Shown here piece by piece: positions 1 through 42,507 of a stretch of 42,507 nt of DNA (position 1 is its first letter; each line of letters opens with the position of its first letter). This stretch comes from Bacteroidota bacterium. Its GTDB lineage: Bacteria > Bacteroidota > Bacteroidia > AKYH767-A > 2013-40CM-41-45. Location of the stretch: positions 1-42,507 of the forward strand of contig JAPLDA010000098.1 of the NCBI GenBank assembly GCA_026391945.1, written 5' to 3'. The notes below the pieces were generated by a model. The model ran no database searches and had not been told where the DNA came from. It saw only the letters and a program-made list of their open reading frames with translations. The position numbers were made by a program, and so were the translations under genes.

Positions 1-1734
1 CTGTCCGTCTCCGAAATTCCATGACCAGCTCGTAACCGGTTGCGGAGTAGTATTGTACATGGTAACCGTTCCTCCGAAACAGGTAACTGTATCCGACCAG
101 GCGAAACCGGCATTCGGCAAAGTTCCGGTCGTGATCCAATGAGAATCTGTCGCAATGCATCCTGCCTGGTTAGTGACTGTAAGTGTTACATGAAAATGTC
201 CAGCGCTTGTAAAAGTATGCGTGATCGTACTCGACGAAGATGTGAAATTTCCCGTGCTGTCTCCGAAGTTCCATACATACTGAACCGGAGGGAAGCTATT
301 AATATTGATGGTGCCTTCGAATAATAATGTTAAAGGAACACAGCCGCTGTCCAATGGAATTTGCGCAGTTGGTGTTACAAAAAAAGATTGAATCCCTACT
401 GTAAATTCCTTCAGATTCAGATGGTGTAGAACAGCCGTGTCTTTGCACCCATAAACATCCGTTACAATAACGTATGGAGTATCGATGCCAAAAAGGGTAT
501 AGGTGTGAGACGGGCTTGCCAGTGCAGAAGTGTTGTTCGCACCACTGGAAGGATCATCAAAATTCCAAAGCCAATGTGCAATATTCGGAGTAGGTACACT
601 GAATGAAACGATCTGTGGCAGAAGACAGCTGAAGGATGGTGTCGCAAGGATGGTTGCATTCGGCCTTGTTCTTACATGGACTATATGTGATGTGGTATGA
701 ATGCAGCCATTTGCCGTAGCGGTGAGTTGAACTGTAAAAAAATTTGAATTTTGAAAAACATGAAATGGATTGGAAGACGTACTGGTGGAACCATCGCCGA
801 AATCCCATGAATAGGAAGCATTGGAAGGAATGGTAATGTTCGAAAAAAGTGCAGTGTCACCCAAACAGATCATGGTATCAGTTGAGAAGGCAGCAGCGGT
901 ATGAATGATTTGCAGGGAATAAGAAAATGAGGCAGTACACAAAGCAGAATTTGCGATCAGGGTAATGTTATAGGTTCCGGTATTGTTATACAGATGGTTC
1001 GGATTGGTTAATGTGGATACATTTCCGGATCCGCTTGACGGGTCCCCGAAATTCCACTGGTAACCACTCACAAACCCGGAAGTAGTGTTGGTAAATGAAA
1101 TGTTGATCGGTGCATTGCATCCGGACGCCGGAGTGGTTACAAAATTTGCAATGGGTCCGTTTACAGTCACCACGTTTTTAGAAATCGTACTGTTGCATCC
1201 GTGAACATCCGATATGATCAGGTTCGCGTGAAACACCTGAGCGAAAGAATAAGTATGGATGGCAACTCCTCCCGTTATGCTGTCAACATACCCGTCATCA
1301 AACGACCATCGCCAATGATTGATGGCTCCAGCGGTTCCGGCTAATGAGTTGCTTGTAAATGTGACCGGTGATCCCGCGCAGGCCGTGTCGGGGTTGACGG
1401 TGAATGCCGCAACAGGATTGGAGTAAACGGTGATATAATTTGTTTTGATTTCCTGGTCAGAAGCAGAACTATTCGAGACCATTAATTTCACCGTATAGGT
1501 TCCCGGTAAACTATATGTTGCAGACGGATTTTCCAGTATGGATGAATTGCCATTGCCGAAATTCCAGTTGTAAGAAGCCGGGTTACCGGTGGATGTGTTG
1601 GTAAAGTTTACCGTAAGCGGCACACATCCTGAAATCACTGATGAGGTGAAATTCGCATTCAGCTGTGCCCTGCAAAAGGTTGAAATGAAAAAGAAAGCAA
1701 CTGTAAAAGGAAAAAATCGAAAAGACTGCATCAT
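1..1734 (-). CDS. Secreted multi-PKD-domain protein, C-terminus cut by window edge
   Basis: The reading frame is open on the minus strand from an ATG at 1734 (a second ATG follows at once) to the window edge, 578 codons without a stop. The first ~25 residues are a signal peptide (hydrophobic FPFTVAFFFIS, then a cleavage-like CRAQ). The rest is a chain of PKD-type beta-sandwich repeats. I count seven core motifs of the W-x-F-G/D-D/N-G kind (YNWNFGNG, WRWSFDDG, YQWNFGDP, YSWDFGDG, WLWNFDDP, YVWNFGDS, WSWNFGDG), the last near the edge. Most repeats carry a conserved Cys just before the T/N-F-T strand. PKD repeats in Bacteroidota are typical of large adhesin-like T9SS cargo, so a C-terminal sorting domain is expected beyond the window; this is inference. 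The gene is monocistronic in view. No specific ligand or enzyme domain is visible. Confidence 0.9.
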   Translation of the reverse strand, partial: MMQSFRFFPFTVAFFFISTFCRAQLNANFTSSVISGCVPLTVNFTNTSTGNPASYNWNFGNGNSSILENPSATYSLPGTYTVKLMVSNSSASDQEIKTNYITVYSNPVAAFTVNPDTACAGSPVTFTSNSLAGTAGAINHWRWSFDDGYVDSITGGVAIHTYSFAQVFHANLIISDVHGCNSTISKNVVTVNGPIANFVTTPASGCNAPINISFTNTTSGFVSGYQWNFGDPSSGSGNVSTLTNPNHLYNNTGTYNITLIANSALCTASFSYSLQIIHTAAAFSTDTMICLGDTALFSNITIPSNASYSWDFGDGSTSTSSNPFHVFQNSNFFTVQLTATANGCIHTTSHIVHVRTRPNATILATPSFSCLLPQIVSFSVPTPNIAHWLWNFDDPSSGANNTSALASPSHTYTLFGIDTPYVIVTDVYGCKDTAVLHHLNLKEFTVGIQSFFVTPTAQIPLDSGCVPLTLLFEGTININSFPPVQYVWNFGDSTGNFTSSSSTITHTFTSAGHFHVTLTVTNQAGCIATDSHWITTGTLPNAGFAWSDTVTCFGGTVTMYNTTPQPVTSWSWNFGDGQ

Positions 1735-2085
1735 CCATTCGTTTAATATTTTACTAAGTAACGATTTTATTTCGAAGCAACAAACAGCTCTTCGATTTAT
1801 ACCGATGCGGTATCTGTAATAGTCCAATACGCCTATCGGCTTTTGGCTTATAACAGCTACTCTATCGGCATAATACCTCCGCCGAGTCGGATTGGATTAT
1901 TTTATAATGCGTAATGGTATTACAGTCAATTACGGGGAATGGTGTTCATTTGGCTTCTCATGACTTTGTATAAAGGTTGATTGATTTGATTCAGTAATTG
2001 AGCAACGAACAGCAAATGGTCAGATGGTCTGTCGTCTCCTCGTCTCAAAATTGATTGCATGAATAAACTGACAAGCGATTGTGTA
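1735..2085. other. Intergenic region, no gene recognised
   Basis: About 350 bases lie between the start of the PKD gene and the 3' end of the next minus-strand gene. They should hold the PKD gene promoter, but I see no clear TAnnTTTG box on the minus strand. Short open frames here (such as a 62-codon one at 1926-2114 on the minus strand) have no recognisable product and overlap the neighbouring gene end. I see no strong hairpin or repeat. Confidence 0.5.
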
Positions 2086-2382
2086 TCAAAAAAGTTTATA
2101 AACCGTATCCACAATTTTTTCTTCGATCTTCAGCGAATCCTTTTCTGTTTTCCTGATCCCGCTTAAAAGAACCGTTACATTCACCTTGCTGATCAGCTTT
2201 TCTCTTTTTTCTATTTTGATGTGAAGCAGAACTTTGTTGCCAAAAATTTTTCTACCTCGTTCAGCAGTGACTTCTCCTTTTTTTTCATTGGAGCTCGTGA
2301 TGCGGAAGTCATTCCGGTCGCAGACTTTTTCGATGGATTTAAAAACTTCACCAAACGGGTAGTGAAGCAGGGCTGATCTCAT
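2086..2382 (-). CDS. Small protein of unknown function (98 aa)
   Basis: A 98-residue, Lys/Glu-rich soluble protein with no signal peptide or membrane segment. The sequence alternates basic and hydrophobic residues in strand-like stretches (for example KVLLHIKIEKREKLISKVNV and VNVTVLLSG), suggesting a small alpha/beta fold. I do not recognise the family. The open frame, ATG start, codon use like its neighbours and a promoter-like box just upstream support it as a real gene. It is followed by a ~140 bp gap and then, on the same strand, its upstream neighbour acs. It may be a second transcript, because it has its own candidate promoter. No function is proposed. Confidence 0.7.
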   Translation of the reverse strand: MRSALLHYPFGEVFKSIEKVCDRNDFRITSSNEKKGEVTAERGRKIFGNKVLLHIKIEKREKLISKVNVTVLLSGIRKTEKDSLKIEEKIVDTVYKLF

Positions 2383-2392
2383 GGTTTGAATT

Positions 2393-2400
2393 CAAAAATA
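2393..2400 (-). promoter_or_regulatory. Candidate -7 box (TATTTTTG) for the 98-aa gene
   Basis: On the minus strand this reads TATTTTTG, matching the Bacteroidota TAnnTTTG -7 consensus, 10 bases before the ATG at 2382. The -33 element is weak, a TTTAC around 2422-2426. Such a short leader would place transcription start close to the start codon. Confidence 0.35.
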
Positions 2401-2449
2401 TGAAACGAAAAAAAATCGCTTGTAAAGTTAAGCAATTTCATGATGCAGG

Positions 2450-2466
2450 GATGAACCGGGTTCATC
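2450..2466. repeat. Short perfect hairpin between acs and the 98-aa gene
   Basis: GATGAAC, a three-base CGG loop and GTTCATC form a perfect 7-bp stem. There is no T-tract on either side, so it is not a classical intrinsic terminator. It lies 57 bases past the acs stop and could be an mRNA 3'-end stabiliser or chance. Confidence 0.35.
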
Positions 2467-2522
2467 ATCTTACCCTGGCCACCGGAAAATTACAGATTCA
2501 CAACCACCCGATCAGATGAGGA

Positions 2523-4321
2523 TTACAATTTTCCTTTTTTGATTTCATCCACCACAGCAGGATCCAACAGGGTGGTGGTATCTCCCAAATCAGAAGTTTC
2601 TCCTTCGGCAATTTTCCGCAGGATCCTTCTCATGATTTTTCCGCTGCGGGTTTTCGGCAGCCCTGTCACAAACTGGATTTTATCCGGCTTGGCAATGGAG
2701 CCAATGATGCGTGATACCGTTAAAAGAATATCCTCCCTGGCAAGATTCTCATCACCATGATGCCCGTTGTAAATCACAAAAGCATAAATCCCCTGGCCTT
2801 TGATGTTGTGAGGGAAACCAACGACAGCACTCTCCACCACACCTGCATGCATGTTGATGGCATTTTCAACTTCAGCGGTTCCGATCCGGTGGCCGCTTAC
2901 ATTCAGCACATCATCCACGCGGCCCGTGATCCTGTAGTTTCCTTCTTCATCACGCAAACAGCCATCGCCGGTGAAATACATGTTATCATACGTAGCAAAA
3001 TAATTCAGGCGGCAACGTTCATGATCGCCGTAAGTGGTTCGTAACATTCCCGGCCATGGAAACTTGATACAAAGATTGCCACCGACGTTGTTGCCTTCAA
3101 TTTCTTTTCCGTTTTCATCAACAAGGCAAGGCTGCACACCTGGAAGCGGAACCGTTGCATGAGCTGGCTTATGTGGTGTGACATCGGCAAGATTGGAGAT
3201 CATGATTCCGCCGGTCTCTGTTTGCCACCACGTATCCACCACCGGGCATTTTTCTTTCCCGATGTTTTTATGATACCAGTGCCATGCTTCTTCATTGATC
3301 GGTTCACCAACCGTTCCAAGCACTTTCAATGAATCCAGTTTTTTGTCTTTGACGTGAGTCAGTCCGAAAGCCATCAGGCTGCGAATGGCTGTTGGCGCGG
3401 TGTACAAGATATCCACATCAAATTTATCCGCGATGTCCCAGAAACGGCCGGCATCGGGATACGTTGGAATGCCCTCGAACATCAGCGTGGTGGCGCCGGC
3501 GCTGAGTGGTCCGTAAATGATGTAACTGTGGCCGGTGATCCAGCCGATGTCGGCCGTACAGAAATGAATTTGCCCGGGCTGGTATTGAAAAACATTTACA
3601 AACGTGTAATTCGCCCACACCATGTAACCCGCGCAGGTATGAACAACACCTTTCGGTTTTCCGGTTGATCCGGATGTGTACAGGATGAACAGCATGTCTT
3701 CCGCATCCATTTCTTCCGCGACAAAATCCGGATTGCCCTGCGTTTCCACTTTTTTAATTTCATCTTCCCACTATCCTTCCCACCGCGAAACGCACCGTCG
3801 CAAGTGATGATGAATTCTGCTTTTGCATCCTGCAAACGGTCGGCAATCGATTGGGAAGAAAATCCGCCGAACACAACGGAATGCACAGCTCCGACTCTCG
3901 CACAGGCGAGCACGGCAATGGCCAGTTCCGGAATCATCCCCATGTAAATGCACACGCGGTCGCCTTTTTTGACACCGTTATTTTTCAGAACGTTGGAGAA
4001 TTGTTTGACCTTAAACAAAAGTTCCTTGTACGTGAGGATGCGGTGATGCTCTTCCGGATCATTCGGTTCCCAGATGATGGCCGGTTTGTTCCCGAGTTTT
4101 TCGATGTGACGGTCGAGGCAGTTCTCCGTGATGTTGAGCTTGCCGCCGGAAAACCATTTGATATCCGGATCTTTGAAATTCCATTCGAGAACGGTATCCC
4201 ATTTTTTCCGCCAGTAAAAATTTTCTGCGATTTCACTCCAGAAAGTTTCCGGATTCTCCACACTTTTTTTGTAGGCAGCATGGTATTCTTTGGAAGTCCT
4301 GACCTGGTATGGATATGACAT
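2523..4321 (-). pseudogene. acs: Acetyl-CoA synthetase gene, broken by internal deletion and frameshift
   Basis: Acs makes acetyl-CoA from acetate, ATP and CoA through an acetyl-AMP intermediate. The N-terminal part (ATG at 4321) runs as normal Acs through residues 1-182 (SVVFGGFSSQSIADRLQDA, ending CDGAFRGGK). The frame is then lost near 3775. The C-terminal part continues in another frame from WEDEIKKVE to the stop at 2523. It keeps the adenylation P-loop [10 protein letters not shown], the WWQTETGG motif and the acetylatable Lys region [11 protein letters not shown]. Comparing with the family spacing I remember, about 40 residues between RGGK and WEDE are reduced to 5 bases, a loss of roughly 115 bases. 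An 8-base repeat GTGGGAAG sits twice at the junction. As written, the gene gives a 241-aa truncated product; a downstream GTG could start the C-terminal part but would not make a working enzyme. An assembly error is the main alternative. Confidence 0.9.
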
Positions 4322-4470
4322 GGCTTAATTTTTTAAAATAATTTTCAATTCAATATTAGAGGAAAAAAATCAAATAACGAAAACCATTCAGTTTTTGGGT
4401 AGTGGTTCAGAATGAAATGTGTCTTAAATGATCAGCGAATAAGAATCAGTACGAAAATACAAAGCAAGAG

Positions 4471-4502
4471 TTTGCGATTCATCCGGAAATAAATTAGATT
4501 TG
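4471..4502 (+). promoter_or_regulatory. Promoter of the toxin-antitoxin pair
   Basis: TTTG at 4471-4474 and TAGATTTG at 4495-4502 are separated by 20 bases, a good fit to the Bacteroidota -33/-7 pattern (TTG, 19-20 bases, TAnnTTTG). Transcription would start near 4509, about 10 bases before the antitoxin ATG at 4519. It lies in the 197-bp region shared with the divergent acs gene. Confidence 0.55.
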
Positions 4503-4518
4503 CTTTAAATAAAAAAGC

Positions 4519-4746
4519 ATGTCACCTTATCTTTCGGAGATTTTTAAACTTAGCATACCCGAACGCATTCTTCTTGTTGAAGCTATCTGGGACAGCATTG
4601 CCATCGAAGGCGACAAAAAAAATTCGTATGCATTGAGTGATGAACAGGTCAGGTTTTTAGAGGAAGAATTAAAAGATTATTCCAACCGTCCTGAAGAGGG
4701 TTCGTCATGGGAAGAAATTAAGAAAAGGATTCTCAGTAAAAAATGA
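4519..4746 (+). CDS. Antitoxin, putative addiction-module component family
   Basis: A 75-residue acidic protein that fits the short 'addiction module component' antitoxin family (TIGR02574 / Unstab_antitox). The typical N-terminal pattern is present (LSIPERILLVEAIWDSIA, as in the family's L-x-x-x-E-R-L-x-L-V-E-x-L-W-D-S-I), followed by a helix with LSDEQVRFLEEELKDY and a C-terminal WEEIKKRI, which is the usual toxin-wrapping tail. The stop TGA overlaps the toxin start ATG as ATGA, the classic translationally coupled arrangement. Antitoxins of this kind neutralise RelE/ParE toxins and repress their own promoter; that is known for the family and not shown here. The antitoxin is intact although the partner toxin is interrupted. 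Confidence 0.88.
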   Translation: MSPYLSEIFKLSIPERILLVEAIWDSIAIEGDKKNSYALSDEQVRFLEEELKDYSNRPEEGSSWEEIKKRILSKK

Positions 4747-5033
4747 GTTACCAACTCATCACCCGGAAGCCGGCAGAGATTCACCTTCAGGAAGCATTCG
4801 CATGGTATGAAACGTAAAGGGTCGGTCTTGGTCATGAATTTTTAATCAGCGTTGAAACAACACTGGCTTTTATTGAAAATAACCCATGGGCATTCCAATC
4901 CCGTTATAAAAACATTCATTGTGCATTAACTCCTCGTTTTCCTTATGGAATTTTTTATTTTGTGGAGGATGTTAAAATTGTTGTCGTCGCCGTTTTTCAT
5001 TTAAGCCGCAATCCCAAACGCTGGAAGAAATAA
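4743..5033 (+). pseudogene. RelE/ParE-family toxin interrupted by an in-frame stop
   Basis: From the ATG at 4743 the frame encodes a RelE/ParE-fold toxin of 96 codons, but codon 25 is TAA (4815-4817). The frame then stays open to the natural TAA at 5031. The pieces match the family: N-terminal EAFAWYE, then after the stop RVGLGHEFLISVE (family W-Y-E-x-x-R-x-G-L-G-x-x-F), then PRFPYGIFYFVED and a C-terminal VFHLSRNPKRW. The stop falls two codons after the Glu of the conserved WYE. A single C-to-T change of CAA would explain it, because Gln is common there. A 24-residue peptide would be non-toxic, and restart downstream is unlikely because no good start codon follows quickly. No other lesion is visible, which suggests recent inactivation or a sequencing error. 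Confidence 0.85.
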
Positions 5034-5055
5034 TTTTCTGTAACCAGGTTTCGCT

Positions 5056-5134
5056 TTCATGTGCTGCCAGGTTTTCCAACCCGGCAGAAAAAGTCTTAGT
5101 CCGTATCAGGTTGGGAAACCTGACACCACATGAA
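5056..5134. repeat. REP/MITE-like element: long inverted repeat whose two arms are each palindromic
   Basis: Left hairpin 5064-5087: CTGCCAGGTT, loop TTCC, AACCCGGCAG (one mismatch). Right hairpin 5106-5123: TCAGGTT, loop GGGA, AACCTGA (perfect). The arms are also inverted copies of each other, and the similarity extends outward to CATGTG (5058-5063) and CACATG (5127-5132), so the whole 75-bp unit is one imperfect inverted repeat with about five mismatches in 26 positions. It lies between the decayed toxin and the convergent MFS gene. There is no T-tract, so it is not a normal terminator. The design resembles paired REP sequences or a small MITE; no transposase is nearby. Confidence 0.7.
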
Positions 5135-5240
5135 TTGATTTCAACGAAATGTGAATCGATAAGACAATACGAATGGAGATGCCGGCTTTTATTTTCACCC
5201 GTTCTCCGTTTCCAATTTCACTTCTAAATGAGGTACTGAA

Positions 5241-6467
5241 TTATTTTTCTCTGTGATGAACATAAGATGCCAGTGATCGCATGGCGAGAAAGGTGCTTAG
5301 CGCAGTGAGGACAGCACCCGCCAGGAAAGCAGCTCCAGGAAAATATACCGGGGCATCGCTCCTGGTGAAGTAAGAGAAGATGTTGGTCATGAGCAACGGT
5401 CCGATGATGGAAGTGACGCTGATGAGACTCGTTAATCCGCCTTGAAGTTCTCCCTGTTCATTCGCCGGAACCTGTGAGGAGATGATGGATTGCAGTGCCG
5501 GACCGAAGATTCCTCCCAGGCAATACGGAACCATGAAGGCAAACATCATCCAGCCTTTATTGGCAAAGGCAAATAAGATGAACCCGATTCCATACATCAT
5601 GAGCCCTGCGTACACCGACCATTTCTGGCCGATTTTAGGAATGATGATGCGGATCAGTCCGCCTTGTACGATCGCCACTAAAATTCCAAATGAACCAAGT
5701 GAATAACCAACCATGGCTTCGTTCCATTTGAAATTTTCCATCGTGTAAAATGACCAGGTGCTGTGTACGGCATGACTGGCAATGTAAATACAGATCAGGG
5801 AACCGATCAATCCGCCGATAACAGGATATTTATTCAGTTGGATCAAGGTACCGACAGGATTCGCACGCTTCCATTCAAATTTTCTCCGGTGCTTTTTACT
5901 TAAAGATTCTGGAAGGATAAAATAACCGTACATCCAGTTGAGGAAGGTAAGTCCTGCTGATGCAAAGAAAGGAATGCGCGAACCGTATTGCCCTAGCGTA
6001 CCTCCGAGAACAGGACCGATAATAAATCCAAGGCCGAAGGCCACTCCGACCATTCCGAAATTCTGCGCGCGTTTTTCGGGTGGAGAGATATCGGCGATGT
6101 AAGCGGTTGCCGTGGTAAAACTCGCTCCCCCCATTCCTGCAATGATTCGTCCGACAAACAACCAGCCGATCGAAGGAGCGAAGGAAAGAAACAGGTAATC
6201 AATGCCAAGTCCGAATAATGAAATGAGAAGGATCGGCCTCCGTCCAAAACGGTCGCTGAGGTTTCCCAATACCGGCGAAAATAAAAACTGCATGATGGAG
6301 TAGGAGAACAGCAGCCAGCCGCCATAACGCGCAGCAGTACTCATGTCACCATGGATCATTTCGCTGATCAGTTTCGGCATCACCGGGATGATGATTCCCA
6401 GGCCGATCACATCCAGCAAAAGTGTGAAGAAAATAAAACCAAGTGCAGCGGGCCGTTTACCTGTCAT
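5241..6467 (-). CDS. MFS transporter, TetA (TCR/Tet)-like
   Basis: A 408-residue integral inner-membrane protein with the length and layout of 12-helix MFS drug:proton antiporters. Visible signatures are motif A between helices 2 and 3 ([14 protein letters not shown], residues 68-81), [11 protein letters not shown] in helix 4 (Arg107), and the antiporter motif [17 protein letters not shown] in helix 5 (147-162). [14 protein letters not shown] in helix 1 is typical of the TetA branch. In this branch the protein exports tetracycline or related compounds in exchange for protons, but chromosomal Bacteroidota members are often uncharacterised, so a resistance phenotype should not be assumed. The start ATG at 6467 is 77 bp from a divergent secreted-protein gene. 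It has no clear operon partner. Confidence 0.88.
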
Positions 6468-6510
6468 GTAAAATTATTTCGCTGCAATAATAATCCTTTT
6501 TATAAAAGCG

Positions 6511-6518
6511 TAAATTTG
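6511..6518 (+). promoter_or_regulatory. Candidate -7 box (TAAATTTG) for the secreted protein at 6545
   Basis: TAAATTTG matches the TAnnTTTG consensus, 27 bases upstream of the ATG at 6545. The -33 position has only a T-run (around 6496-6501), so the match is partial. It sits in the 77-bp divergent gap with the MFS gene. Confidence 0.45.
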
Positions 6519-6544
6519 CTTTCGTATTTTCATCTGATAATAAC

Positions 6545-8557
6545 ATGAATTCTTTAACCATGACGAAGTTCAGACTCCTGATAATTTTTCTTTCCTGTAT
6601 TTCGGCTTCATCCGGGCAACAGGTTCAATCACCTGTTAAATTCCCGGTGGATGACATCAATAATTCATTGAATCAGCTATCACAGCAACCATTAACCTCA
6701 TTGAAGAAAGAAAATAATTCTTTCGATCCGGCTTCTGTGAAAAGTCCGTTTCAACTGCTGAAGAAAATGAAAGAGTTACAAAACCATCCTTTCAGAAAAG
6801 GTGTACTGCAGAATACGATTCAGCAAATTGATACGGTGCTGGTCGGAGATGTTCCCAACGACACGCTCGTGATCACAGGAAGTTACACTCACAACGGGCC
6901 CGTCTTTGTTTTCAATGATGGTGTGCTGATCGTTCACAATGCCAATGTCACGAATGTAGGTGACGTCTATGTTTTCGGATCAGGAAGAATCCTGGCGGAT
7001 TCGTCATCGCTCTTCTTTCCCCAGCAATATTTTTATGAACGTTCTCTTGTGGTGGTTCAGAACAGTTATGTGCACATGGAAGCCTGCTCACTCAGCTATG
7101 GAGGATTTTCTCATAACCTGTTGGTTGCCGACTCAGCCATATTCGATGTGCAACAATGTTACTTCAATGACTGGACGACAGCAGGGTTGTACGGACATCC
7201 TTTGGTAAATCTTCATGGTGTGAATCTCGGTGGCGAATACATTCTGACCGATCATGCAACGGCAACATTCAATCATGTGAATACACTGATTCTCTGGCAC
7301 CACTTCCCTGATTCTTCCGTGATCAATTTTTCATTTCCCAACGGAGCGAATGTCAGCAACTATGTTTTCAACAATTCCATTCCGGGAATCAGCGGAATCG
7401 GTTATGATGTTCATGCCGATACCTGTACAGGCGTCGGCTGGGGATTGATGCCGGTGAACGGATCGGATGTCACCATTTCCAACTCTTCCATTCGCGCTGT
7501 GGGCGCATGGTTTCAGCACGGCGATACGGTAAGCGTTTCCGGGCTGGTCGACAATTCGAATTACACAAACTTCACGGCTCCTCTTGCCGACCGCAACCTT
7601 CATTTCATCAACTCATCTGTGCAGACCTGGAGTTTGTATGTGTTCGATACGTCAAGGATCAGCATCAGCGGCTGCATACTCGGCGAAGTCGGATGCCAGG
7701 GACGATCGTATGCATCTTCCTCACAGTTTTTCCTCGATGGTTCCGGGGGATATTTCTGGTCGACCGATACCAGCCTGGTGATTGCTTCTTCCGTAAGCAT
7801 TACTTCCAGCGTACGAAGCGAACGGAATGGAATTTTTGTAATGGGATATAGTGCATTGACAGGCGGAACTGCATCAGCGATTGGGAACAGTGTGTTGATT
7901 GTCGTTCAGAGTTCATTGCCGCAGGATCCGGTGGCATATGACAAAGCCGTTGCCTGGCTGGCCAACATCGCGCAACCTGCTTCTGCCTATGTGAATTCGA
8001 TGATCCCGGTAACAGGTTCTGCATGGATCGACCAGGGACCGCTGGGTTCGTTTATGGATTTTGGAAGTTACAGTTTGTATTACCAGCAACAGGGGACTGC
8101 TAACTGGAATCCGCTGGTGATTGATTCGACTACGGAAATCAGGAATGGAACTTTAGGAAGCTGGAATACTGACAGCCTGTCTCCGGGAAATTATTTTCTG
8201 AAGCTGGTACTTTCGAACAATTTGGGCGACAGCGTGGAAGCCGTTAAGAGTGTAACGCTACTTCCTTCCATTCTATCTGTTCTGAGTAACGATGATCCGA
8301 ACCGGTATTCATTGAAACTGTATCCTGATCCTGTTTCGCGTGTGGTTACCGGCGAAGCCACTTTTGAAAAGGCTGAACGCGTCAGGGCTGTTTTGTTTGA
8401 TGCTTTTGGGAATGAAAAAAATAAGTGCGACATACAAGTAAATAAAGGAACCTGGCAGTTCGGGATGGATGTCAGCGATTACCCCGATGGGATGTATTTT
8501 ATTCAACTGTTTCTTGAGCAGGAAAAAATAACCAGACGTTTTATCGTTCACCATTAG
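6545..8557 (+). CDS. Secreted T9SS cargo with beta-helix-like body (670 aa)
   Basis: The N-terminus is a signal peptide (FRLLIIFLSCISASSGQQ). The start could be the ATG at 6545 or the in-frame ATG at 6560 (MTKFRLL). The body from about residue 90 to 500 is rich in short strand-turn repeats with Asn and Gly (for example VITGSYTHNGPVFVFNDG, VLIVHNANVTNVGDVYVFG). These look like the rungs of a right-handed parallel beta-helix, as in pectate-lyase-fold or adhesin-like proteins. No catalytic motif stands out. The last ~80 residues are a type IX secretion sorting domain (LKLYPDPVS, then LFDAFGNEK, YPDGMYFIQL, TRRFIVHH). Expected location is the cell surface or outside the cell. It appears to be transcribed alone. 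Confidence 0.85.
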   Translation: MNSLTMTKFRLLIIFLSCISASSGQQVQSPVKFPVDDINNSLNQLSQQPLTSLKKENNSFDPASVKSPFQLLKKMKELQNHPFRKGVLQNTIQQIDTVLVGDVPNDTLVITGSYTHNGPVFVFNDGVLIVHNANVTNVGDVYVFGSGRILADSSSLFFPQQYFYERSLVVVQNSYVHMEACSLSYGGFSHNLLVADSAIFDVQQCYFNDWTTAGLYGHPLVNLHGVNLGGEYILTDHATATFNHVNTLILWHHFPDSSVINFSFPNGANVSNYVFNNSIPGISGIGYDVHADTCTGVGWGLMPVNGSDVTISNSSIRAVGAWFQHGDTVSVSGLVDNSNYTNFTAPLADRNLHFINSSVQTWSLYVFDTSRISISGCILGEVGCQGRSYASSSQFFLDGSGGYFWSTDTSLVIASSVSITSSVRSERNGIFVMGYSALTGGTASAIGNSVLIVVQSSLPQDPVAYDKAVAWLANIAQPASAYVNSMIPVTGSAWIDQGPLGSFMDFGSYSLYYQQQGTANWNPLVIDSTTEIRNGTLGSWNTDSLSPGNYFLKLVLSNNLGDSVEAVKSVTLLPSILSVLSNDDPNRYSLKLYPDPVSRVVTGEATFEKAERVRAVLFDAFGNEKNKCDIQVNKGTWQFGMDVSDYPDGMYFIQLFLEQEKITRRFIVHH

Positions 8558-8983
8558 AAAAAAAGTTTTTTTGATTTCTTTTGACTTTCATGATCATGTA
8601 AGAGATTCCGGTATTTCTTTTTTTTTTGAAATTTCCTTTTGATAACCCTGAATTTTCACTGTTGGATCTTAAAAAAACAAGCGGGAAAACGGGTGGAAAT
8701 AAAATCAGGCGTTATATTCCTGAAAGCATGAACCGGAAAGGGTTCCAGCCATGTCGGAAGAAGTTTATGAAAGAAGGAATGAAAAAAAACAATGCTCAAA
8801 AGGAGATATTTCAGTGCTTCGCAAAGCCGGATAGTCGCCTCCACAAATTTTTTCTTCACCTGTAAGGTATTCATGGTTTTTCTGAAAACGAAGGCATTTT
8901 ATTTCGTTAGACTTTGTAGTTTGATCATAATTGATCCGATCAGGTAATCTCTTGCAACAAAGTTTATTGCTAAATAATTCTAA
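8558..8983. other. Intergenic region, AT-rich, no convincing gene
   Basis: A 426-base gap between two plus-strand secreted-protein genes. It begins with A7-G-T7, which could form a weak hairpin, and contains T-runs near 8620. Open frames of 72-79 codons on both strands overlap each other, lack recognisable motifs and have an unusual composition, so I do not call them. The promoter of the 8984 gene should lie in the last 80 bases; I find only a loose match (TAGACTTTG near 8908). Confidence 0.45.
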
Positions 8984-9745
8984 ATGAAAACTAAAATTAT
9001 CATTCTTATTGCTTCGGTTTGTTTTTTGGTTACAGGTCGGGTGACGGTACTTGCTCAGTCGCTGGGATTGAATAATTCTTCCCCGAATGCATCCGCTATT
9101 TTGGATGCCACTTCCACATCAAAGGGAATTTTAATTCCGCGGATGACTTCAGCACAACGCGACGCCATTGCATCACCGGCAACAGGACTCATGATTTACG
9201 TAACAGATAAGACCATCGGATTTTATTATTATGATGGTACCAGGTGGGTAAGCATGTATTCACCTTCCTCTACCATCATCAGGAGAAAGTCAACAGATGA
9301 AACCGTATGCGGCACAGGAGCCGGCTGCACGCAACACACCGGAACGACTTTGCAAAACGATGATGAACTGGCAGTTCCCCTGCAGGCCAATCAATCCTAT
9401 ATCATCGAAGGATTTTTATTTATGATTGCCAGCGGTTCTGTTCCCGATTGTAAATTAGGTTTTACCGTACCTGCGGGAGCAACGATGACACTTGGATACC
9501 ATGCCAACTATGGTGATAACAATACCAGCATAGCCACCGACATCCTTACCGCTGCAGGGACAGCAGGTTCCATCATTCCTAACAATGGTGCGGGAAAAGA
9601 AAACCCGGTGTTTATTTCAGGTAGCATTACCATGGGATCTACATCCGGGAATCTCCAGTTGCAATGGGCGCAAAACTCAAACAGCAATACCCAGAACACG
9701 ACGGTTCGGGCAAACTCATATCTCCGGGCCATGTTGGTTCAGTAA
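8984..9745 (+). CDS. Secreted protein with tail-fibre-like C-terminal domain (253 aa)
   Basis: A signal peptide (IIILIASVCFLVTGRVTVLAQ) is followed by a module very common at the start of Bacteroidota surface proteins: NSSPNASAILDATSTSKG, GILIPRMTSAQRDAI, then TGLMIYVTDKTIGFYYYDG (residues ~30-95). The C-terminal ~150 residues (LQNDDELAVPLQANQSYIIEG, GFTVPAGATMTL, SGSITMGSTSGNLQLQWAQN) resemble the beta-sandwich domains at the tips of phage tail fibres. No T9SS sorting domain is visible, so export may end in the periplasm or at the surface by another route. It ends 32 bases before the next gene, which suggests co-transcription. The tail-fibre resemblance is from sequence style and is not a proven homology. 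Confidence 0.75.
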   Translation: MKTKIIILIASVCFLVTGRVTVLAQSLGLNNSSPNASAILDATSTSKGILIPRMTSAQRDAIASPATGLMIYVTDKTIGFYYYDGTRWVSMYSPSSTIIRRKSTDETVCGTGAGCTQHTGTTLQNDDELAVPLQANQSYIIEGFLFMIASGSVPDCKLGFTVPAGATMTLGYHANYGDNNTSIATDILTAAGTAGSIIPNNGAGKENPVFISGSITMGSTSGNLQLQWAQNSNSNTQNTTVRANSYLRAMLVQ

Positions 9746-9777
9746 ACATTTTCCACCGGAATCCAATCTCAGATGTA

Positions 9778-11286
9778 ATGATGAACTGTTTACAAAAGTT
9801 AAACATTGCCGTGTTTATTTTCATCGTCATGGCGCATGCTGCCATCGGTCAAGCCGTTACCGTGGATAACCTCACACTAACTGCCACTTCTTCTTTAACG
9901 ATGACCATTTCCGGTGATTTCAAAAATCAAAATGGCGGGCTTTTAGACAATTCAGGCATCATCACAGTTTCGGGGAACTGGACCAACAATGCTTCCAATA
10001 GTGTGTTCAGCAGCAATGCCGGAACTGTCCAAATGATCGGCACTGCGCTTCAGACCATCAACGGAACCAATTCCACCTCTTTTTATAATCTCACACTGAA
10101 TAATTCCGGCGGTTCCGCTACGAAATATGCATTGGGTACCGACCAGACAGTCAAGAATACGTTGACTTTATCTTCCGGAGAAACTGATCTTGCCAATCAC
10201 ATGCTTACGATCGGAACCTCATCAGTGGCGCCAGGAGCGTTGTCTTATTCTGCCGGTTGGATATACGGAGGAACTTTAAAGAGGTGGTTCGCAACATCAA
10301 CCATAACAAATGGTGCTTCAGCAGGTTTGTTCCCGGTTGGCAGCATTTCAGACTACAGACCTTTTTACGTTAGCGCCCCAACGATTGCCCCCGGTACAGG
10401 AGGAACCATTGCTGTATCTCAAACTTCCATTACCGGAAATACTGCAGTTTCGTTTTTAGATATAGGTACTACCATCGACAGAATTTATAACTCGTACTGG
10501 ACGGTTACGGCAGGGAACGGACTGGCCGGCGGAAATTATAACCTGAGAGGAGAAGGTACCGGTTTTACCGGCATTACTGATTATACATTATTAAGGCTGA
10601 CATTGGCCGGAAGTTCGGTAGGCACAAATGGATCCAATGGCGGAAGCAATGTGAATCCACAGGTGAACAGAACGGGCCTGGCTGTATCGGAATTGACCAA
10701 TAGTTTCCATATCGGTTATCCGGCTTCTGCTGTTGTTATCTTACCCATCGAATTACTTTCGTTCAATGCCATTCCTTATCATTCTGAAGTAAGATTAAAC
10801 TGGTCAACAGCTTCTGAAATCAATACGGATTATTTTTCGATCGAACGGTCATCTGATGGTTTGTGGTATGAACCGATTGCCACGCATCGTGCCGCCGGTA
10901 ACAGCAGCAACATTTTATACTATTCCACTGTTGATAACAATCCATTACCCGGGATGAGTTTTTATCGCCTGAAAGAAACCGACTTCGATGGGTACACCAG
11001 TTATTCTTTACCGGTTACTGTACATTATTACAAAAATGAAAATGAAGTGGAACTCATTTCTGCTCATTCAGTAAACGGCCAGGTTAGCGTAACGGTCTTC
11101 TCGACGGTAAATGAGAATTTTAAATTGAATTTTTATGACTGCATAGGCCAGTTAATTTCACAGACGGAAGGAAGTTTGATCCCCGGTTATCAGGAAATAA
11201 CGATGCCGCTGCCAATGAAACCAACAGGACTGTTCCTGGTTTCAATCCGAACAGCCTTCGGAGTTCTTTCTAAAAAAATATTTTAA
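9778..11286 (+). CDS. Secreted T9SS cargo, beta-rich surface protein (502 aa)
   Basis: I place the start at the first of two adjacent ATGs at 9778, because a signal peptide follows at once (LNIAVFIFIVMAHAAIGQA). The frame extends upstream without stops into the previous gene, but that part overlaps coding sequence in another frame. Residues ~25-300 are Ser/Thr/Asn-rich beta repeats (GNWTNNASNSVFSSNAG, LTLNNSGGSATKYALGTD). A segment typical of Bacteroidota surface proteins follows (LPIELLSFNA, VRLNWSTASEINTDYFSIER, FYRLKETDFDGYTSYS), and the protein ends in a T9SS sorting domain (FYDCIGQLISQTEG, PTGLFLVSIRT, LSKKIF). It probably forms a two-gene unit with the protein just upstream. The function is unknown, most likely structural or adhesive. 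Confidence 0.83.
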   Translation: MMNCLQKLNIAVFIFIVMAHAAIGQAVTVDNLTLTATSSLTMTISGDFKNQNGGLLDNSGIITVSGNWTNNASNSVFSSNAGTVQMIGTALQTINGTNSTSFYNLTLNNSGGSATKYALGTDQTVKNTLTLSSGETDLANHMLTIGTSSVAPGALSYSAGWIYGGTLKRWFATSTITNGASAGLFPVGSISDYRPFYVSAPTIAPGTGGTIAVSQTSITGNTAVSFLDIGTTIDRIYNSYWTVTAGNGLAGGNYNLRGEGTGFTGITDYTLLRLTLAGSSVGTNGSNGGSNVNPQVNRTGLAVSELTNSFHIGYPASAVVILPIELLSFNAIPYHSEVRLNWSTASEINTDYFSIERSSDGLWYEPIATHRAAGNSSNILYYSTVDNNPLPGMSFYRLKETDFDGYTSYSLPVTVHYYKNENEVELISAHSVNGQVSVTVFSTVNENFKLNFYDCIGQLISQTEGSLIPGYQEITMPLPMKPTGLFLVSIRTAFGVLSKKIF

Positions 11287-11371
11287 TTTTTTTTCTTTTT
11301 CTGAAACGCCTACGTCCGTGGGCTCATATTCTTCCGTTTTCTCCTTCTGATTTCCACCTTCCGATTTTGAT

Positions 11372-11379
11372 TATCTTCG
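11372..11379 (+). promoter_or_regulatory. Candidate -7 box (TATCTTCG) close to the YggU-family start
   Basis: TATCTTCG followed by CGCC is one base off the TAnnTTTG consensus and shares the GCGCC extension seen at other promoters in this window. It ends only 7 bases before the ATG at 11387, so a transcript from it would have almost no leader. Confidence 0.3.
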
Positions 11380-11386
11380 CGCCGAA

Positions 11387-11656
11387 ATGATTTTGTACGT
11401 AAAAGTCAAGCCCAATCAGCGTTTCGACAGGGTTGAAAAATCCGCTAACGATTGGCAGATCAGGTTGAAAGCTCCTGCTGTCGATGGAAAAGCCAATGAA
11501 CATCTCATCGAATATTTGAGTGAAGTGCTGGATCTTCCTAAATCAAAAATCATCCTGAAGAAAGGACAAACGGCAAAGGTGAAGTGTCTGGAAATTTTTG
11601 CGGAAGAGGAATTGGTGAACGCAAAGCTCGCTGAACAACTGAAGAGCGAAAAATGA
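11387..11656 (+). CDS. DUF167 / YggU-family protein
   Basis: An 89-residue protein matching the DUF167 (YggU/UPF0235) family. It has N-terminal VKVKPNQRFDRVEK, the central hallmark IRLKAPAVDGKANEHLIEYL, and SKIILKKGQTAKVKCLEI. Family length is usually 80-110 residues, so it looks complete. The biochemical role of the family is not established; structures show a small alpha/beta fold. It has no signal peptide and is expected in the cytoplasm. It stands alone between a secreted-protein gene and the topoisomerase IV genes. Confidence 0.9.
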   Translation: MILYVKVKPNQRFDRVEKSANDWQIRLKAPAVDGKANEHLIEYLSEVLDLPKSKIILKKGQTAKVKCLEIFAEEELVNAKLAEQLKSEK

Positions 11657-11803
11657 AAATGGAATATGATCGGTACGGATATTCAATCAACAAAGAGTTG
11701 TGAATATCTCAGCCCGAAACGGCAGAATCAGCAGGTCATTCATTCTAATTTTACGAATTGCATCCGGTTAGAAAACCGTTTGAGACTTTATTAATTTAAA
11801 CAG

Positions 11804-13693
11804 ATGGCAACTAAAAATATTCCTGAACACGGTTACACAGAAGAAAGCATCCGTTCGCTCGACTGGAAAGAACACATCCGTACGCGTCCCGGTATGTACA
11901 TCGGGAAACTGGGTGACGGATCTTCCAAGGACGATGGCATTTATGTTTTGCTGAAAGAAACCATCGACAATTCCATTGATGAATTCGTGATGGGTTACGG
12001 GAAACACATCGAGGTAAACATCACCGATGGAAAAGTGGAAGTGCGCGATTACGGCCGCGGCATTCCGCTCGGAAAAGTGATTGAATGTGTGAGCAAAATC
12101 AACACCGGCGGTAAGTACGACAGCAAAGCTTTTCAGAAATCAGTCGGCTTGAACGGTGTCGGCACCAAAGCCGTGAATGCGTTGTCGGATTTTTTCAGGG
12201 TTCAATCCATCCGGGATGGAAAAACGAAGGTCGCTGAATTTAAAAAAGGTGACATCACATTGAATGAAAAGGAAAAATCAACCGGCGAAAAAAACGGAAC
12301 TATGTTTACGTTCATCCCTGACGATTCTGTTTTTCACAATTACCGGTACAACGCCGAATACATCCAGAACATGCTGTGGAATTACGTATTCCTCAACAAA
12401 GGGTTGTCCATCTATTTCAACGGCGAAAAATTCTTTTCCGAGAATGGTTTGAGAGATTTACTCCAGCGGAATGTGAGCGATGAAGTGTTGTATCCGGTTA
12501 TTCATTTGAAAGGAGAAGACATTGAAATAGCATTCACCCACACCACCGCTTATGGAGAAGATTATTACTCGTTTGTGAACGGCCAGCACACCACGCAGGG
12601 CGGCACGCACCAGGCGGCTTTCCGGGAAGCGATCGTAAAAACCATCCGCGAATTTTATAAAAAAGAATTTGATCCGAGTGATGTGCGTACGTCTATCGTG
12701 GCGGCCATCAGCGTGAGAATCCAGGAACCGGTTTTTGAATCGCAGACGAAAACAAAACTTGGTTCGTTGACCATGGCTCCCGATGGCGGCCAGCAGATCC
12801 GGACATGGGTGAACGACTTTGTGAAGAATGAACTCGACAATTACCTGCACAAACATCCTGAAGCGGCCGATGCCATCCTGAAAAAAATTCAGCAAAGTGA
12901 ACGGGAGAGAAAAGAAATTGCCGGAATAAAAAAGCTGGCGAATGAGCGTGCGAAGAAAGCAAACCTTCACAATAAAAAATTGCGTGACTGCCGCGTTCAC
13001 TTCAATACAAAACATATTGAACGGCTCGAGTCCACGATCTTCATCACCGAAGGAGATTCTGCCAGCGGTTCCATCACGAAGGCGCGTGAGGTGAATACAC
13101 AGGCCGTGTTCAGCCTGAAGGGAAAACCGCTGAACTGTTACGGGCTGACAAAGAAAGTCGTGTACGAGAATGAAGAGTTCAACCTGTTGCAGAATGCGCT
13201 CGACATCGAAGACGGACTGGATGAATTGCGTTACAACAAAATCGTAATCGCTACCGATGCCGATGTGGATGGCATGCACATCCGTTTGCTGCTGATGACT
13301 TTCTTCCTCCAGTTTTTTCCGGAGTTGGTAAAATCAAACCATGTGTACATTTTGCAGACGCCGTTGTTCAGGGTTCGGAATAAAAAGGAAACCATCTATT
13401 GTTACAGTGATAAAGAACGCGTGAATGCCATTGGTAAACTTGGCCCGAAGCCGGAGATCACGCGTTTCAAAGGACTGGGAGAAATTTCCCCGGATGAATT
13501 TTCAGGATTCATCGGGAAAAATATCCGCCTCGAGCCGGTACTCATCAGCCAGGATGAAACCATTCATAAACTGCTCGATTATTACATGGGGAAGAATACA
13601 CCGGAACGCCAGGAATTCATCATCGGCAAATTGAGGGTTGAAAAAAATGTCGTGGAAGACCAGCCCATGACTTCAGTCATGGGAAAACAATAA
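11804..13693 (+). CDS. parE: DNA topoisomerase IV subunit B (type IIA, ATPase subunit)
   Basis: A 629-residue GHKL ATPase/TOPRIM subunit that, with ParC, decatenates chromosomes. The ATP site is visible: [11 protein letters not shown] (Glu52, Asn56), GRGIP (84-88) and [11 protein letters not shown] (115-125). The transducer domain includes the QTKTKLG segment with its conserved Lys. The TOPRIM domain has TEGDSASG (415-422) and [10 protein letters not shown] with the metal-binding DADVD (485-489). The length and lack of the gyrase-specific insert favour ParE over GyrB, and the partner subunit follows 88 bases downstream, as in Bacteroidota topoisomerase IV pairs. The C-terminal [10 protein letters not shown] lies inside a hairpin-rich repeat that continues beyond the stop. 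Confidence 0.93.
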
Positions 13694-13732
13694 CCCGTTA
13701 CGGGAAAACAACAGCCGTCACGAAAAAAAATA
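13664..13732 (+). repeat. Decaying tandem hairpin repeat across the parE stop codon
   Basis: CCCATGAC, loop TTCA, GTCATGGG (13664-13683) is a perfect 8-bp hairpin within the last codons of parE. GGGAAAACAA follows, then a second small hairpin CCCGTTACGGG with GGGAAAACAA again, then a third weaker GTCACG unit. The repeats keep frame across the stop: MGKQ before it, PVTGKQQP after it. Confidence 0.55.
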
Positions 13733-13781
13733 AAAAACCATTTCAATGGTTTCAATCGTTTGATGTAACAGGAAAAATTCA

Positions 13782-16169
13782 ATGACGAAGAAAAAAAATC
13801 AGGAAGAACAAAAAGCGCCTTCACAGGAACTGCAGCAGCATCGTGAGAAAACCAACATCGTCCACATCACCGGGATGTATGAAAACTGGTTCATCGATTA
13901 TGCATCGTATGTGATCCTGGAGCGCGCCGTTCCTCATATCAACGACGGACTGAAACCCGTTCAGCGAAGAATCCTTCATTCGATGTGGGACATGGAAGAT
14001 GGCCGTTACAATAAAGTGGCGAACATCATCGGGCATTGCATGAAGTATCATCCTCATGGCGACGCCAGCATCGGTGATGCATTGGTGCAGGTAGGCCAGA
14101 AAGAACTGATGATTGATACGCAGGGAAACTGGGGAAATATTTTTACCGGCGACAGCGCTGCTGCTCCGCGTTACATCGAGGCGCGTCTTTCCAAATTTGC
14201 ATTGGAAGTTGCCTTCAATCCGAAAACTACTGAATGGTCGCTGAGTTACGACGGACGTAACCGTGAACCCGTTACGTTACCGGTCAAGTTTCCATTGCTT
14301 CTCGCACAAGGCGTGGAAGGTATTGCCGTCGGGCTTGCCTGTAAAATCCTTCCTCATAATTTTATTGAACTGATCGAAGCCTCTATTGCCGTTCTCAAAA
14401 AACAAAAAGTAAACCTGTTGCCGGATTTTCCTACCGGTGGCATCGCCGACTTTTCAAAATACAACGAAGGACTTCGCGGCGGAAGGATTCGTGTTCGCGC
14501 AAAGATTGAGAAGAAGGATAAGAAGACGCTGGTGATTACCGAAGTTCCATTCGGAACCACAACAACCACATTGATTGATTCGATTCTTGCCGCCAACGAC
14601 AAAGGTAAAATCAAAGTAAAAAAAGTTGAAGACAACACCGCTGCGAAAGTCGAGATCGTGATCCTGTTGCATCCGGATTCATCGGAAGACATTGACAAGA
14701 CCATTGATGCGTTGTATGCCTTCACCGATTGCGAAGTTTCCATTTCCCCGAATGCCTGCGTGATCATTGATGACAAGCCCCGGTTCATGAATGTGAACGA
14801 CATCCTGGAGTACAACACCAACCGGACTGTCGATTTGCTGAGGAAAGAACTGGAGATCAAAAAGAGTGAACTGGAGGAAGAGTGGCATTACAGCTCGCTG
14901 ATCAAAATTTTTATTGAGAAACGCATCTATCGTAACATCGAAGAATGTACGACGTGGGAAAGTGTGATTGAAACGATTGATGCCGGGCTGAAACCGTACC
15001 GGAAAAAATTCAAACGTGAAATCACCCGTGATGACATCATCGCTCTTACTGAAATAAAAATCAAACGCATCAGTAAGTACGATGTGAAAGAGCAGGATGA
15101 AAAAATAAAATCACTCGAAGAGCAGATCGCCGAAGTGGAGCATCACCTGGCACACATCAAACAGTTTGCGATCAATTATTACAAAGAGTTGCTGATGAAA
15201 TACGGCAAAGGAAAAGAACGCAAAACAAAAATCGATTCCTTCGAACAGGTGGTGGCATCGGAAGTGATCATCAGCAACCAGAAATTATACGTGAATTATG
15301 AAGACGGTTTTGCCGGTTATGGTTTGAAGAAAGATGAATTCCTGTGCGATTGTTCCGACCTCGATGAAATCATAGTCTTCCGCGGCGACGGAACCATGAT
15401 CGTCACCAGGGTGGATGAGAAAAAATATGTGGGGAAGGATATCAAACACATTGCAGTGTTCAGGAAGACGGAACCTGAAATGGTTTACAACATGGTGTAC
15501 CAGGACGGTAAAGGTGGGAACGCCCTGGTGAAACGTTTCACTGTCGGGGGAACTACGCGTGATAAAGAATACATCCTGACCAAAGGAAATGAAGGCTCCA
15601 AAGTTTTATATTTTTCGATCAGCGAAAATCCGGCTGAACTTCTGAATGTAAAACTTCGTCCGAAACCTAAACTGAGAAAAACAGAATTTGATTTTGACCT
15701 CAACACGATTGAAGTAAAAGGAAGAGGATCGATCGGCAACATCCTTTCGAGAAACCTGGTCGCTAAGATTACCAGGAAAGGCGCCGGCAAATCGGTTCCT
15801 GCCGGTGAACAGATGATGCTCGAAGAGAAAATAATTCAGCCGAAGGATAAAAAAGTATTAGCTGAAAAAGTTGAACCCAAAAAAGAAAAAGGAAAAATTA
15901 AAAACATTCCTTCGAAAGAAAAAAAATCGGAACTGAAAGCGAATGAAGCTCAGAAAAAGATTTTACCGAAATCGCTGCCGTTGAAAAAATCTCCGGCTGT
16001 TAAGCCGGTGAAAGACGAAGCACCGGTGACGCTCGAATGGGATTTGTCGGCAAAATCAAAACCCGCAAACAGCAAAGAAAAAATTCAGAATGAACGCGCC
16101 AGGATTCTCACCGACCTCGAAAAAAAAGCTGAAGAGAAGAAAAGGGCACAGTTGAAAATGGATATGTAG
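13782..16169 (+). CDS. parC: DNA topoisomerase IV subunit A (type IIA, cleavage subunit)
   Basis: A 795-residue cleavage/rejoining subunit, partner of the ParE upstream. The N-terminal breakage-reunion domain shows YASYVILERAVPHINDGLKP (40-59), QRRILHSMW, and YHPHGDASIGDAL (89-101, which aligns with the quinolone-pocket region). The catalytic Tyr is in APRYIEARL (Tyr131). A coiled-coil and beta-pinwheel-like region runs to about residue 680. The last ~110 residues are a Lys/Glu-rich tail (KVEPKKEKGKIKNIPSKEKK and similar), probably disordered and DNA-contacting. A T-tract hairpin terminator follows at 16196, so parE-parC appears to end here as a two-gene operon. Confidence 0.93.
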   Translation: MTKKKNQEEQKAPSQELQQHREKTNIVHITGMYENWFIDYASYVILERAVPHINDGLKPVQRRILHSMWDMEDGRYNKVANIIGHCMKYHPHGDASIGDALVQVGQKELMIDTQGNWGNIFTGDSAAAPRYIEARLSKFALEVAFNPKTTEWSLSYDGRNREPVTLPVKFPLLLAQGVEGIAVGLACKILPHNFIELIEASIAVLKKQKVNLLPDFPTGGIADFSKYNEGLRGGRIRVRAKIEKKDKKTLVITEVPFGTTTTTLIDSILAANDKGKIKVKKVEDNTAAKVEIVILLHPDSSEDIDKTIDALYAFTDCEVSISPNACVIIDDKPRFMNVNDILEYNTNRTVDLLRKELEIKKSELEEEWHYSSLIKIFIEKRIYRNIEECTTWESVIETIDAGLKPYRKKFKREITRDDIIALTEIKIKRISKYDVKEQDEKIKSLEEQIAEVEHHLAHIKQFAINYYKELLMKYGKGKERKTKIDSFEQVVASEVIISNQKLYVNYEDGFAGYGLKKDEFLCDCSDLDEIIVFRGDGTMIVTRVDEKKYVGKDIKHIAVFRKTEPEMVYNMVYQDGKGGNALVKRFTVGGTTRDKEYILTKGNEGSKVLYFSISENPAELLNVKLRPKPKLRKTEFDFDLNTIEVKGRGSIGNILSRNLVAKITRKGAGKSVPAGEQMMLEEKIIQPKDKKVLAEKVEPKKEKGKIKNIPSKEKKSELKANEAQKKILPKSLPLKKSPAVKPVKDEAPVTLEWDLSAKSKPANSKEKIQNERARILTDLEKKAEEKKRAQLKMDM

Positions 16170-16195
16170 TTTTTTATCTTCAATTTTCACAATTC

Positions 16196-16229
16196 AATCT
16201 GCGGACGAACATAATTCGCAGATTTTTTT
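16196..16229 (+). terminator. Intrinsic terminator after parC
   Basis: AATCTGCG (16196-16203) and CGCAGATT (16217-16224) form a perfect 8-bp stem with a 13-base loop, followed by T7. It lies 27 bases past the parC stop and 20 bases before the next start. Confidence 0.8.
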
Positions 16230-16248
16230 CTTTCAAAGAGATGCACGC

Positions 16249-17478
16249 ATGGAAAATGAGAAACAAGAAATAGCTGTCATCGGTGGCGGAGCAGCCGGTT
16301 TTTTTGCTGCCATTACCTGTGCGGAAAATTTTCCAGGTCATGTAGTTACTATTTACGAGAAAGGAAATAAACTCCTTTCCAAAGTGCGTGTTTCAGGAGG
16401 TGGAAGATGCAACGTCACGCATGCCTGCTTCGACATAAAGCAATTGGTAGGGTATTATCCGCGCGGCGAAAAGCAGCTCATCAATGCTTTCTCACGATTT
16501 GGTCCGGCTGATACGGTTAAATGGTTTGAAGAAAGGGGAGTGGAACTGACAACCGAAGATGACGGCAGGATGTTCCCGGTGACAAACCGTTCGGAAACCA
16601 TTGTGAACTGTTTTCTTCTGGAAGCTGAAAGGTTGAAAGTCCGCATTGTTACCGGAGCGGAATTGATCGCTCTTTCAAAACGCGAGGAGAAATTCGAACT
16701 CATCTTCCAAAGCGGAACGCATGTCACCGCTGATAAAATTTTAATCGCAGCCGGAGGTCATCCGAAATCTGAACATCTACAGTGGCTCCGTGAAACCGGC
16801 CATGAGTTGGTTTCTTCAGTGCCATCACTTTTTACATTCAATATTCCTGGAAATAAAATAACAGGGTTGATGGGAGTGAGTGTTTCACCTGTTGCGCTGA
16901 AGATCGAAGGAACAAAGATGCAGTCGGAAGGGCCTTTACTCATCACGCATTGGGGCATGAGCGGGCCGGCTGTTTTGAAAATGAGTTCGGTCGCTGCGCG
17001 TTTGCTTGCAGAGAAAAACTATGAATTCAAACTGGTTGTTTCCTGGCTGATGAATGATCATGCTGATGATTTGTACAATGAAATCAGTTCTCTGAAAAAT
17101 GAATCCTCTTCGAAACTCATGCATGCACAATGTCCGTTTGACCTGCCAAAACGTTTATGGAATTTTATGTTGCAGAAAGCAGGCATCGCTGAAACACTGC
17201 GATGGGCTGATCTTTCAAAGGAGCAGATGAAAAAATTAACGGAGACATTGATCCATGACGGATATGATGTCAGAGGGAAGACCACTTTCAAAGACGAGTT
17301 CGTTACCTGCGGCGGAGTTTCGCTGAATGATGTGGATTTCAGAACCATGGAAAGTAAAAAATGTAAAGGAATTTATTTTGCCGGCGAAGTACTCGATGTG
17401 GATGCGCTTACCGGCGGATTCAATTTCCAGGCAGCATGGACCACCGGTTACCTGGCGGGAAGCAACATCGGCCAATAA
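16249..17478 (+). CDS. NAD(P)/FAD-dependent oxidoreductase, HI0933/YhiN family
   Basis: A 409-residue flavoprotein of the HI0933-like (YhiN/BaiN) family, whose usual length is about 400. The FAD-binding Rossmann motif is at the N-terminus (IAVIGGGAAGFFAA, residues 8-21). The family signature SGGGRCNVTH follows (49-58), then YYPRGEKQLINAFSRFGPADT and, near the C-terminus, CGGVSLNDVDFRTMESK, GIYFAGEVLDVDALTGG and NFQAAWTTGYLAG, which closes the FAD site. The protein is cytoplasmic; its substrate is unknown for most family members. The gene follows the parC terminator, so it has its own promoter. The small exported protein gene starts 17 bases after its stop. Confidence 0.9.
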   Translation: MENEKQEIAVIGGGAAGFFAAITCAENFPGHVVTIYEKGNKLLSKVRVSGGGRCNVTHACFDIKQLVGYYPRGEKQLINAFSRFGPADTVKWFEERGVELTTEDDGRMFPVTNRSETIVNCFLLEAERLKVRIVTGAELIALSKREEKFELIFQSGTHVTADKILIAAGGHPKSEHLQWLRETGHELVSSVPSLFTFNIPGNKITGLMGVSVSPVALKIEGTKMQSEGPLLITHWGMSGPAVLKMSSVAARLLAEKNYEFKLVVSWLMNDHADDLYNEISSLKNESSSKLMHAQCPFDLPKRLWNFMLQKAGIAETLRWADLSKEQMKKLTETLIHDGYDVRGKTTFKDEFVTCGGVSLNDVDFRTMESKKCKGIYFAGEVLDVDALTGGFNFQAAWTTGYLAGSNIGQ

Positions 17479-17494
17479 ATAATATATTTGAAGC

Positions 17495-18061
17495 GTGAGA
17501 GAGAAGTCCTGTTTATCGTCCGTATCCTGGTTCCTGTTGCTGGTCATTTTGCTGAATCTTTCTTCTGTTTCAGTATTATGCCTCGTGATGGCTGGTGAGC
17601 ATGAAGAAATGGATGGCATCGGTTCAGCCTCATTCGAAAACAATGATGCTTTTGAGTTGGTAAAAATTTCATTGGGTGTTGCTTTTTCTGAAAACAGGTT
17701 TCAGCAATTGAATGAACATGAAATTGTTTATCATGGAAAATTATACGATGTGGTGAAGTCGTTTCGAAGTAATGATTTTTTGTATTTCTATTGCATCAAC
17801 GACAGGAAAGAAGAAAAGATGCTTGAGCAAATCAGGATCTGTACGGAATCTCATTTGGATTATTTTAATTCAGCAGATCATTCCTCAAAAATATCAGTCA
17901 AATTATTTACACAGGAAAGCGATGACGTTGCTGTGGTTTCAGAAGAAAAATCACCCGGACGGTTTTACGGAATGGCCCGGGGGCAGTTCTTCTACAGTTG
18001 TTTGGTCGTGAAAACAAATGATCATCCGCCGGAAGAAATGTTTTCTGCAAACCCGGCCTGA
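17495..18061 (+). CDS. Exported small protein of unknown function next to a TonB receptor
   Basis: A 188-residue protein starting at a GTG (17495), chosen because it gives the only start that includes the hydrophobic segment SVSWFLLLVILLNLSSVSVLC (signal peptide or anchor). After an acidic linker (GEHEEMDG) comes a domain with EIVYHGKLYDVVKSF and YFYCINDRKEEKMLEQI. Short proteins with this layout (strand, K-M/L-Y-D-V-V, then C-x-N-D-x-K-E-E) are, as I recall, often encoded just before TonB-dependent receptors in Bacteroidota. Residues 117 onward (SHLDYFNSADHSSKIS) contain several His. The neighbouring TonB receptor 90 bp downstream suggests a role in the same uptake process, possibly metal uptake. 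No enzymatic function is claimed. Confidence 0.7.
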   Translation: MREKSCLSSVSWFLLLVILLNLSSVSVLCLVMAGEHEEMDGIGSASFENNDAFELVKISLGVAFSENRFQQLNEHEIVYHGKLYDVVKSFRSNDFLYFYCINDRKEEKMLEQIRICTESHLDYFNSADHSSKISVKLFTQESDDVAVVSEEKSPGRFYGMARGQFFYSCLVVKTNDHPPEEMFSANPA

Positions 18062-18150
18062 TGTGCATCTTTTTTTTTGTGTTCAGCAACTGATTGGCTG
18101 GTATCATTTCCCATCATCCTTTTTATTCAAACCATTCTAAATTTCAATCC

Positions 18151-20487
18151 ATGAAAAATTGTACACTCATCATATTCTCACTGTTTTTTCTGAATACAGT
18201 AAAGGCGCAACATACACTCAGCGGTCACGTCACCGACAAAAGCGATAAAAAAAAATTAGTGGAAGGCGTCGCCGTATTTGTTCCGGAGTTTCAGAAATCA
18301 GATGTGTCAAAAGAAGGTGGAACCTATATCATTCGCGGAATCGGGTCCGGAATTGTCACGGTCCAGTTTACAAAAGTTGGCTACAGGAGTCTTGTGAAAA
18401 CAGTGAACACAAAGGACAGCGCCACTGTTCTCGAAGTGGAAATGGAACCGTCTACAATTGAGTTGGAAGAAGTCACGATTACCTCCAACAGTTCCAGTCT
18501 TCCGGATGATATTCCTTACCCGGTGAATACCGTTCCAAACGAAGAGTTGAGCCGGTCAGGAAATGTAAACCTGATGACTTCTCTCGCTTCCGAACCGGGC
18601 ATTGATAAAATTACAGTTGGAAACGGAATCACAAAACCGGTGATCCGTGGTTTGTCGTTCAGCAGGATCTTGCTTTACCAGAACGGGACGAGAATCGAAA
18701 ACCAGCCGTGGGACGACCGTCATGATTTGGGCATCAACGAAAACGGAGTCGACAAAGTGGAGATCATCAAAGGTCCGGCTGCATTGATTTACGGCGCTGA
18801 TGCGTTGGGAGGAGCGTTGATTTTTGTGGATGAAAAACCTCCTGTCGACGGGAACAAAAAAGGAAGTATCAATTTCGGATTCTTTAGCAATACACTTGGA
18901 GTGAACCTGGATGCAGGCGTTAAAGGAGCGAGCGACAAAGGAATATTCTGGTCGGTTCGTGCAGGCGGACAATCGCATACCAGCTACGTGCAGGGCGAAG
19001 GACTTGCTGTGAAAAAAAATACCGAAGCCAAGGACTTTGCAGCGAACAGTAAATTTCAAACGATTAATGGGAAAGCCATGATCGGTATGAGAAAAAAATG
19101 GGGAGTCAGCAAACTCACGTATTCTTTCCGGAACCAGTTAACCGGAATCGTTGAGCAGGAAACCAATACCACACAAACTATCGCCGACCAGAATGCTGAA
19201 CAACGTGATCGTGAAATGGAAGCGCCATACCAGGATGTGACATCTCACATCATCACTTCTGAAAACACATTCATTTCCGGAACGTCGAAATGGAATGTGA
19301 ATGCCGGCTACCAGCTCAATGACAGGAAGGAATTTGAACCGTTGCCGCTTAAACAAAAGGAACTTGCCATCGGACTTCGCCTGAATACGATGACCTACGA
19401 TGTGAAATGGACTTCTGATCCGGAAAAAAAAATTGGGTTTACTTTAGGAACACAAGGGATGTTTCAGAAGAATGAAAATACAGGAAAGGAATTGCTCGTT
19501 CCGAATGCCGATGTCAGTGATATCGCAGCGTATGGATTGCTGCGTTATGATATCGGTAAATGGAATTTCCTGGCAGGAGGAAGGTTTGACCTGAGAAACA
19601 TTGAAGCGAACACGAATGAAGGCGGAGTGGTGGATACGGCGGATCACCGACCGGAACTTGATTTGAAAAAAGAATATCACCCGGTGAACGGATCCCTTGG
19701 AATTGTCTTCAGACCTGATGAACAGCTTACGCTGAAAGGGAATTTTGCTTCCGGATACACTGCTCCGAATTATGCAGAGTTAGGAACATACGGAAAACAT
19801 GAGGGAACGTATCGTTTTGAAATTGGTAATCCTGAGTTGCAACTGGAACAAAATTACGAAGGCGATCTCGGAGTGATCTGGGAAACAAAATCAGTGGCGT
19901 TTGGCATTTCCGGTTATTACAACTACCTCAACAATTACATCTACATCGGGATCCGTGGCGACAGCCTGAATGGGTTGCCTGTTTACAACGCCAGGCAGAG
20001 CGATGCAAACATCAAAGGAGCGGAAACATCTTTGGATATTCATCCTGCAAAAATAAAATGGCTTGATTTTAAAACATCTTTTGCCATGACGAAAGGGGAG
20101 TTGAAAAAAGGAGGGAACCTTCCGTGGATTCCCGCGAAAAAACTGATCACTGAACTTAAATTCACCGGGGCGAAATTGGATTACATTCAGAATCCATTTA
20201 TCAGCCTGGTGATGAGTAATTACCTCGAACAAACAGACGTTGCCGAATATGAACTGGCGACCGCTTCGTACACGTTGTTCGATGTTCACATCGGCGGATC
20301 TTTTACCTGGGGAAACCAACTCATGGATGTGACGCTGTCGGGGATGAACCTGCTGAACGAAGGGTACTTCAATCACCTGTCGCTGATCAAATCCATCGGC
20401 ATCAAAGAAATGGGAAGGAATATCGTGTTGCAGTTGAAGATCCCTTTCGGTTTCAAAGCGAAAGCCAAACCGGAAGTGAAACCTTAA
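18151..20487 (+). CDS. TonB-dependent outer-membrane receptor (778 aa)
   Basis: The start ATG at 18151 is favoured over an in-frame upstream codon at 18094 because the signal peptide begins here (CTLIIFSLFFLNTVKAQ). Residues ~20-100 are a carboxypeptidase-regulatory-like beta-sandwich (LSGHVTDKSDKKKLVEGVAV to VEMEPSTIELEEVTI). The plug domain spans ~115-235 (NVNLMTSLASEPGIDKI, KPVIRGLSFSRILLYQNG, VEIIKGPAALIYGADALGG). The remainder is a 22-strand-type barrel ending in a C-terminal aromatic-rich strand (IVLQLKIPFGF). It imports its ligand by TonB/ExbBD energy. The barrel pattern (SGYTAPNYAELGTYG, NNYIYIGIRG, NARQSDANIKGAETSL) is like receptors of the ZnuD/FrpB type, so a metal or metallophore is a reasonable guess. 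No SusD partner is present, which argues against glycan uptake. Confidence 0.9.
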   Translation: MKNCTLIIFSLFFLNTVKAQHTLSGHVTDKSDKKKLVEGVAVFVPEFQKSDVSKEGGTYIIRGIGSGIVTVQFTKVGYRSLVKTVNTKDSATVLEVEMEPSTIELEEVTITSNSSSLPDDIPYPVNTVPNEELSRSGNVNLMTSLASEPGIDKITVGNGITKPVIRGLSFSRILLYQNGTRIENQPWDDRHDLGINENGVDKVEIIKGPAALIYGADALGGALIFVDEKPPVDGNKKGSINFGFFSNTLGVNLDAGVKGASDKGIFWSVRAGGQSHTSYVQGEGLAVKKNTEAKDFAANSKFQTINGKAMIGMRKKWGVSKLTYSFRNQLTGIVEQETNTTQTIADQNAEQRDREMEAPYQDVTSHIITSENTFISGTSKWNVNAGYQLNDRKEFEPLPLKQKELAIGLRLNTMTYDVKWTSDPEKKIGFTLGTQGMFQKNENTGKELLVPNADVSDIAAYGLLRYDIGKWNFLAGGRFDLRNIEANTNEGGVVDTADHRPELDLKKEYHPVNGSLGIVFRPDEQLTLKGNFASGYTAPNYAELGTYGKHEGTYRFEIGNPELQLEQNYEGDLGVIWETKSVAFGISGYYNYLNNYIYIGIRGDSLNGLPVYNARQSDANIKGAETSLDIHPAKIKWLDFKTSFAMTKGELKKGGNLPWIPAKKLITELKFTGAKLDYIQNPFISLVMSNYLEQTDVAEYELATASYTLFDVHIGGSFTWGNQLMDVTLSGMNLLNEGYFNHLSLIKSIGIKEMGRNIVLQLKIPFGFKAKAKPEVKP

Positions 20488-20520
20488 GAAACTTTAACGA
20501 GTGTAGAACCTGTAATCTGT

Positions 20521-20528
20521 TATCTTTG
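20521..20528 (+). promoter_or_regulatory. Candidate -7 box (TATCTTTG) for the S41 protease
   Basis: TATCTTTG matches the TAnnTTTG consensus and is followed by CCACGCC, similar to the GCGCC extension at other promoters here. It ends 44 bases before the ATG at 20573. The -33 element is weak. Confidence 0.45.
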
Positions 20529-20572
20529 CCACGCCATCTATTCACTTTAAAAATCTAATTCCGAAGACACTT

Positions 20573-22180
20573 ATGATTCAGTTTCCGAGGGCAAATAGCC
20601 CGCTCAGATTATTTTTGATGACCGTATTATTTTTTGGTTCAGGATACCTGCAGGCGCAGATCCAGTCAGCTTCAAAAATTGATGAAGCCATGCAGATTAT
20701 TAAATATGCATACGTGGATACGATCAACGAAAAAAAACTAACGGATGATGCACTGAGAACAATCCTGAAAGACCTCGATCCTCACTCATCGTACATCCCT
20801 GCTGAAGAAATGCAGCAGGCCAATGAACCGCTGGTGGGTAAGTTTGAAGGCGTTGGAATTCAGTTTAACATTCACAACGATACCATCATGGTTACGCAGA
20901 CCATTCCCGGCGGGCCGTCAGAAAAACTGGGTATCAGGGCAGGCGACAGGATCGTAAAAATTGATGGACAGAATGTGGCTTCGGTGAAGATCACCAACAA
21001 CGACGTCTTGAAAAAACTCCGCGGCAACAAGGGAACGAAAGTAACAGTGGGCATTGCGAGGAGAGGCATGAGTGAATTGCTTGACTTCACCATTACACGC
21101 GACCAGATTCCGTTGTTTAGTGTGGATGCTACGTACCAGCTGGCTCCGGGAATCGGGTACATCAAGATCACCCGTTTCGCAGATCAGACTGTTGAAGAGT
21201 TCAGGAAAGCGCTGGCTAAATTAAAAGCCGAGAACATCACCAGTCTTGTTCTGGATCTGCAGGACAACGGTGGTGGTTACCTGAACCGTGCTGTGGAACT
21301 GGCTGATGAATTTTTGCCCGAAGGAAAAAAGATCGTGTACACACGCGGCAGAGCCTTTTCACCGGAAGATTATTATTCGACTGCAACGGGAGGATGGGAG
21401 AAAGGAAAACTGGTGGTGTTGCTCGATGAAGCTTCTGCATCGGCAAGTGAAATTGTTTCAGGAGCCATCCAGGACTGGGATCGCGGCATACTCATCGGAA
21501 GACGTTCGTTTGGAAAAGGGTTGGTACAAAAACCTTTTCAGCTTTCCGATGGATCCATGATGCGCGTGACCATTGCACATTATTACACACCTTCCGGAAG
21601 GTGCATTCAGAAGCCGTATTCACCGGGCGATGATGAGGAATATGATTTGGATATCAGTCGTCGTTTGAAACACGGCGAGCTTACGGTTGCCGACAGCATT
21701 CATTTCAACGATACCACGAAATATTTTACCAATAATAAGCGATTGGTTTTCGGCGGCGGCGGCATCATGCCGGATATTTTTGTTCCGCTGGATACTTCAC
21801 TCAACAGCAATTATTATTTCGATCTCCTTCGTAAGAATACATTCAACGATTTTATTTTAAGTTACATGGATGAGCACCGTTCCAAACTCAAGGAAAGTTT
21901 CGCCGACATCCATTCGTTCAGAAATAATTTCAAACTGGATCAGAAGACGTATGATGATTTCCTCGCATTCGGGGAGAAGCAAGGTGTGAAGAAAGATCCT
22001 GCGGGTTTGAAAACTTCCGAGAAGCTGATCAAACTTGAATTGAGAGCGTTGATTGCAAGAAATCTCTGGGATACGGATGCTTTTTTTGAAATCGTGAATG
22101 AAATAAATCCGTTGGTGACAAAAGCTGTTGAAGTCATCCAATCGAATACGTTTGAGAAGATGAAAATTGCGACGAGGTAG
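20573..22180 (+). CDS. S41-family C-terminal processing peptidase with PDZ domain
   Basis: A 535-residue periplasmic serine protease of the CtpA/Prc family. The signal peptide is residues ~1-28 (LFLMTVLFFGSGYLQAQ). A PDZ domain spans ~90-175 (FEGVGIQFNI, GPSEKLGIRAGDRIVKIDG). The peptidase core follows, with GIGYIKITRFADQT, LVLDLQDNGGGYL, the SASASE motif (288-293, catalytic Ser probably Ser290 by Prc spacing) and RRSFGKGLVQ with the catalytic Lys315. The C-terminal ~150 residues are a helical extension typical of Bacteroidota members (KLKESFADIHSFRNNFKL, LIKLELRALIARNLW). Members trim C-termini of envelope proteins or lipoproteins; the substrate here is unknown. The gene is probably monocistronic. 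Confidence 0.93.
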   Translation: MIQFPRANSPLRLFLMTVLFFGSGYLQAQIQSASKIDEAMQIIKYAYVDTINEKKLTDDALRTILKDLDPHSSYIPAEEMQQANEPLVGKFEGVGIQFNIHNDTIMVTQTIPGGPSEKLGIRAGDRIVKIDGQNVASVKITNNDVLKKLRGNKGTKVTVGIARRGMSELLDFTITRDQIPLFSVDATYQLAPGIGYIKITRFADQTVEEFRKALAKLKAENITSLVLDLQDNGGGYLNRAVELADEFLPEGKKIVYTRGRAFSPEDYYSTATGGWEKGKLVVLLDEASASASEIVSGAIQDWDRGILIGRRSFGKGLVQKPFQLSDGSMMRVTIAHYYTPSGRCIQKPYSPGDDEEYDLDISRRLKHGELTVADSIHFNDTTKYFTNNKRLVFGGGGIMPDIFVPLDTSLNSNYYFDLLRKNTFNDFILSYMDEHRSKLKESFADIHSFRNNFKLDQKTYDDFLAFGEKQGVKKDPAGLKTSEKLIKLELRALIARNLWDTDAFFEIVNEINPLVTKAVEVIQSNTFEKMKIATR

Positions 22181-22249
22181 GGAGGGGTATAAAGGAAGGT
22201 GGTTTGTGGGGTATATGCAATGCTAATCGCAACGAATAACCTTTACGCC

Positions 22250-22366
22250 ATGATTCAACTTAACAAAATATTTTTCATTGCGACCCTGATGTGTTTTGCG
22301 ATGACAATCAATGCTCAACCGCCATGCAAAGAAAAATCATCCTGCTGTTTACTGCTTTTCTGCTAA
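22250..22366 (+). CDS. Small orphan signal-peptide ORF (38 aa) overlapping the next gene
   Basis: From ATG 22250 the frame encodes IQLNKIFFIATLMCFAMTIN followed by AQPP, which is an almost textbook signal peptide with an A-x-A-like cleavage end. It then runs out in a short Cys-rich tail (KEKSSCCLLLFC) and stops at 22364-22366. It overlaps the start of the secreted nuclease gene (ATG 22324) in another frame, so the two signal peptides stand side by side. It may be a leftover 5' end of a lost or recombined secreted-protein gene, or a leader peptide coupling translation to the downstream gene. Expression is not shown. Confidence 0.4.
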   Translation: MIQLNKIFFIATLMCFAMTINAQPPCKEKSSCCLLLFC

Positions 22367-23586
22367 TGAATGCAAAGCCGGTTTTTCCGCAATCCTTCAC
22401 GGTGAAACTGATGTGCTGGAACCTGCTCAATTACCCTGATCCAACCAGTGCAGCGGCAACAGCTGTTGATACAACCCTTCGTCATCCGTATTACAAAACG
22501 GTAACAGGTTATGTCAATCCCGATATCCTCATCACGGAAGAAAATACTTCAGCAACAGCAACCACCTGGTTTTTGAATGATGTGATGAATGTGAATGGTG
22601 CAGTATACAGCAAAGGAACATTCATCAACGGTCCGGATACCGACAACGAAGTCTATTATAAAACTTCGGAGTTCAGTTTTCTTAGCAATACGAAAATCCG
22701 CACCGATCTGCGCGACATCAACGAATTCAAACTGGTGCACATCTCAACAAACGACACCATCCGGATTTATGCCGTGCATCTGAAAGCCAGTTCCGGGGTC
22801 GCTAACGAAGCTCAACGTGCGCAGGAAGCGGACAGCCTCAGGAAATTTACGAATGTGTTACCTGCAGGAACCAACTTTGTTGTTTGCGGCGACTTCAATA
22901 TCTATGGCGACTATGAAAGCGCTTACCAAAAGTTATTACTCGACAACATCGCTGACGATGGGAATTTTGTGGATCCGATTACAATGACCGGGATATGGAA
23001 CAATTCATCCTACAGTGCTTATCATACACAATCCACACGGACGGCCAGTTTTGGCGGCGGAGCAACAGGGGGGATGAACGACCGGTTCGACATGATTTTG
23101 TTTTCTACAGCGATCAGCCAGGGATTAAATGGAATTCATTATCAGCCTGGATCAACAACTCCTGTCGGGAATGATGGCAATCATTACAACCAGGCGCTTA
23201 ATGTACTTCCCAACAATGCTGCCCCGTCAGCAGTGATTGATGCCTTATACTATGCCGCAGATCATCTACCTGTTACCGTATTATTGAATTTTTCTTCAGT
23301 CACTGATGTTGCCGAGGTTGAAAAAAATGATGTTCCTGTTTTGGTCTTCCCGAATCCATTCTCTCAGCAGGTTCATCTTAAATTTCTGAAAGCAGAACCG
23401 GTACCGGCGCTTATCCGTGTCATGAATGTTTTGGGTGAAGAGGTGATGTCGCTAAAAAAAGAGTTTTATCAAAATAATGAAACAGAATTCAATTTATCAT
23501 TGCCTTCCGATTTAGCAAAGGGGATATATTTACTTCGAATTCAGGTTGGTAATGACTTCCATTCAATTAAGCTGGTCAGGCAATAA
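22324..23586 (+). CDS. Secreted endonuclease/exonuclease/phosphatase-family protein, T9SS cargo (420 aa)
   Basis: The start at ATG 22324 gives a clean signal peptide (IILLFTAFLLMNAKPVFPQ); an upstream in-frame codon at 22291 adds residues unlike one. The catalytic domain (~25-330) carries the metallo-phosphodiesterase signatures of the EEP fold: VKLMCWNLLNYP, PDILITEE (metal Glu), VVCGDFNIYGDYESAY (Asp/Asn pair), MNDRFDMILFS and the C-terminal AADHLPVTV (catalytic His). Family members cut DNA, RNA or phosphoester head groups, so extracellular nucleic-acid or phospholipid scavenging is plausible. The last ~80 residues are a T9SS sorting domain (VFPNPFSQQVHLKFL, MNVLGEEVMSLKKE, LAKGIYLLRIQVG). 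The small ORF at 22250 overlaps its start. Confidence 0.88.
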   Translation: MQRKIILLFTAFLLMNAKPVFPQSFTVKLMCWNLLNYPDPTSAAATAVDTTLRHPYYKTVTGYVNPDILITEENTSATATTWFLNDVMNVNGAVYSKGTFINGPDTDNEVYYKTSEFSFLSNTKIRTDLRDINEFKLVHISTNDTIRIYAVHLKASSGVANEAQRAQEADSLRKFTNVLPAGTNFVVCGDFNIYGDYESAYQKLLLDNIADDGNFVDPITMTGIWNNSSYSAYHTQSTRTASFGGGATGGMNDRFDMILFSTAISQGLNGIHYQPGSTTPVGNDGNHYNQALNVLPNNAAPSAVIDALYYAADHLPVTVLLNFSSVTDVAEVEKNDVPVLVFPNPFSQQVHLKFLKAEPVPALIRVMNVLGEEVMSLKKEFYQNNETEFNLSLPSDLAKGIYLLRIQVGNDFHSIKLVRQ

Positions 23587-23675
23587 AATTCTGGATATGG
23601 TCATCGTCAAGGCTTTAGATTCCCATGCGATGTGGAACATTCTTTCATGATTTGTGTTAAAACATATCAACCTTC

Positions 23676-24239
23676 ATGAGCCCGAGAAAAATAACCATAC
23701 CGAAAGTAGGCAACTTTTTGATTTCGGAACCCTTTAATCCGGAACCGAATTTCAAGAGGTCTGTCATACTCATTAGTCAACATAATCCATTAGGCAGCAT
23801 TGGTTTCATACTGAATAAACCAACACAACTGAAGGTGGATGAAGCGCTGGATGATTTTCCGGTGTTCGATTCTCCTGTTTACTGGGGAGGAACGCTTCAG
23901 TTGGATTCGATCTATTACATTCATTGCATCGAAGAACTGGAAGGCAAGAAAAAGATCGCTGAAGGAATTTATTGGGGTGGCAATTATTCTCAGTTGAAAG
24001 TGATGATAGAAAGTAAGCAGGTGGACACGACTCATGTGAAATTTATTGCCGGGTTTTCTGCCTGGGAACCTCATGTACTGGAAGAACAGATCAAACTGAA
24101 TAACTGGTGGCTTACGAAAGCGGATCGTGAAACTACTTTCCTCGAAGAGCCGAAAGAATTATGGGGAACCATTCTCCAGCGCCTCGGCCACATCTACGGA
24201 ATCATGAATGATTTTCCTGAAGATCCCGGCGTGAACTGA
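23676..24239 (+). CDS. YqgE/AlgH family protein (UPF0301)
   Basis: A 187-residue cytoplasmic protein of the YqgE/AlgH family. Family features are GNFLISEPFNPEPNFKRSVI at the N-terminus, SIGFILNKPTQL, SPVYWGGTLQLDSIYYIH and the C-terminal FIAGFSAWEPHVLEEQI followed by NNWWL. The length is close to the usual 180-190. The molecular role of the family is not settled, although AlgH was named for an effect on alginate regulation in Pseudomonas. It is followed immediately by a strong bidirectional terminator shared with the convergent lipoprotein gene. Confidence 0.92.
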   Translation: MSPRKITIPKVGNFLISEPFNPEPNFKRSVILISQHNPLGSIGFILNKPTQLKVDEALDDFPVFDSPVYWGGTLQLDSIYYIHCIEELEGKKKIAEGIYWGGNYSQLKVMIESKQVDTTHVKFIAGFSAWEPHVLEEQIKLNNWWLTKADRETTFLEEPKELWGTILQRLGHIYGIMNDFPEDPGVN

Positions 24240-24249
24240 TATCTAAAAA

Positions 24250-24281
24250 GAAACCCCCGCAGGATTTGCGAGGGTTTTTTG
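24250..24281. terminator. Bidirectional terminator between convergent genes
   Basis: AAACCCCCGCA, a short loop and TGCGAGGGTTTTTTG form a stem with one mismatch. A T-tract is present on each strand (TTTTTT on plus; TTTCTTTTT on minus). It serves the YqgE/AlgH gene and the convergent lipoprotein at 24301. Confidence 0.8.
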
Positions 24282-24300
24282 TTTCAAAGAAAATTTGGGA

Positions 24301-25149
24301 TCAATGAAGGTGTATCAGGTGTGAAATCCCATTCTTGGTTACCGTTGCAAGGTCATCGCAGTTGCCGCTTCCAAAGTCAAGTGTACGAACTGGTCTGTTG
24401 GAAGGAGTGATGTCAACAGTACCGCTTACAATCCAGTGGCAATTTCCTCTTTTTATCAAAGCCGTTGTTATCACTGCCGAGCAGGTGTTGCCGTTGCTGT
24501 TGGATCCGTTGGAACTTCCTGTTATGGAATATACATCATCGGCAGGATGGAACAACAGGGTGTCACCGGCAATCATTTCACGGGTGCGAAGACTGTTCCA
24601 TGTATGATACGTACCGTTCGGACGTGTCACTCTCATGTTCTGAGCATCCACAGTCCAGTTGAGATGGCCTGCTGCATTGTTGCCGTTGTTGGTGATGGTT
24701 CGTGTGCCTTCGATGTGACGGTTATTCACAAAGTAATTGTTGAAAGTGACGATGCGCTGGAAACCGGGCGTAAAGTAGGTTCCGCCGCTGTAATGAATGA
24801 TGATCTGTCCGCTGCGTGTACGTCCGTCGTTCCCGGTACATCCCGTTCCGAAATCGATGGTGACCACCTGGTTCACGGTGTCACGGTTTACGGTTGCGCA
24901 TCCGAGGATGCCGTAATGATCATCGTTAGAAGTCAACCTGAAATTTGCCGAATTCGTCTGCGTGGCAATGTCAGAAATGTTATCCACGTCGGAAGTGGCG
25001 CCTTCTGCTTCCTGGAACTGGTCAGCATTGGTGATCATATCTTCCTCGTTAGCGGAAGTTGAAGAATCTTTTTTGCAACTGGTCATAAATGTGAGCGAAA
25101 CCAGTGCTGCTGCAATCATGAATACCGGAATTGATTTTCTGTTTTTCAT
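24301..25149 (-). CDS. Lipoprotein of unknown function (282 aa)
   Basis: A lipoprotein signal peptide with lipobox FMTSC puts the acylated Cys at residue 25; KKD follows, as in many Bacteroidota lipoproteins. An acidic, Ser/Asn-rich spacer (SANEEDMITNADQFQEAEG) separates it from a beta-rich domain with repeated strand patterns: VVTIDFGTGCTGNDGRTRSG, GTYFTPGFQRIVTFNNY and HIEGTRTITNNGNNAAGHL. A related C-terminal copy has VRTLDFGSGNCDD. The two GTGC/GSGNC units could be paired by a disulfide. The architecture matches a group of Bacteroidota lipoproteins known only as hypothetical. It is likely at the outer membrane. The gene is single, facing the divergent secreted-protein gene at 25569. Confidence 0.8.
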   Translation of the reverse strand: MKNRKSIPVFMIAAALVSLTFMTSCKKDSSTSANEEDMITNADQFQEAEGATSDVDNISDIATQTNSANFRLTSNDDHYGILGCATVNRDTVNQVVTIDFGTGCTGNDGRTRSGQIIIHYSGGTYFTPGFQRIVTFNNYFVNNRHIEGTRTITNNGNNAAGHLNWTVDAQNMRVTRPNGTYHTWNSLRTREMIAGDTLLFHPADDVYSITGSSNGSNSNGNTCSAVITTALIKRGNCHWIVSGTVDITPSNRPVRTLDFGSGNCDDLATVTKNGISHLIHLH

Positions 25150-25568
25150 AGTCTATTTTTTTTATTGGTTTTATATCTCAATTTGGCTCTCTGATCATCA
25201 TGGGCAACAAAAGGTTTAAGCGGGATCAAAAAAAATAAGGAAGTGACAAATATTAGTTCCTGTTAAATGATGATGTAAGGCTGAGTTTACTTTTTCCGGA
25301 AACCGGTTGTTTCTATGGTTGTTTCCAAAATCTGTATGATAAAAAGTAGCATTGATTTGCTTGATGCGATGACCGGATTCGACGGTAGACGGGCCATCCG
25401 CGCTGTTCTTATGGATTCTCCTTTATTTCTATGTTCGGAATAAGGAATCATGCGGAAGGATTCCATTGTTTTCTTCCAGGTGTAAGGTTTAATGGTTTTT
25501 ATCATCAACCAACATTCTTTTTCAGCATATAAAAGTGAAGAAAATCAATCCGGTAAACCACAACTCAA
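25150..25568. other. Divergent intergenic region, no gene recognised
   Basis: This 419-base gap lies between the starts of a lipoprotein (minus) and a secreted protein (plus). It must hold both promoters but I see no clean TAnnTTTG box for either. A small direct repeat GGTTGTTTC occurs twice near 25303-25325. A 73-codon minus-strand frame at 25287-25508 is Lys/Arg-rich, has no motif and is not called. Confidence 0.45.
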
Positions 25569-27296
25569 ATGAAAAGATTAACCATCGTGTTTATTTCGGC
25601 TGTTCTCATTCTGAATGGAATGATGCCGGCCCGCGTGCATGCACTTGTAGGGATTACTCACTACAATTATTACCTCGCATCTGCAGCAAGTGCAGCCATC
25701 CCGGTAAAAGGGCCGCTTTCACTTTGCCTGCATCAAACGGGAGTTCATTATTCGATCGACTCCATTCCGGGCGCTGTGTCTTATACATGGTCAGTACCTG
25801 TGGGCGCAACTATTATCAGCGGACAAGGAACAACAGCGATCACTGTAAACTTTGGAAATGCCCTTGGTGATGTATGCGTTTCATATTACGATGGATCGGT
25901 CAACAGTTTGCCAAGTTGTGTTACCACGCATCTGGCAACCACCGTTCCTTCCATGCCGGCTTCGATAACCGGTCCGAAAAATTCTGTTTGTCCGGGACAG
26001 GTCATCACGTATTCCTGCCCGTTGAATACCAACGCATCTTCCTACACATGGACGATTCCTAACTGTACAATTCTTTCAGGACAGGGTACGAATACAGTAC
26101 AGGTTCTCATCGGACAGAATTTTACATGGGCTTATGTTCGCGTTTCTGCTTCCAATTGTTTAGGATCTTCTGCTCAGCGCGTCATATCAGTTTATTCAGC
26201 ACCGGGACAGCCCGGCTGGATTGCAGGCCCGCAGATCGGGGCATGTGGCGGAAGTACTTATACCTATTCCATTACAGCGGTACATGGTGCCACTTCTTAT
26301 ACATGGTTTGCACCGGCCGGAGCCGTTATCACCTCTCCGGTAACGAACGGAAATCCATTAACAACTTCGGTGACTTCTGTTGACATTACCATGCCTGCCG
26401 GCTTTTCAGAAGGAGCCATTTATGTTTGTGCGAACAGCGGTTGTAACTCAAGTGATAAACGTAAACTCAATGTGCGTGCTGTTCCTGGTTATCCTTATTG
26501 GATTCACGGACAGAACTACGGCTTATGTGATAAAACAAGTGTGCTGTTCTGGGAAGATTCTGTTCCGGGAGCAACTTCTTACACGTGGACAATTTTTCCT
26601 GCTGATTTTACGACGATCAACGGCAACGGAAACGATTCCATTACCATTGATTTCGCTCCGGGTTTCAATTATGCCCGCTTGTACATAACCGCCAACAATG
26701 CCTGCGGAAGCAGCCAGCAGCGTGTGCTTGCTTTATTCGCCGCTCCAAGAAAACCATTGGGAATCGATGGTCCGATCGGAGCCTGCAATTCGAATCCTGC
26801 CACCAGCATTGCATACTATGAAGTGGATACGCTCTTCGGAACCAATGTTTACCATTGGGAAGTTCCAACCGGGGCGACCATTGTCAATGGACAGGGAACA
26901 ACACATCTCACCGTGGATTTTCTCGGATCAACAACCGGAAATGTAAAAGTGAGAGCAGAGAATGACTGCGGTGCCAGCGATTACGATACGATGTATGTGA
27001 TTGTTAATTCTTGCCGGTTCGGAAGAAATGACGGTTCCACTGCAGGAATTTTACCGGATGTTTTTCCAAATCCAGCGCACGACCGGATGACAATTTCATT
27101 CTCTTCGTCTACAATTGAAAAATATACAATAAACTTATTTGATATCACCGGCCGGTTGGTTGCCACCAGGTCGGATGAATCCATCAACGGAATGAACCGG
27201 GAAGAATTTGAACTCTCCGGGTTCGCAAAAGGAATTTATACACTGTCGCTTTCAAAAGGTGAAACAGTGGATAGAATAAAAGTGGTGATTGAGTAG
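25569..27296 (+). CDS. Secreted T9SS cargo with five PKD-like Ig repeats (575 aa)
   Basis: A signal peptide covers residues 1-25 (LTIVFISAVLILNGMMPARV). The body consists of about five ~90-residue PKD-like/Ig repeats. Each has a conserved Cys near its start (LSLCLHQTG, NSVCPGQ, IGACGGSTY, YGLCDKTS, IGACNSNP), then a Y-x-W core strand (YTWSVPVGATIISGQGT, YTWTIPNCT, YTWFAPAGAVI, YTWTIFPAD, YHWEVPTGATIVNGQGT), and ends with a hydrophobic strand and N-x-C-G. The Cys pair per repeat suggests one disulfide each, as expected outside the cell. The C-terminal ~85 residues are a T9SS sorting domain (VFPNPAHDRMTISF, LFDITGRLVATRS, FAKGIYTLSLSKG, VVIE). Probable adhesive or structural surface protein. 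A strong UUCG-loop terminator follows. Confidence 0.87.
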   Translation: MKRLTIVFISAVLILNGMMPARVHALVGITHYNYYLASAASAAIPVKGPLSLCLHQTGVHYSIDSIPGAVSYTWSVPVGATIISGQGTTAITVNFGNALGDVCVSYYDGSVNSLPSCVTTHLATTVPSMPASITGPKNSVCPGQVITYSCPLNTNASSYTWTIPNCTILSGQGTNTVQVLIGQNFTWAYVRVSASNCLGSSAQRVISVYSAPGQPGWIAGPQIGACGGSTYTYSITAVHGATSYTWFAPAGAVITSPVTNGNPLTTSVTSVDITMPAGFSEGAIYVCANSGCNSSDKRKLNVRAVPGYPYWIHGQNYGLCDKTSVLFWEDSVPGATSYTWTIFPADFTTINGNGNDSITIDFAPGFNYARLYITANNACGSSQQRVLALFAAPRKPLGIDGPIGACNSNPATSIAYYEVDTLFGTNVYHWEVPTGATIVNGQGTTHLTVDFLGSTTGNVKVRAENDCGASDYDTMYVIVNSCRFGRNDGSTAGILPDVFPNPAHDRMTISFSSSTIEKYTINLFDITGRLVATRSDESINGMNREEFELSGFAKGIYTLSLSKGETVDRIKVVIE

Positions 27297-27319
27297 AGTG
27301 GTTTGGTTAGACAGGAAAG

Positions 27320-27356
27320 CCCTGTTCGCTTCGGCGGATGGGGTTTTTCTTTTTTT
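27320..27356 (+). terminator. Strong intrinsic terminator with TTCG tetraloop
   Basis: CCCTGTTCGC (27320-27329), loop TTCG, GCGGATGGGG (27334-27343): all 10 positions pair if G-T wobbles are counted. The T-rich tract TTTTTCTTTTTTT follows. It ends the PKD-like secreted-protein gene, before the convergent purA. Confidence 0.85.
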
Positions 27357-27388
27357 AAAAAAGGAGAAGGGAAACTTCCGGAATCACT

Positions 27389-28663
27389 TCACGAATTTTT
27401 CCTCACAATCGTCTGGTTCCTGTCGGGGCCAACGGAAACAATGGTTACCGGAACGTTTAATTGCGACTCAATGTATTGGATGTAGTCAGAAAGCTCCTTT
27501 GGAAATTTCGATTCTGCATCAATGCCGGAGAGGTTTTCTTTCCATCCTTTCCGTTCTTCAAGAACAGGTTTCACATCAGCATTGACAATATCGAAAGGCA
27601 TGTAATCAATTTTTTTTCCGTGGTAATGATAATGGGTACAAACAGAAATTTTATCGAAGCCACTCAGCACATCCGGTTTGGTCATGATGAGATCGGTAAC
27701 GCCGTTGAGCATGATGGCATAGCGAAGAGCGGGAAGGTCAATCCATCCGCATCTCCGTGGCCTTCCGGTCGTGGCGCCGAATTCATTGCCAGCTTTCCGG
27801 ATGGCTTCACCGGTTTCATCATTCAGTTCACTGGGAAATGGTCCGCTGCCGACACGTGTTGCATACGCTTTGAAGATTCCGAACACACGACCGATTTTTC
27901 CGGGTGCGATTCCTAAACCGGTGCAGGCTCCGGCGGTAATCGTATTGGAAGAAGTGACAAAAGGATAAGAACCGAAATCAATGTCAAGCAATGATCCCTG
28001 TGCGCCTTCAGCAAGAATATTTTTCCCATCCTTCATGTATTGATGGATGAGATGTTCGCTGTCGACAAAATTCAGTTTCTTCATGGCTTCGATGCCTTCA
28101 AACCAAACCGGTTCAAGTTCTTCGAGGTTGTAAACGAAGTCCATGTTTTTCAGAAGATCGATATGCTTATCGGCCAGTTTCCTGTAACGATCCATGAAAT
28201 CGGCCGCTTCAATATCTCCGACACGCAAACCATTTCTCCCGGTCTTATCCATGTAAGACGGCCCGATTCCTCTCAGCGTGGAACCGATTTTTTCTTTTCC
28301 CTTCATCGACTCAGAAGCTGCATCCAGCAACCGATGCGAAGGAATGATCAGGTGAGCTTTCCGTGATATGAAAAGTTTATTGCTCACCTCCACATTCATT
28401 TTCAGCAACGCATCCACTTCTTTTTTCAGGGTCACAGGATCAATGACAACACCATTGCCGACAATGTTGATGGTTCCATCGCGGAAAATTCCGGAAGGAA
28501 TCGTATGAAGTACGTGTTTGATCCCGTTGAACTCCAGCGTATGACCGGCGTTCGGACCGCCCTGGAAACGCGCAACCACATCATAGTTCGGTGTAAGGAC
28601 ATCCACTATTTTTCCTTTTCCTTCATCTCCCCATTGGAGACCAAGCAACACATCAACTGCCAT
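27389..28663 (-). CDS. purA: Adenylosuccinate synthase
   Basis: PurA makes adenylosuccinate from IMP and aspartate with GTP, the first committed step to AMP. The start is set at ATG 28663 (MAVDVLLGLQ); a TTG two codons upstream is less likely. The product is 424 residues, the normal length. GDEGKGK (12-18, with Asp13) is the GTP P-loop, and NAGHT (38-42) holds the catalytic His41. STLRGIGPSYMDKTGRNGLR and the GxPF/TGRPRRCGWIDLPALRYA region are the family's IMP and aspartate contacts. It lies downstream of a STAS protein and a Fur-family regulator on the same strand, a plausible transcript with a 118-bp gap before purA. Confidence 0.95.
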   Translation of the reverse strand: MAVDVLLGLQWGDEGKGKIVDVLTPNYDVVARFQGGPNAGHTLEFNGIKHVLHTIPSGIFRDGTINIVGNGVVIDPVTLKKEVDALLKMNVEVSNKLFISRKAHLIIPSHRLLDAASESMKGKEKIGSTLRGIGPSYMDKTGRNGLRVGDIEAADFMDRYRKLADKHIDLLKNMDFVYNLEELEPVWFEGIEAMKKLNFVDSEHLIHQYMKDGKNILAEGAQGSLLDIDFGSYPFVTSSNTITAGACTGLGIAPGKIGRVFGIFKAYATRVGSGPFPSELNDETGEAIRKAGNEFGATTGRPRRCGWIDLPALRYAIMLNGVTDLIMTKPDVLSGFDKISVCTHYHYHGKKIDYMPFDIVNADVKPVLEERKGWKENLSGIDAESKFPKELSDYIQYIESQLNVPVTIVSVGPDRNQTIVRKNS

Positions 28664-28781
28664 GTTCAATTTGGAATTTAAGGATGATCATGATTTTGAA
28701 ATACTAAAAACAAAATGTCTGAAAAAGAATAGTCGCGAAATAAAAAAGATTTTTCTATCCATTATCAACTTACCACGAACA

Positions 28782-29129
28782 TCAGTTCTGAAACTGCTTG
28801 ATGGCATTCGGAAGGTTTTCAGCAATCGTGAAAACCGTATTCAGTTTGGTGATGATCAGCAGTTCCTTGATCTTATCTGAAATGCTGCAGATCGAGGTAT
28901 CACCGCCGTTCTTTCTCGACTTCGTGAGGATGTTCACGAGTACATTCAGTCCGTTGCTGTTGAGGTAACGGAAATGCTCCATCGAGATCACGAAATTGTT
29001 GGTGCCTTTCTGGATGAGCTCCTGGATTTCATCCAGCAGGGGAGTAGCCTGATTTTTATCAATCAGGTTGCCGCTCATTTCCACAATGGCGTAAGTTCCT
29101 TTGTTGTTAATCTTGTATGTAAAATCCAT
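28782..29129 (-). CDS. STAS-domain protein, anti-sigma factor antagonist-like
   Basis: A 115-residue single STAS domain. It begins with the strand YAIVEMSGNLIDKNQATPLL, has the central FVISMEHFRYLNSNGLNVLV (the S-x-G region where SpoIIAA-type proteins are phosphorylated on Ser; here Asn-Ser-Asn-Gly), and ends in IKELLIITKLNTVFTIAE. In SpoIIAA/RsbV systems the unphosphorylated antagonist binds an anti-sigma kinase. No kinase or sigma factor is seen nearby. The gene starts 18 bases after the Fur-family stop, so the two are likely co-transcribed. Which sigma circuit it serves cannot be told. Confidence 0.88.
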   Translation of the reverse strand: MDFTYKINNKGTYAIVEMSGNLIDKNQATPLLDEIQELIQKGTNNFVISMEHFRYLNSNGLNVLVNILTKSRKNGGDTSICSISDKIKELLIITKLNTVFTIAENLPNAIKQFQN

Positions 29130-29147
29130 GGGACGAAGATAATTATT

Positions 29148-29615
29148 TCAGTTCTTATATTGACAGGTTCCTTTTTGTGCCAGTTCGTTGCATTTCCCGA
29201 ATAAATTCAGGGAATGGCTGGTAATGCTGAAGTGAAGCAGGTTTCCAACCGTCGACTGAATCTGCTGAATCCGGGGATCGCAAAATTCAAAAATGTGTTC
29301 GCAATCCTCGCAGATCATGTGATCGTGTTGTTTATAGGCAAATGATTTTTCAAAACGTGCCAGGTTTTTTCCGAACTGGTGTTTCATGATCAGTTCGGAG
29401 TTCAGCAACAATTCAATCGTATTGTAAACGGTTGCGCGGCTGACATGATGCTTCTTTTTTTTGATCAGCGTGTACAGGGAATCCACGTCAAAGTGATCCT
29501 CTGTTGAATACACTTCGTCAAGAATCGCAAACCGTTCGGTGGTTTTCCTGTGTCCGTGTTTTTCGAGGTATTCCGTGAATATTTTCTGCACTTTTTTTTT
29601 CTCGTCAGCGTTCAT
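29148..29615 (-). CDS. Fur-family metal-responsive transcriptional regulator
   Basis: A 155-residue Fur/PerR-superfamily repressor. The N-terminal winged helix is present (KTTERFAILDEVYSTEDHFDV, VSRATVYNTIELLLNSELI, with the recognition helix in RATVYNTIE). The dimerisation/metal domain has KQHDHMICEDCEHIFEFCDP, with an HDH motif, one CxxC (CEDC) and a further Cys. A second Cys pair (CNELAQKGTC) is spaced more widely than the classic CxxC, so the structural zinc site may differ. Regulated metal or peroxide could be iron, zinc or hydrogen peroxide; the sequence does not decide. It heads a minus-strand group with a STAS protein and purA. I found no clear operator. Confidence 0.9.
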   Translation of the reverse strand: MNADEKKKVQKIFTEYLEKHGHRKTTERFAILDEVYSTEDHFDVDSLYTLIKKKKHHVSRATVYNTIELLLNSELIMKHQFGKNLARFEKSFAYKQHDHMICEDCEHIFEFCDPRIQQIQSTVGNLLHFSITSHSLNLFGKCNELAQKGTCQYKN

Positions 29616-29738
29616 GTTTTCCCAGTCTCAGATTCCAAAGCCGAAGTAACTAATTTTATGTCAAACAGGAAAATTCGACGCAAACTATCTATTGACAACC
29701 GACGTTCATAACTTCTGCAAATGCTGATTCATAAAGCA

Positions 29739-29768
29739 TTTCACAGCTTTTCATTAAAAGTAATTTTG
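29739..29768 (+). promoter_or_regulatory. Candidate promoter of the GH3-hydrolase fusion gene
   Basis: TAATTTTG at 29761-29768 matches TAnnTTTG; a TTT at 29739-29741 is 19 bases upstream as a weak -33 element. The ATG at 29792 follows 24 bases later. Confidence 0.45.
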
Positions 29769-29791
29769 CTTTTCACTTCCCCGATATCCGA

Positions 29792-32749
29792 ATGTCATTA
29801 AAAACAATTGTATCCATATTGCTTAAAGCGTGTATCTTTTTTTTTCTTTTTCTTTTCTCCTGCACACTGAAAGCGCAGGAGAAACTTCCGCCTTTCATTT
29901 CGAAACAATCTGCTCATTGGGCGGATTCAGTCATCTCCGGCCTGTCGCCTGAACAGCGCATCGCGCAACTGTTCATGGTTGCCGCGTGGAGCAACAAGGA
30001 TTCCGTTCATGTGAATGAAATCAAACAACTGATCACCACATGGGGAATCGGCGGACTCATTTTTTTTCAGGGCGGACCGGTTCGCCAGGCTTTGCTCACC
30101 AATCAATACCAGTCGTTGTCGAAAGTTCCGCTGCTCATTGGAATTGATGGCGAATGGGGATTGGCCATGCGTCTCGACAGCACCATCCGTTTTCCGCGGC
30201 AGATGACACTTTCAGCGATGCCTGAAGATACCCTGGTTTATACCATGGGAGAGGAGATTGCGCGCGAATGTAAACGAATGGGAATACACACTAACTTTTC
30301 TCCCGTGGCTGATGTCAATAACAATCCCCAGAACCCGATCATCGGCAGCCGTTCGTTCAGTGATGATAAAAATACGGTGGCAAAATATGCTTCCGTTTAT
30401 ATGAAAGCATTGCAGGATCATTTCATCCTGGCTACCGGAAAACATTTTCCCGGTCATGGCGACACGGATATGGACTCGCATCTTTCGTTGCCGACCATCC
30501 GGAATTCAAAAACAGAGATGGATACGCTGGAGTTGTATCCTTTCAGATCGCTGATCCGGCAAGGACTTGGCGGGATGATGGTGGCACATTTGAGCGTCCC
30601 GGCTTTCGACAGCATTCCGGATCATCCTTCCACGCTTTCAAAAAATATTGTCACAGGTTTATTGAAAGAACAGATGGGATTTAAAGGAATCGTCTTCACC
30701 GATGCTTTGAATATGAAAGGCGTGAGTGCCTGCTACAAACCCGGTGTACTCGATAAACTTGCTCTGCTCGCAGGCAACGATGTGATGTTGTATTCTGAAG
30801 ACGTGCACAAAGCCATCGATGAAATTCACCTCGCTGTGGAAAACTGTGAAATCAAACAGGAAGAAATTGATGCAAGGGCGAAAAAAATCCTGATGCTGAA
30901 ATACTGGGTGGGATTGAATTATTACCATTCCATTGATACCACGCACCTGTATGCTGATCTGAATACTTCATCAGCACAATACCTCCGGAATTTGTTGTAT
31001 GAAAAATCGCTGACCTTGCTGAGGAACAAGGATTCCATTCTTCCGTTACAGCATCTCGATTCGCTCAGGATTGCATCGGTAGTCGTTGGTGATCCGAAAA
31101 ATAATCCGTTTCAGCAACAACTTCAGATGTATGCTCCCGTTGATTGTTACGCCATTGAGAAAGATGCGCCGGTAAGTGTTTTTGAAGCAGTTGAAAAATT
31201 TCTTGTCAACTATGATGTGGTGATTTTGAGTCTTCACAACACCACCATGAATGCGCAAAAGGATTTTGGAATGACGGAAGCGGAATTGAAATTCATGAGC
31301 AAGGTTGTCGCACAACACAAAACCATCTTTGTTGATTTCGGAAATCCATACACCTTGTCGAAACTGGAATTTCTGAAGGATGCTGCGGCATTCGTCATGG
31401 CTTACGAGGACATGCCCGTTTCACAGAACCTCGCTGCCCAGTTGCTGTTTGGTGGTATTGAATCAAAAGGAAAATTACCGGTTGCATCCAACGGAGTATT
31501 TCCCAAAAACAGCGGCCTGGCAACTCCGCCGCCCATCCGTTTTAAATATACGTATCCTGAAGATGTAGGTATCAAAAGCGATGCTCTGAATAAAATTGAT
31601 TCAATAGTATGGAAAGCCATCCGGGCAGGGGCTTTCCCGGGTTGTGAGGTGTTGGTTGCAAAAGATCAGAAAATCATTTATTACAAATCATTCGGTACGC
31701 ATACTTACAAGGATACCTCTCGCGTCATGAATACGGATCTGTACGATGTGGCTTCCGTCACCAAAATTGTCGCCACCGGGCTCGCCGCGATGAATCTCGT
31801 GGATGAAAAAAAAATGGATCTGAACCAGCCTCTTTCAGAGTACCTGCCGGCTTTGCTTTTTACAAACAAGAAAAACCTGGTGATCCGGGATGTGATGGCT
31901 CACCAGGCAGGATTGCAACCGTGGATCCCATTCTGGAAAAATACATTGAACGAACAAGGCAACCTGTCGGATAAAATTTTCGTGCGGAAGGAAAATGAAA
32001 ATTTTTCTGTTCGTGTGGCGGAGAATATTTACATGAGAAACAGCTACCGTGATTCCGTCATGCAATGGGTTTACAATTCACCGGTCGGTGATCGTGGAAA
32101 ATATGTTTACAGTGATCTTGGTCCGATCCTCATGAAGTCAGCAATTGAAAAAATCACCTCGCAATCATTGGATCAATACCTGGATCAGAAATTTTACCGT
32201 CCGCTTGGATTAAACAATTTCTCCTTCCATCCGCGAAATAAATTTGATCTGAAAAGAATCATCCCGACAGAAAACGATACACTTTTCCGGCACCAACTTC
32301 TTCATGCCGATGTGCACGATCCTGCAGCGGCTTTGTTTGGCGGCGTTTCAGGGAATGCGGGAGTATTTTCAAATGCAAACGATGTGGCTGTGATCATGCA
32401 GATGTGCCTGAACAGGGGATTTTACGGAGGTAAAAAATACATCAGCCAGACAACGGTGAATGAATTCACCAAACAACAGTTTCCATTGAATAAAAACCGT
32501 CGCGGACTTTTCTTTGATAAGCCCGAACCGGATCCCAAAAAAGCAAGTCCGGTTTGCAAAGATGCTTCTTTGAAAACATTCGGACACCAGGGTTTTACGG
32601 GAACGTGTACCTGGGTAGATCCGGAATATAACCTCGTATATGTTTTTCTTTCCAACCGCGTCAACCCCGATGCTTCCAACGAAAAGCTTGTGAAGATGAA
32701 TGTGAGAACGGAGATCCAGCAGGTGATTTATGATGCGATGAGGAAGTAG
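29792..32749 (+). CDS. Exported GH3 glycosidase fused to a beta-lactamase-fold serine hydrolase (985 aa)
   Basis: A signal peptide or lipoprotein-like leader is present (FFFLFLFSCTLKAQE). The first ~560 residues are a family 3 glycoside hydrolase: SPVADVNNNPQNPIIGSRSF (170-189), the NagZ-type loop KHFPGHGDTDMDSH (217-230) carrying the Asp/His acid-base dyad, and FTDALNMKG with the nucleophile Asp304. A GH3 C-terminal alpha/beta domain follows (~395-590). The last ~390 residues are a class C beta-lactamase/DD-peptidase-like hydrolase with SVTK (Ser655, Lys658), YSD (773-775) and HQGFTG. NagZ-type GH3 enzymes release N-acetylglucosamine from muropeptides, and serine hydrolases of this fold act on D-amino-acid peptides, so combined cell-wall recycling or turnover in the periplasm is likely. 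This fusion is known in Bacteroidota; substrates here are inferred. Confidence 0.9.
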   Translation: MSLKTIVSILLKACIFFFLFLFSCTLKAQEKLPPFISKQSAHWADSVISGLSPEQRIAQLFMVAAWSNKDSVHVNEIKQLITTWGIGGLIFFQGGPVRQALLTNQYQSLSKVPLLIGIDGEWGLAMRLDSTIRFPRQMTLSAMPEDTLVYTMGEEIARECKRMGIHTNFSPVADVNNNPQNPIIGSRSFSDDKNTVAKYASVYMKALQDHFILATGKHFPGHGDTDMDSHLSLPTIRNSKTEMDTLELYPFRSLIRQGLGGMMVAHLSVPAFDSIPDHPSTLSKNIVTGLLKEQMGFKGIVFTDALNMKGVSACYKPGVLDKLALLAGNDVMLYSEDVHKAIDEIHLAVENCEIKQEEIDARAKKILMLKYWVGLNYYHSIDTTHLYADLNTSSAQYLRNLLYEKSLTLLRNKDSILPLQHLDSLRIASVVVGDPKNNPFQQQLQMYAPVDCYAIEKDAPVSVFEAVEKFLVNYDVVILSLHNTTMNAQKDFGMTEAELKFMSKVVAQHKTIFVDFGNPYTLSKLEFLKDAAAFVMAYEDMPVSQNLAAQLLFGGIESKGKLPVASNGVFPKNSGLATPPPIRFKYTYPEDVGIKSDALNKIDSIVWKAIRAGAFPGCEVLVAKDQKIIYYKSFGTHTYKDTSRVMNTDLYDVASVTKIVATGLAAMNLVDEKKMDLNQPLSEYLPALLFTNKKNLVIRDVMAHQAGLQPWIPFWKNTLNEQGNLSDKIFVRKENENFSVRVAENIYMRNSYRDSVMQWVYNSPVGDRGKYVYSDLGPILMKSAIEKITSQSLDQYLDQKFYRPLGLNNFSFHPRNKFDLKRIIPTENDTLFRHQLLHADVHDPAAALFGGVSGNAGVFSNANDVAVIMQMCLNRGFYGGKKYISQTTVNEFTKQQFPLNKNRRGLFFDKPEPDPKKASPVCKDASLKTFGHQGFTGTCTWVDPEYNLVYVFLSNRVNPDASNEKLVKMNVRTEIQQVIYDAMRK

Positions 32750-32845
32750 TGTTTGAGTGAATGAGTATGTAAGTGTTTGAGTACTTAGCCTCTTAAATCA
32801 ATACTTACAATACTTCAACACGTAAATACTGAAGCACCCGAACAC
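32749..32845. repeat. Imperfect inverted repeat before the S23 gene
   Basis: A left arm from 32749 (GTGTTTGAGTGAATGAGTAT and onward) and a right arm ending at 32845 (the complement of GTGTTCGGGTGCTTCAGTAT) align without gaps over nearly 40 bases, with roughly three quarters identity. The arms are built from GAGT/AGTATTT-like words. It begins at the end of the GH3-hydrolase gene and could double as a terminator stem, but has no T-tract. Confidence 0.6.
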
Positions 32846-32871
32846 ATATCTTTTTATTCGAACTCTTTTCT

Positions 32872-32879
32872 TATTTTTG
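32872..32879 (+). promoter_or_regulatory. Candidate -7 box (TATTTTTG) for the S23 gene
   Basis: TATTTTTG, followed by CATC, fits TAnnTTTG and ends 25 bases before the ATG at 32905. The -33 position has only a T-rich run near 32850. Confidence 0.4.
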
Positions 32880-32904
32880 CATCAAATTAAAAATTTTCAA
32901 CATC

Positions 32905-33279
32905 ATGGCAGAAATTAAACATTTTGAAGAATTGCATTACTGGCAGAAATCCCGGGTGCTTGTTCAGAGAATTTATTACATCAGCAAAGAAGGAGAGTTG
33001 TCCAAAGATTATGATTTGAAATCGCAACTTCGCAGAGCTGCATTATCAACCATGAATAACATTGCTGAAGGGTTTTCACGATTCAGCAAAAAAGATTTTA
33101 TTAAATTCCTGGATTACACAGTCGGTTCATCTGCAGAAATAAAAAGCATGTTGTATGTTCTTGAAGACTTGAATTATGTTCACCCTAAAATAATAGATGA
33201 ACTTCGGATACTTACCGATGACACTCACAATCTTACTTCAGGTCTGATCAGGTATCTTAGAAAGAAAAAAGGTGGATGA
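32905..33279 (+). CDS. S23/four-helix-bundle protein
   Basis: A 124-residue all-helical protein of the S23 (23S rRNA intervening-sequence, TIGR02436) four-helix-bundle family. Signatures are HFEELHYWQKSRVLVQRIYY at the start, LKSQLRRAALSTMNNIAEGF, SRFSKKDFIKFLDYTVGS and AEIKSMLYVLEDLNYV. Family proteins form pentameric bundles with a basic surface and are found both in rRNA intervening sequences and as stand-alone genes; their function is unknown. Here no rRNA is nearby. The gene is flanked on both sides by unusual short repeats and sits alone between a cell-wall enzyme and bshA, as if inserted. It could be cargo of a small element. Confidence 0.9.
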   Translation: MAEIKHFEELHYWQKSRVLVQRIYYISKEGELSKDYDLKSQLRRAALSTMNNIAEGFSRFSKKDFIKFLDYTVGSSAEIKSMLYVLEDLNYVHPKIIDELRILTDDTHNLTSGLIRYLRKKKGG

Positions 33280-33295
33280 GTGTTGCACTTCTAAC

Positions 33296-33337
33296 ACTTA
33301 CTCACATCAACACATCAAGACTTACTTACATCAACAC
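33296..33337 (+). repeat. 24-bp-period direct repeat between the S23 gene and bshA
   Basis: ACTTACTCACATCAACAC (33296-33313) and ACTTACTTACATCAACAC (33320-33337) match at 17 of 18 positions, with a 24-base period. Read in reverse complement, the words (GTGTTGATGTGAGTAAGT) resemble the GTGTTTGAGTGAATGAGT-type words left of the S23 gene, so the flanks are roughly inverted to each other. Confidence 0.6.
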
Positions 33338-33343
33338 CTACTC

Positions 33344-34477
33344 ATGAACATTGGCATCTTATGTTACCCGACTTTCGGTGGTAGTGGAGTCGTGGCTACC
33401 GAACTCGGGAAAGCACTTTCCGAAAAAGGCCATCACATACATTTCATCACCTACAGCCAGCCTGTTCGCCTTGAACATTTTTCCGAAAACGTTTCTTACC
33501 ATGAAGTGAGTGTCGCTGATTATCCTGTCTTTGAATATGCTCCTTACGAAACTGCATTGACGAGCAAACTCGTTGACGTGGCTTTGTTTGAGAAACTCGA
33601 CATCATCCATGTTCATTATGCCATTCCTCATGCATCGGTGGCATACATGGCGAAACAAATTTTAGCTGCACAGGGTTACCATGTTCCTTTTGTCACTACG
33701 TTGCACGGAACCGACATCACACTGGTCGGGAAGAACCCGGGGTATACTCCTGTGGTCACGTTTGCCATCAACATGAGCGATGCCGTGACGGCGGTTTCAA
33801 AAAACTTAATGGATGAAACCTATCATTCGTTTAAGATCAAAAAGGAAATTGAAGTGATTCCAAACTTCATTGATTTGCGAAGGTTCAACAAACAACGCAA
33901 GGAACATTTCAAGAGAGCCATTGCGCCGAATAACGAGCGGCTGCTGGTTCATGCATCCAACTTCCGGCCGGTGAAACGCGTAAGTGATGTCGTAAAAATA
34001 TTCAATCGTGTAGTTGAAAAAGTTCCTGCGAAACTTTTGCTGATCGGCGACGGACCTGACCGTACCAACATTGAAATGGAATGCCGCGAATCGAAAGCAT
34101 GCGATCACATCCGTTTCCTTGGCAAGCAGGAAGCGATTGAAGAAATTTTATCTGTGTCCGATTTATTCATCCTTCCCTCTGAAACGGAAAGTTTCGGGTT
34201 GGCCGCACTGGAAGCCATGGCCTGCCAGGTTCCTGTGATCTCCAGTGATACCGGCGGGATTCCGGAATTGAATGTACACGGTGTCACCGGTTTCATGAGT
34301 CATGTGGGCGATGTGGATGACATGGCAAAAAATGCGATTCACATTCTTGAAAACGATGAACGGTTATTCAAGTTCAAACACCAGGCATTGGAGCACGCTA
34401 AAAAATTTGACATCAGAAAAATTTTACCCATGTACGAATCACTGTATGAACGCGTGATCCGTCAATCTAAATCCTGA
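33344..34477 (+). CDS. bshA: N-acetyl-alpha-D-glucosaminyl L-malate synthase
   Basis: BshA joins UDP-GlcNAc and L-malate, the first step of bacillithiol synthesis. I start at ATG 33344 (MNIGILCYPTFGGSGVVATE); a GTG 24 codons upstream would add repeat-derived sequence. The product is 377 residues, the normal length, with a GT-B fold of family GT4. FGGSGVVATELGKAL binds the nucleotide sugar, and HFITYSQPVRL, THLHGTDITLVG-like (TTLHGTDITLVG) and NFIDLRRF are BshA hallmarks. SETESFGLAALEAMACQVPV is the retaining-GT E-x7-E motif. Other bsh genes (bshB, bshC) are not in the window, so they must lie elsewhere. Confidence 0.94.
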   Translation: MNIGILCYPTFGGSGVVATELGKALSEKGHHIHFITYSQPVRLEHFSENVSYHEVSVADYPVFEYAPYETALTSKLVDVALFEKLDIIHVHYAIPHASVAYMAKQILAAQGYHVPFVTTLHGTDITLVGKNPGYTPVVTFAINMSDAVTAVSKNLMDETYHSFKIKKEIEVIPNFIDLRRFNKQRKEHFKRAIAPNNERLLVHASNFRPVKRVSDVVKIFNRVVEKVPAKLLLIGDGPDRTNIEMECRESKACDHIRFLGKQEAIEEILSVSDLFILPSETESFGLAALEAMACQVPVISSDTGGIPELNVHGVTGFMSHVGDVDDMAKNAIHILENDERLFKFKHQALEHAKKFDIRKILPMYESLYERVIRQSKS

Positions 34478-34507
34478 TTCTATTCACAAAATAAAAACTC
34501 TTGTATT

Positions 34508-35074
34508 ATGGCAATTTTCCCTTTCCCTTACATCGCTGCATTGCACATCATCTTTGTGGTAACCTGGTTCGCCGGTTTGTTTTACATCGTCCGGTTGTTT
34601 ATCTATCACCGTGAAGCGGATAAAAAACCGGAACCGGAGCGCAGCATCCTCATCAATCATTTCAAAGGCGCTGAAAAACGTCTCTGGTACGGAATTACAT
34701 GGCCATCGATGATCGGTGTTTATATTTTCGGGTTCTGGCTTTATTATGATATCTACAATTTTAATTTCCCGGGTTGGCTCTCTATTAAATTGGCTTTTAT
34801 TTTCGGGCTGACATTGTATCATCTGCAGTGTGGACTGATCTTAAAACATTTTCAAAAAGGAAACATGAAGTACTCTTCCTTCAAACTCCGTTTGTGGAAT
34901 GAAGTAGCCACGTTGTTTTTAGTCGCCATCGTTTTTATTGTCGTGCTGAAAGACCAGGGAAACTGGCTGTGGGGAATCGTCGGACTTGCTATTTTCACCA
35001 TCCTTCTTCTTATGGGAATCTATGTATACAGGAAGAAGAGAGAAAAAATTGAACAGGATATTGAGAAAAAATAG
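34508..35074 (+). CDS. HemJ/CopD-family membrane protein
   Basis: A 188-residue protein with four or five membrane helices that resembles the HemJ/UPF0093 protoporphyrinogen IX oxidase family, also listed as CopD-like. Signatures are ALHIIFVVTWFAGLFYIVRL with the conserved His in helix 1, then FIYHREA, EKRLWYGITWPSM, WLSIKLAFIFGLTLYHLQCG with the conserved Lys, and a tail with RLWNEVATLFLVAIVFIVVL. HemJ oxidises protoporphyrinogen IX in haem synthesis, linked to the respiratory chain; the conserved His and Lys support that role more than copper transport. It follows bshA by 30 bases and ends in a terminator shared with the convergent SUI1-family gene. Confidence 0.82.
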   Translation: MAIFPFPYIAALHIIFVVTWFAGLFYIVRLFIYHREADKKPEPERSILINHFKGAEKRLWYGITWPSMIGVYIFGFWLYYDIYNFNFPGWLSIKLAFIFGLTLYHLQCGLILKHFQKGNMKYSSFKLRLWNEVATLFLVAIVFIVVLKDQGNWLWGIVGLAIFTILLLMGIYVYRKKREKIEQDIEKK

Positions 35075-35083
35075 AACAGAAAT

Positions 35084-35111
35084 GGCGGGAAATCAGCCTC
35101 CCGCTTTTTTT
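35084..35111 (+). terminator. Terminator overlapping the convergent SUI1-family gene end
   Basis: GCGGG (35085-35089) and CCCGC (35100-35104) form a 5-bp stem followed by T7 (35105-35111), just past the HemJ-like stop. The element runs into the last codons of the convergent gene, so both genes share very little space. Confidence 0.6.
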
Positions 35112-35431
35112 GCTTTGTAACCTTTCTCAAGCAATAACTTCATCACTTTGTCGCGTTGGTTTCCCTGGATCAGGATCACTCCGTCTTTGACTGATCCGCC
35201 GACTCCGCATTTTACCTTTAGTTCTTTTCCCAGTTTTTCCAGTTCAACACCGGAGCCATAAAATTCCCTTACGATCGTCACCGCTTTCCCACCGTGGTAT
35301 TCCAGCCACACTCTCAGGTCCTGCTGATTGGCGGCAACATTACTCTTTTCAACCGGCTCTGACGACGCGTACTGAAAATCGGGATTCGTAGAGTAAACGA
35401 CTCCGGAGATGTTTTTATTTTTCTTAGACAT
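35093..35431 (-). CDS. SUI1/YciH-family translation factor
   Basis: A 112-residue protein of the SUI1/eIF1-like (YciH) family. The start is taken at ATG 35431; a TTG two codons upstream is less likely. The C-terminal core has LRVWLEYHGGKAVTIVREF, then LEKLGKELKVKCGVGGSVKD (the family's K-x-x-x-x-G-x-G-x-x) and ILIQGNQRDKVMKLLLEKGY. In bacteria YciH modulates start-site selection by ribosomes under stress; that is family knowledge. The N-terminal ~45 residues are a polar tail. It is last in a minus-strand group beginning with the LTA-synthase-like gene, though translation regulation has no obvious link to lipids. Confidence 0.9.
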   Translation of the reverse strand: MSKKNKNISGVVYSTNPDFQYASSEPVEKSNVAANQQDLRVWLEYHGGKAVTIVREFYGSGVELEKLGKELKVKCGVGGSVKDGVILIQGNQRDKVMKLLLEKGYKAKKAGG

Positions 35432-35462
35432 CCGCAAGGAATTCAGGTTGAGAAATGATGGT

Positions 35463-35828
35463 TCAGAAAATCTTCGGAACGAAAATAATCAGGCCAACGG
35501 CGGCTGAAACGATTGCTGAAATCAGAACGGCACTGGCGGCAATGTCCTTTACTTTTCCAGCGAGGAAATTGTATTCAGGAGAAACAAAATCGGTGAGGTA
35601 TTCGATGGAGGTGTTGAGCAGTTCCGTCGCAAATACAATGGCGATGCTGAGCAGGATCAGGCACCATTCGGTAGGCGAAAGGTGGTAATAAAATGAAAGG
35701 GCGATCACGGCAACTGCAGCGACAAAATGAAAACGGATGTTGAACTGCGATTTGATGGCTTCTACAAGGCCTTTCGCAGCGTATACGAAGCCATTCATAA
35801 AACTTTTGAAATTTCTTCTGACTATCAT
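35463..35828 (-). CDS. DgkA-type diacylglycerol/undecaprenol kinase
   Basis: A 121-residue membrane protein with three helices, the normal DgkA size. Hallmarks are NIRFHFVAAVAVIALSFYY, FATELLNTSIEYLTDFVSP (catalytic Glu in ELLNTSIE) and LAGKVKDIAASAVLISAIVS (conserved Lys-Asp and the Ala-rich helix). The E. coli enzyme phosphorylates diacylglycerol; in many Gram-positive and Bacteroidota members the related enzyme acts on undecaprenol. It follows the YegS-type kinase gene by only 6 bases, so they are probably co-translated. Together with the LTA-synthase-like enzyme upstream, a lipid-recycling role is inferred. Confidence 0.93.
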   Translation of the reverse strand: MIVRRNFKSFMNGFVYAAKGLVEAIKSQFNIRFHFVAAVAVIALSFYYHLSPTEWCLILLSIAIVFATELLNTSIEYLTDFVSPEYNFLAGKVKDIAASAVLISAIVSAAVGLIIFVPKIF

Positions 35829-35834
35829 AACCGG

Positions 35835-36716
35835 TTAATTTAACGGAACCAAAACGTTCAGTGATTTGGGAATTATTTTGATGTGAAGATCGGAATTAAA
35901 TGTTACGGGTTCACCATCGATGTGCCCTTTTATAAAATTTTTATTTTTCAAAACAATATCCTCCCCGGTCATTCCAGTATAATATTTCGACTGGTGAATG
36001 ATGTTGTGCATCAGCCGCCAGATGAGATGCGGAGCCGCATATACCGGGAATTTGTTCATCATGGAGATGTCGATGATTCCGTCCTGTACATCGGCAAACG
36101 GGGCAATCACGGCATTGTTTCCAAACTGCGACGAGTTGGCGAAGGTGAGCAGGAAACATTCTTTTTGAAATTCATTTCCGTCAACGCAGAGTTCATACCG
36201 GAACGGCTTGTACTTATAAAACTCCGTCAGCACCAGTTTCACATACGTTGAGTAACCTCTCTTTGAAGAGGAAGCAAAGAGGTGAGCGACATGAGCATCA
36301 AAGCCGACTCCAATTGTTCCGATGCAAAATTCTTCATTCACTCTCATCGTATCCACTTTTATTGTTTTTCCAGTGTTGATGACATGAATCGCATTTTCAA
36401 TTTCCATTGGAATTTTCAAATGCCTGGCCATGCCGTTGCCTGAACCGGTTGCAAGGATACCGAGAGCCGTTTCACTTTCCATCAGCCCTTTCGCCGTCTC
36501 ATTCACGGAACCGTCGCCGCCCACGGCAACCACCACGTCATAGTTTTTAACTGCAGCTTCGAGACTCAGCACGGTAGCATGTTTTGGAGCTTCCGTAAAT
36601 GAAATCTCGTATTCAAATTTTTCTTGATCAATCAAACGGTCAATCATTCCGGGGATTCCATGTTTCTCGTGGATCCCTGATTTCGGGTTGATGATGAACC
36701 TGATTTTTTTTTTCAT
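35835..36716 (-). CDS. Soluble diacylglycerol/lipid kinase, YegS/DagK family
   Basis: A 293-residue DagK-catalytic-domain protein. IRFIINPKSGIHEK opens the fold, VAVGGDGSVNETAKGLM (64-80) is the nucleotide site, and ILATGSGNGMARHLKIP (87-103) is the second loop; GTIGVGFDAHVAHLFASSSK and GHIDGEPV belong to the C-terminal domain. Members phosphorylate diacylglycerol, sphingoid bases or phosphatidylglycerol-like lipids at the inner membrane face. The ATG at 36716 overlaps the stop of the LTA-synthase-like gene by four bases (coding 36713-36716), a tight link, and DgkA follows. Phosphatidic acid recycling from diacylglycerol made by the transferase is the likely logic. Confidence 0.9.
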   Translation of the reverse strand: MKKKIRFIINPKSGIHEKHGIPGMIDRLIDQEKFEYEISFTEAPKHATVLSLEAAVKNYDVVVAVGGDGSVNETAKGLMESETALGILATGSGNGMARHLKIPMEIENAIHVINTGKTIKVDTMRVNEEFCIGTIGVGFDAHVAHLFASSSKRGYSTYVKLVLTEFYKYKPFRYELCVDGNEFQKECFLLTFANSSQFGNNAVIAPFADVQDGIIDISMMNKFPVYAAPHLIWRLMHNIIHQSKYYTGMTGEDIVLKNKNFIKGHIDGEPVTFNSDLHIKIIPKSLNVLVPLN

Positions 36717-38671
36717 TTTTTGTCCTGGCCAATTCCGTTTTTCCCCGGAATATTTTTCCCCGTTAACTTATCGATGGTCATCTTGTTTTCTACCAGCGAT
36801 GAATTGTAATTCTGAATGAATGCTTTTGCCTTCCTTTCAAGTTTCTGAACAACGAGTGTATCTTTCTCCAGCAGGTTCACATGCAGCAGGCTGTCGGAAA
36901 CATAACGGCAAAGGAAATTATTTTTTACCGTATCAAGAGTTAACGAAAAACCGCCGTCGATCATCTGGTAGGTATCGTTCAGGAAATTCATGGCAAAATG
37001 ATCAGCGGTCGAATCAAAAACACTTTGTCCGAATGAAAAAAACGGCTCATCATAGTGCAGGTAATCCAGGATACTCGGCAGGATGTCGATGTGCTGGGTA
37101 GTGAGTTGAGAAGTGCCTTTCAAAGAGGAGTGATGCCTGTAATACAGGATCGGCACGCTGTACATCCCGACTTTCCCCTGGTAAAAAGGATATTCGGAAA
37201 GAGCCGTATGATCGGCCGTGATCACGAACAACGTGCTGTCGAAAAAACTCATCTGCGAGGCCGCTTCAAAAAATTTCTTCAATGAATAATCCGCGTATTG
37301 AATGCTCTGGTGAATCGGTAGCGTTCCTTTCCTGAACCTGTTCTTTAAATCTTCCGGGATCGAATAAGGATGATGCGAAGAAAGGGTGAAGACCACGGAA
37401 AAGAATGGTTGCTTCATTCCGTTCAGTTGCTTTGCGAAATTCTGAAGGAACGGCTCATCATAAATTCCCCAGTTGCCGTCGAAATCTTTTTCATTCCTGT
37501 ATTCCCGTCTTCCGTAATACGATTCAAAGCCGGCCAGGTGGACGAAGTTATCAAAGCCCATCGTGCCATTGGTTCCGCCATGATAGAAAGAAGTGAAGTA
37601 CCTTTTTTTCCTCAGGAGACTTGCCAGGCTGGTGATTGAATTTTCAGAATACGATGAAGTGATGAACGGTTCCGCCATCAAAGAAGGTATTCCTGCGACG
37701 ATGGAAGGAATTCCTTCGATGGATCTTTTCCCGTTTGCAAAAGCACGGGGGAATACCAGGCTTTCTTTCATGAGCGAGTCAAGGAACGGAGTGTAGCCGC
37801 GATCGTGATTCATTCCGCCGATGTATTCATTTCCGAAACTTTCCATGACGATGACTACCACGTTCAGGTTCCTGAACTTTTCGTCTCCGTTATAGTGATG
37901 AACAAGAGGAGATATTTTCTCTGCTTCTTCTTCCGAAAAAAAAGTCATTTCAGTGAGATGATTTTTTCCGAGGGTTTTCAGGATGGTAAACGGAGTGTTG
38001 AGAATCAATGCCACATCTTTTGAAGATCCATACCGGGAAGCCGAAATGATGGAGATGGGTTTGTACTGAATTCCGCCGCGGAACCCGGTGACGACGCCTG
38101 CAATGGCTACCACGCTGAAAACGATGTTACGGACGATAAAAAATGGTTGATGAGTGTTGTTTGCTGCTGCTGATGCCGCCGGTTTTATCTTTTGATAGGC
38201 ATAGACAAGCAGGAAAACGGTGAGGATAAAAACAACAAGTACATACCAGAAGTCGAGGATCATCCCGGGAACCGTATTGATAAAATCTTCTCCGAAGCTC
38301 ATAATTTTAAAAGCATCTGAAGTGGCATGCTTGGCTGAAAACCGGAACAGGCAGAAGTCAATGAAGCTGAACAGAAGCAACGGAATATTGACGGCGAGAA
38401 AAATTATTTTCAGCGACAACTGGTAATAACGGGAATAAAAAAACCGGAGTGGGTTGAAATGAAGCGCAATGAAAACGATGTTTGAAATAATGATGGCGGA
38501 AAGGTCAAACCGTATCCCGGCAATGAAATCTTTTAATAGCGATGAGGTGGGAACTTCACTGAAATAAGCCAGGTTGAAGAGTAGGAAAAGAAATCTGCAG
38601 AAGGAGTATAAAACCACCAGCAACAGCATTCTTTGTCCGAGTAAAAGCAACCTGTTCTTTGCAAACTGCAT
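36713..38671 (-). CDS. LTA-synthase-like phosphoglycerol/phosphoethanolamine transferase
   Basis: A 652-residue inner-membrane protein with about five N-terminal helices (10-205) and an extracytoplasmic sulfatase-like domain. The domain has VVVIVMESFGNEYIGG (Glu277, metal ligand), AFANGKRSIEGIPSI (Ser317 in the place of LtaS Thr300), the FYHGGTNGTMGFDNF region, and FVITADHT (Asp487, His488, metal ligands). LtaS-type enzymes transfer phosphoglycerol from phosphatidylglycerol to glycolipids or glycans, releasing diacylglycerol. Bacteroidota lack lipoteichoic acid, so the acceptor here is unknown. It starts a compact group with two lipid kinases, which fits re-phosphorylation of the released diacylglycerol. 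Confidence 0.88.
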   Translation of the reverse strand: MQFAKNRLLLLGQRMLLLVVLYSFCRFLFLLFNLAYFSEVPTSSLLKDFIAGIRFDLSAIIISNIVFIALHFNPLRFFYSRYYQLSLKIIFLAVNIPLLLFSFIDFCLFRFSAKHATSDAFKIMSFGEDFINTVPGMILDFWYVLVVFILTVFLLVYAYQKIKPAASAAANNTHQPFFIVRNIVFSVVAIAGVVTGFRGGIQYKPISIISASRYGSSKDVALILNTPFTILKTLGKNHLTEMTFFSEEEAEKISPLVHHYNGDEKFRNLNVVVIVMESFGNEYIGGMNHDRGYTPFLDSLMKESLVFPRAFANGKRSIEGIPSIVAGIPSLMAEPFITSSYSENSITSLASLLRKKRYFTSFYHGGTNGTMGFDNFVHLAGFESYYGRREYRNEKDFDGNWGIYDEPFLQNFAKQLNGMKQPFFSVVFTLSSHHPYSIPEDLKNRFRKGTLPIHQSIQYADYSLKKFFEAASQMSFFDSTLFVITADHTALSEYPFYQGKVGMYSVPILYYRHHSSLKGTSQLTTQHIDILPSILDYLHYDEPFFSFGQSVFDSTADHFAMNFLNDTYQMIDGGFSLTLDTVKNNFLCRYVSDSLLHVNLLEKDTLVVQKLERKAKAFIQNYNSSLVENKMTIDKLTGKNIPGKNGIGQDKK

Positions 38672-38709
38672 GTGGACGAAAGTAGTAAAAGGGGAGGGAA
38701 TGGAAATAA

Positions 38710-38740
38710 AAAATAGCTGCCCGGTGTGAGCAGCTATTTT
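38710..38740 (-). terminator. Terminator after the DUF5011-like lipoprotein gene
   Basis: AAAATAGCTGC and GCAGCTATTTT form a perfect 11-bp stem with a nine-base loop. On the minus strand the stem is followed by a T-rich run, so it ends transcription of the lipoprotein gene at 38763, before the LTA-synthase-like gene. Confidence 0.8.
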
Positions 38741-38762
38741 GAATTCATGTTTTGGAAATTAA

Positions 38763-39470
38763 TTACTGTTGATGAAAAGCATCTTCATAAGGAACCGCAC
38801 TGGTTCCGGAGCATCCTGAACCGCCCACTTGTTCCTGGTCCGTAAATTTTATGGAAAAATTATATTTGCCGGATACAAGTGCAACGGGAACTGTTCCGGT
38901 GCCATTCGGAGTAAAAGTATGCGTGCATCCTGACAATCCGATTCCTATTCCGTTTTGAGCGGTCGGTAACTCAACGGAAGAACCGGTAACCTGTGCATAA
39001 ATCCCGGTGTTGTTGCTGTAATTACCAAATTTGCTGAAGAGGATTCGATTGTTATGCGTAGCATCAGCGGTAATAGTTTGTGTCCAGGAGGTTACAAAGG
39101 CATCTTCTGATGTTAAATAAGATCCTTCTAAGTACGCAGCATCATTTTTTACAATAACTGTTCTCACTGCAGTGCCGGTATTGCCCGCCTTATCTGTTGC
39201 CGTGTACGTAATGGTGTAGGTGCCGGTATGATTTGTATTTGGGTTGGTGGAACTGTTGAAATCGCTGGTAGGGGTAATCGCTCCGTCCTGATCATCCTTT
39301 GCAGTAGCACCCGGATCAGAATACGCCGCACTATTAAGGGAAAGAGTTACAGACGTGGCCCCATTAAGAGAAACAACAGGAGGAGTGGTGTCGTCCTTTT
39401 TACATCCGTTTATTAAGATCAATCCTGTAATTAAAAAAGATGCGCCGACAATTAGAATGTTTTTTTTCAT
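38763..39470 (-). CDS. Lipoprotein with an immunoglobulin-like (DUF5011) domain
   Basis: A 235-residue lipoprotein; lipobox LINGC gives Cys23, followed by KKDDTTPP. Residues ~28-110 match the DUF5011/bacterial Ig pattern (VVSLNGATSVTLSLNSAAY, DPGATAKDDQDGAITPTSDF, GTYTITYTATDKAGNTGTAV). The C-terminal ~115 residues form a second beta-rich domain (GSYLTSEDAFVTSWTQTITA, LSGCTHTFTPNGTGTVPVAL, NFSIKFTDQEQ). It is probably outer-membrane anchored and surface-exposed. The gene is single, with its own promoter and terminator. The biological role is unknown. Confidence 0.82.
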   Translation of the reverse strand: MKKNILIVGASFLITGLILINGCKKDDTTPPVVSLNGATSVTLSLNSAAYSDPGATAKDDQDGAITPTSDFNSSTNPNTNHTGTYTITYTATDKAGNTGTAVRTVIVKNDAAYLEGSYLTSEDAFVTSWTQTITADATHNNRILFSKFGNYSNNTGIYAQVTGSSVELPTAQNGIGIGLSGCTHTFTPNGTGTVPVALVSGKYNFSIKFTDQEQVGGSGCSGTSAVPYEDAFHQQ

Positions 39471-39516
39471 TTTGATATTGTTTTTTGGTTTGAAGGATAA
39501 ATTAAAATTTCCTGCG

Positions 39517-39524
39517 CAAAGTTA
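39517..39524 (-). promoter_or_regulatory. Candidate -7 box (TAACTTTG) for the DUF5011-like lipoprotein
   Basis: On the minus strand TAACTTTG is followed by CGCAGG, close to the extended TTTGCGCC pattern of neighbouring promoters. It lies 47 bases upstream of the ATG at 39470, in the region divergent from the miniature lipoproteins. Confidence 0.5.
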
Positions 39525-39582
39525 ACATCAAATTCCTTAATGGAAAATTTTCTTAAGTTTTTAAAATATTAAATAATCATTC

Positions 39583-39590
39583 TATATTTG
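39583..39590 (+). promoter_or_regulatory. Promoter -7 box of miniature lipoprotein 1
   Basis: TATATTTG, followed directly by CGCC, matches TAnnTTTG and is 32 bases before the ATG at 39622. The -33 position is T-rich. The same TTTGCGCC word occurs before lipoproteins 2 and 3. Confidence 0.55.
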
Positions 39591-39621
39591 CGCCACAAAT
39601 CAATTAAATCACCTATCAAAA

Positions 39622-39948
39622 ATGAAAAAAGTTCTCTCTATTCTTTTAATTGCAGGCATCTCCGCATTGGTTGCCTGCGGACCAAGCGCAGAAGAAAAAG
39701 CTGCTGCTGAAAAAGCCAAACAGGATTCTATTGCTAATGTTGAAAAAGCCAAACAGGATTCCATTGCTGCTGTTGCTGCTGTTGAAAAGGCAAAAGCTGA
39801 TTCAATCGCCAACGCTGCTGCTGCTGAAAAAGCAAAAGTTGAAGCAGCTGCTGCCGAGGCTGCAAAGAAAAAACCTGCTCCTAAGGCAAAAACCAACGAG
39901 CAGAAAATGAAAGACGATAAAAAAGTCCTTCAGAAGCAAAAAGGCTGA
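39622..39948 (+). CDS. Miniature lipoprotein with Ala/Lys/Glu repeats, copy 1
   Basis: A 108-residue protein with a lipoprotein leader (KKVLSILLIAGISALVAC, Cys19). The mature part is almost only Ala, Lys, Glu, Asp, Ser and Ile in units starting EKAK-x-DSIA with 11- and 14-residue spacing (EKAKQDSIANV, EKAKQDSIAAVAAV, EKAKADSIANAAAA), then EAAAAEAAKKKPAPKAKTNE and a basic tail QKQKG. Such spacing suits a long alpha-helix or coiled coil. It is monocistronic, between its own promoter and a hairpin terminator. The role is unknown; a Lpp-like tether between membrane and wall is a speculation based on small size, helical body and Lys-rich end. Confidence 0.85.
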   Translation: MKKVLSILLIAGISALVACGPSAEEKAAAEKAKQDSIANVEKAKQDSIAAVAAVEKAKADSIANAAAAEKAKVEAAAAEAAKKKPAPKAKTNEQKMKDDKKVLQKQKG

Positions 39949-39997
39949 TATTGTGTTGCAAATAGAACTATACTCAAAAGAGAAGTTCTTTTAAAAA

Positions 39998-40032
39998 CAA
40001 CAATTAAAAATTGTTGATTTATTTTGTTTTTC
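39998..40032 (+). terminator. Terminator after miniature lipoprotein 1
   Basis: CAACAATT, loop AAA, AATTGTTG (39998-40016) is a perfect 8-bp stem, followed by the T-rich run ATTTATTTTGTTTTTC. It overlaps the start of the promoter region of copy 2. Confidence 0.65.
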
Positions 40033-40034
40033 TA

Positions 40035-40064
40035 TTGTTCAATAGAAAAATTAATATACATTTG
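40035..40064 (+). promoter_or_regulatory. Promoter of miniature lipoprotein 2
   Basis: TTG at 40035-40037, 19 bases, then TACATTTG at 40057-40064, followed by CGCCC: a full match to the Bacteroidota -33/-7 arrangement. The ATG at 40097 is 32 bases later. Confidence 0.65.
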
Positions 40065-40096
40065 CGCCCAAAATCACTTAAAATCATCAAACAAAA

Positions 40097-40396
40097 ATGA
40101 AAAAAGTTCTCTCTATCCTTTTAGTTGCAGGTATGGCTTCTTTAGTTGCCTGCGGTCCTAGTGCTGAAGAAAAAGCTGCTGCTGAAAAAGCAAAACAGGA
40201 TTCTATTGCTAATGTTGAAAAAGTAAAGCAGGATTCTATTACTGCTGTTGCTGCTGCTGAAAAAGCAAAAGCTGATTCAATTGCAAACGCTGGTGCTGAA
40301 AAAGCAAAAGCTGATTCAATTGCTGCTGCTGCTAAAAAGCCGGCTCCAAAAGCTAAAGTTGCTGCGAAACCAGCAAAACCTGCAAAGAAAAAATAA
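40097..40396 (+). CDS. Miniature lipoprotein with Ala/Lys/Glu repeats, copy 2
   Basis: A 99-residue paralogue of copy 1. The leader (KKVLSILLVAGMASLVAC, Cys19) and first ~50 mature residues are nearly identical at both protein and DNA level, pointing to recent duplication. Repeats are EKAKQDSIANV, EKVKQDSITAVAAA, EKAKADSIANAGA, EKAKADSIAAAAKK, and the protein ends in a Pro/Ala/Lys tail KPAKPAKKK. The tail is the part that differs most from copy 1. It has its own promoter and a long hairpin terminator. Function is unknown. The C-terminal Lys run could contact peptidoglycan or nucleic acid, or be linked like the terminal Lys of Lpp; none of this is shown. Confidence 0.85.
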   Translation: MKKVLSILLVAGMASLVACGPSAEEKAAAEKAKQDSIANVEKVKQDSITAVAAAEKAKADSIANAGAEKAKADSIAAAAKKPAPKAKVAAKPAKPAKKK

Positions 40397-40468
40397 TGCT
40401 CGTGTGCCGGGGATTAGAAACCTGGTAGCGAGTATTTGTTTTTCAGGAATAGTGTTCTATTCCAGTTC

Positions 40469-40516
40469 AAAAATTAACATTCGTTGGTTTATTAACCATC
40501 GGGTGTTAATTTTTTT
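40469..40516 (+). terminator. Long-stem terminator after miniature lipoprotein 2
   Basis: AAAAATTAACA (40469-40479) pairs with TGTTAATTTTT (40504-40514), and the stem continues inward (CATTCGTTGGTT with AACCATCGGGTG, mostly paired) to a TATT loop. A T-run follows to 40516. Confidence 0.75.
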
Positions 40517-40549
40517 GTTTTAAGTCACCACAGGATTCCGAAATAAGAC

Positions 40550-40557
40550 TACATTTG
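40550..40557 (+). promoter_or_regulatory. Promoter -7 box of miniature lipoprotein 3
   Basis: TACATTTG followed by CGCC, 24 bases before the ATG at 40582. The -33 region is weak. This is the third occurrence of the same TTTGCGCC word within 1 kb. Confidence 0.5.
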
Positions 40558-40581
40558 CGCCTTATAAACTAAAAAAACGTA

Positions 40582-40797
40582 ATGAAAAAAGTTCTCTCTA
40601 CCTTGTTATTTGCCGGAATGTTGGCGATTTATGCTTGCGGTCCTGGTGCCGAAGAAAAAGCGGCTGCTGATAAAGCTGCCCAGGATTCAATAGCTGCTGC
40701 CCAGCAAACGGCCAATACGATTGCTGCCGGCGATACCATGGCAAAAGCCATGGCTGACACCAGCAAAATGAAAATGGAAACTCCTGCAAAGAAGTAA
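40582..40797 (+). CDS. Miniature lipoprotein, shorter divergent copy 3
   Basis: A 71-residue protein with the same leader style (KKVLSTLLFAGMLAIYAC, Cys19) and the same start of the mature part (GPGAEEKAAADKAAQDSIAA). It carries only one repeat unit, then QQTANTIAAGDTMAKAMADT and a Met/Lys end KMKMETPAKK. The first codons (ATGAAAAAAGTTCTCTCTA) are identical in all three copies. It is the most diverged and shortest member, suggesting an older duplication or decay. It has its own promoter and a strong bidirectional terminator. Confidence 0.82.
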   Translation: MKKVLSTLLFAGMLAIYACGPGAEEKAAADKAAQDSIAAAQQTANTIAAGDTMAKAMADTSKMKMETPAKK

Positions 40798-40813
40798 TCG
40801 TTTTCATAAAAAG

Positions 40814-40850
40814 AAAAGAGGAGTTTCGGCAACGGAACTCCTCTTTTTTT
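40814..40850. terminator. Bidirectional terminator after miniature lipoprotein 3
   Basis: AAAAGAGGAGTT (40814-40825) and AACTCCTCTTTT (40836-40847) form a perfect stem with a T-run after it; on the other strand TTTTCTTTTT follows. It serves copy 3 and the convergent small gene at 40868. Confidence 0.85.
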
Positions 40851-40867
40851 AAGGTCAAATAGGTGAA

Positions 40868-41011
40868 CTAATGAGTCGTTTTATTTTTCGCTTCTGCATT
40901 GCAATCTGCACATTTTCCACCGCGGTTCCTTCCCGTGAGCGATTGATAGATTCGCCGGGCCAGAAAAATGACTGCCAAAGAAGCAATCAGGATGACAATG
41001 AACGGTTGCAT
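40868..41011 (-). CDS. FeoB-associated Cys-rich membrane-protein-like peptide (47 aa)
   Basis: A minus-strand ORF of 48 codons from ATG 41011 to a TAG at 40868. Residues 4-18 are one membrane helix (FIVILIASLAVIFLA), then a basic stretch (RRIYQSLTGRNRGG) and a CxxC pair (KCADCNAE). This is the layout of the 'FeoB-associated Cys-rich membrane protein' family, which is usually encoded near ferrous iron transporters; no feoB is in the window. The peptide probably sits in the inner membrane with the Cys pair in the cytoplasm, possibly binding iron or zinc. It ends just after the bidirectional terminator and is divergent from the E1 gene. Confidence 0.75.
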   Translation of the reverse strand: MQPFIVILIASLAVIFLARRIYQSLTGRNRGGKCADCNAEAKNKTTH

Positions 41012-41035
41012 GTTCGTCTCTTGTAATTGTGAATA

Positions 41036-41043
41036 CAAAGTTA
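41036..41043 (-). promoter_or_regulatory. Candidate -7 box (TAACTTTG) for the small Cys-rich membrane peptide
   Basis: TAACTTTG on the minus strand matches TAnnTTTG, 24 bases before the ATG at 41011. No good -33 TTG is found at the expected distance. Confidence 0.4.
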
Positions 41044-41093
41044 CTAAGCTTTTTTGAATATTTTTACCACGTTAATTCTTCCACCCTCAACGC

Positions 41094-42507
41094 ATGATGA
41101 AATTTAATACTTCAGGTTTTGCTAATGAAAAACTGGTTAGTATTTACAAAGAACTTTTAGTACCCCGTTTGATCGAGGAAAAAATGCTCGTGCTTTTGCG
41201 CCAGGGGAAAATTGCCAAATGGTTTTCGGGAATCGGACAGGAGGCCATCGCTGTAGGTTGTGGTTTGGCCCTTGAACCGGATGAGTACATTCTGCCTCTT
41301 CACCGTAACCTCGGAGTTTTTACCACAAGAAAAATCCCTCTTCACCGGTTGTTCTCACAGTGGCAAGGCAAGCCGGGAGGCTTTACAAAAGGAAGAGACC
41401 GCTCATTCCATTTCGGCAGCCAGAATTATCACATCATCGGGATGATTTCTCACCTCGGACCGCAGATGGCCGTTGCTGATGGCATCGCCCTCGGAAATTT
41501 GCTGAAGAAAAATAAAAAAGTCACGGCTGTTTTTACTGGCGACGGCGGCTCCAGCGAAGGCGATTTTCATGAAGCCATCAATGTGGCGGCTGTCTGGGAT
41601 CTGCCCGTCATTTTCATCGTTGAAAATAATGGTTACGGTTTGTCAACGCCTTCCAATGAACAGTTCCGGATGAAACAGTTCATCGATAAAGGCATCGGTT
41701 ATGGAATTGAAGCGGTGCAGGTGGATGGTAATAACATACTGGAAACGTATTCAACAATCCGTTCACTTGCAGAATCAATACGGAACAATCCCCGGCCTGT
41801 TTTGCTGGAATGTGTCACCTTCAGGGTGCGAGGCCATGAAGAAGCTTCCGGAACGAAATACGTTCCGCCGGAACTGATCGGCGAATGGGGAAAGAAAGAT
41901 CCTCTGGACAACTATGAGAATTTCCTTCTCCGGGAAAAAATCATGGATGCAGTAACGATTGCAACGTTCAGAAAGGAAATCAAACTGGAGATTGAAAAGA
42001 ACCTGGAGATCACTTTTGCAGAAGGTAATCCGCAGGCCGATACCAAGACTGAAATGTCTGACATGTATGGTGCGTCATCGGTGAACATAAACCTGCCTGA
42101 ACAAAGTAAGAAGACTGAGAAACGATACCTCGATGCCATCACTGACGGCATGAGACAGGCCATGCAGCGACACGACAACCTCGTGATCATGGGTCAGGAC
42201 ATTGCGGAATATGGCGGTGTATTCAAAGCCACGCTGGGTTTCGTGGAAGAGTTTGGCAAGCCGCGTGTTCGGAATACGCCGATCTGCGAATCGGCCATCA
42301 TCGGAGCCAGTTTCGGACTTTCCATTAACGGAATGAAAGCGATTGTTGAAATGCAGTTTGCTGATTTCGTCACATGTGGTTTCAACCAAATCGTAAACAA
42401 CCTCGCTAAAACTCATTACCGCTGGGGACAAAATGCCGATGTCGTCGTTCGCATGCCGACAGGCGCAGGCGTGAATGCCGGCCCGTTTCATTCACAAAGC
42501 AACGAAG
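41094..42507 (+). CDS. 2-oxoacid dehydrogenase E1, alpha-beta fusion, C-terminus cut by window edge
   Basis: The frame is open from ATG 41094 (or ATG 41097) to the end of the window, over 470 codons. The first ~310 residues are an E1 alpha subunit: IEEKMLVLLRQGKIAKWFSG, YILPLHRNLGVF, the thiamine-pyrophosphate motif GDGGSSEGDFHEAINVAAVW, ENNGYGLSTP and VRGHEEASGTKYVPP. A linker is followed by the start of an E1 beta subunit: YLDAITDGMRQAMQRHDNLV, IMGQDIAEYGGVFKAT, RNTPICESAIIGASFGLSI and QFADFVTCGFNQIVNN. The fused enzyme decarboxylates a 2-oxoacid (branched-chain type by the alpha-subunit sequence) and passes the acyl group to an E2 lipoyl component. Fusion of the two chains is common in Bacteroidota. 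Confidence 0.92.
   Translation, partial: MMKFNTSGFANEKLVSIYKELLVPRLIEEKMLVLLRQGKIAKWFSGIGQEAIAVGCGLALEPDEYILPLHRNLGVFTTRKIPLHRLFSQWQGKPGGFTKGRDRSFHFGSQNYHIIGMISHLGPQMAVADGIALGNLLKKNKKVTAVFTGDGGSSEGDFHEAINVAAVWDLPVIFIVENNGYGLSTPSNEQFRMKQFIDKGIGYGIEAVQVDGNNILETYSTIRSLAESIRNNPRPVLLECVTFRVRGHEEASGTKYVPPELIGEWGKKDPLDNYENFLLREKIMDAVTIATFRKEIKLEIEKNLEITFAEGNPQADTKTEMSDMYGASSVNINLPEQSKKTEKRYLDAITDGMRQAMQRHDNLVIMGQDIAEYGGVFKATLGFVEEFGKPRVRNTPICESAIIGASFGLSINGMKAIVEMQFADFVTCGFNQIVNNLAKTHYRWGQNADVVVRMPTGAGVNAGPFHSQSNE

Follow-up and report, generated by a model that had tools for sequence, protein, structure and literature searches.

S23 proteins are best known from inserts in rRNA genes, and we know of no function for the S23/IVP proteins. 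The window, i.e., the whole stretch of 42,507 nucleotides from a Bacteroidota bacterium (GCA_026391945.1 JAPLDA010000098.1:1-42507) that was analysed, carries an S23 gene located between two protein-coding genes and not inside a 23S rRNA gene, and this gene is bordered on both sides by short repeated words. Do gene and words belong together, and is the whole a resident of this site or an insertion? A first-pass annotation, made from the sequence alone, had proposed a small mobile or RNA-processing unit with dedicated flanks.

The S23 gene, its neighbours and its flanks in the window

The whole unit (32749-33343, plus strand) consists of a word hairpin, the S23 gene and an inverted word array, and it fills the gap from the stop codon of the upstream gene to the ATG of bshA. 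The upstream neighbour (29792-32749, plus strand) encodes a fusion protein of 985 aa composed of a GH3 beta-N-acetylhexosaminidase and a serine beta-lactamase/PBP-fold, PBP4B-like part, and the downstream neighbour (33344-34477, plus strand) is bshA, recognised by TIGR03999 with 560 bits. The S23 gene itself (32905-33279, plus strand) encodes a four helix bundle protein of 124 aa, as also indicated by its AlphaFold2 fold, and is intact, scoring 100.2 bits with PF05635 (cut-off 33.8) and 96.8 bits with TIGR02436 (cut-off 24). It is the sole gene of the unit, in which no transposase, nuclease or reverse transcriptase gene was found. In the window region no terminator-like site was found and a scan for sigma-70 promoters returned nothing on the S23 strand. 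The sequence TATTTTTG at 32872-32879 (plus strand) fits TAnnTTTG, the Bacteroidota -7 promoter consensus, and is a possible promoter of the S23 gene's own.

The 5' flank (32749-32845, plus strand) is an inverted pair of octamer arrays (among their words GTGTTTGA GTGAATGA GTATGTAA GTGTTTGA, and the complement) that can form one hairpin. It is composed of 8-bp words, AGTGTTTG recurring with period 8 at 32748-32782 and CAATACTTA with period 8 at 32799-32830, and folds with -24.8 kcal/mol and a z score of -3.24; among 200 dinucleotide shuffles, 2 fold equally well. The 3' flank (33280-33343, minus strand) contains words of this kind on the opposite strand, GTGTTGAT GTAAGTAA GTCTTGAT GTGTTGAT GTGAGTAA, and its direct repeat (33293-33313 versus 33317-33337, 90% identical) has a spacing of 24 bp, corresponding to three octamers. 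That the flanks are opposite in orientation is seen from a match of 21 nt (32754-32774 versus 33324-33344, 71%) and from a second inverted match of 12 nt (32769-32780 versus 33290-33301, 92%). The first-pass annotation had described the S23 gene at this position, an imperfect inverted repeat to its left, a direct repeat of 24-bp period to its right, roughly inverted flanks and a place between a cell-wall enzyme and bshA, and all of these descriptions were upheld.

Considered alone, the copy in the window is only modestly above chance. Its tandem score reaches P 0.06 in the left and P 0.045 in the right flank, and the inverted score of its upstream versus its downstream flank is 17, the 95th percentile of control genes being 18.3. 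At 120 nt its flanks match each other no better than swapped flanks, most of the left array being located further out. The window alone was rejected as proof, its arrays being degenerate and its flanks within the upper range of the controls, and the strength of the case comes from about 200 other S23 loci.

Word flanks across the S23 family

Among relatives, 101 S23 genes with 201 flanks were compared with 254 control genes drawn from the same 20-kb neighbourhoods. When the upstream flank was matched to the reverse complement of the downstream flank, the median score was 19 at the S23 genes versus 11 in the controls (P 2e-23), and tandem repetition was also above that of the controls (P 1e-26). 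Tandem arrays were detected in 107 of the 201 flanks and 4 times in shuffles, with a period of 7 in 57 arrays, 14 in 19, 8 in 11 and 16 in 5, so that periods 7 and 14 account for 76 of 107. As the period statistic was picked after inspecting the relatives, a scan of named genomes served as replication; it contributed 80 further loci, found with one S23 subclade, two of which (L255 and L263) are contigs already present in the first set. In this collection 85 of 159 flanks contained arrays, shuffles contained none, and periods of 7 (50 arrays) and 14 (14 arrays) made up 64 of the 85. In a non-redundant set of 209 S23 genes from several phyla, arrays, defined as 7-, 8-, 14- or 16-bp repeats within 200 bp, were present at 139 genes (67%) versus 37 of the 254 controls (15%; P 2e-31), the latter fraction including solo arrays because the controls share the 20-kb neighbourhoods of S23 genes. 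About a third of the S23 genes had no array above the threshold. Similar word flanks accompany S23 genes in Planctomycetes, Verrucomicrobia, Cyanobacteria, Fibrobacter and Lambdaproteobacteria.

The arrays have a median of 5.4 units. In the relatives the units are, in the gene sense, of the type GTNNNNR and run inward from both sides (GTTGAAA, GTATTAG, GCAATTA, GTAGAAA, GTAATCA and others). Word length is usually 7 and in a minority, including the window copy, 8. Words are common to both flanks of a locus and differ between loci, and the two flanks are inverted in 64 cases versus direct in 14. The own flank pair beats all 40 swapped flanks in 47% of the loci, where 2.4% would be expected. Inverted word flanks are typical of S23 genes in general and not a peculiarity of the window copy. 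The P values of 0.05-0.06 for the window array would by themselves agree with chance or an assembly artefact in low-complexity intergenic DNA around small genes, but in two collections, isolate genomes included, arrays are in strong excess compared with controls and with shuffles, which has already refuted such an explanation for the family; it might apply only to details of the window copy, and we give it hardly any credence.

Do the words act as RNA? The arms are strand-asymmetric: of 64 upstream arms, 57 have more G than C on the sense strand (P 8e-11). As RNA, own flanks pair with -43 kcal/mol versus -31 kcal/mol for swapped ones. In addition, S23 genes are co-directional with the operon in 73 of 79 tandem contexts, which may in part be ordinary gene organisation. 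Open reading frames for S23 proteins are known from hairpin inserts in 23S rRNA that are removed by RNase III, and in the insert of Coxiella three tandem GACAGAT heptamers precede the S23 open reading frame (PMC4990558). These observations would fit an insert acting at the RNA level like the intervening sequences (IVS) of 23S rRNA, which would be co-transcribed, whose word arms would pair and be cut out or apart by RNase III, and which would spread by rare copying into DNA, the words being selected as RNA stems. In the window, however, the 5' flank is predicted to fold on itself, with 0.5 expected pairs with the 3' flank and no predicted stem enclosing the gene; the region has no match to an Rfam family and no RVT_1 reverse transcriptase was found in the genome. 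We regard such an RNA-level origin as possible but doubtful.

Insertion states and the tie between words and gene

The first-pass annotation had suggested comparing the bshA locus of relatives for empty sites, and such sites were found. The bshA gene is present in all relatives searched and its locus was read in 29 of them; 23 keep the same upstream gene adjoining, and in none of these 23 is an S23 gene located there. The gap between the upstream gene and bshA measures 594 bp in the window versus 31-191 bp in 21 relatives, and two more relatives (L219 and L224) have a longer, different insert upstream of bshA. Similarly, the gap between sufB and sufC is 16-125 bp long without and 501-735 bp long with S23. 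Judged from these gaps, the S23 unit is an insertion that is missing from the same place in relatives. Filled and empty sites diverge too far, or are too short, for a target-site duplication or an exact junction to be defined, and among the S23 loci compared no transposition within a species was seen.

In the same order or class S23 genes occur in 50 of 61 genomes, with 0-12 copies per genome. Between orthologous copies dN/dS is 0.04-0.16, which means purifying selection on the gene, and the unit appears to be mobile on evolutionary time scales. Purifying selection would also suit an ordinary resident gene or autoregulator, the arrays being operator-like sites that tune the operon and the patchy distribution being due to gene loss, and so would the recurrence of S23 in a few hosts (sufB-sufC, thiolase/3-hydroxyacyl-CoA dehydrogenase and sdhA-sdhB, in addition to RND efflux operons). 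Such an assignment is unlikely in view of the many unrelated host operons, the variable copy number, the occurrence of two distinct S23 classes at one site within a genus in which other members have this site empty, and the finding that across loci words are common only within an S23 clade.

This last finding comes from S23 genes at unrelated sites in different genomes. When their proteins are at least 65% identical, words are common in 49% of 43 pairs versus 2.1% after permutation; because the pairs are not independent, it is fairer to compare with the highest value reached in 2000 permutations, 14%. For example, TGAGATATGAGACG words are present both at L006, before an aspartate kinase gene, and at L035, before a 3-hydroxyacyl-CoA dehydrogenase gene. 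Conversely, two genomes of one genus (G022 and G027) both have S23 between sufB and sufC, and on both sides of the gene one contains GTTGAAAG and the other CAAGTGGC. A Mantel test with all 101 S23 genes gave only rho 0.06 (P 0.04); this result is weak because words are replaced once protein identity falls below about 50-60%, and the link is revealed by the test with close pairs. The words are not a property of the genome either: the first-pass annotation had suggested searching the genome for the same flanking words beside other S23 genes; the five S23 loci of this genome have five different words, and the idea of a single word for each genome was rejected.

That gene and words form one unit and that a site can be re-used is most clearly evidenced by a gap between thiolase and acyl-CoA-dehydrogenase genes in Flavobacterium. 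In its empty state the gap is 12-31 bp long and contains no array. When it is occupied by S23 genes of class a (at least 91% identical), GAATAGA-type words are always present on both sides, and when it is occupied by class b (57-63% identical to class a), GAAGCAA-type words are always present on both sides; in a further state it contains an unrelated palindromic insert. Because words track S23 across sites and through the states of this gap, the unit is taken to be the gene plus its words. The tie between words and S23 clade could alternatively be plain co-inheritance.

Could S23 genes instead land in word arrays that were there before, the words belonging to the site as an insertion hot spot? 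Word arrays and hairpins without S23 do exist, so the gene is not required for arrays to arise or to be kept. Had S23 inserted into a tandem array, however, both sides would have the same orientation, and for this reason the prevalence of inverted flanks speaks against a hot spot, as do the array-free empty sites in Flavobacterium and the change of words with the S23 class at one site; we consider it quite improbable that the words are the site's. The first-pass annotation had named flanks occurring widely without S23 as an argument against its own proposal. On the one hand, solo arrays are real and one of them, an octamer array at about 45.33 kb of C19 in the window genome, in front of a deaminase gene and without S23, has the window's word. 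On the other hand, arrays beside S23 genes are far more frequent, and solo arrays are nearly absent from the stretches of S23-free genomes. Array density near S23 is about one per kb, stretches of five S23-rich genomes not chosen for S23 contained 6 arrays of period 7/14 and 4 of period 8/16 in 373 kb, and 351 kb of six S23-free genomes contained 1 array, these solo-array counts being too small to decide. Solo arrays are numerous in one genome (G008), where 60 were counted in about 390 kb.

The S23 protein, the proposed unit and known systems

The AlphaFold2 model of the S23 protein from the window (pLDDT 92) has four helices, and its top matches in Foldseek were XCC0516 (2gsc, TM 0.83-0.89) and BT_0352 (2rld), followed by Avd of diversity-generating retroelements (DGRs; 4dwl, TM about 0.74) and a DGR ribonucleoprotein. 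A homopentameric ring has been described for XCC0516 (PMC4990558). Given that an array has a median of 5.4 words, it is attractive to infer that one word might be bound per subunit of such a ring.

We consider it probable that the unit in the window is a copy of a widespread selfish element with a single gene, consisting of an S23 gene and its own inverted word arrays in the gap of a host operon. The 23 empty sites, the gene-tied words and the insertion states at one operon gap support the small mobile unit with dedicated flanks of the first-pass annotation. The strand bias of the upstream arms, the co-direction with operons, the purifying selection and the Coxiella heptamers count in favour of this element too. 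The unit would be lodged between two genes of the operon and read in its direction. The S23 protein, with a fold like those of ring-forming XCC0516, BT_0352 and Avd, would recognise the words of its own unit on RNA or single-stranded DNA, with about one word for each subunit. Together with the hairpins, word binding might allow the insert to be tolerated in the polycistronic message and might permit host enzymes to maintain and move the unit. Word themes of their own were also found with two nuclease-like families, GxxExxY/PDDEXK_3 and DUF559. More speculatively, S23 might be a clade-specific reader of tandem heptamers whose subunit ring grips about five words, and gene and words might represent a new class of single-gene selfish element in which the flanks are kept in step and words are replaced as the protein diverges, GxxExxY/PDDEXK_3 and DUF559 being parallel inventions of the same life style; we put this forward tentatively. 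A clade-specific tie to a defined nucleic-acid motif opens this orphan family to direct binding experiments and makes it a candidate for the origin of short tandem words in operon gaps that have no other explanation.

In the open-licence literature no paper joining S23 genes to heptamer arrays was found, and among publications on S23, GxxExxY, DUF559 or heptanucleotide repeats only those on Coxiella and Geobacter were relevant. The dispersed heptanucleotide elements of Geobacter metallireducens, reported as regulator sites, are likewise short tandem 7-mer arrays in many copies between and within genes, but no link to S23 is stated for them (PMC2700814). REPIN/RAYT systems also have inverted short repeats beside one gene, and their solo copies at other places of the genome may have a counterpart in the solo word arrays, but S23 is a four-helix bundle without known catalytic site and not a Y1 transposase, and its flanks are tandem 7- or 8-mers that differ from copy to copy. 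The accessory protein Avd has the same fold as S23; a role in a DGR was rejected since the window genome (G000) has no RVT_1 match. A classical insertion sequence has a transposase gene and a target-site duplication; no gene besides S23 was seen in the unit. Rickettsia palindromic elements are small palindromic insertions that are located in frame, contain no gene and are tolerated by the host gene or operon; the S23 unit resembles them as a small insert tolerated by a host operon and differs in carrying a gene. DUF559 inserts are closer to these elements than is the S23 unit.

The 23S rRNA IVS of Leptospira and Coxiella have in common with the S23 unit the protein family and an open reading frame within an insert; their ends are complementary, and they are considered selfish (PMC4990558). 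Inverted flanks that might correspond to such ends are found family-wide, the window copy having mainly a local 5' hairpin. Unlike the IVS, the insert in the window is located between protein-coding genes and not in rRNA, and S23 flanks are tandem word arrays that vary by locus and follow the S23 clade. The GACAGAT heptamers of Coxiella seem to fit this pattern, and the rRNA inserts may be a particular form of an element that dwells in operons in general.

Word arrays and hairpins around and apart from S23 genes

In the genome that contains the window, the octamer word of the window's S23 gene (four helix bundle protein, PF05635) also occurs as a solo array at about 45.3 kb of contig C19 (locus L052, positions 1300-1400), immediately 5' of a deaminase gene and with no S23 gene in the vicinity. 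In G008, a compared genome with abundant solo heptamer arrays, a hairpin carrying the word AAGTGTGAGTGTAAGAAACAGTGTGAGTG recurs several times around one S23 gene (contig C1, 265301-266861). Other repeats of the window include a palindrome-like intergenic stretch at 5000-5180 (TGCCAGGTTTTCCAACCCGGCA ... GGTTGGGAAACCTGACACCACATGA, inverted score 20) and 33/42-bp tandem repeats detected by TRF at 39708-40386 (units such as GCTGTTGAAAAAGCAAAACAGGATTCTATT).

Other inserts at sites linked to S23

In two relatives (loci L219 and L224), the GH3/PBP-fold gene and bshA are separated by an insert other than the S23 unit, roughly 650-690 bp long. At six loci (L406, L409, L412, L416, L418, L425), the thiolase/acyl-CoA dehydrogenase gap of the Flavobacterium operon contains a gene-less palindromic element of 150-230 bp (TTTGTCATTTCGACGAAGGAGAAATC ... 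GATTTCTCCTTCGTCGAAATGACA), which is unrelated to the S23 unit, and sister species carry S23 in the same gap. The sufB-sufC gap of genome G054 (L252) is filled by a DUF559-type word palindrome, CCTCACCCCCAACCCCTCTCCCGGGGGAGAGGGG, without a gene.

Words accompanying nuclease-like genes and domains

Stand-alone DUF559 genes (L167, L169, L171, L177, L184) are bracketed by palindromic words of the theme CCCCTCTCC/GGAGAGGGG. Housekeeping proteins with in-frame DUF559 (nuclease-like) domains were also observed (L166, L168, L170, L172): the domain separates the two helicase domains of RecG, and lies at the editing domain of leucyl-tRNA synthetase (two genomes) and at the activation domain of methionine synthase. 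Those flanks of the in-frame domains that were read consist of G+C-rich palindromic words, CCTCACCCC..CTCTCC..GGAGAGGGG, that are translated through. Across genomes, GxxExxY / PDDEXK_3 genes (L135-L164) are bracketed by words of a common theme, ACCACAGAG.CACAGAG / CTCTGTG.CTCTGTGG, and the similarity of these words within the family exceeds that between families. DUF559 words are likewise common to different genomes, with similarity >0.1 in 40% of pairs versus 11-13% between families.

Follow-up and report, generated by a model that had tools for sequence, protein, structure and literature searches.

The 42,507-base stretch of DNA analysed here, from an uncultured Bacteroidota bacterium and referred to throughout as the window, carries three small lipoprotein genes in tandem on its forward strand. 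Copy A (39622..39948, 108 aa, three O-glycosylation sequons) and copy B (40097..40396, 99 aa, four sequons) belong to a long type, and copy C (40582..40797, 71 aa, two sequons, net charge 0) to a short type. An earlier note on this DNA had described three small lipoproteins of these sizes with a shared leader, and the open reading frames and lipoboxes bear this out: all three proteins have a type II signal ending in ACG(P), and their first 19 coding bases are identical. The C-termini are Lys-rich and each is different, as had also been noted, with copy A ending in TNEQKMKDDKKVLQKQKG and copy B in KPAKPAKKK.

Each gene has its own promoter. A -7 element plus CGCC, TATATTTGCGCC, lies ahead of copy A at 39583..39594 (+), and TACATTTGCGCC lies ahead of copy B at 40057..40068 (+) and ahead of copy C at 40550..40561 (+), all as exact pattern matches. 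The extended form TANNTTTGCGCC was found three times in the 42,507 bases (39583, 40057 and 40550) where 0.10 would be expected, a count reached in 0 of 100 shuffles; it occurs once ahead of each lipoprotein gene and nowhere else in the window. Plain TANNTTTG is not above chance in the window (24 versus 30 expected), so the extended form is the special one, in agreement with the TAnnTTTG box plus CGCC that had been proposed for each gene. A TAnnTTTG box is also found upstream of 104 of 115 family members, where the opposite strand gives 40 of 115, which argues that a promoter of their own is an old trait of these genes. As suggested earlier, duplication kept the expression cassettes, the genes having been copied with their promoters, and with a promoter for every gene, duplication in tandem can increase dosage, as in the case of A and B. 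The companion proposal, that each gene also has its own hairpin terminator, fits B and C well and A poorly. Copy B is followed by three hairpins at 40395..40515 (+), the last of them long and leading into a T run (MFE -51 kcal/mol, z -9.47, 0/200 shuffles), and copy C by a strong hairpin terminator at 40811..40850 (+; MFE -25.6 kcal/mol, z -6.21), whereas after copy A there is only a weak hairpin with a short U run at 39964..39991 (+; z -1.96 over a 105-nt stretch, equalled by 6 of 200 shuffles). A generic terminator scan of the window flagged none of the three. The three successive hairpins after copy B exceed what one terminator needs. Just beyond the array, 40868-41038 (-) holds a 56-aa open reading frame like the FeoB-associated Cys-rich membrane proteins (PF12669, E 4.5e-5, 24 bits against a cut-off of 27).

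The long type is present twice, as A and B, and copy C corresponds to the short member seen in relatives. This agrees with the view that the first two copies are close and the third is older, as copy C matches the separate short paralogue of relatives. The tail of A (TNEQKMK-DKK), and not that of B, recurs in two family relatives (L011 and L012), so A is likelier than B to be the ancestral copy; between subgroups of the family, tail sequence shows no conservation. A and B rank at the 97th to 98th percentile for codon bias and C at the 56th. The bias of A and B mildly fits high expression; as proof of abundance it is weak, since the ribosomal reference is itself barely biased (mean 0.739 versus a background of 0.72).

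Searches of related genomes can reveal whether such a low-complexity array is a local oddity. In its own genome, the only convincing matches of copy B are its two neighbours, but it is matched at E<=1e-6 in 40 of 61 genomes (its own plus 60 relatives, counted from the match table). At E<=0.1 the tally is 51 of 61, which takes in long DS-repeat open reading frames that are not lipoproteins. Copy C is matched at E<=1e-5 in 44 of 149 genomes of the class. This recurrence across the class excludes a local low-complexity artefact. The same array, which the earlier note had proposed to look for in relatives, is present there, often as a long member with a short one downstream. A set of named loci was found with the pattern [AS]CGPSA[EA]E[KI], which gave 79 loci in the best 80 of 209 relatives; because these loci were selected by the pattern at +1 to +8, conservation at those positions is given no weight here. 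Loci entered the synteny list on the strength of two or more DS/DT pairs, and 4 of the 79 named loci gave no lipoprotein call. Of the remaining 75, drawn from the best 80 of 209 relatives, 25 hold two lipoprotein copies. A literature search covering small-lipoprotein tethers, the O-glycosylation motif, Ala-rich glycolipoproteins and phosphoglycerol/LtaS returned no description of the family in titles or abstract openings, and a Pfam search of A, B and C gave no family at the curated cut-off. The PG1828 family lipoprotein model (NF050142) resembles the leader and first ~50 residues of B (23.2 bits) and C (23.6 bits), with A not listed; membership was rejected, as the similarity is confined to the leader region and the scores are far under the curated cut-off of 50 bits.

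Units of EKAK-x-DSIA at 11/14-residue spacing had been described earlier, and they are present in A and mostly in B; copy C has two motifs 16 residues apart and no EKAK, and the identity of the core had been missed. In Bacteroidota, the O-glycosylation motif is D-[S/T]-[A/I/L/M/T/V] (PMC12871550, PMC8729774). Judged by its sequence, the repeated DSI(A) core of the lipoproteins is this sequon. Mature positions are 17, 28 and 42 in A and 17, 28, 42 and 55 in B; composition shuffles reached these motif counts in 0 of 20,000 trials for A and 0 of 20,000 for B, with P 0.02 for C. The rule extends to a set of 115 non-redundant members, collected without a motif filter and compared with composition shuffles. 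Here, D[ST][AILMVT] occurs 406 times versus 26.2 expected (15.5x), an excess for which raw z-scores overstate independence, because the first sequons share a common origin and the family was assembled by similarity to a query that itself bears sequons. With the first 25 mature residues dropped and strict clustering (63 of 115 kept), there are still 148 sequons versus 12.0 expected, and 3 of the Glu control versus 12.9. Every member has at least one sequon (115/115), with a range of one to six.

In the family, Ser or Thr comes directly after Asp in 411 of 543 cases and after Glu in 23 of 850; the control E[ST][AILMVT] is depleted across the 115 members (8 versus 38.2 expected), as is reversed [ST]D (18 versus 56.4). 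For comparison, B. fragilis does not accept Glu for Asp in the sequon (PMC12871550). The residue following D[ST] is within the sequon set in 406 of 411 cases, where 46% would be expected. After DS it is Ile 214 times, Leu 53, Thr 40, Val 31, Ala 27 and Met 18, yet Ala makes up 30% of residues. Thr is used in 23 of the 406 sequons and AGY serine codons in 16. In three alignments, the D-S pair is the only invariant element outside the leader and the post-Cys stretch (22/22, 18/18 and 30/30 rows). The members nonetheless show 81 distinct sequon spacing patterns, and since number and positions vary while the sequon rule stays, selection on the motif, rather than descent alone, is indicated. Sequon density is 4.6 per 100 mature residues in the family versus 1.0 in the lipoprotein open reading frames of the genome sample (n=6). 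Similar repeats exist elsewhere. For example, an 812-aa protein of L036 (positions 1617-4055, contig C102 of genome G000), with no Pfam match, has a repeat of like kind with 21 D[S/T] pairs, all 21 followed by an allowed residue (2.95 sequons expected), and other long DS-repeat open reading frames, mostly of 330-900 aa, occur in many relatives.

Whether this lineage uses the sequon can be asked of its genome. We sampled 253 kb of contigs plus the window, giving 231 open reading frames of at least 100 aa, which included A as the only one of the three lipoproteins and were assigned to classes by a crude hydrophobicity rule. Sequons exceed expectation in signal/1-TM (2.01x, n=35), lipoprotein (2.47x, n=6) and multi-TM (1.49x, n=40) reading frames, and are near expectation in unclear (1.06x, n=21) and cytoplasmic (1.07x, n=128) ones. 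The corresponding Glu controls are 0.70, 0, 0.77, 1.13 and 1.08. This enrichment in exported, and not in cytoplasmic, reading frames fits an active O-glycosylation system in the lineage, albeit indirectly. It is countered by a search at the methionyl-tRNA synthetase gene (metG), which found no adjacent cluster of flippase (wzx) and glycosyltransferase genes for the outer glycan of the kind seen in the Bacteroides locus, and the oligosaccharyltransferase of Bacteroidota O-glycosylation is listed as unknown in the available text of PMC12871550. Also within the window, 29792-32749 (+) encodes a fusion of a GH3 glycosidase with a beta-lactamase-fold domain, carrying 12 sequons, followed by a 23S rRNA-intervening sequence protein family reading frame at 32905-33279 (+; PF05635) and BshA of bacillithiol synthesis at 33344-34477 (+; TIGR03999, 560 bits, cut-off 273.7).

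Structure modelling can give insights into how the sequons might be displayed. An AlphaFold2 model of copy A, built on 30 aligned members, predicts a leader helix, a helix at 22-82, a Lys/Pro break and a short helix at 92-106 (mean pLDDT 67.6, pTM 0.28), in keeping with the long helix proposed earlier. The coiled coil proposed with it is unsupported because a hydrophobic seam is absent: 6 of the 115 members reach P<0.05 for the hydrophobic moment, which is the chance level. Repeat spacing over the 115 relatives is not fixed, spacings of 11 and of 12 occurring 39 times each among 291. A one-face glycan stripe or coiled coil derived from the 11/14 spacing was likewise rejected, as the mean cosine at 3.6 residues per turn is 0.01 against a null mean of 0.05; sequons on one helix face were not seen in this spacing test of 115 members. 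The two types differ in charge, with a mean net charge of +3.9 in the long type (mature length >=85, n=40) and -3.3 in the short type (<62, n=31), the 44 of 115 members in between being left out.

The genes flanking the array are also shared with relatives. Divergent from it lie a gene for an HYR/Ig-like lipoprotein (38763..39470, -; PF16403, E 2.5e-15) and one for an LtaS/OpgB-like sulfatase-fold enzyme (36713..38671, -; PF00884). Neighbour fractions were taken over named loci with 3 kb upstream (71) or 1.5 kb downstream (67), some of which share one genome. Among these loci of the best 80 of 209 relatives, the gene retained most often beside the lipoproteins is the LtaS-like one (35/71), then HYR (31/71), then a pyruvate/2-oxoacid dehydrogenase E1 gene (14/67). 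In 19 larger loci from relatives, the usual arrangement starts with the LtaS-like enzyme and the HYR lipoprotein, continues with the long and short lipoproteins, which are divergent from these, and closes with the E1 gene. The best NCBIfam similarity of the LtaS-like enzyme is to LtaS and OpgB-type phosphoglycerol transferases, with scores far under the cut-offs. Across 35463-38671 (-), a YegS-type lipid kinase comes after it and then a DgkA-type kinase at 35463-35828, and by sequence the three look like a set for phosphoglycerol transfer with diacylglycerol recycling. In P. gingivalis, O-glycans bear nearly stoichiometric acetyl-phosphoglycerol, with the transferase unnamed in the available text (PMC8729774), and those of P. 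intermedia bear a phospho-linked substituent (PMC10897501). A link between phosphoglycerol chemistry and these lipoproteins is only a proposal. In its full form, a teichoic-acid-like glycolipoprotein module in which the lipoproteins would carry O-glycans, the LtaS/OpgB-like enzyme would add phosphoglycerol and the two kinases would recycle diacylglycerol, we regard it as a long shot.

Because the core that recurs in them is the signal for sugar attachment in the phylum, A, B and C look more like heavily sugar-coated envelope proteins than like the wall tethers suggested in the earlier note. In an Lpp-type tether, a helical lipoprotein is bonded covalently to peptidoglycan through its C-terminal lysine, an attachment made by YkuD enzymes (PMC8263019). 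The family resembles Braun's lipoprotein Lpp (PF04728) in its small size, its long predicted helix and, in many members, a basic C-terminus; a terminal Lys is present in 78 of 115, including B and C. It differs in its dense sequons and in other respects. PF04728 is not among the Pfam matches at E<=1 for A, B or C, the seam for a coiled-coil trimer is missing, and the terminal Lys is not conserved, 37 of 115 members, copy A among them, having another last residue (G 16, Q 7, H 6, N 4, E 2, R 1, M 1). No YkuD transpeptidase is encoded in the own genome, for which completeness is given as 100%; in the related set YkuD is found in 15 of 41 genomes, and the 26 without it include the own genome, with several genomes carrying these lipoproteins among those that lack it. 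In addition, eight OmpA-domain matches can give ordinary non-covalent wall anchorage. A covalent tether is thus very improbable.

Two other readings keep the rod and change its chemistry or its place. The DSI repeats could be purely structural, with the D-S pair a feature of a low-complexity helical spacer that carries no glycan. The single predicted helix over residues 22-82 and the Ala/Lys/Glu-rich composition would suit this, and TolA domain II is a comparable Ala/Lys/Glu/Asp-rich periplasmic helical spacer, although the family is set apart from it by a lipid anchor, tiny size and sequon repeats. A purely structural role is nonetheless unlikely, as Glu, the better helix former and otherwise like Asp, is depleted ahead of S/T with an allowed residue next to it (8 versus 38 expected), the +1 position is limited to the sequon set, Thr included, and the motif has no helix phasing. 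Alternatively, the same glycosylated rods might be flipped to the cell surface or vesicles as a mucin-like coat, a hydrated sugar brush. Surface-layer proteins of T. forsythia are heavily glycosylated (PMC8729774), and the adjoining HYR lipoprotein starts with an export-like KKDD behind the Cys, which makes lipoprotein export in this lineage probable. The export signal of Bacteroidota lipoproteins consists of acidic residues directly after the Cys (PMC5080379), and an acidic pair at +2 to +6 is missing in 113 of 115 members (consensus CGPSAEEK), though +6 and +7 are mostly Glu. P. gingivalis, moreover, glycosylates periplasmic proteins and not its abundant surface proteins; abundant surface lipoproteins there avoid the sequon (PMC8729774). 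The scarcity of acidic pairs together with this preference favours the periplasmic side, and we hold with modest confidence that the lipoproteins face the periplasm, the export signal having been defined in other families. A surface coat seems rather improbable.

Our preferred reading, to which we assign a probability of about 0.62, is that A, B and C are periplasm-facing, densely O-glycosylated helical lipoproteins in which the basic tail of the long type serves for anionic envelope polymers. The locus would encode two types of one widespread Bacteroidota lipoprotein family, both of them lipid-anchored, Ala/Lys/Glu-rich and mostly helical spacers. After export and lipidation, a general O-oligosaccharyltransferase would add one oligosaccharide per sequon (three on A, four on B and two on C); sequon occupancy is near full in the species studied (PMC12871550, PMC8729774). 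This would yield a short rod, loaded with sugar, that projects from the periplasmic face of the membrane. The KP/K basic tail of A and B may bind an anionic polymer non-covalently, be it peptidoglycan, LPS phosphates or a glycerol-phosphate polymer, with the short type (C) as an uncharged or acidic companion. The O-glycoproteins of B. fragilis, P. gingivalis, T. forsythia and P. intermedia are likewise exported lipoproteins with sequons, and their post-Ser/Thr residue preferences are similar to those of the family (PMC12871550, PMC8729774, PMC10897501). Unlike in those glycoproteomes, a whole family of mini-proteins here has the sequon as its repeating element.

The function of Bacteroidota O-glycosylation is still open, according to the available text of PMC12871550, and this family offers a minimal natural substrate for testing it. 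Its members consist of hardly anything beyond a lipid-anchored rod with sequons, are kept beside an LtaS-like enzyme, and could be used to address occupancy, glycan structure, substituents and purpose. The sequon reading also explains a class of low-complexity genes that is easily dismissed as junk or taken for Lpp.
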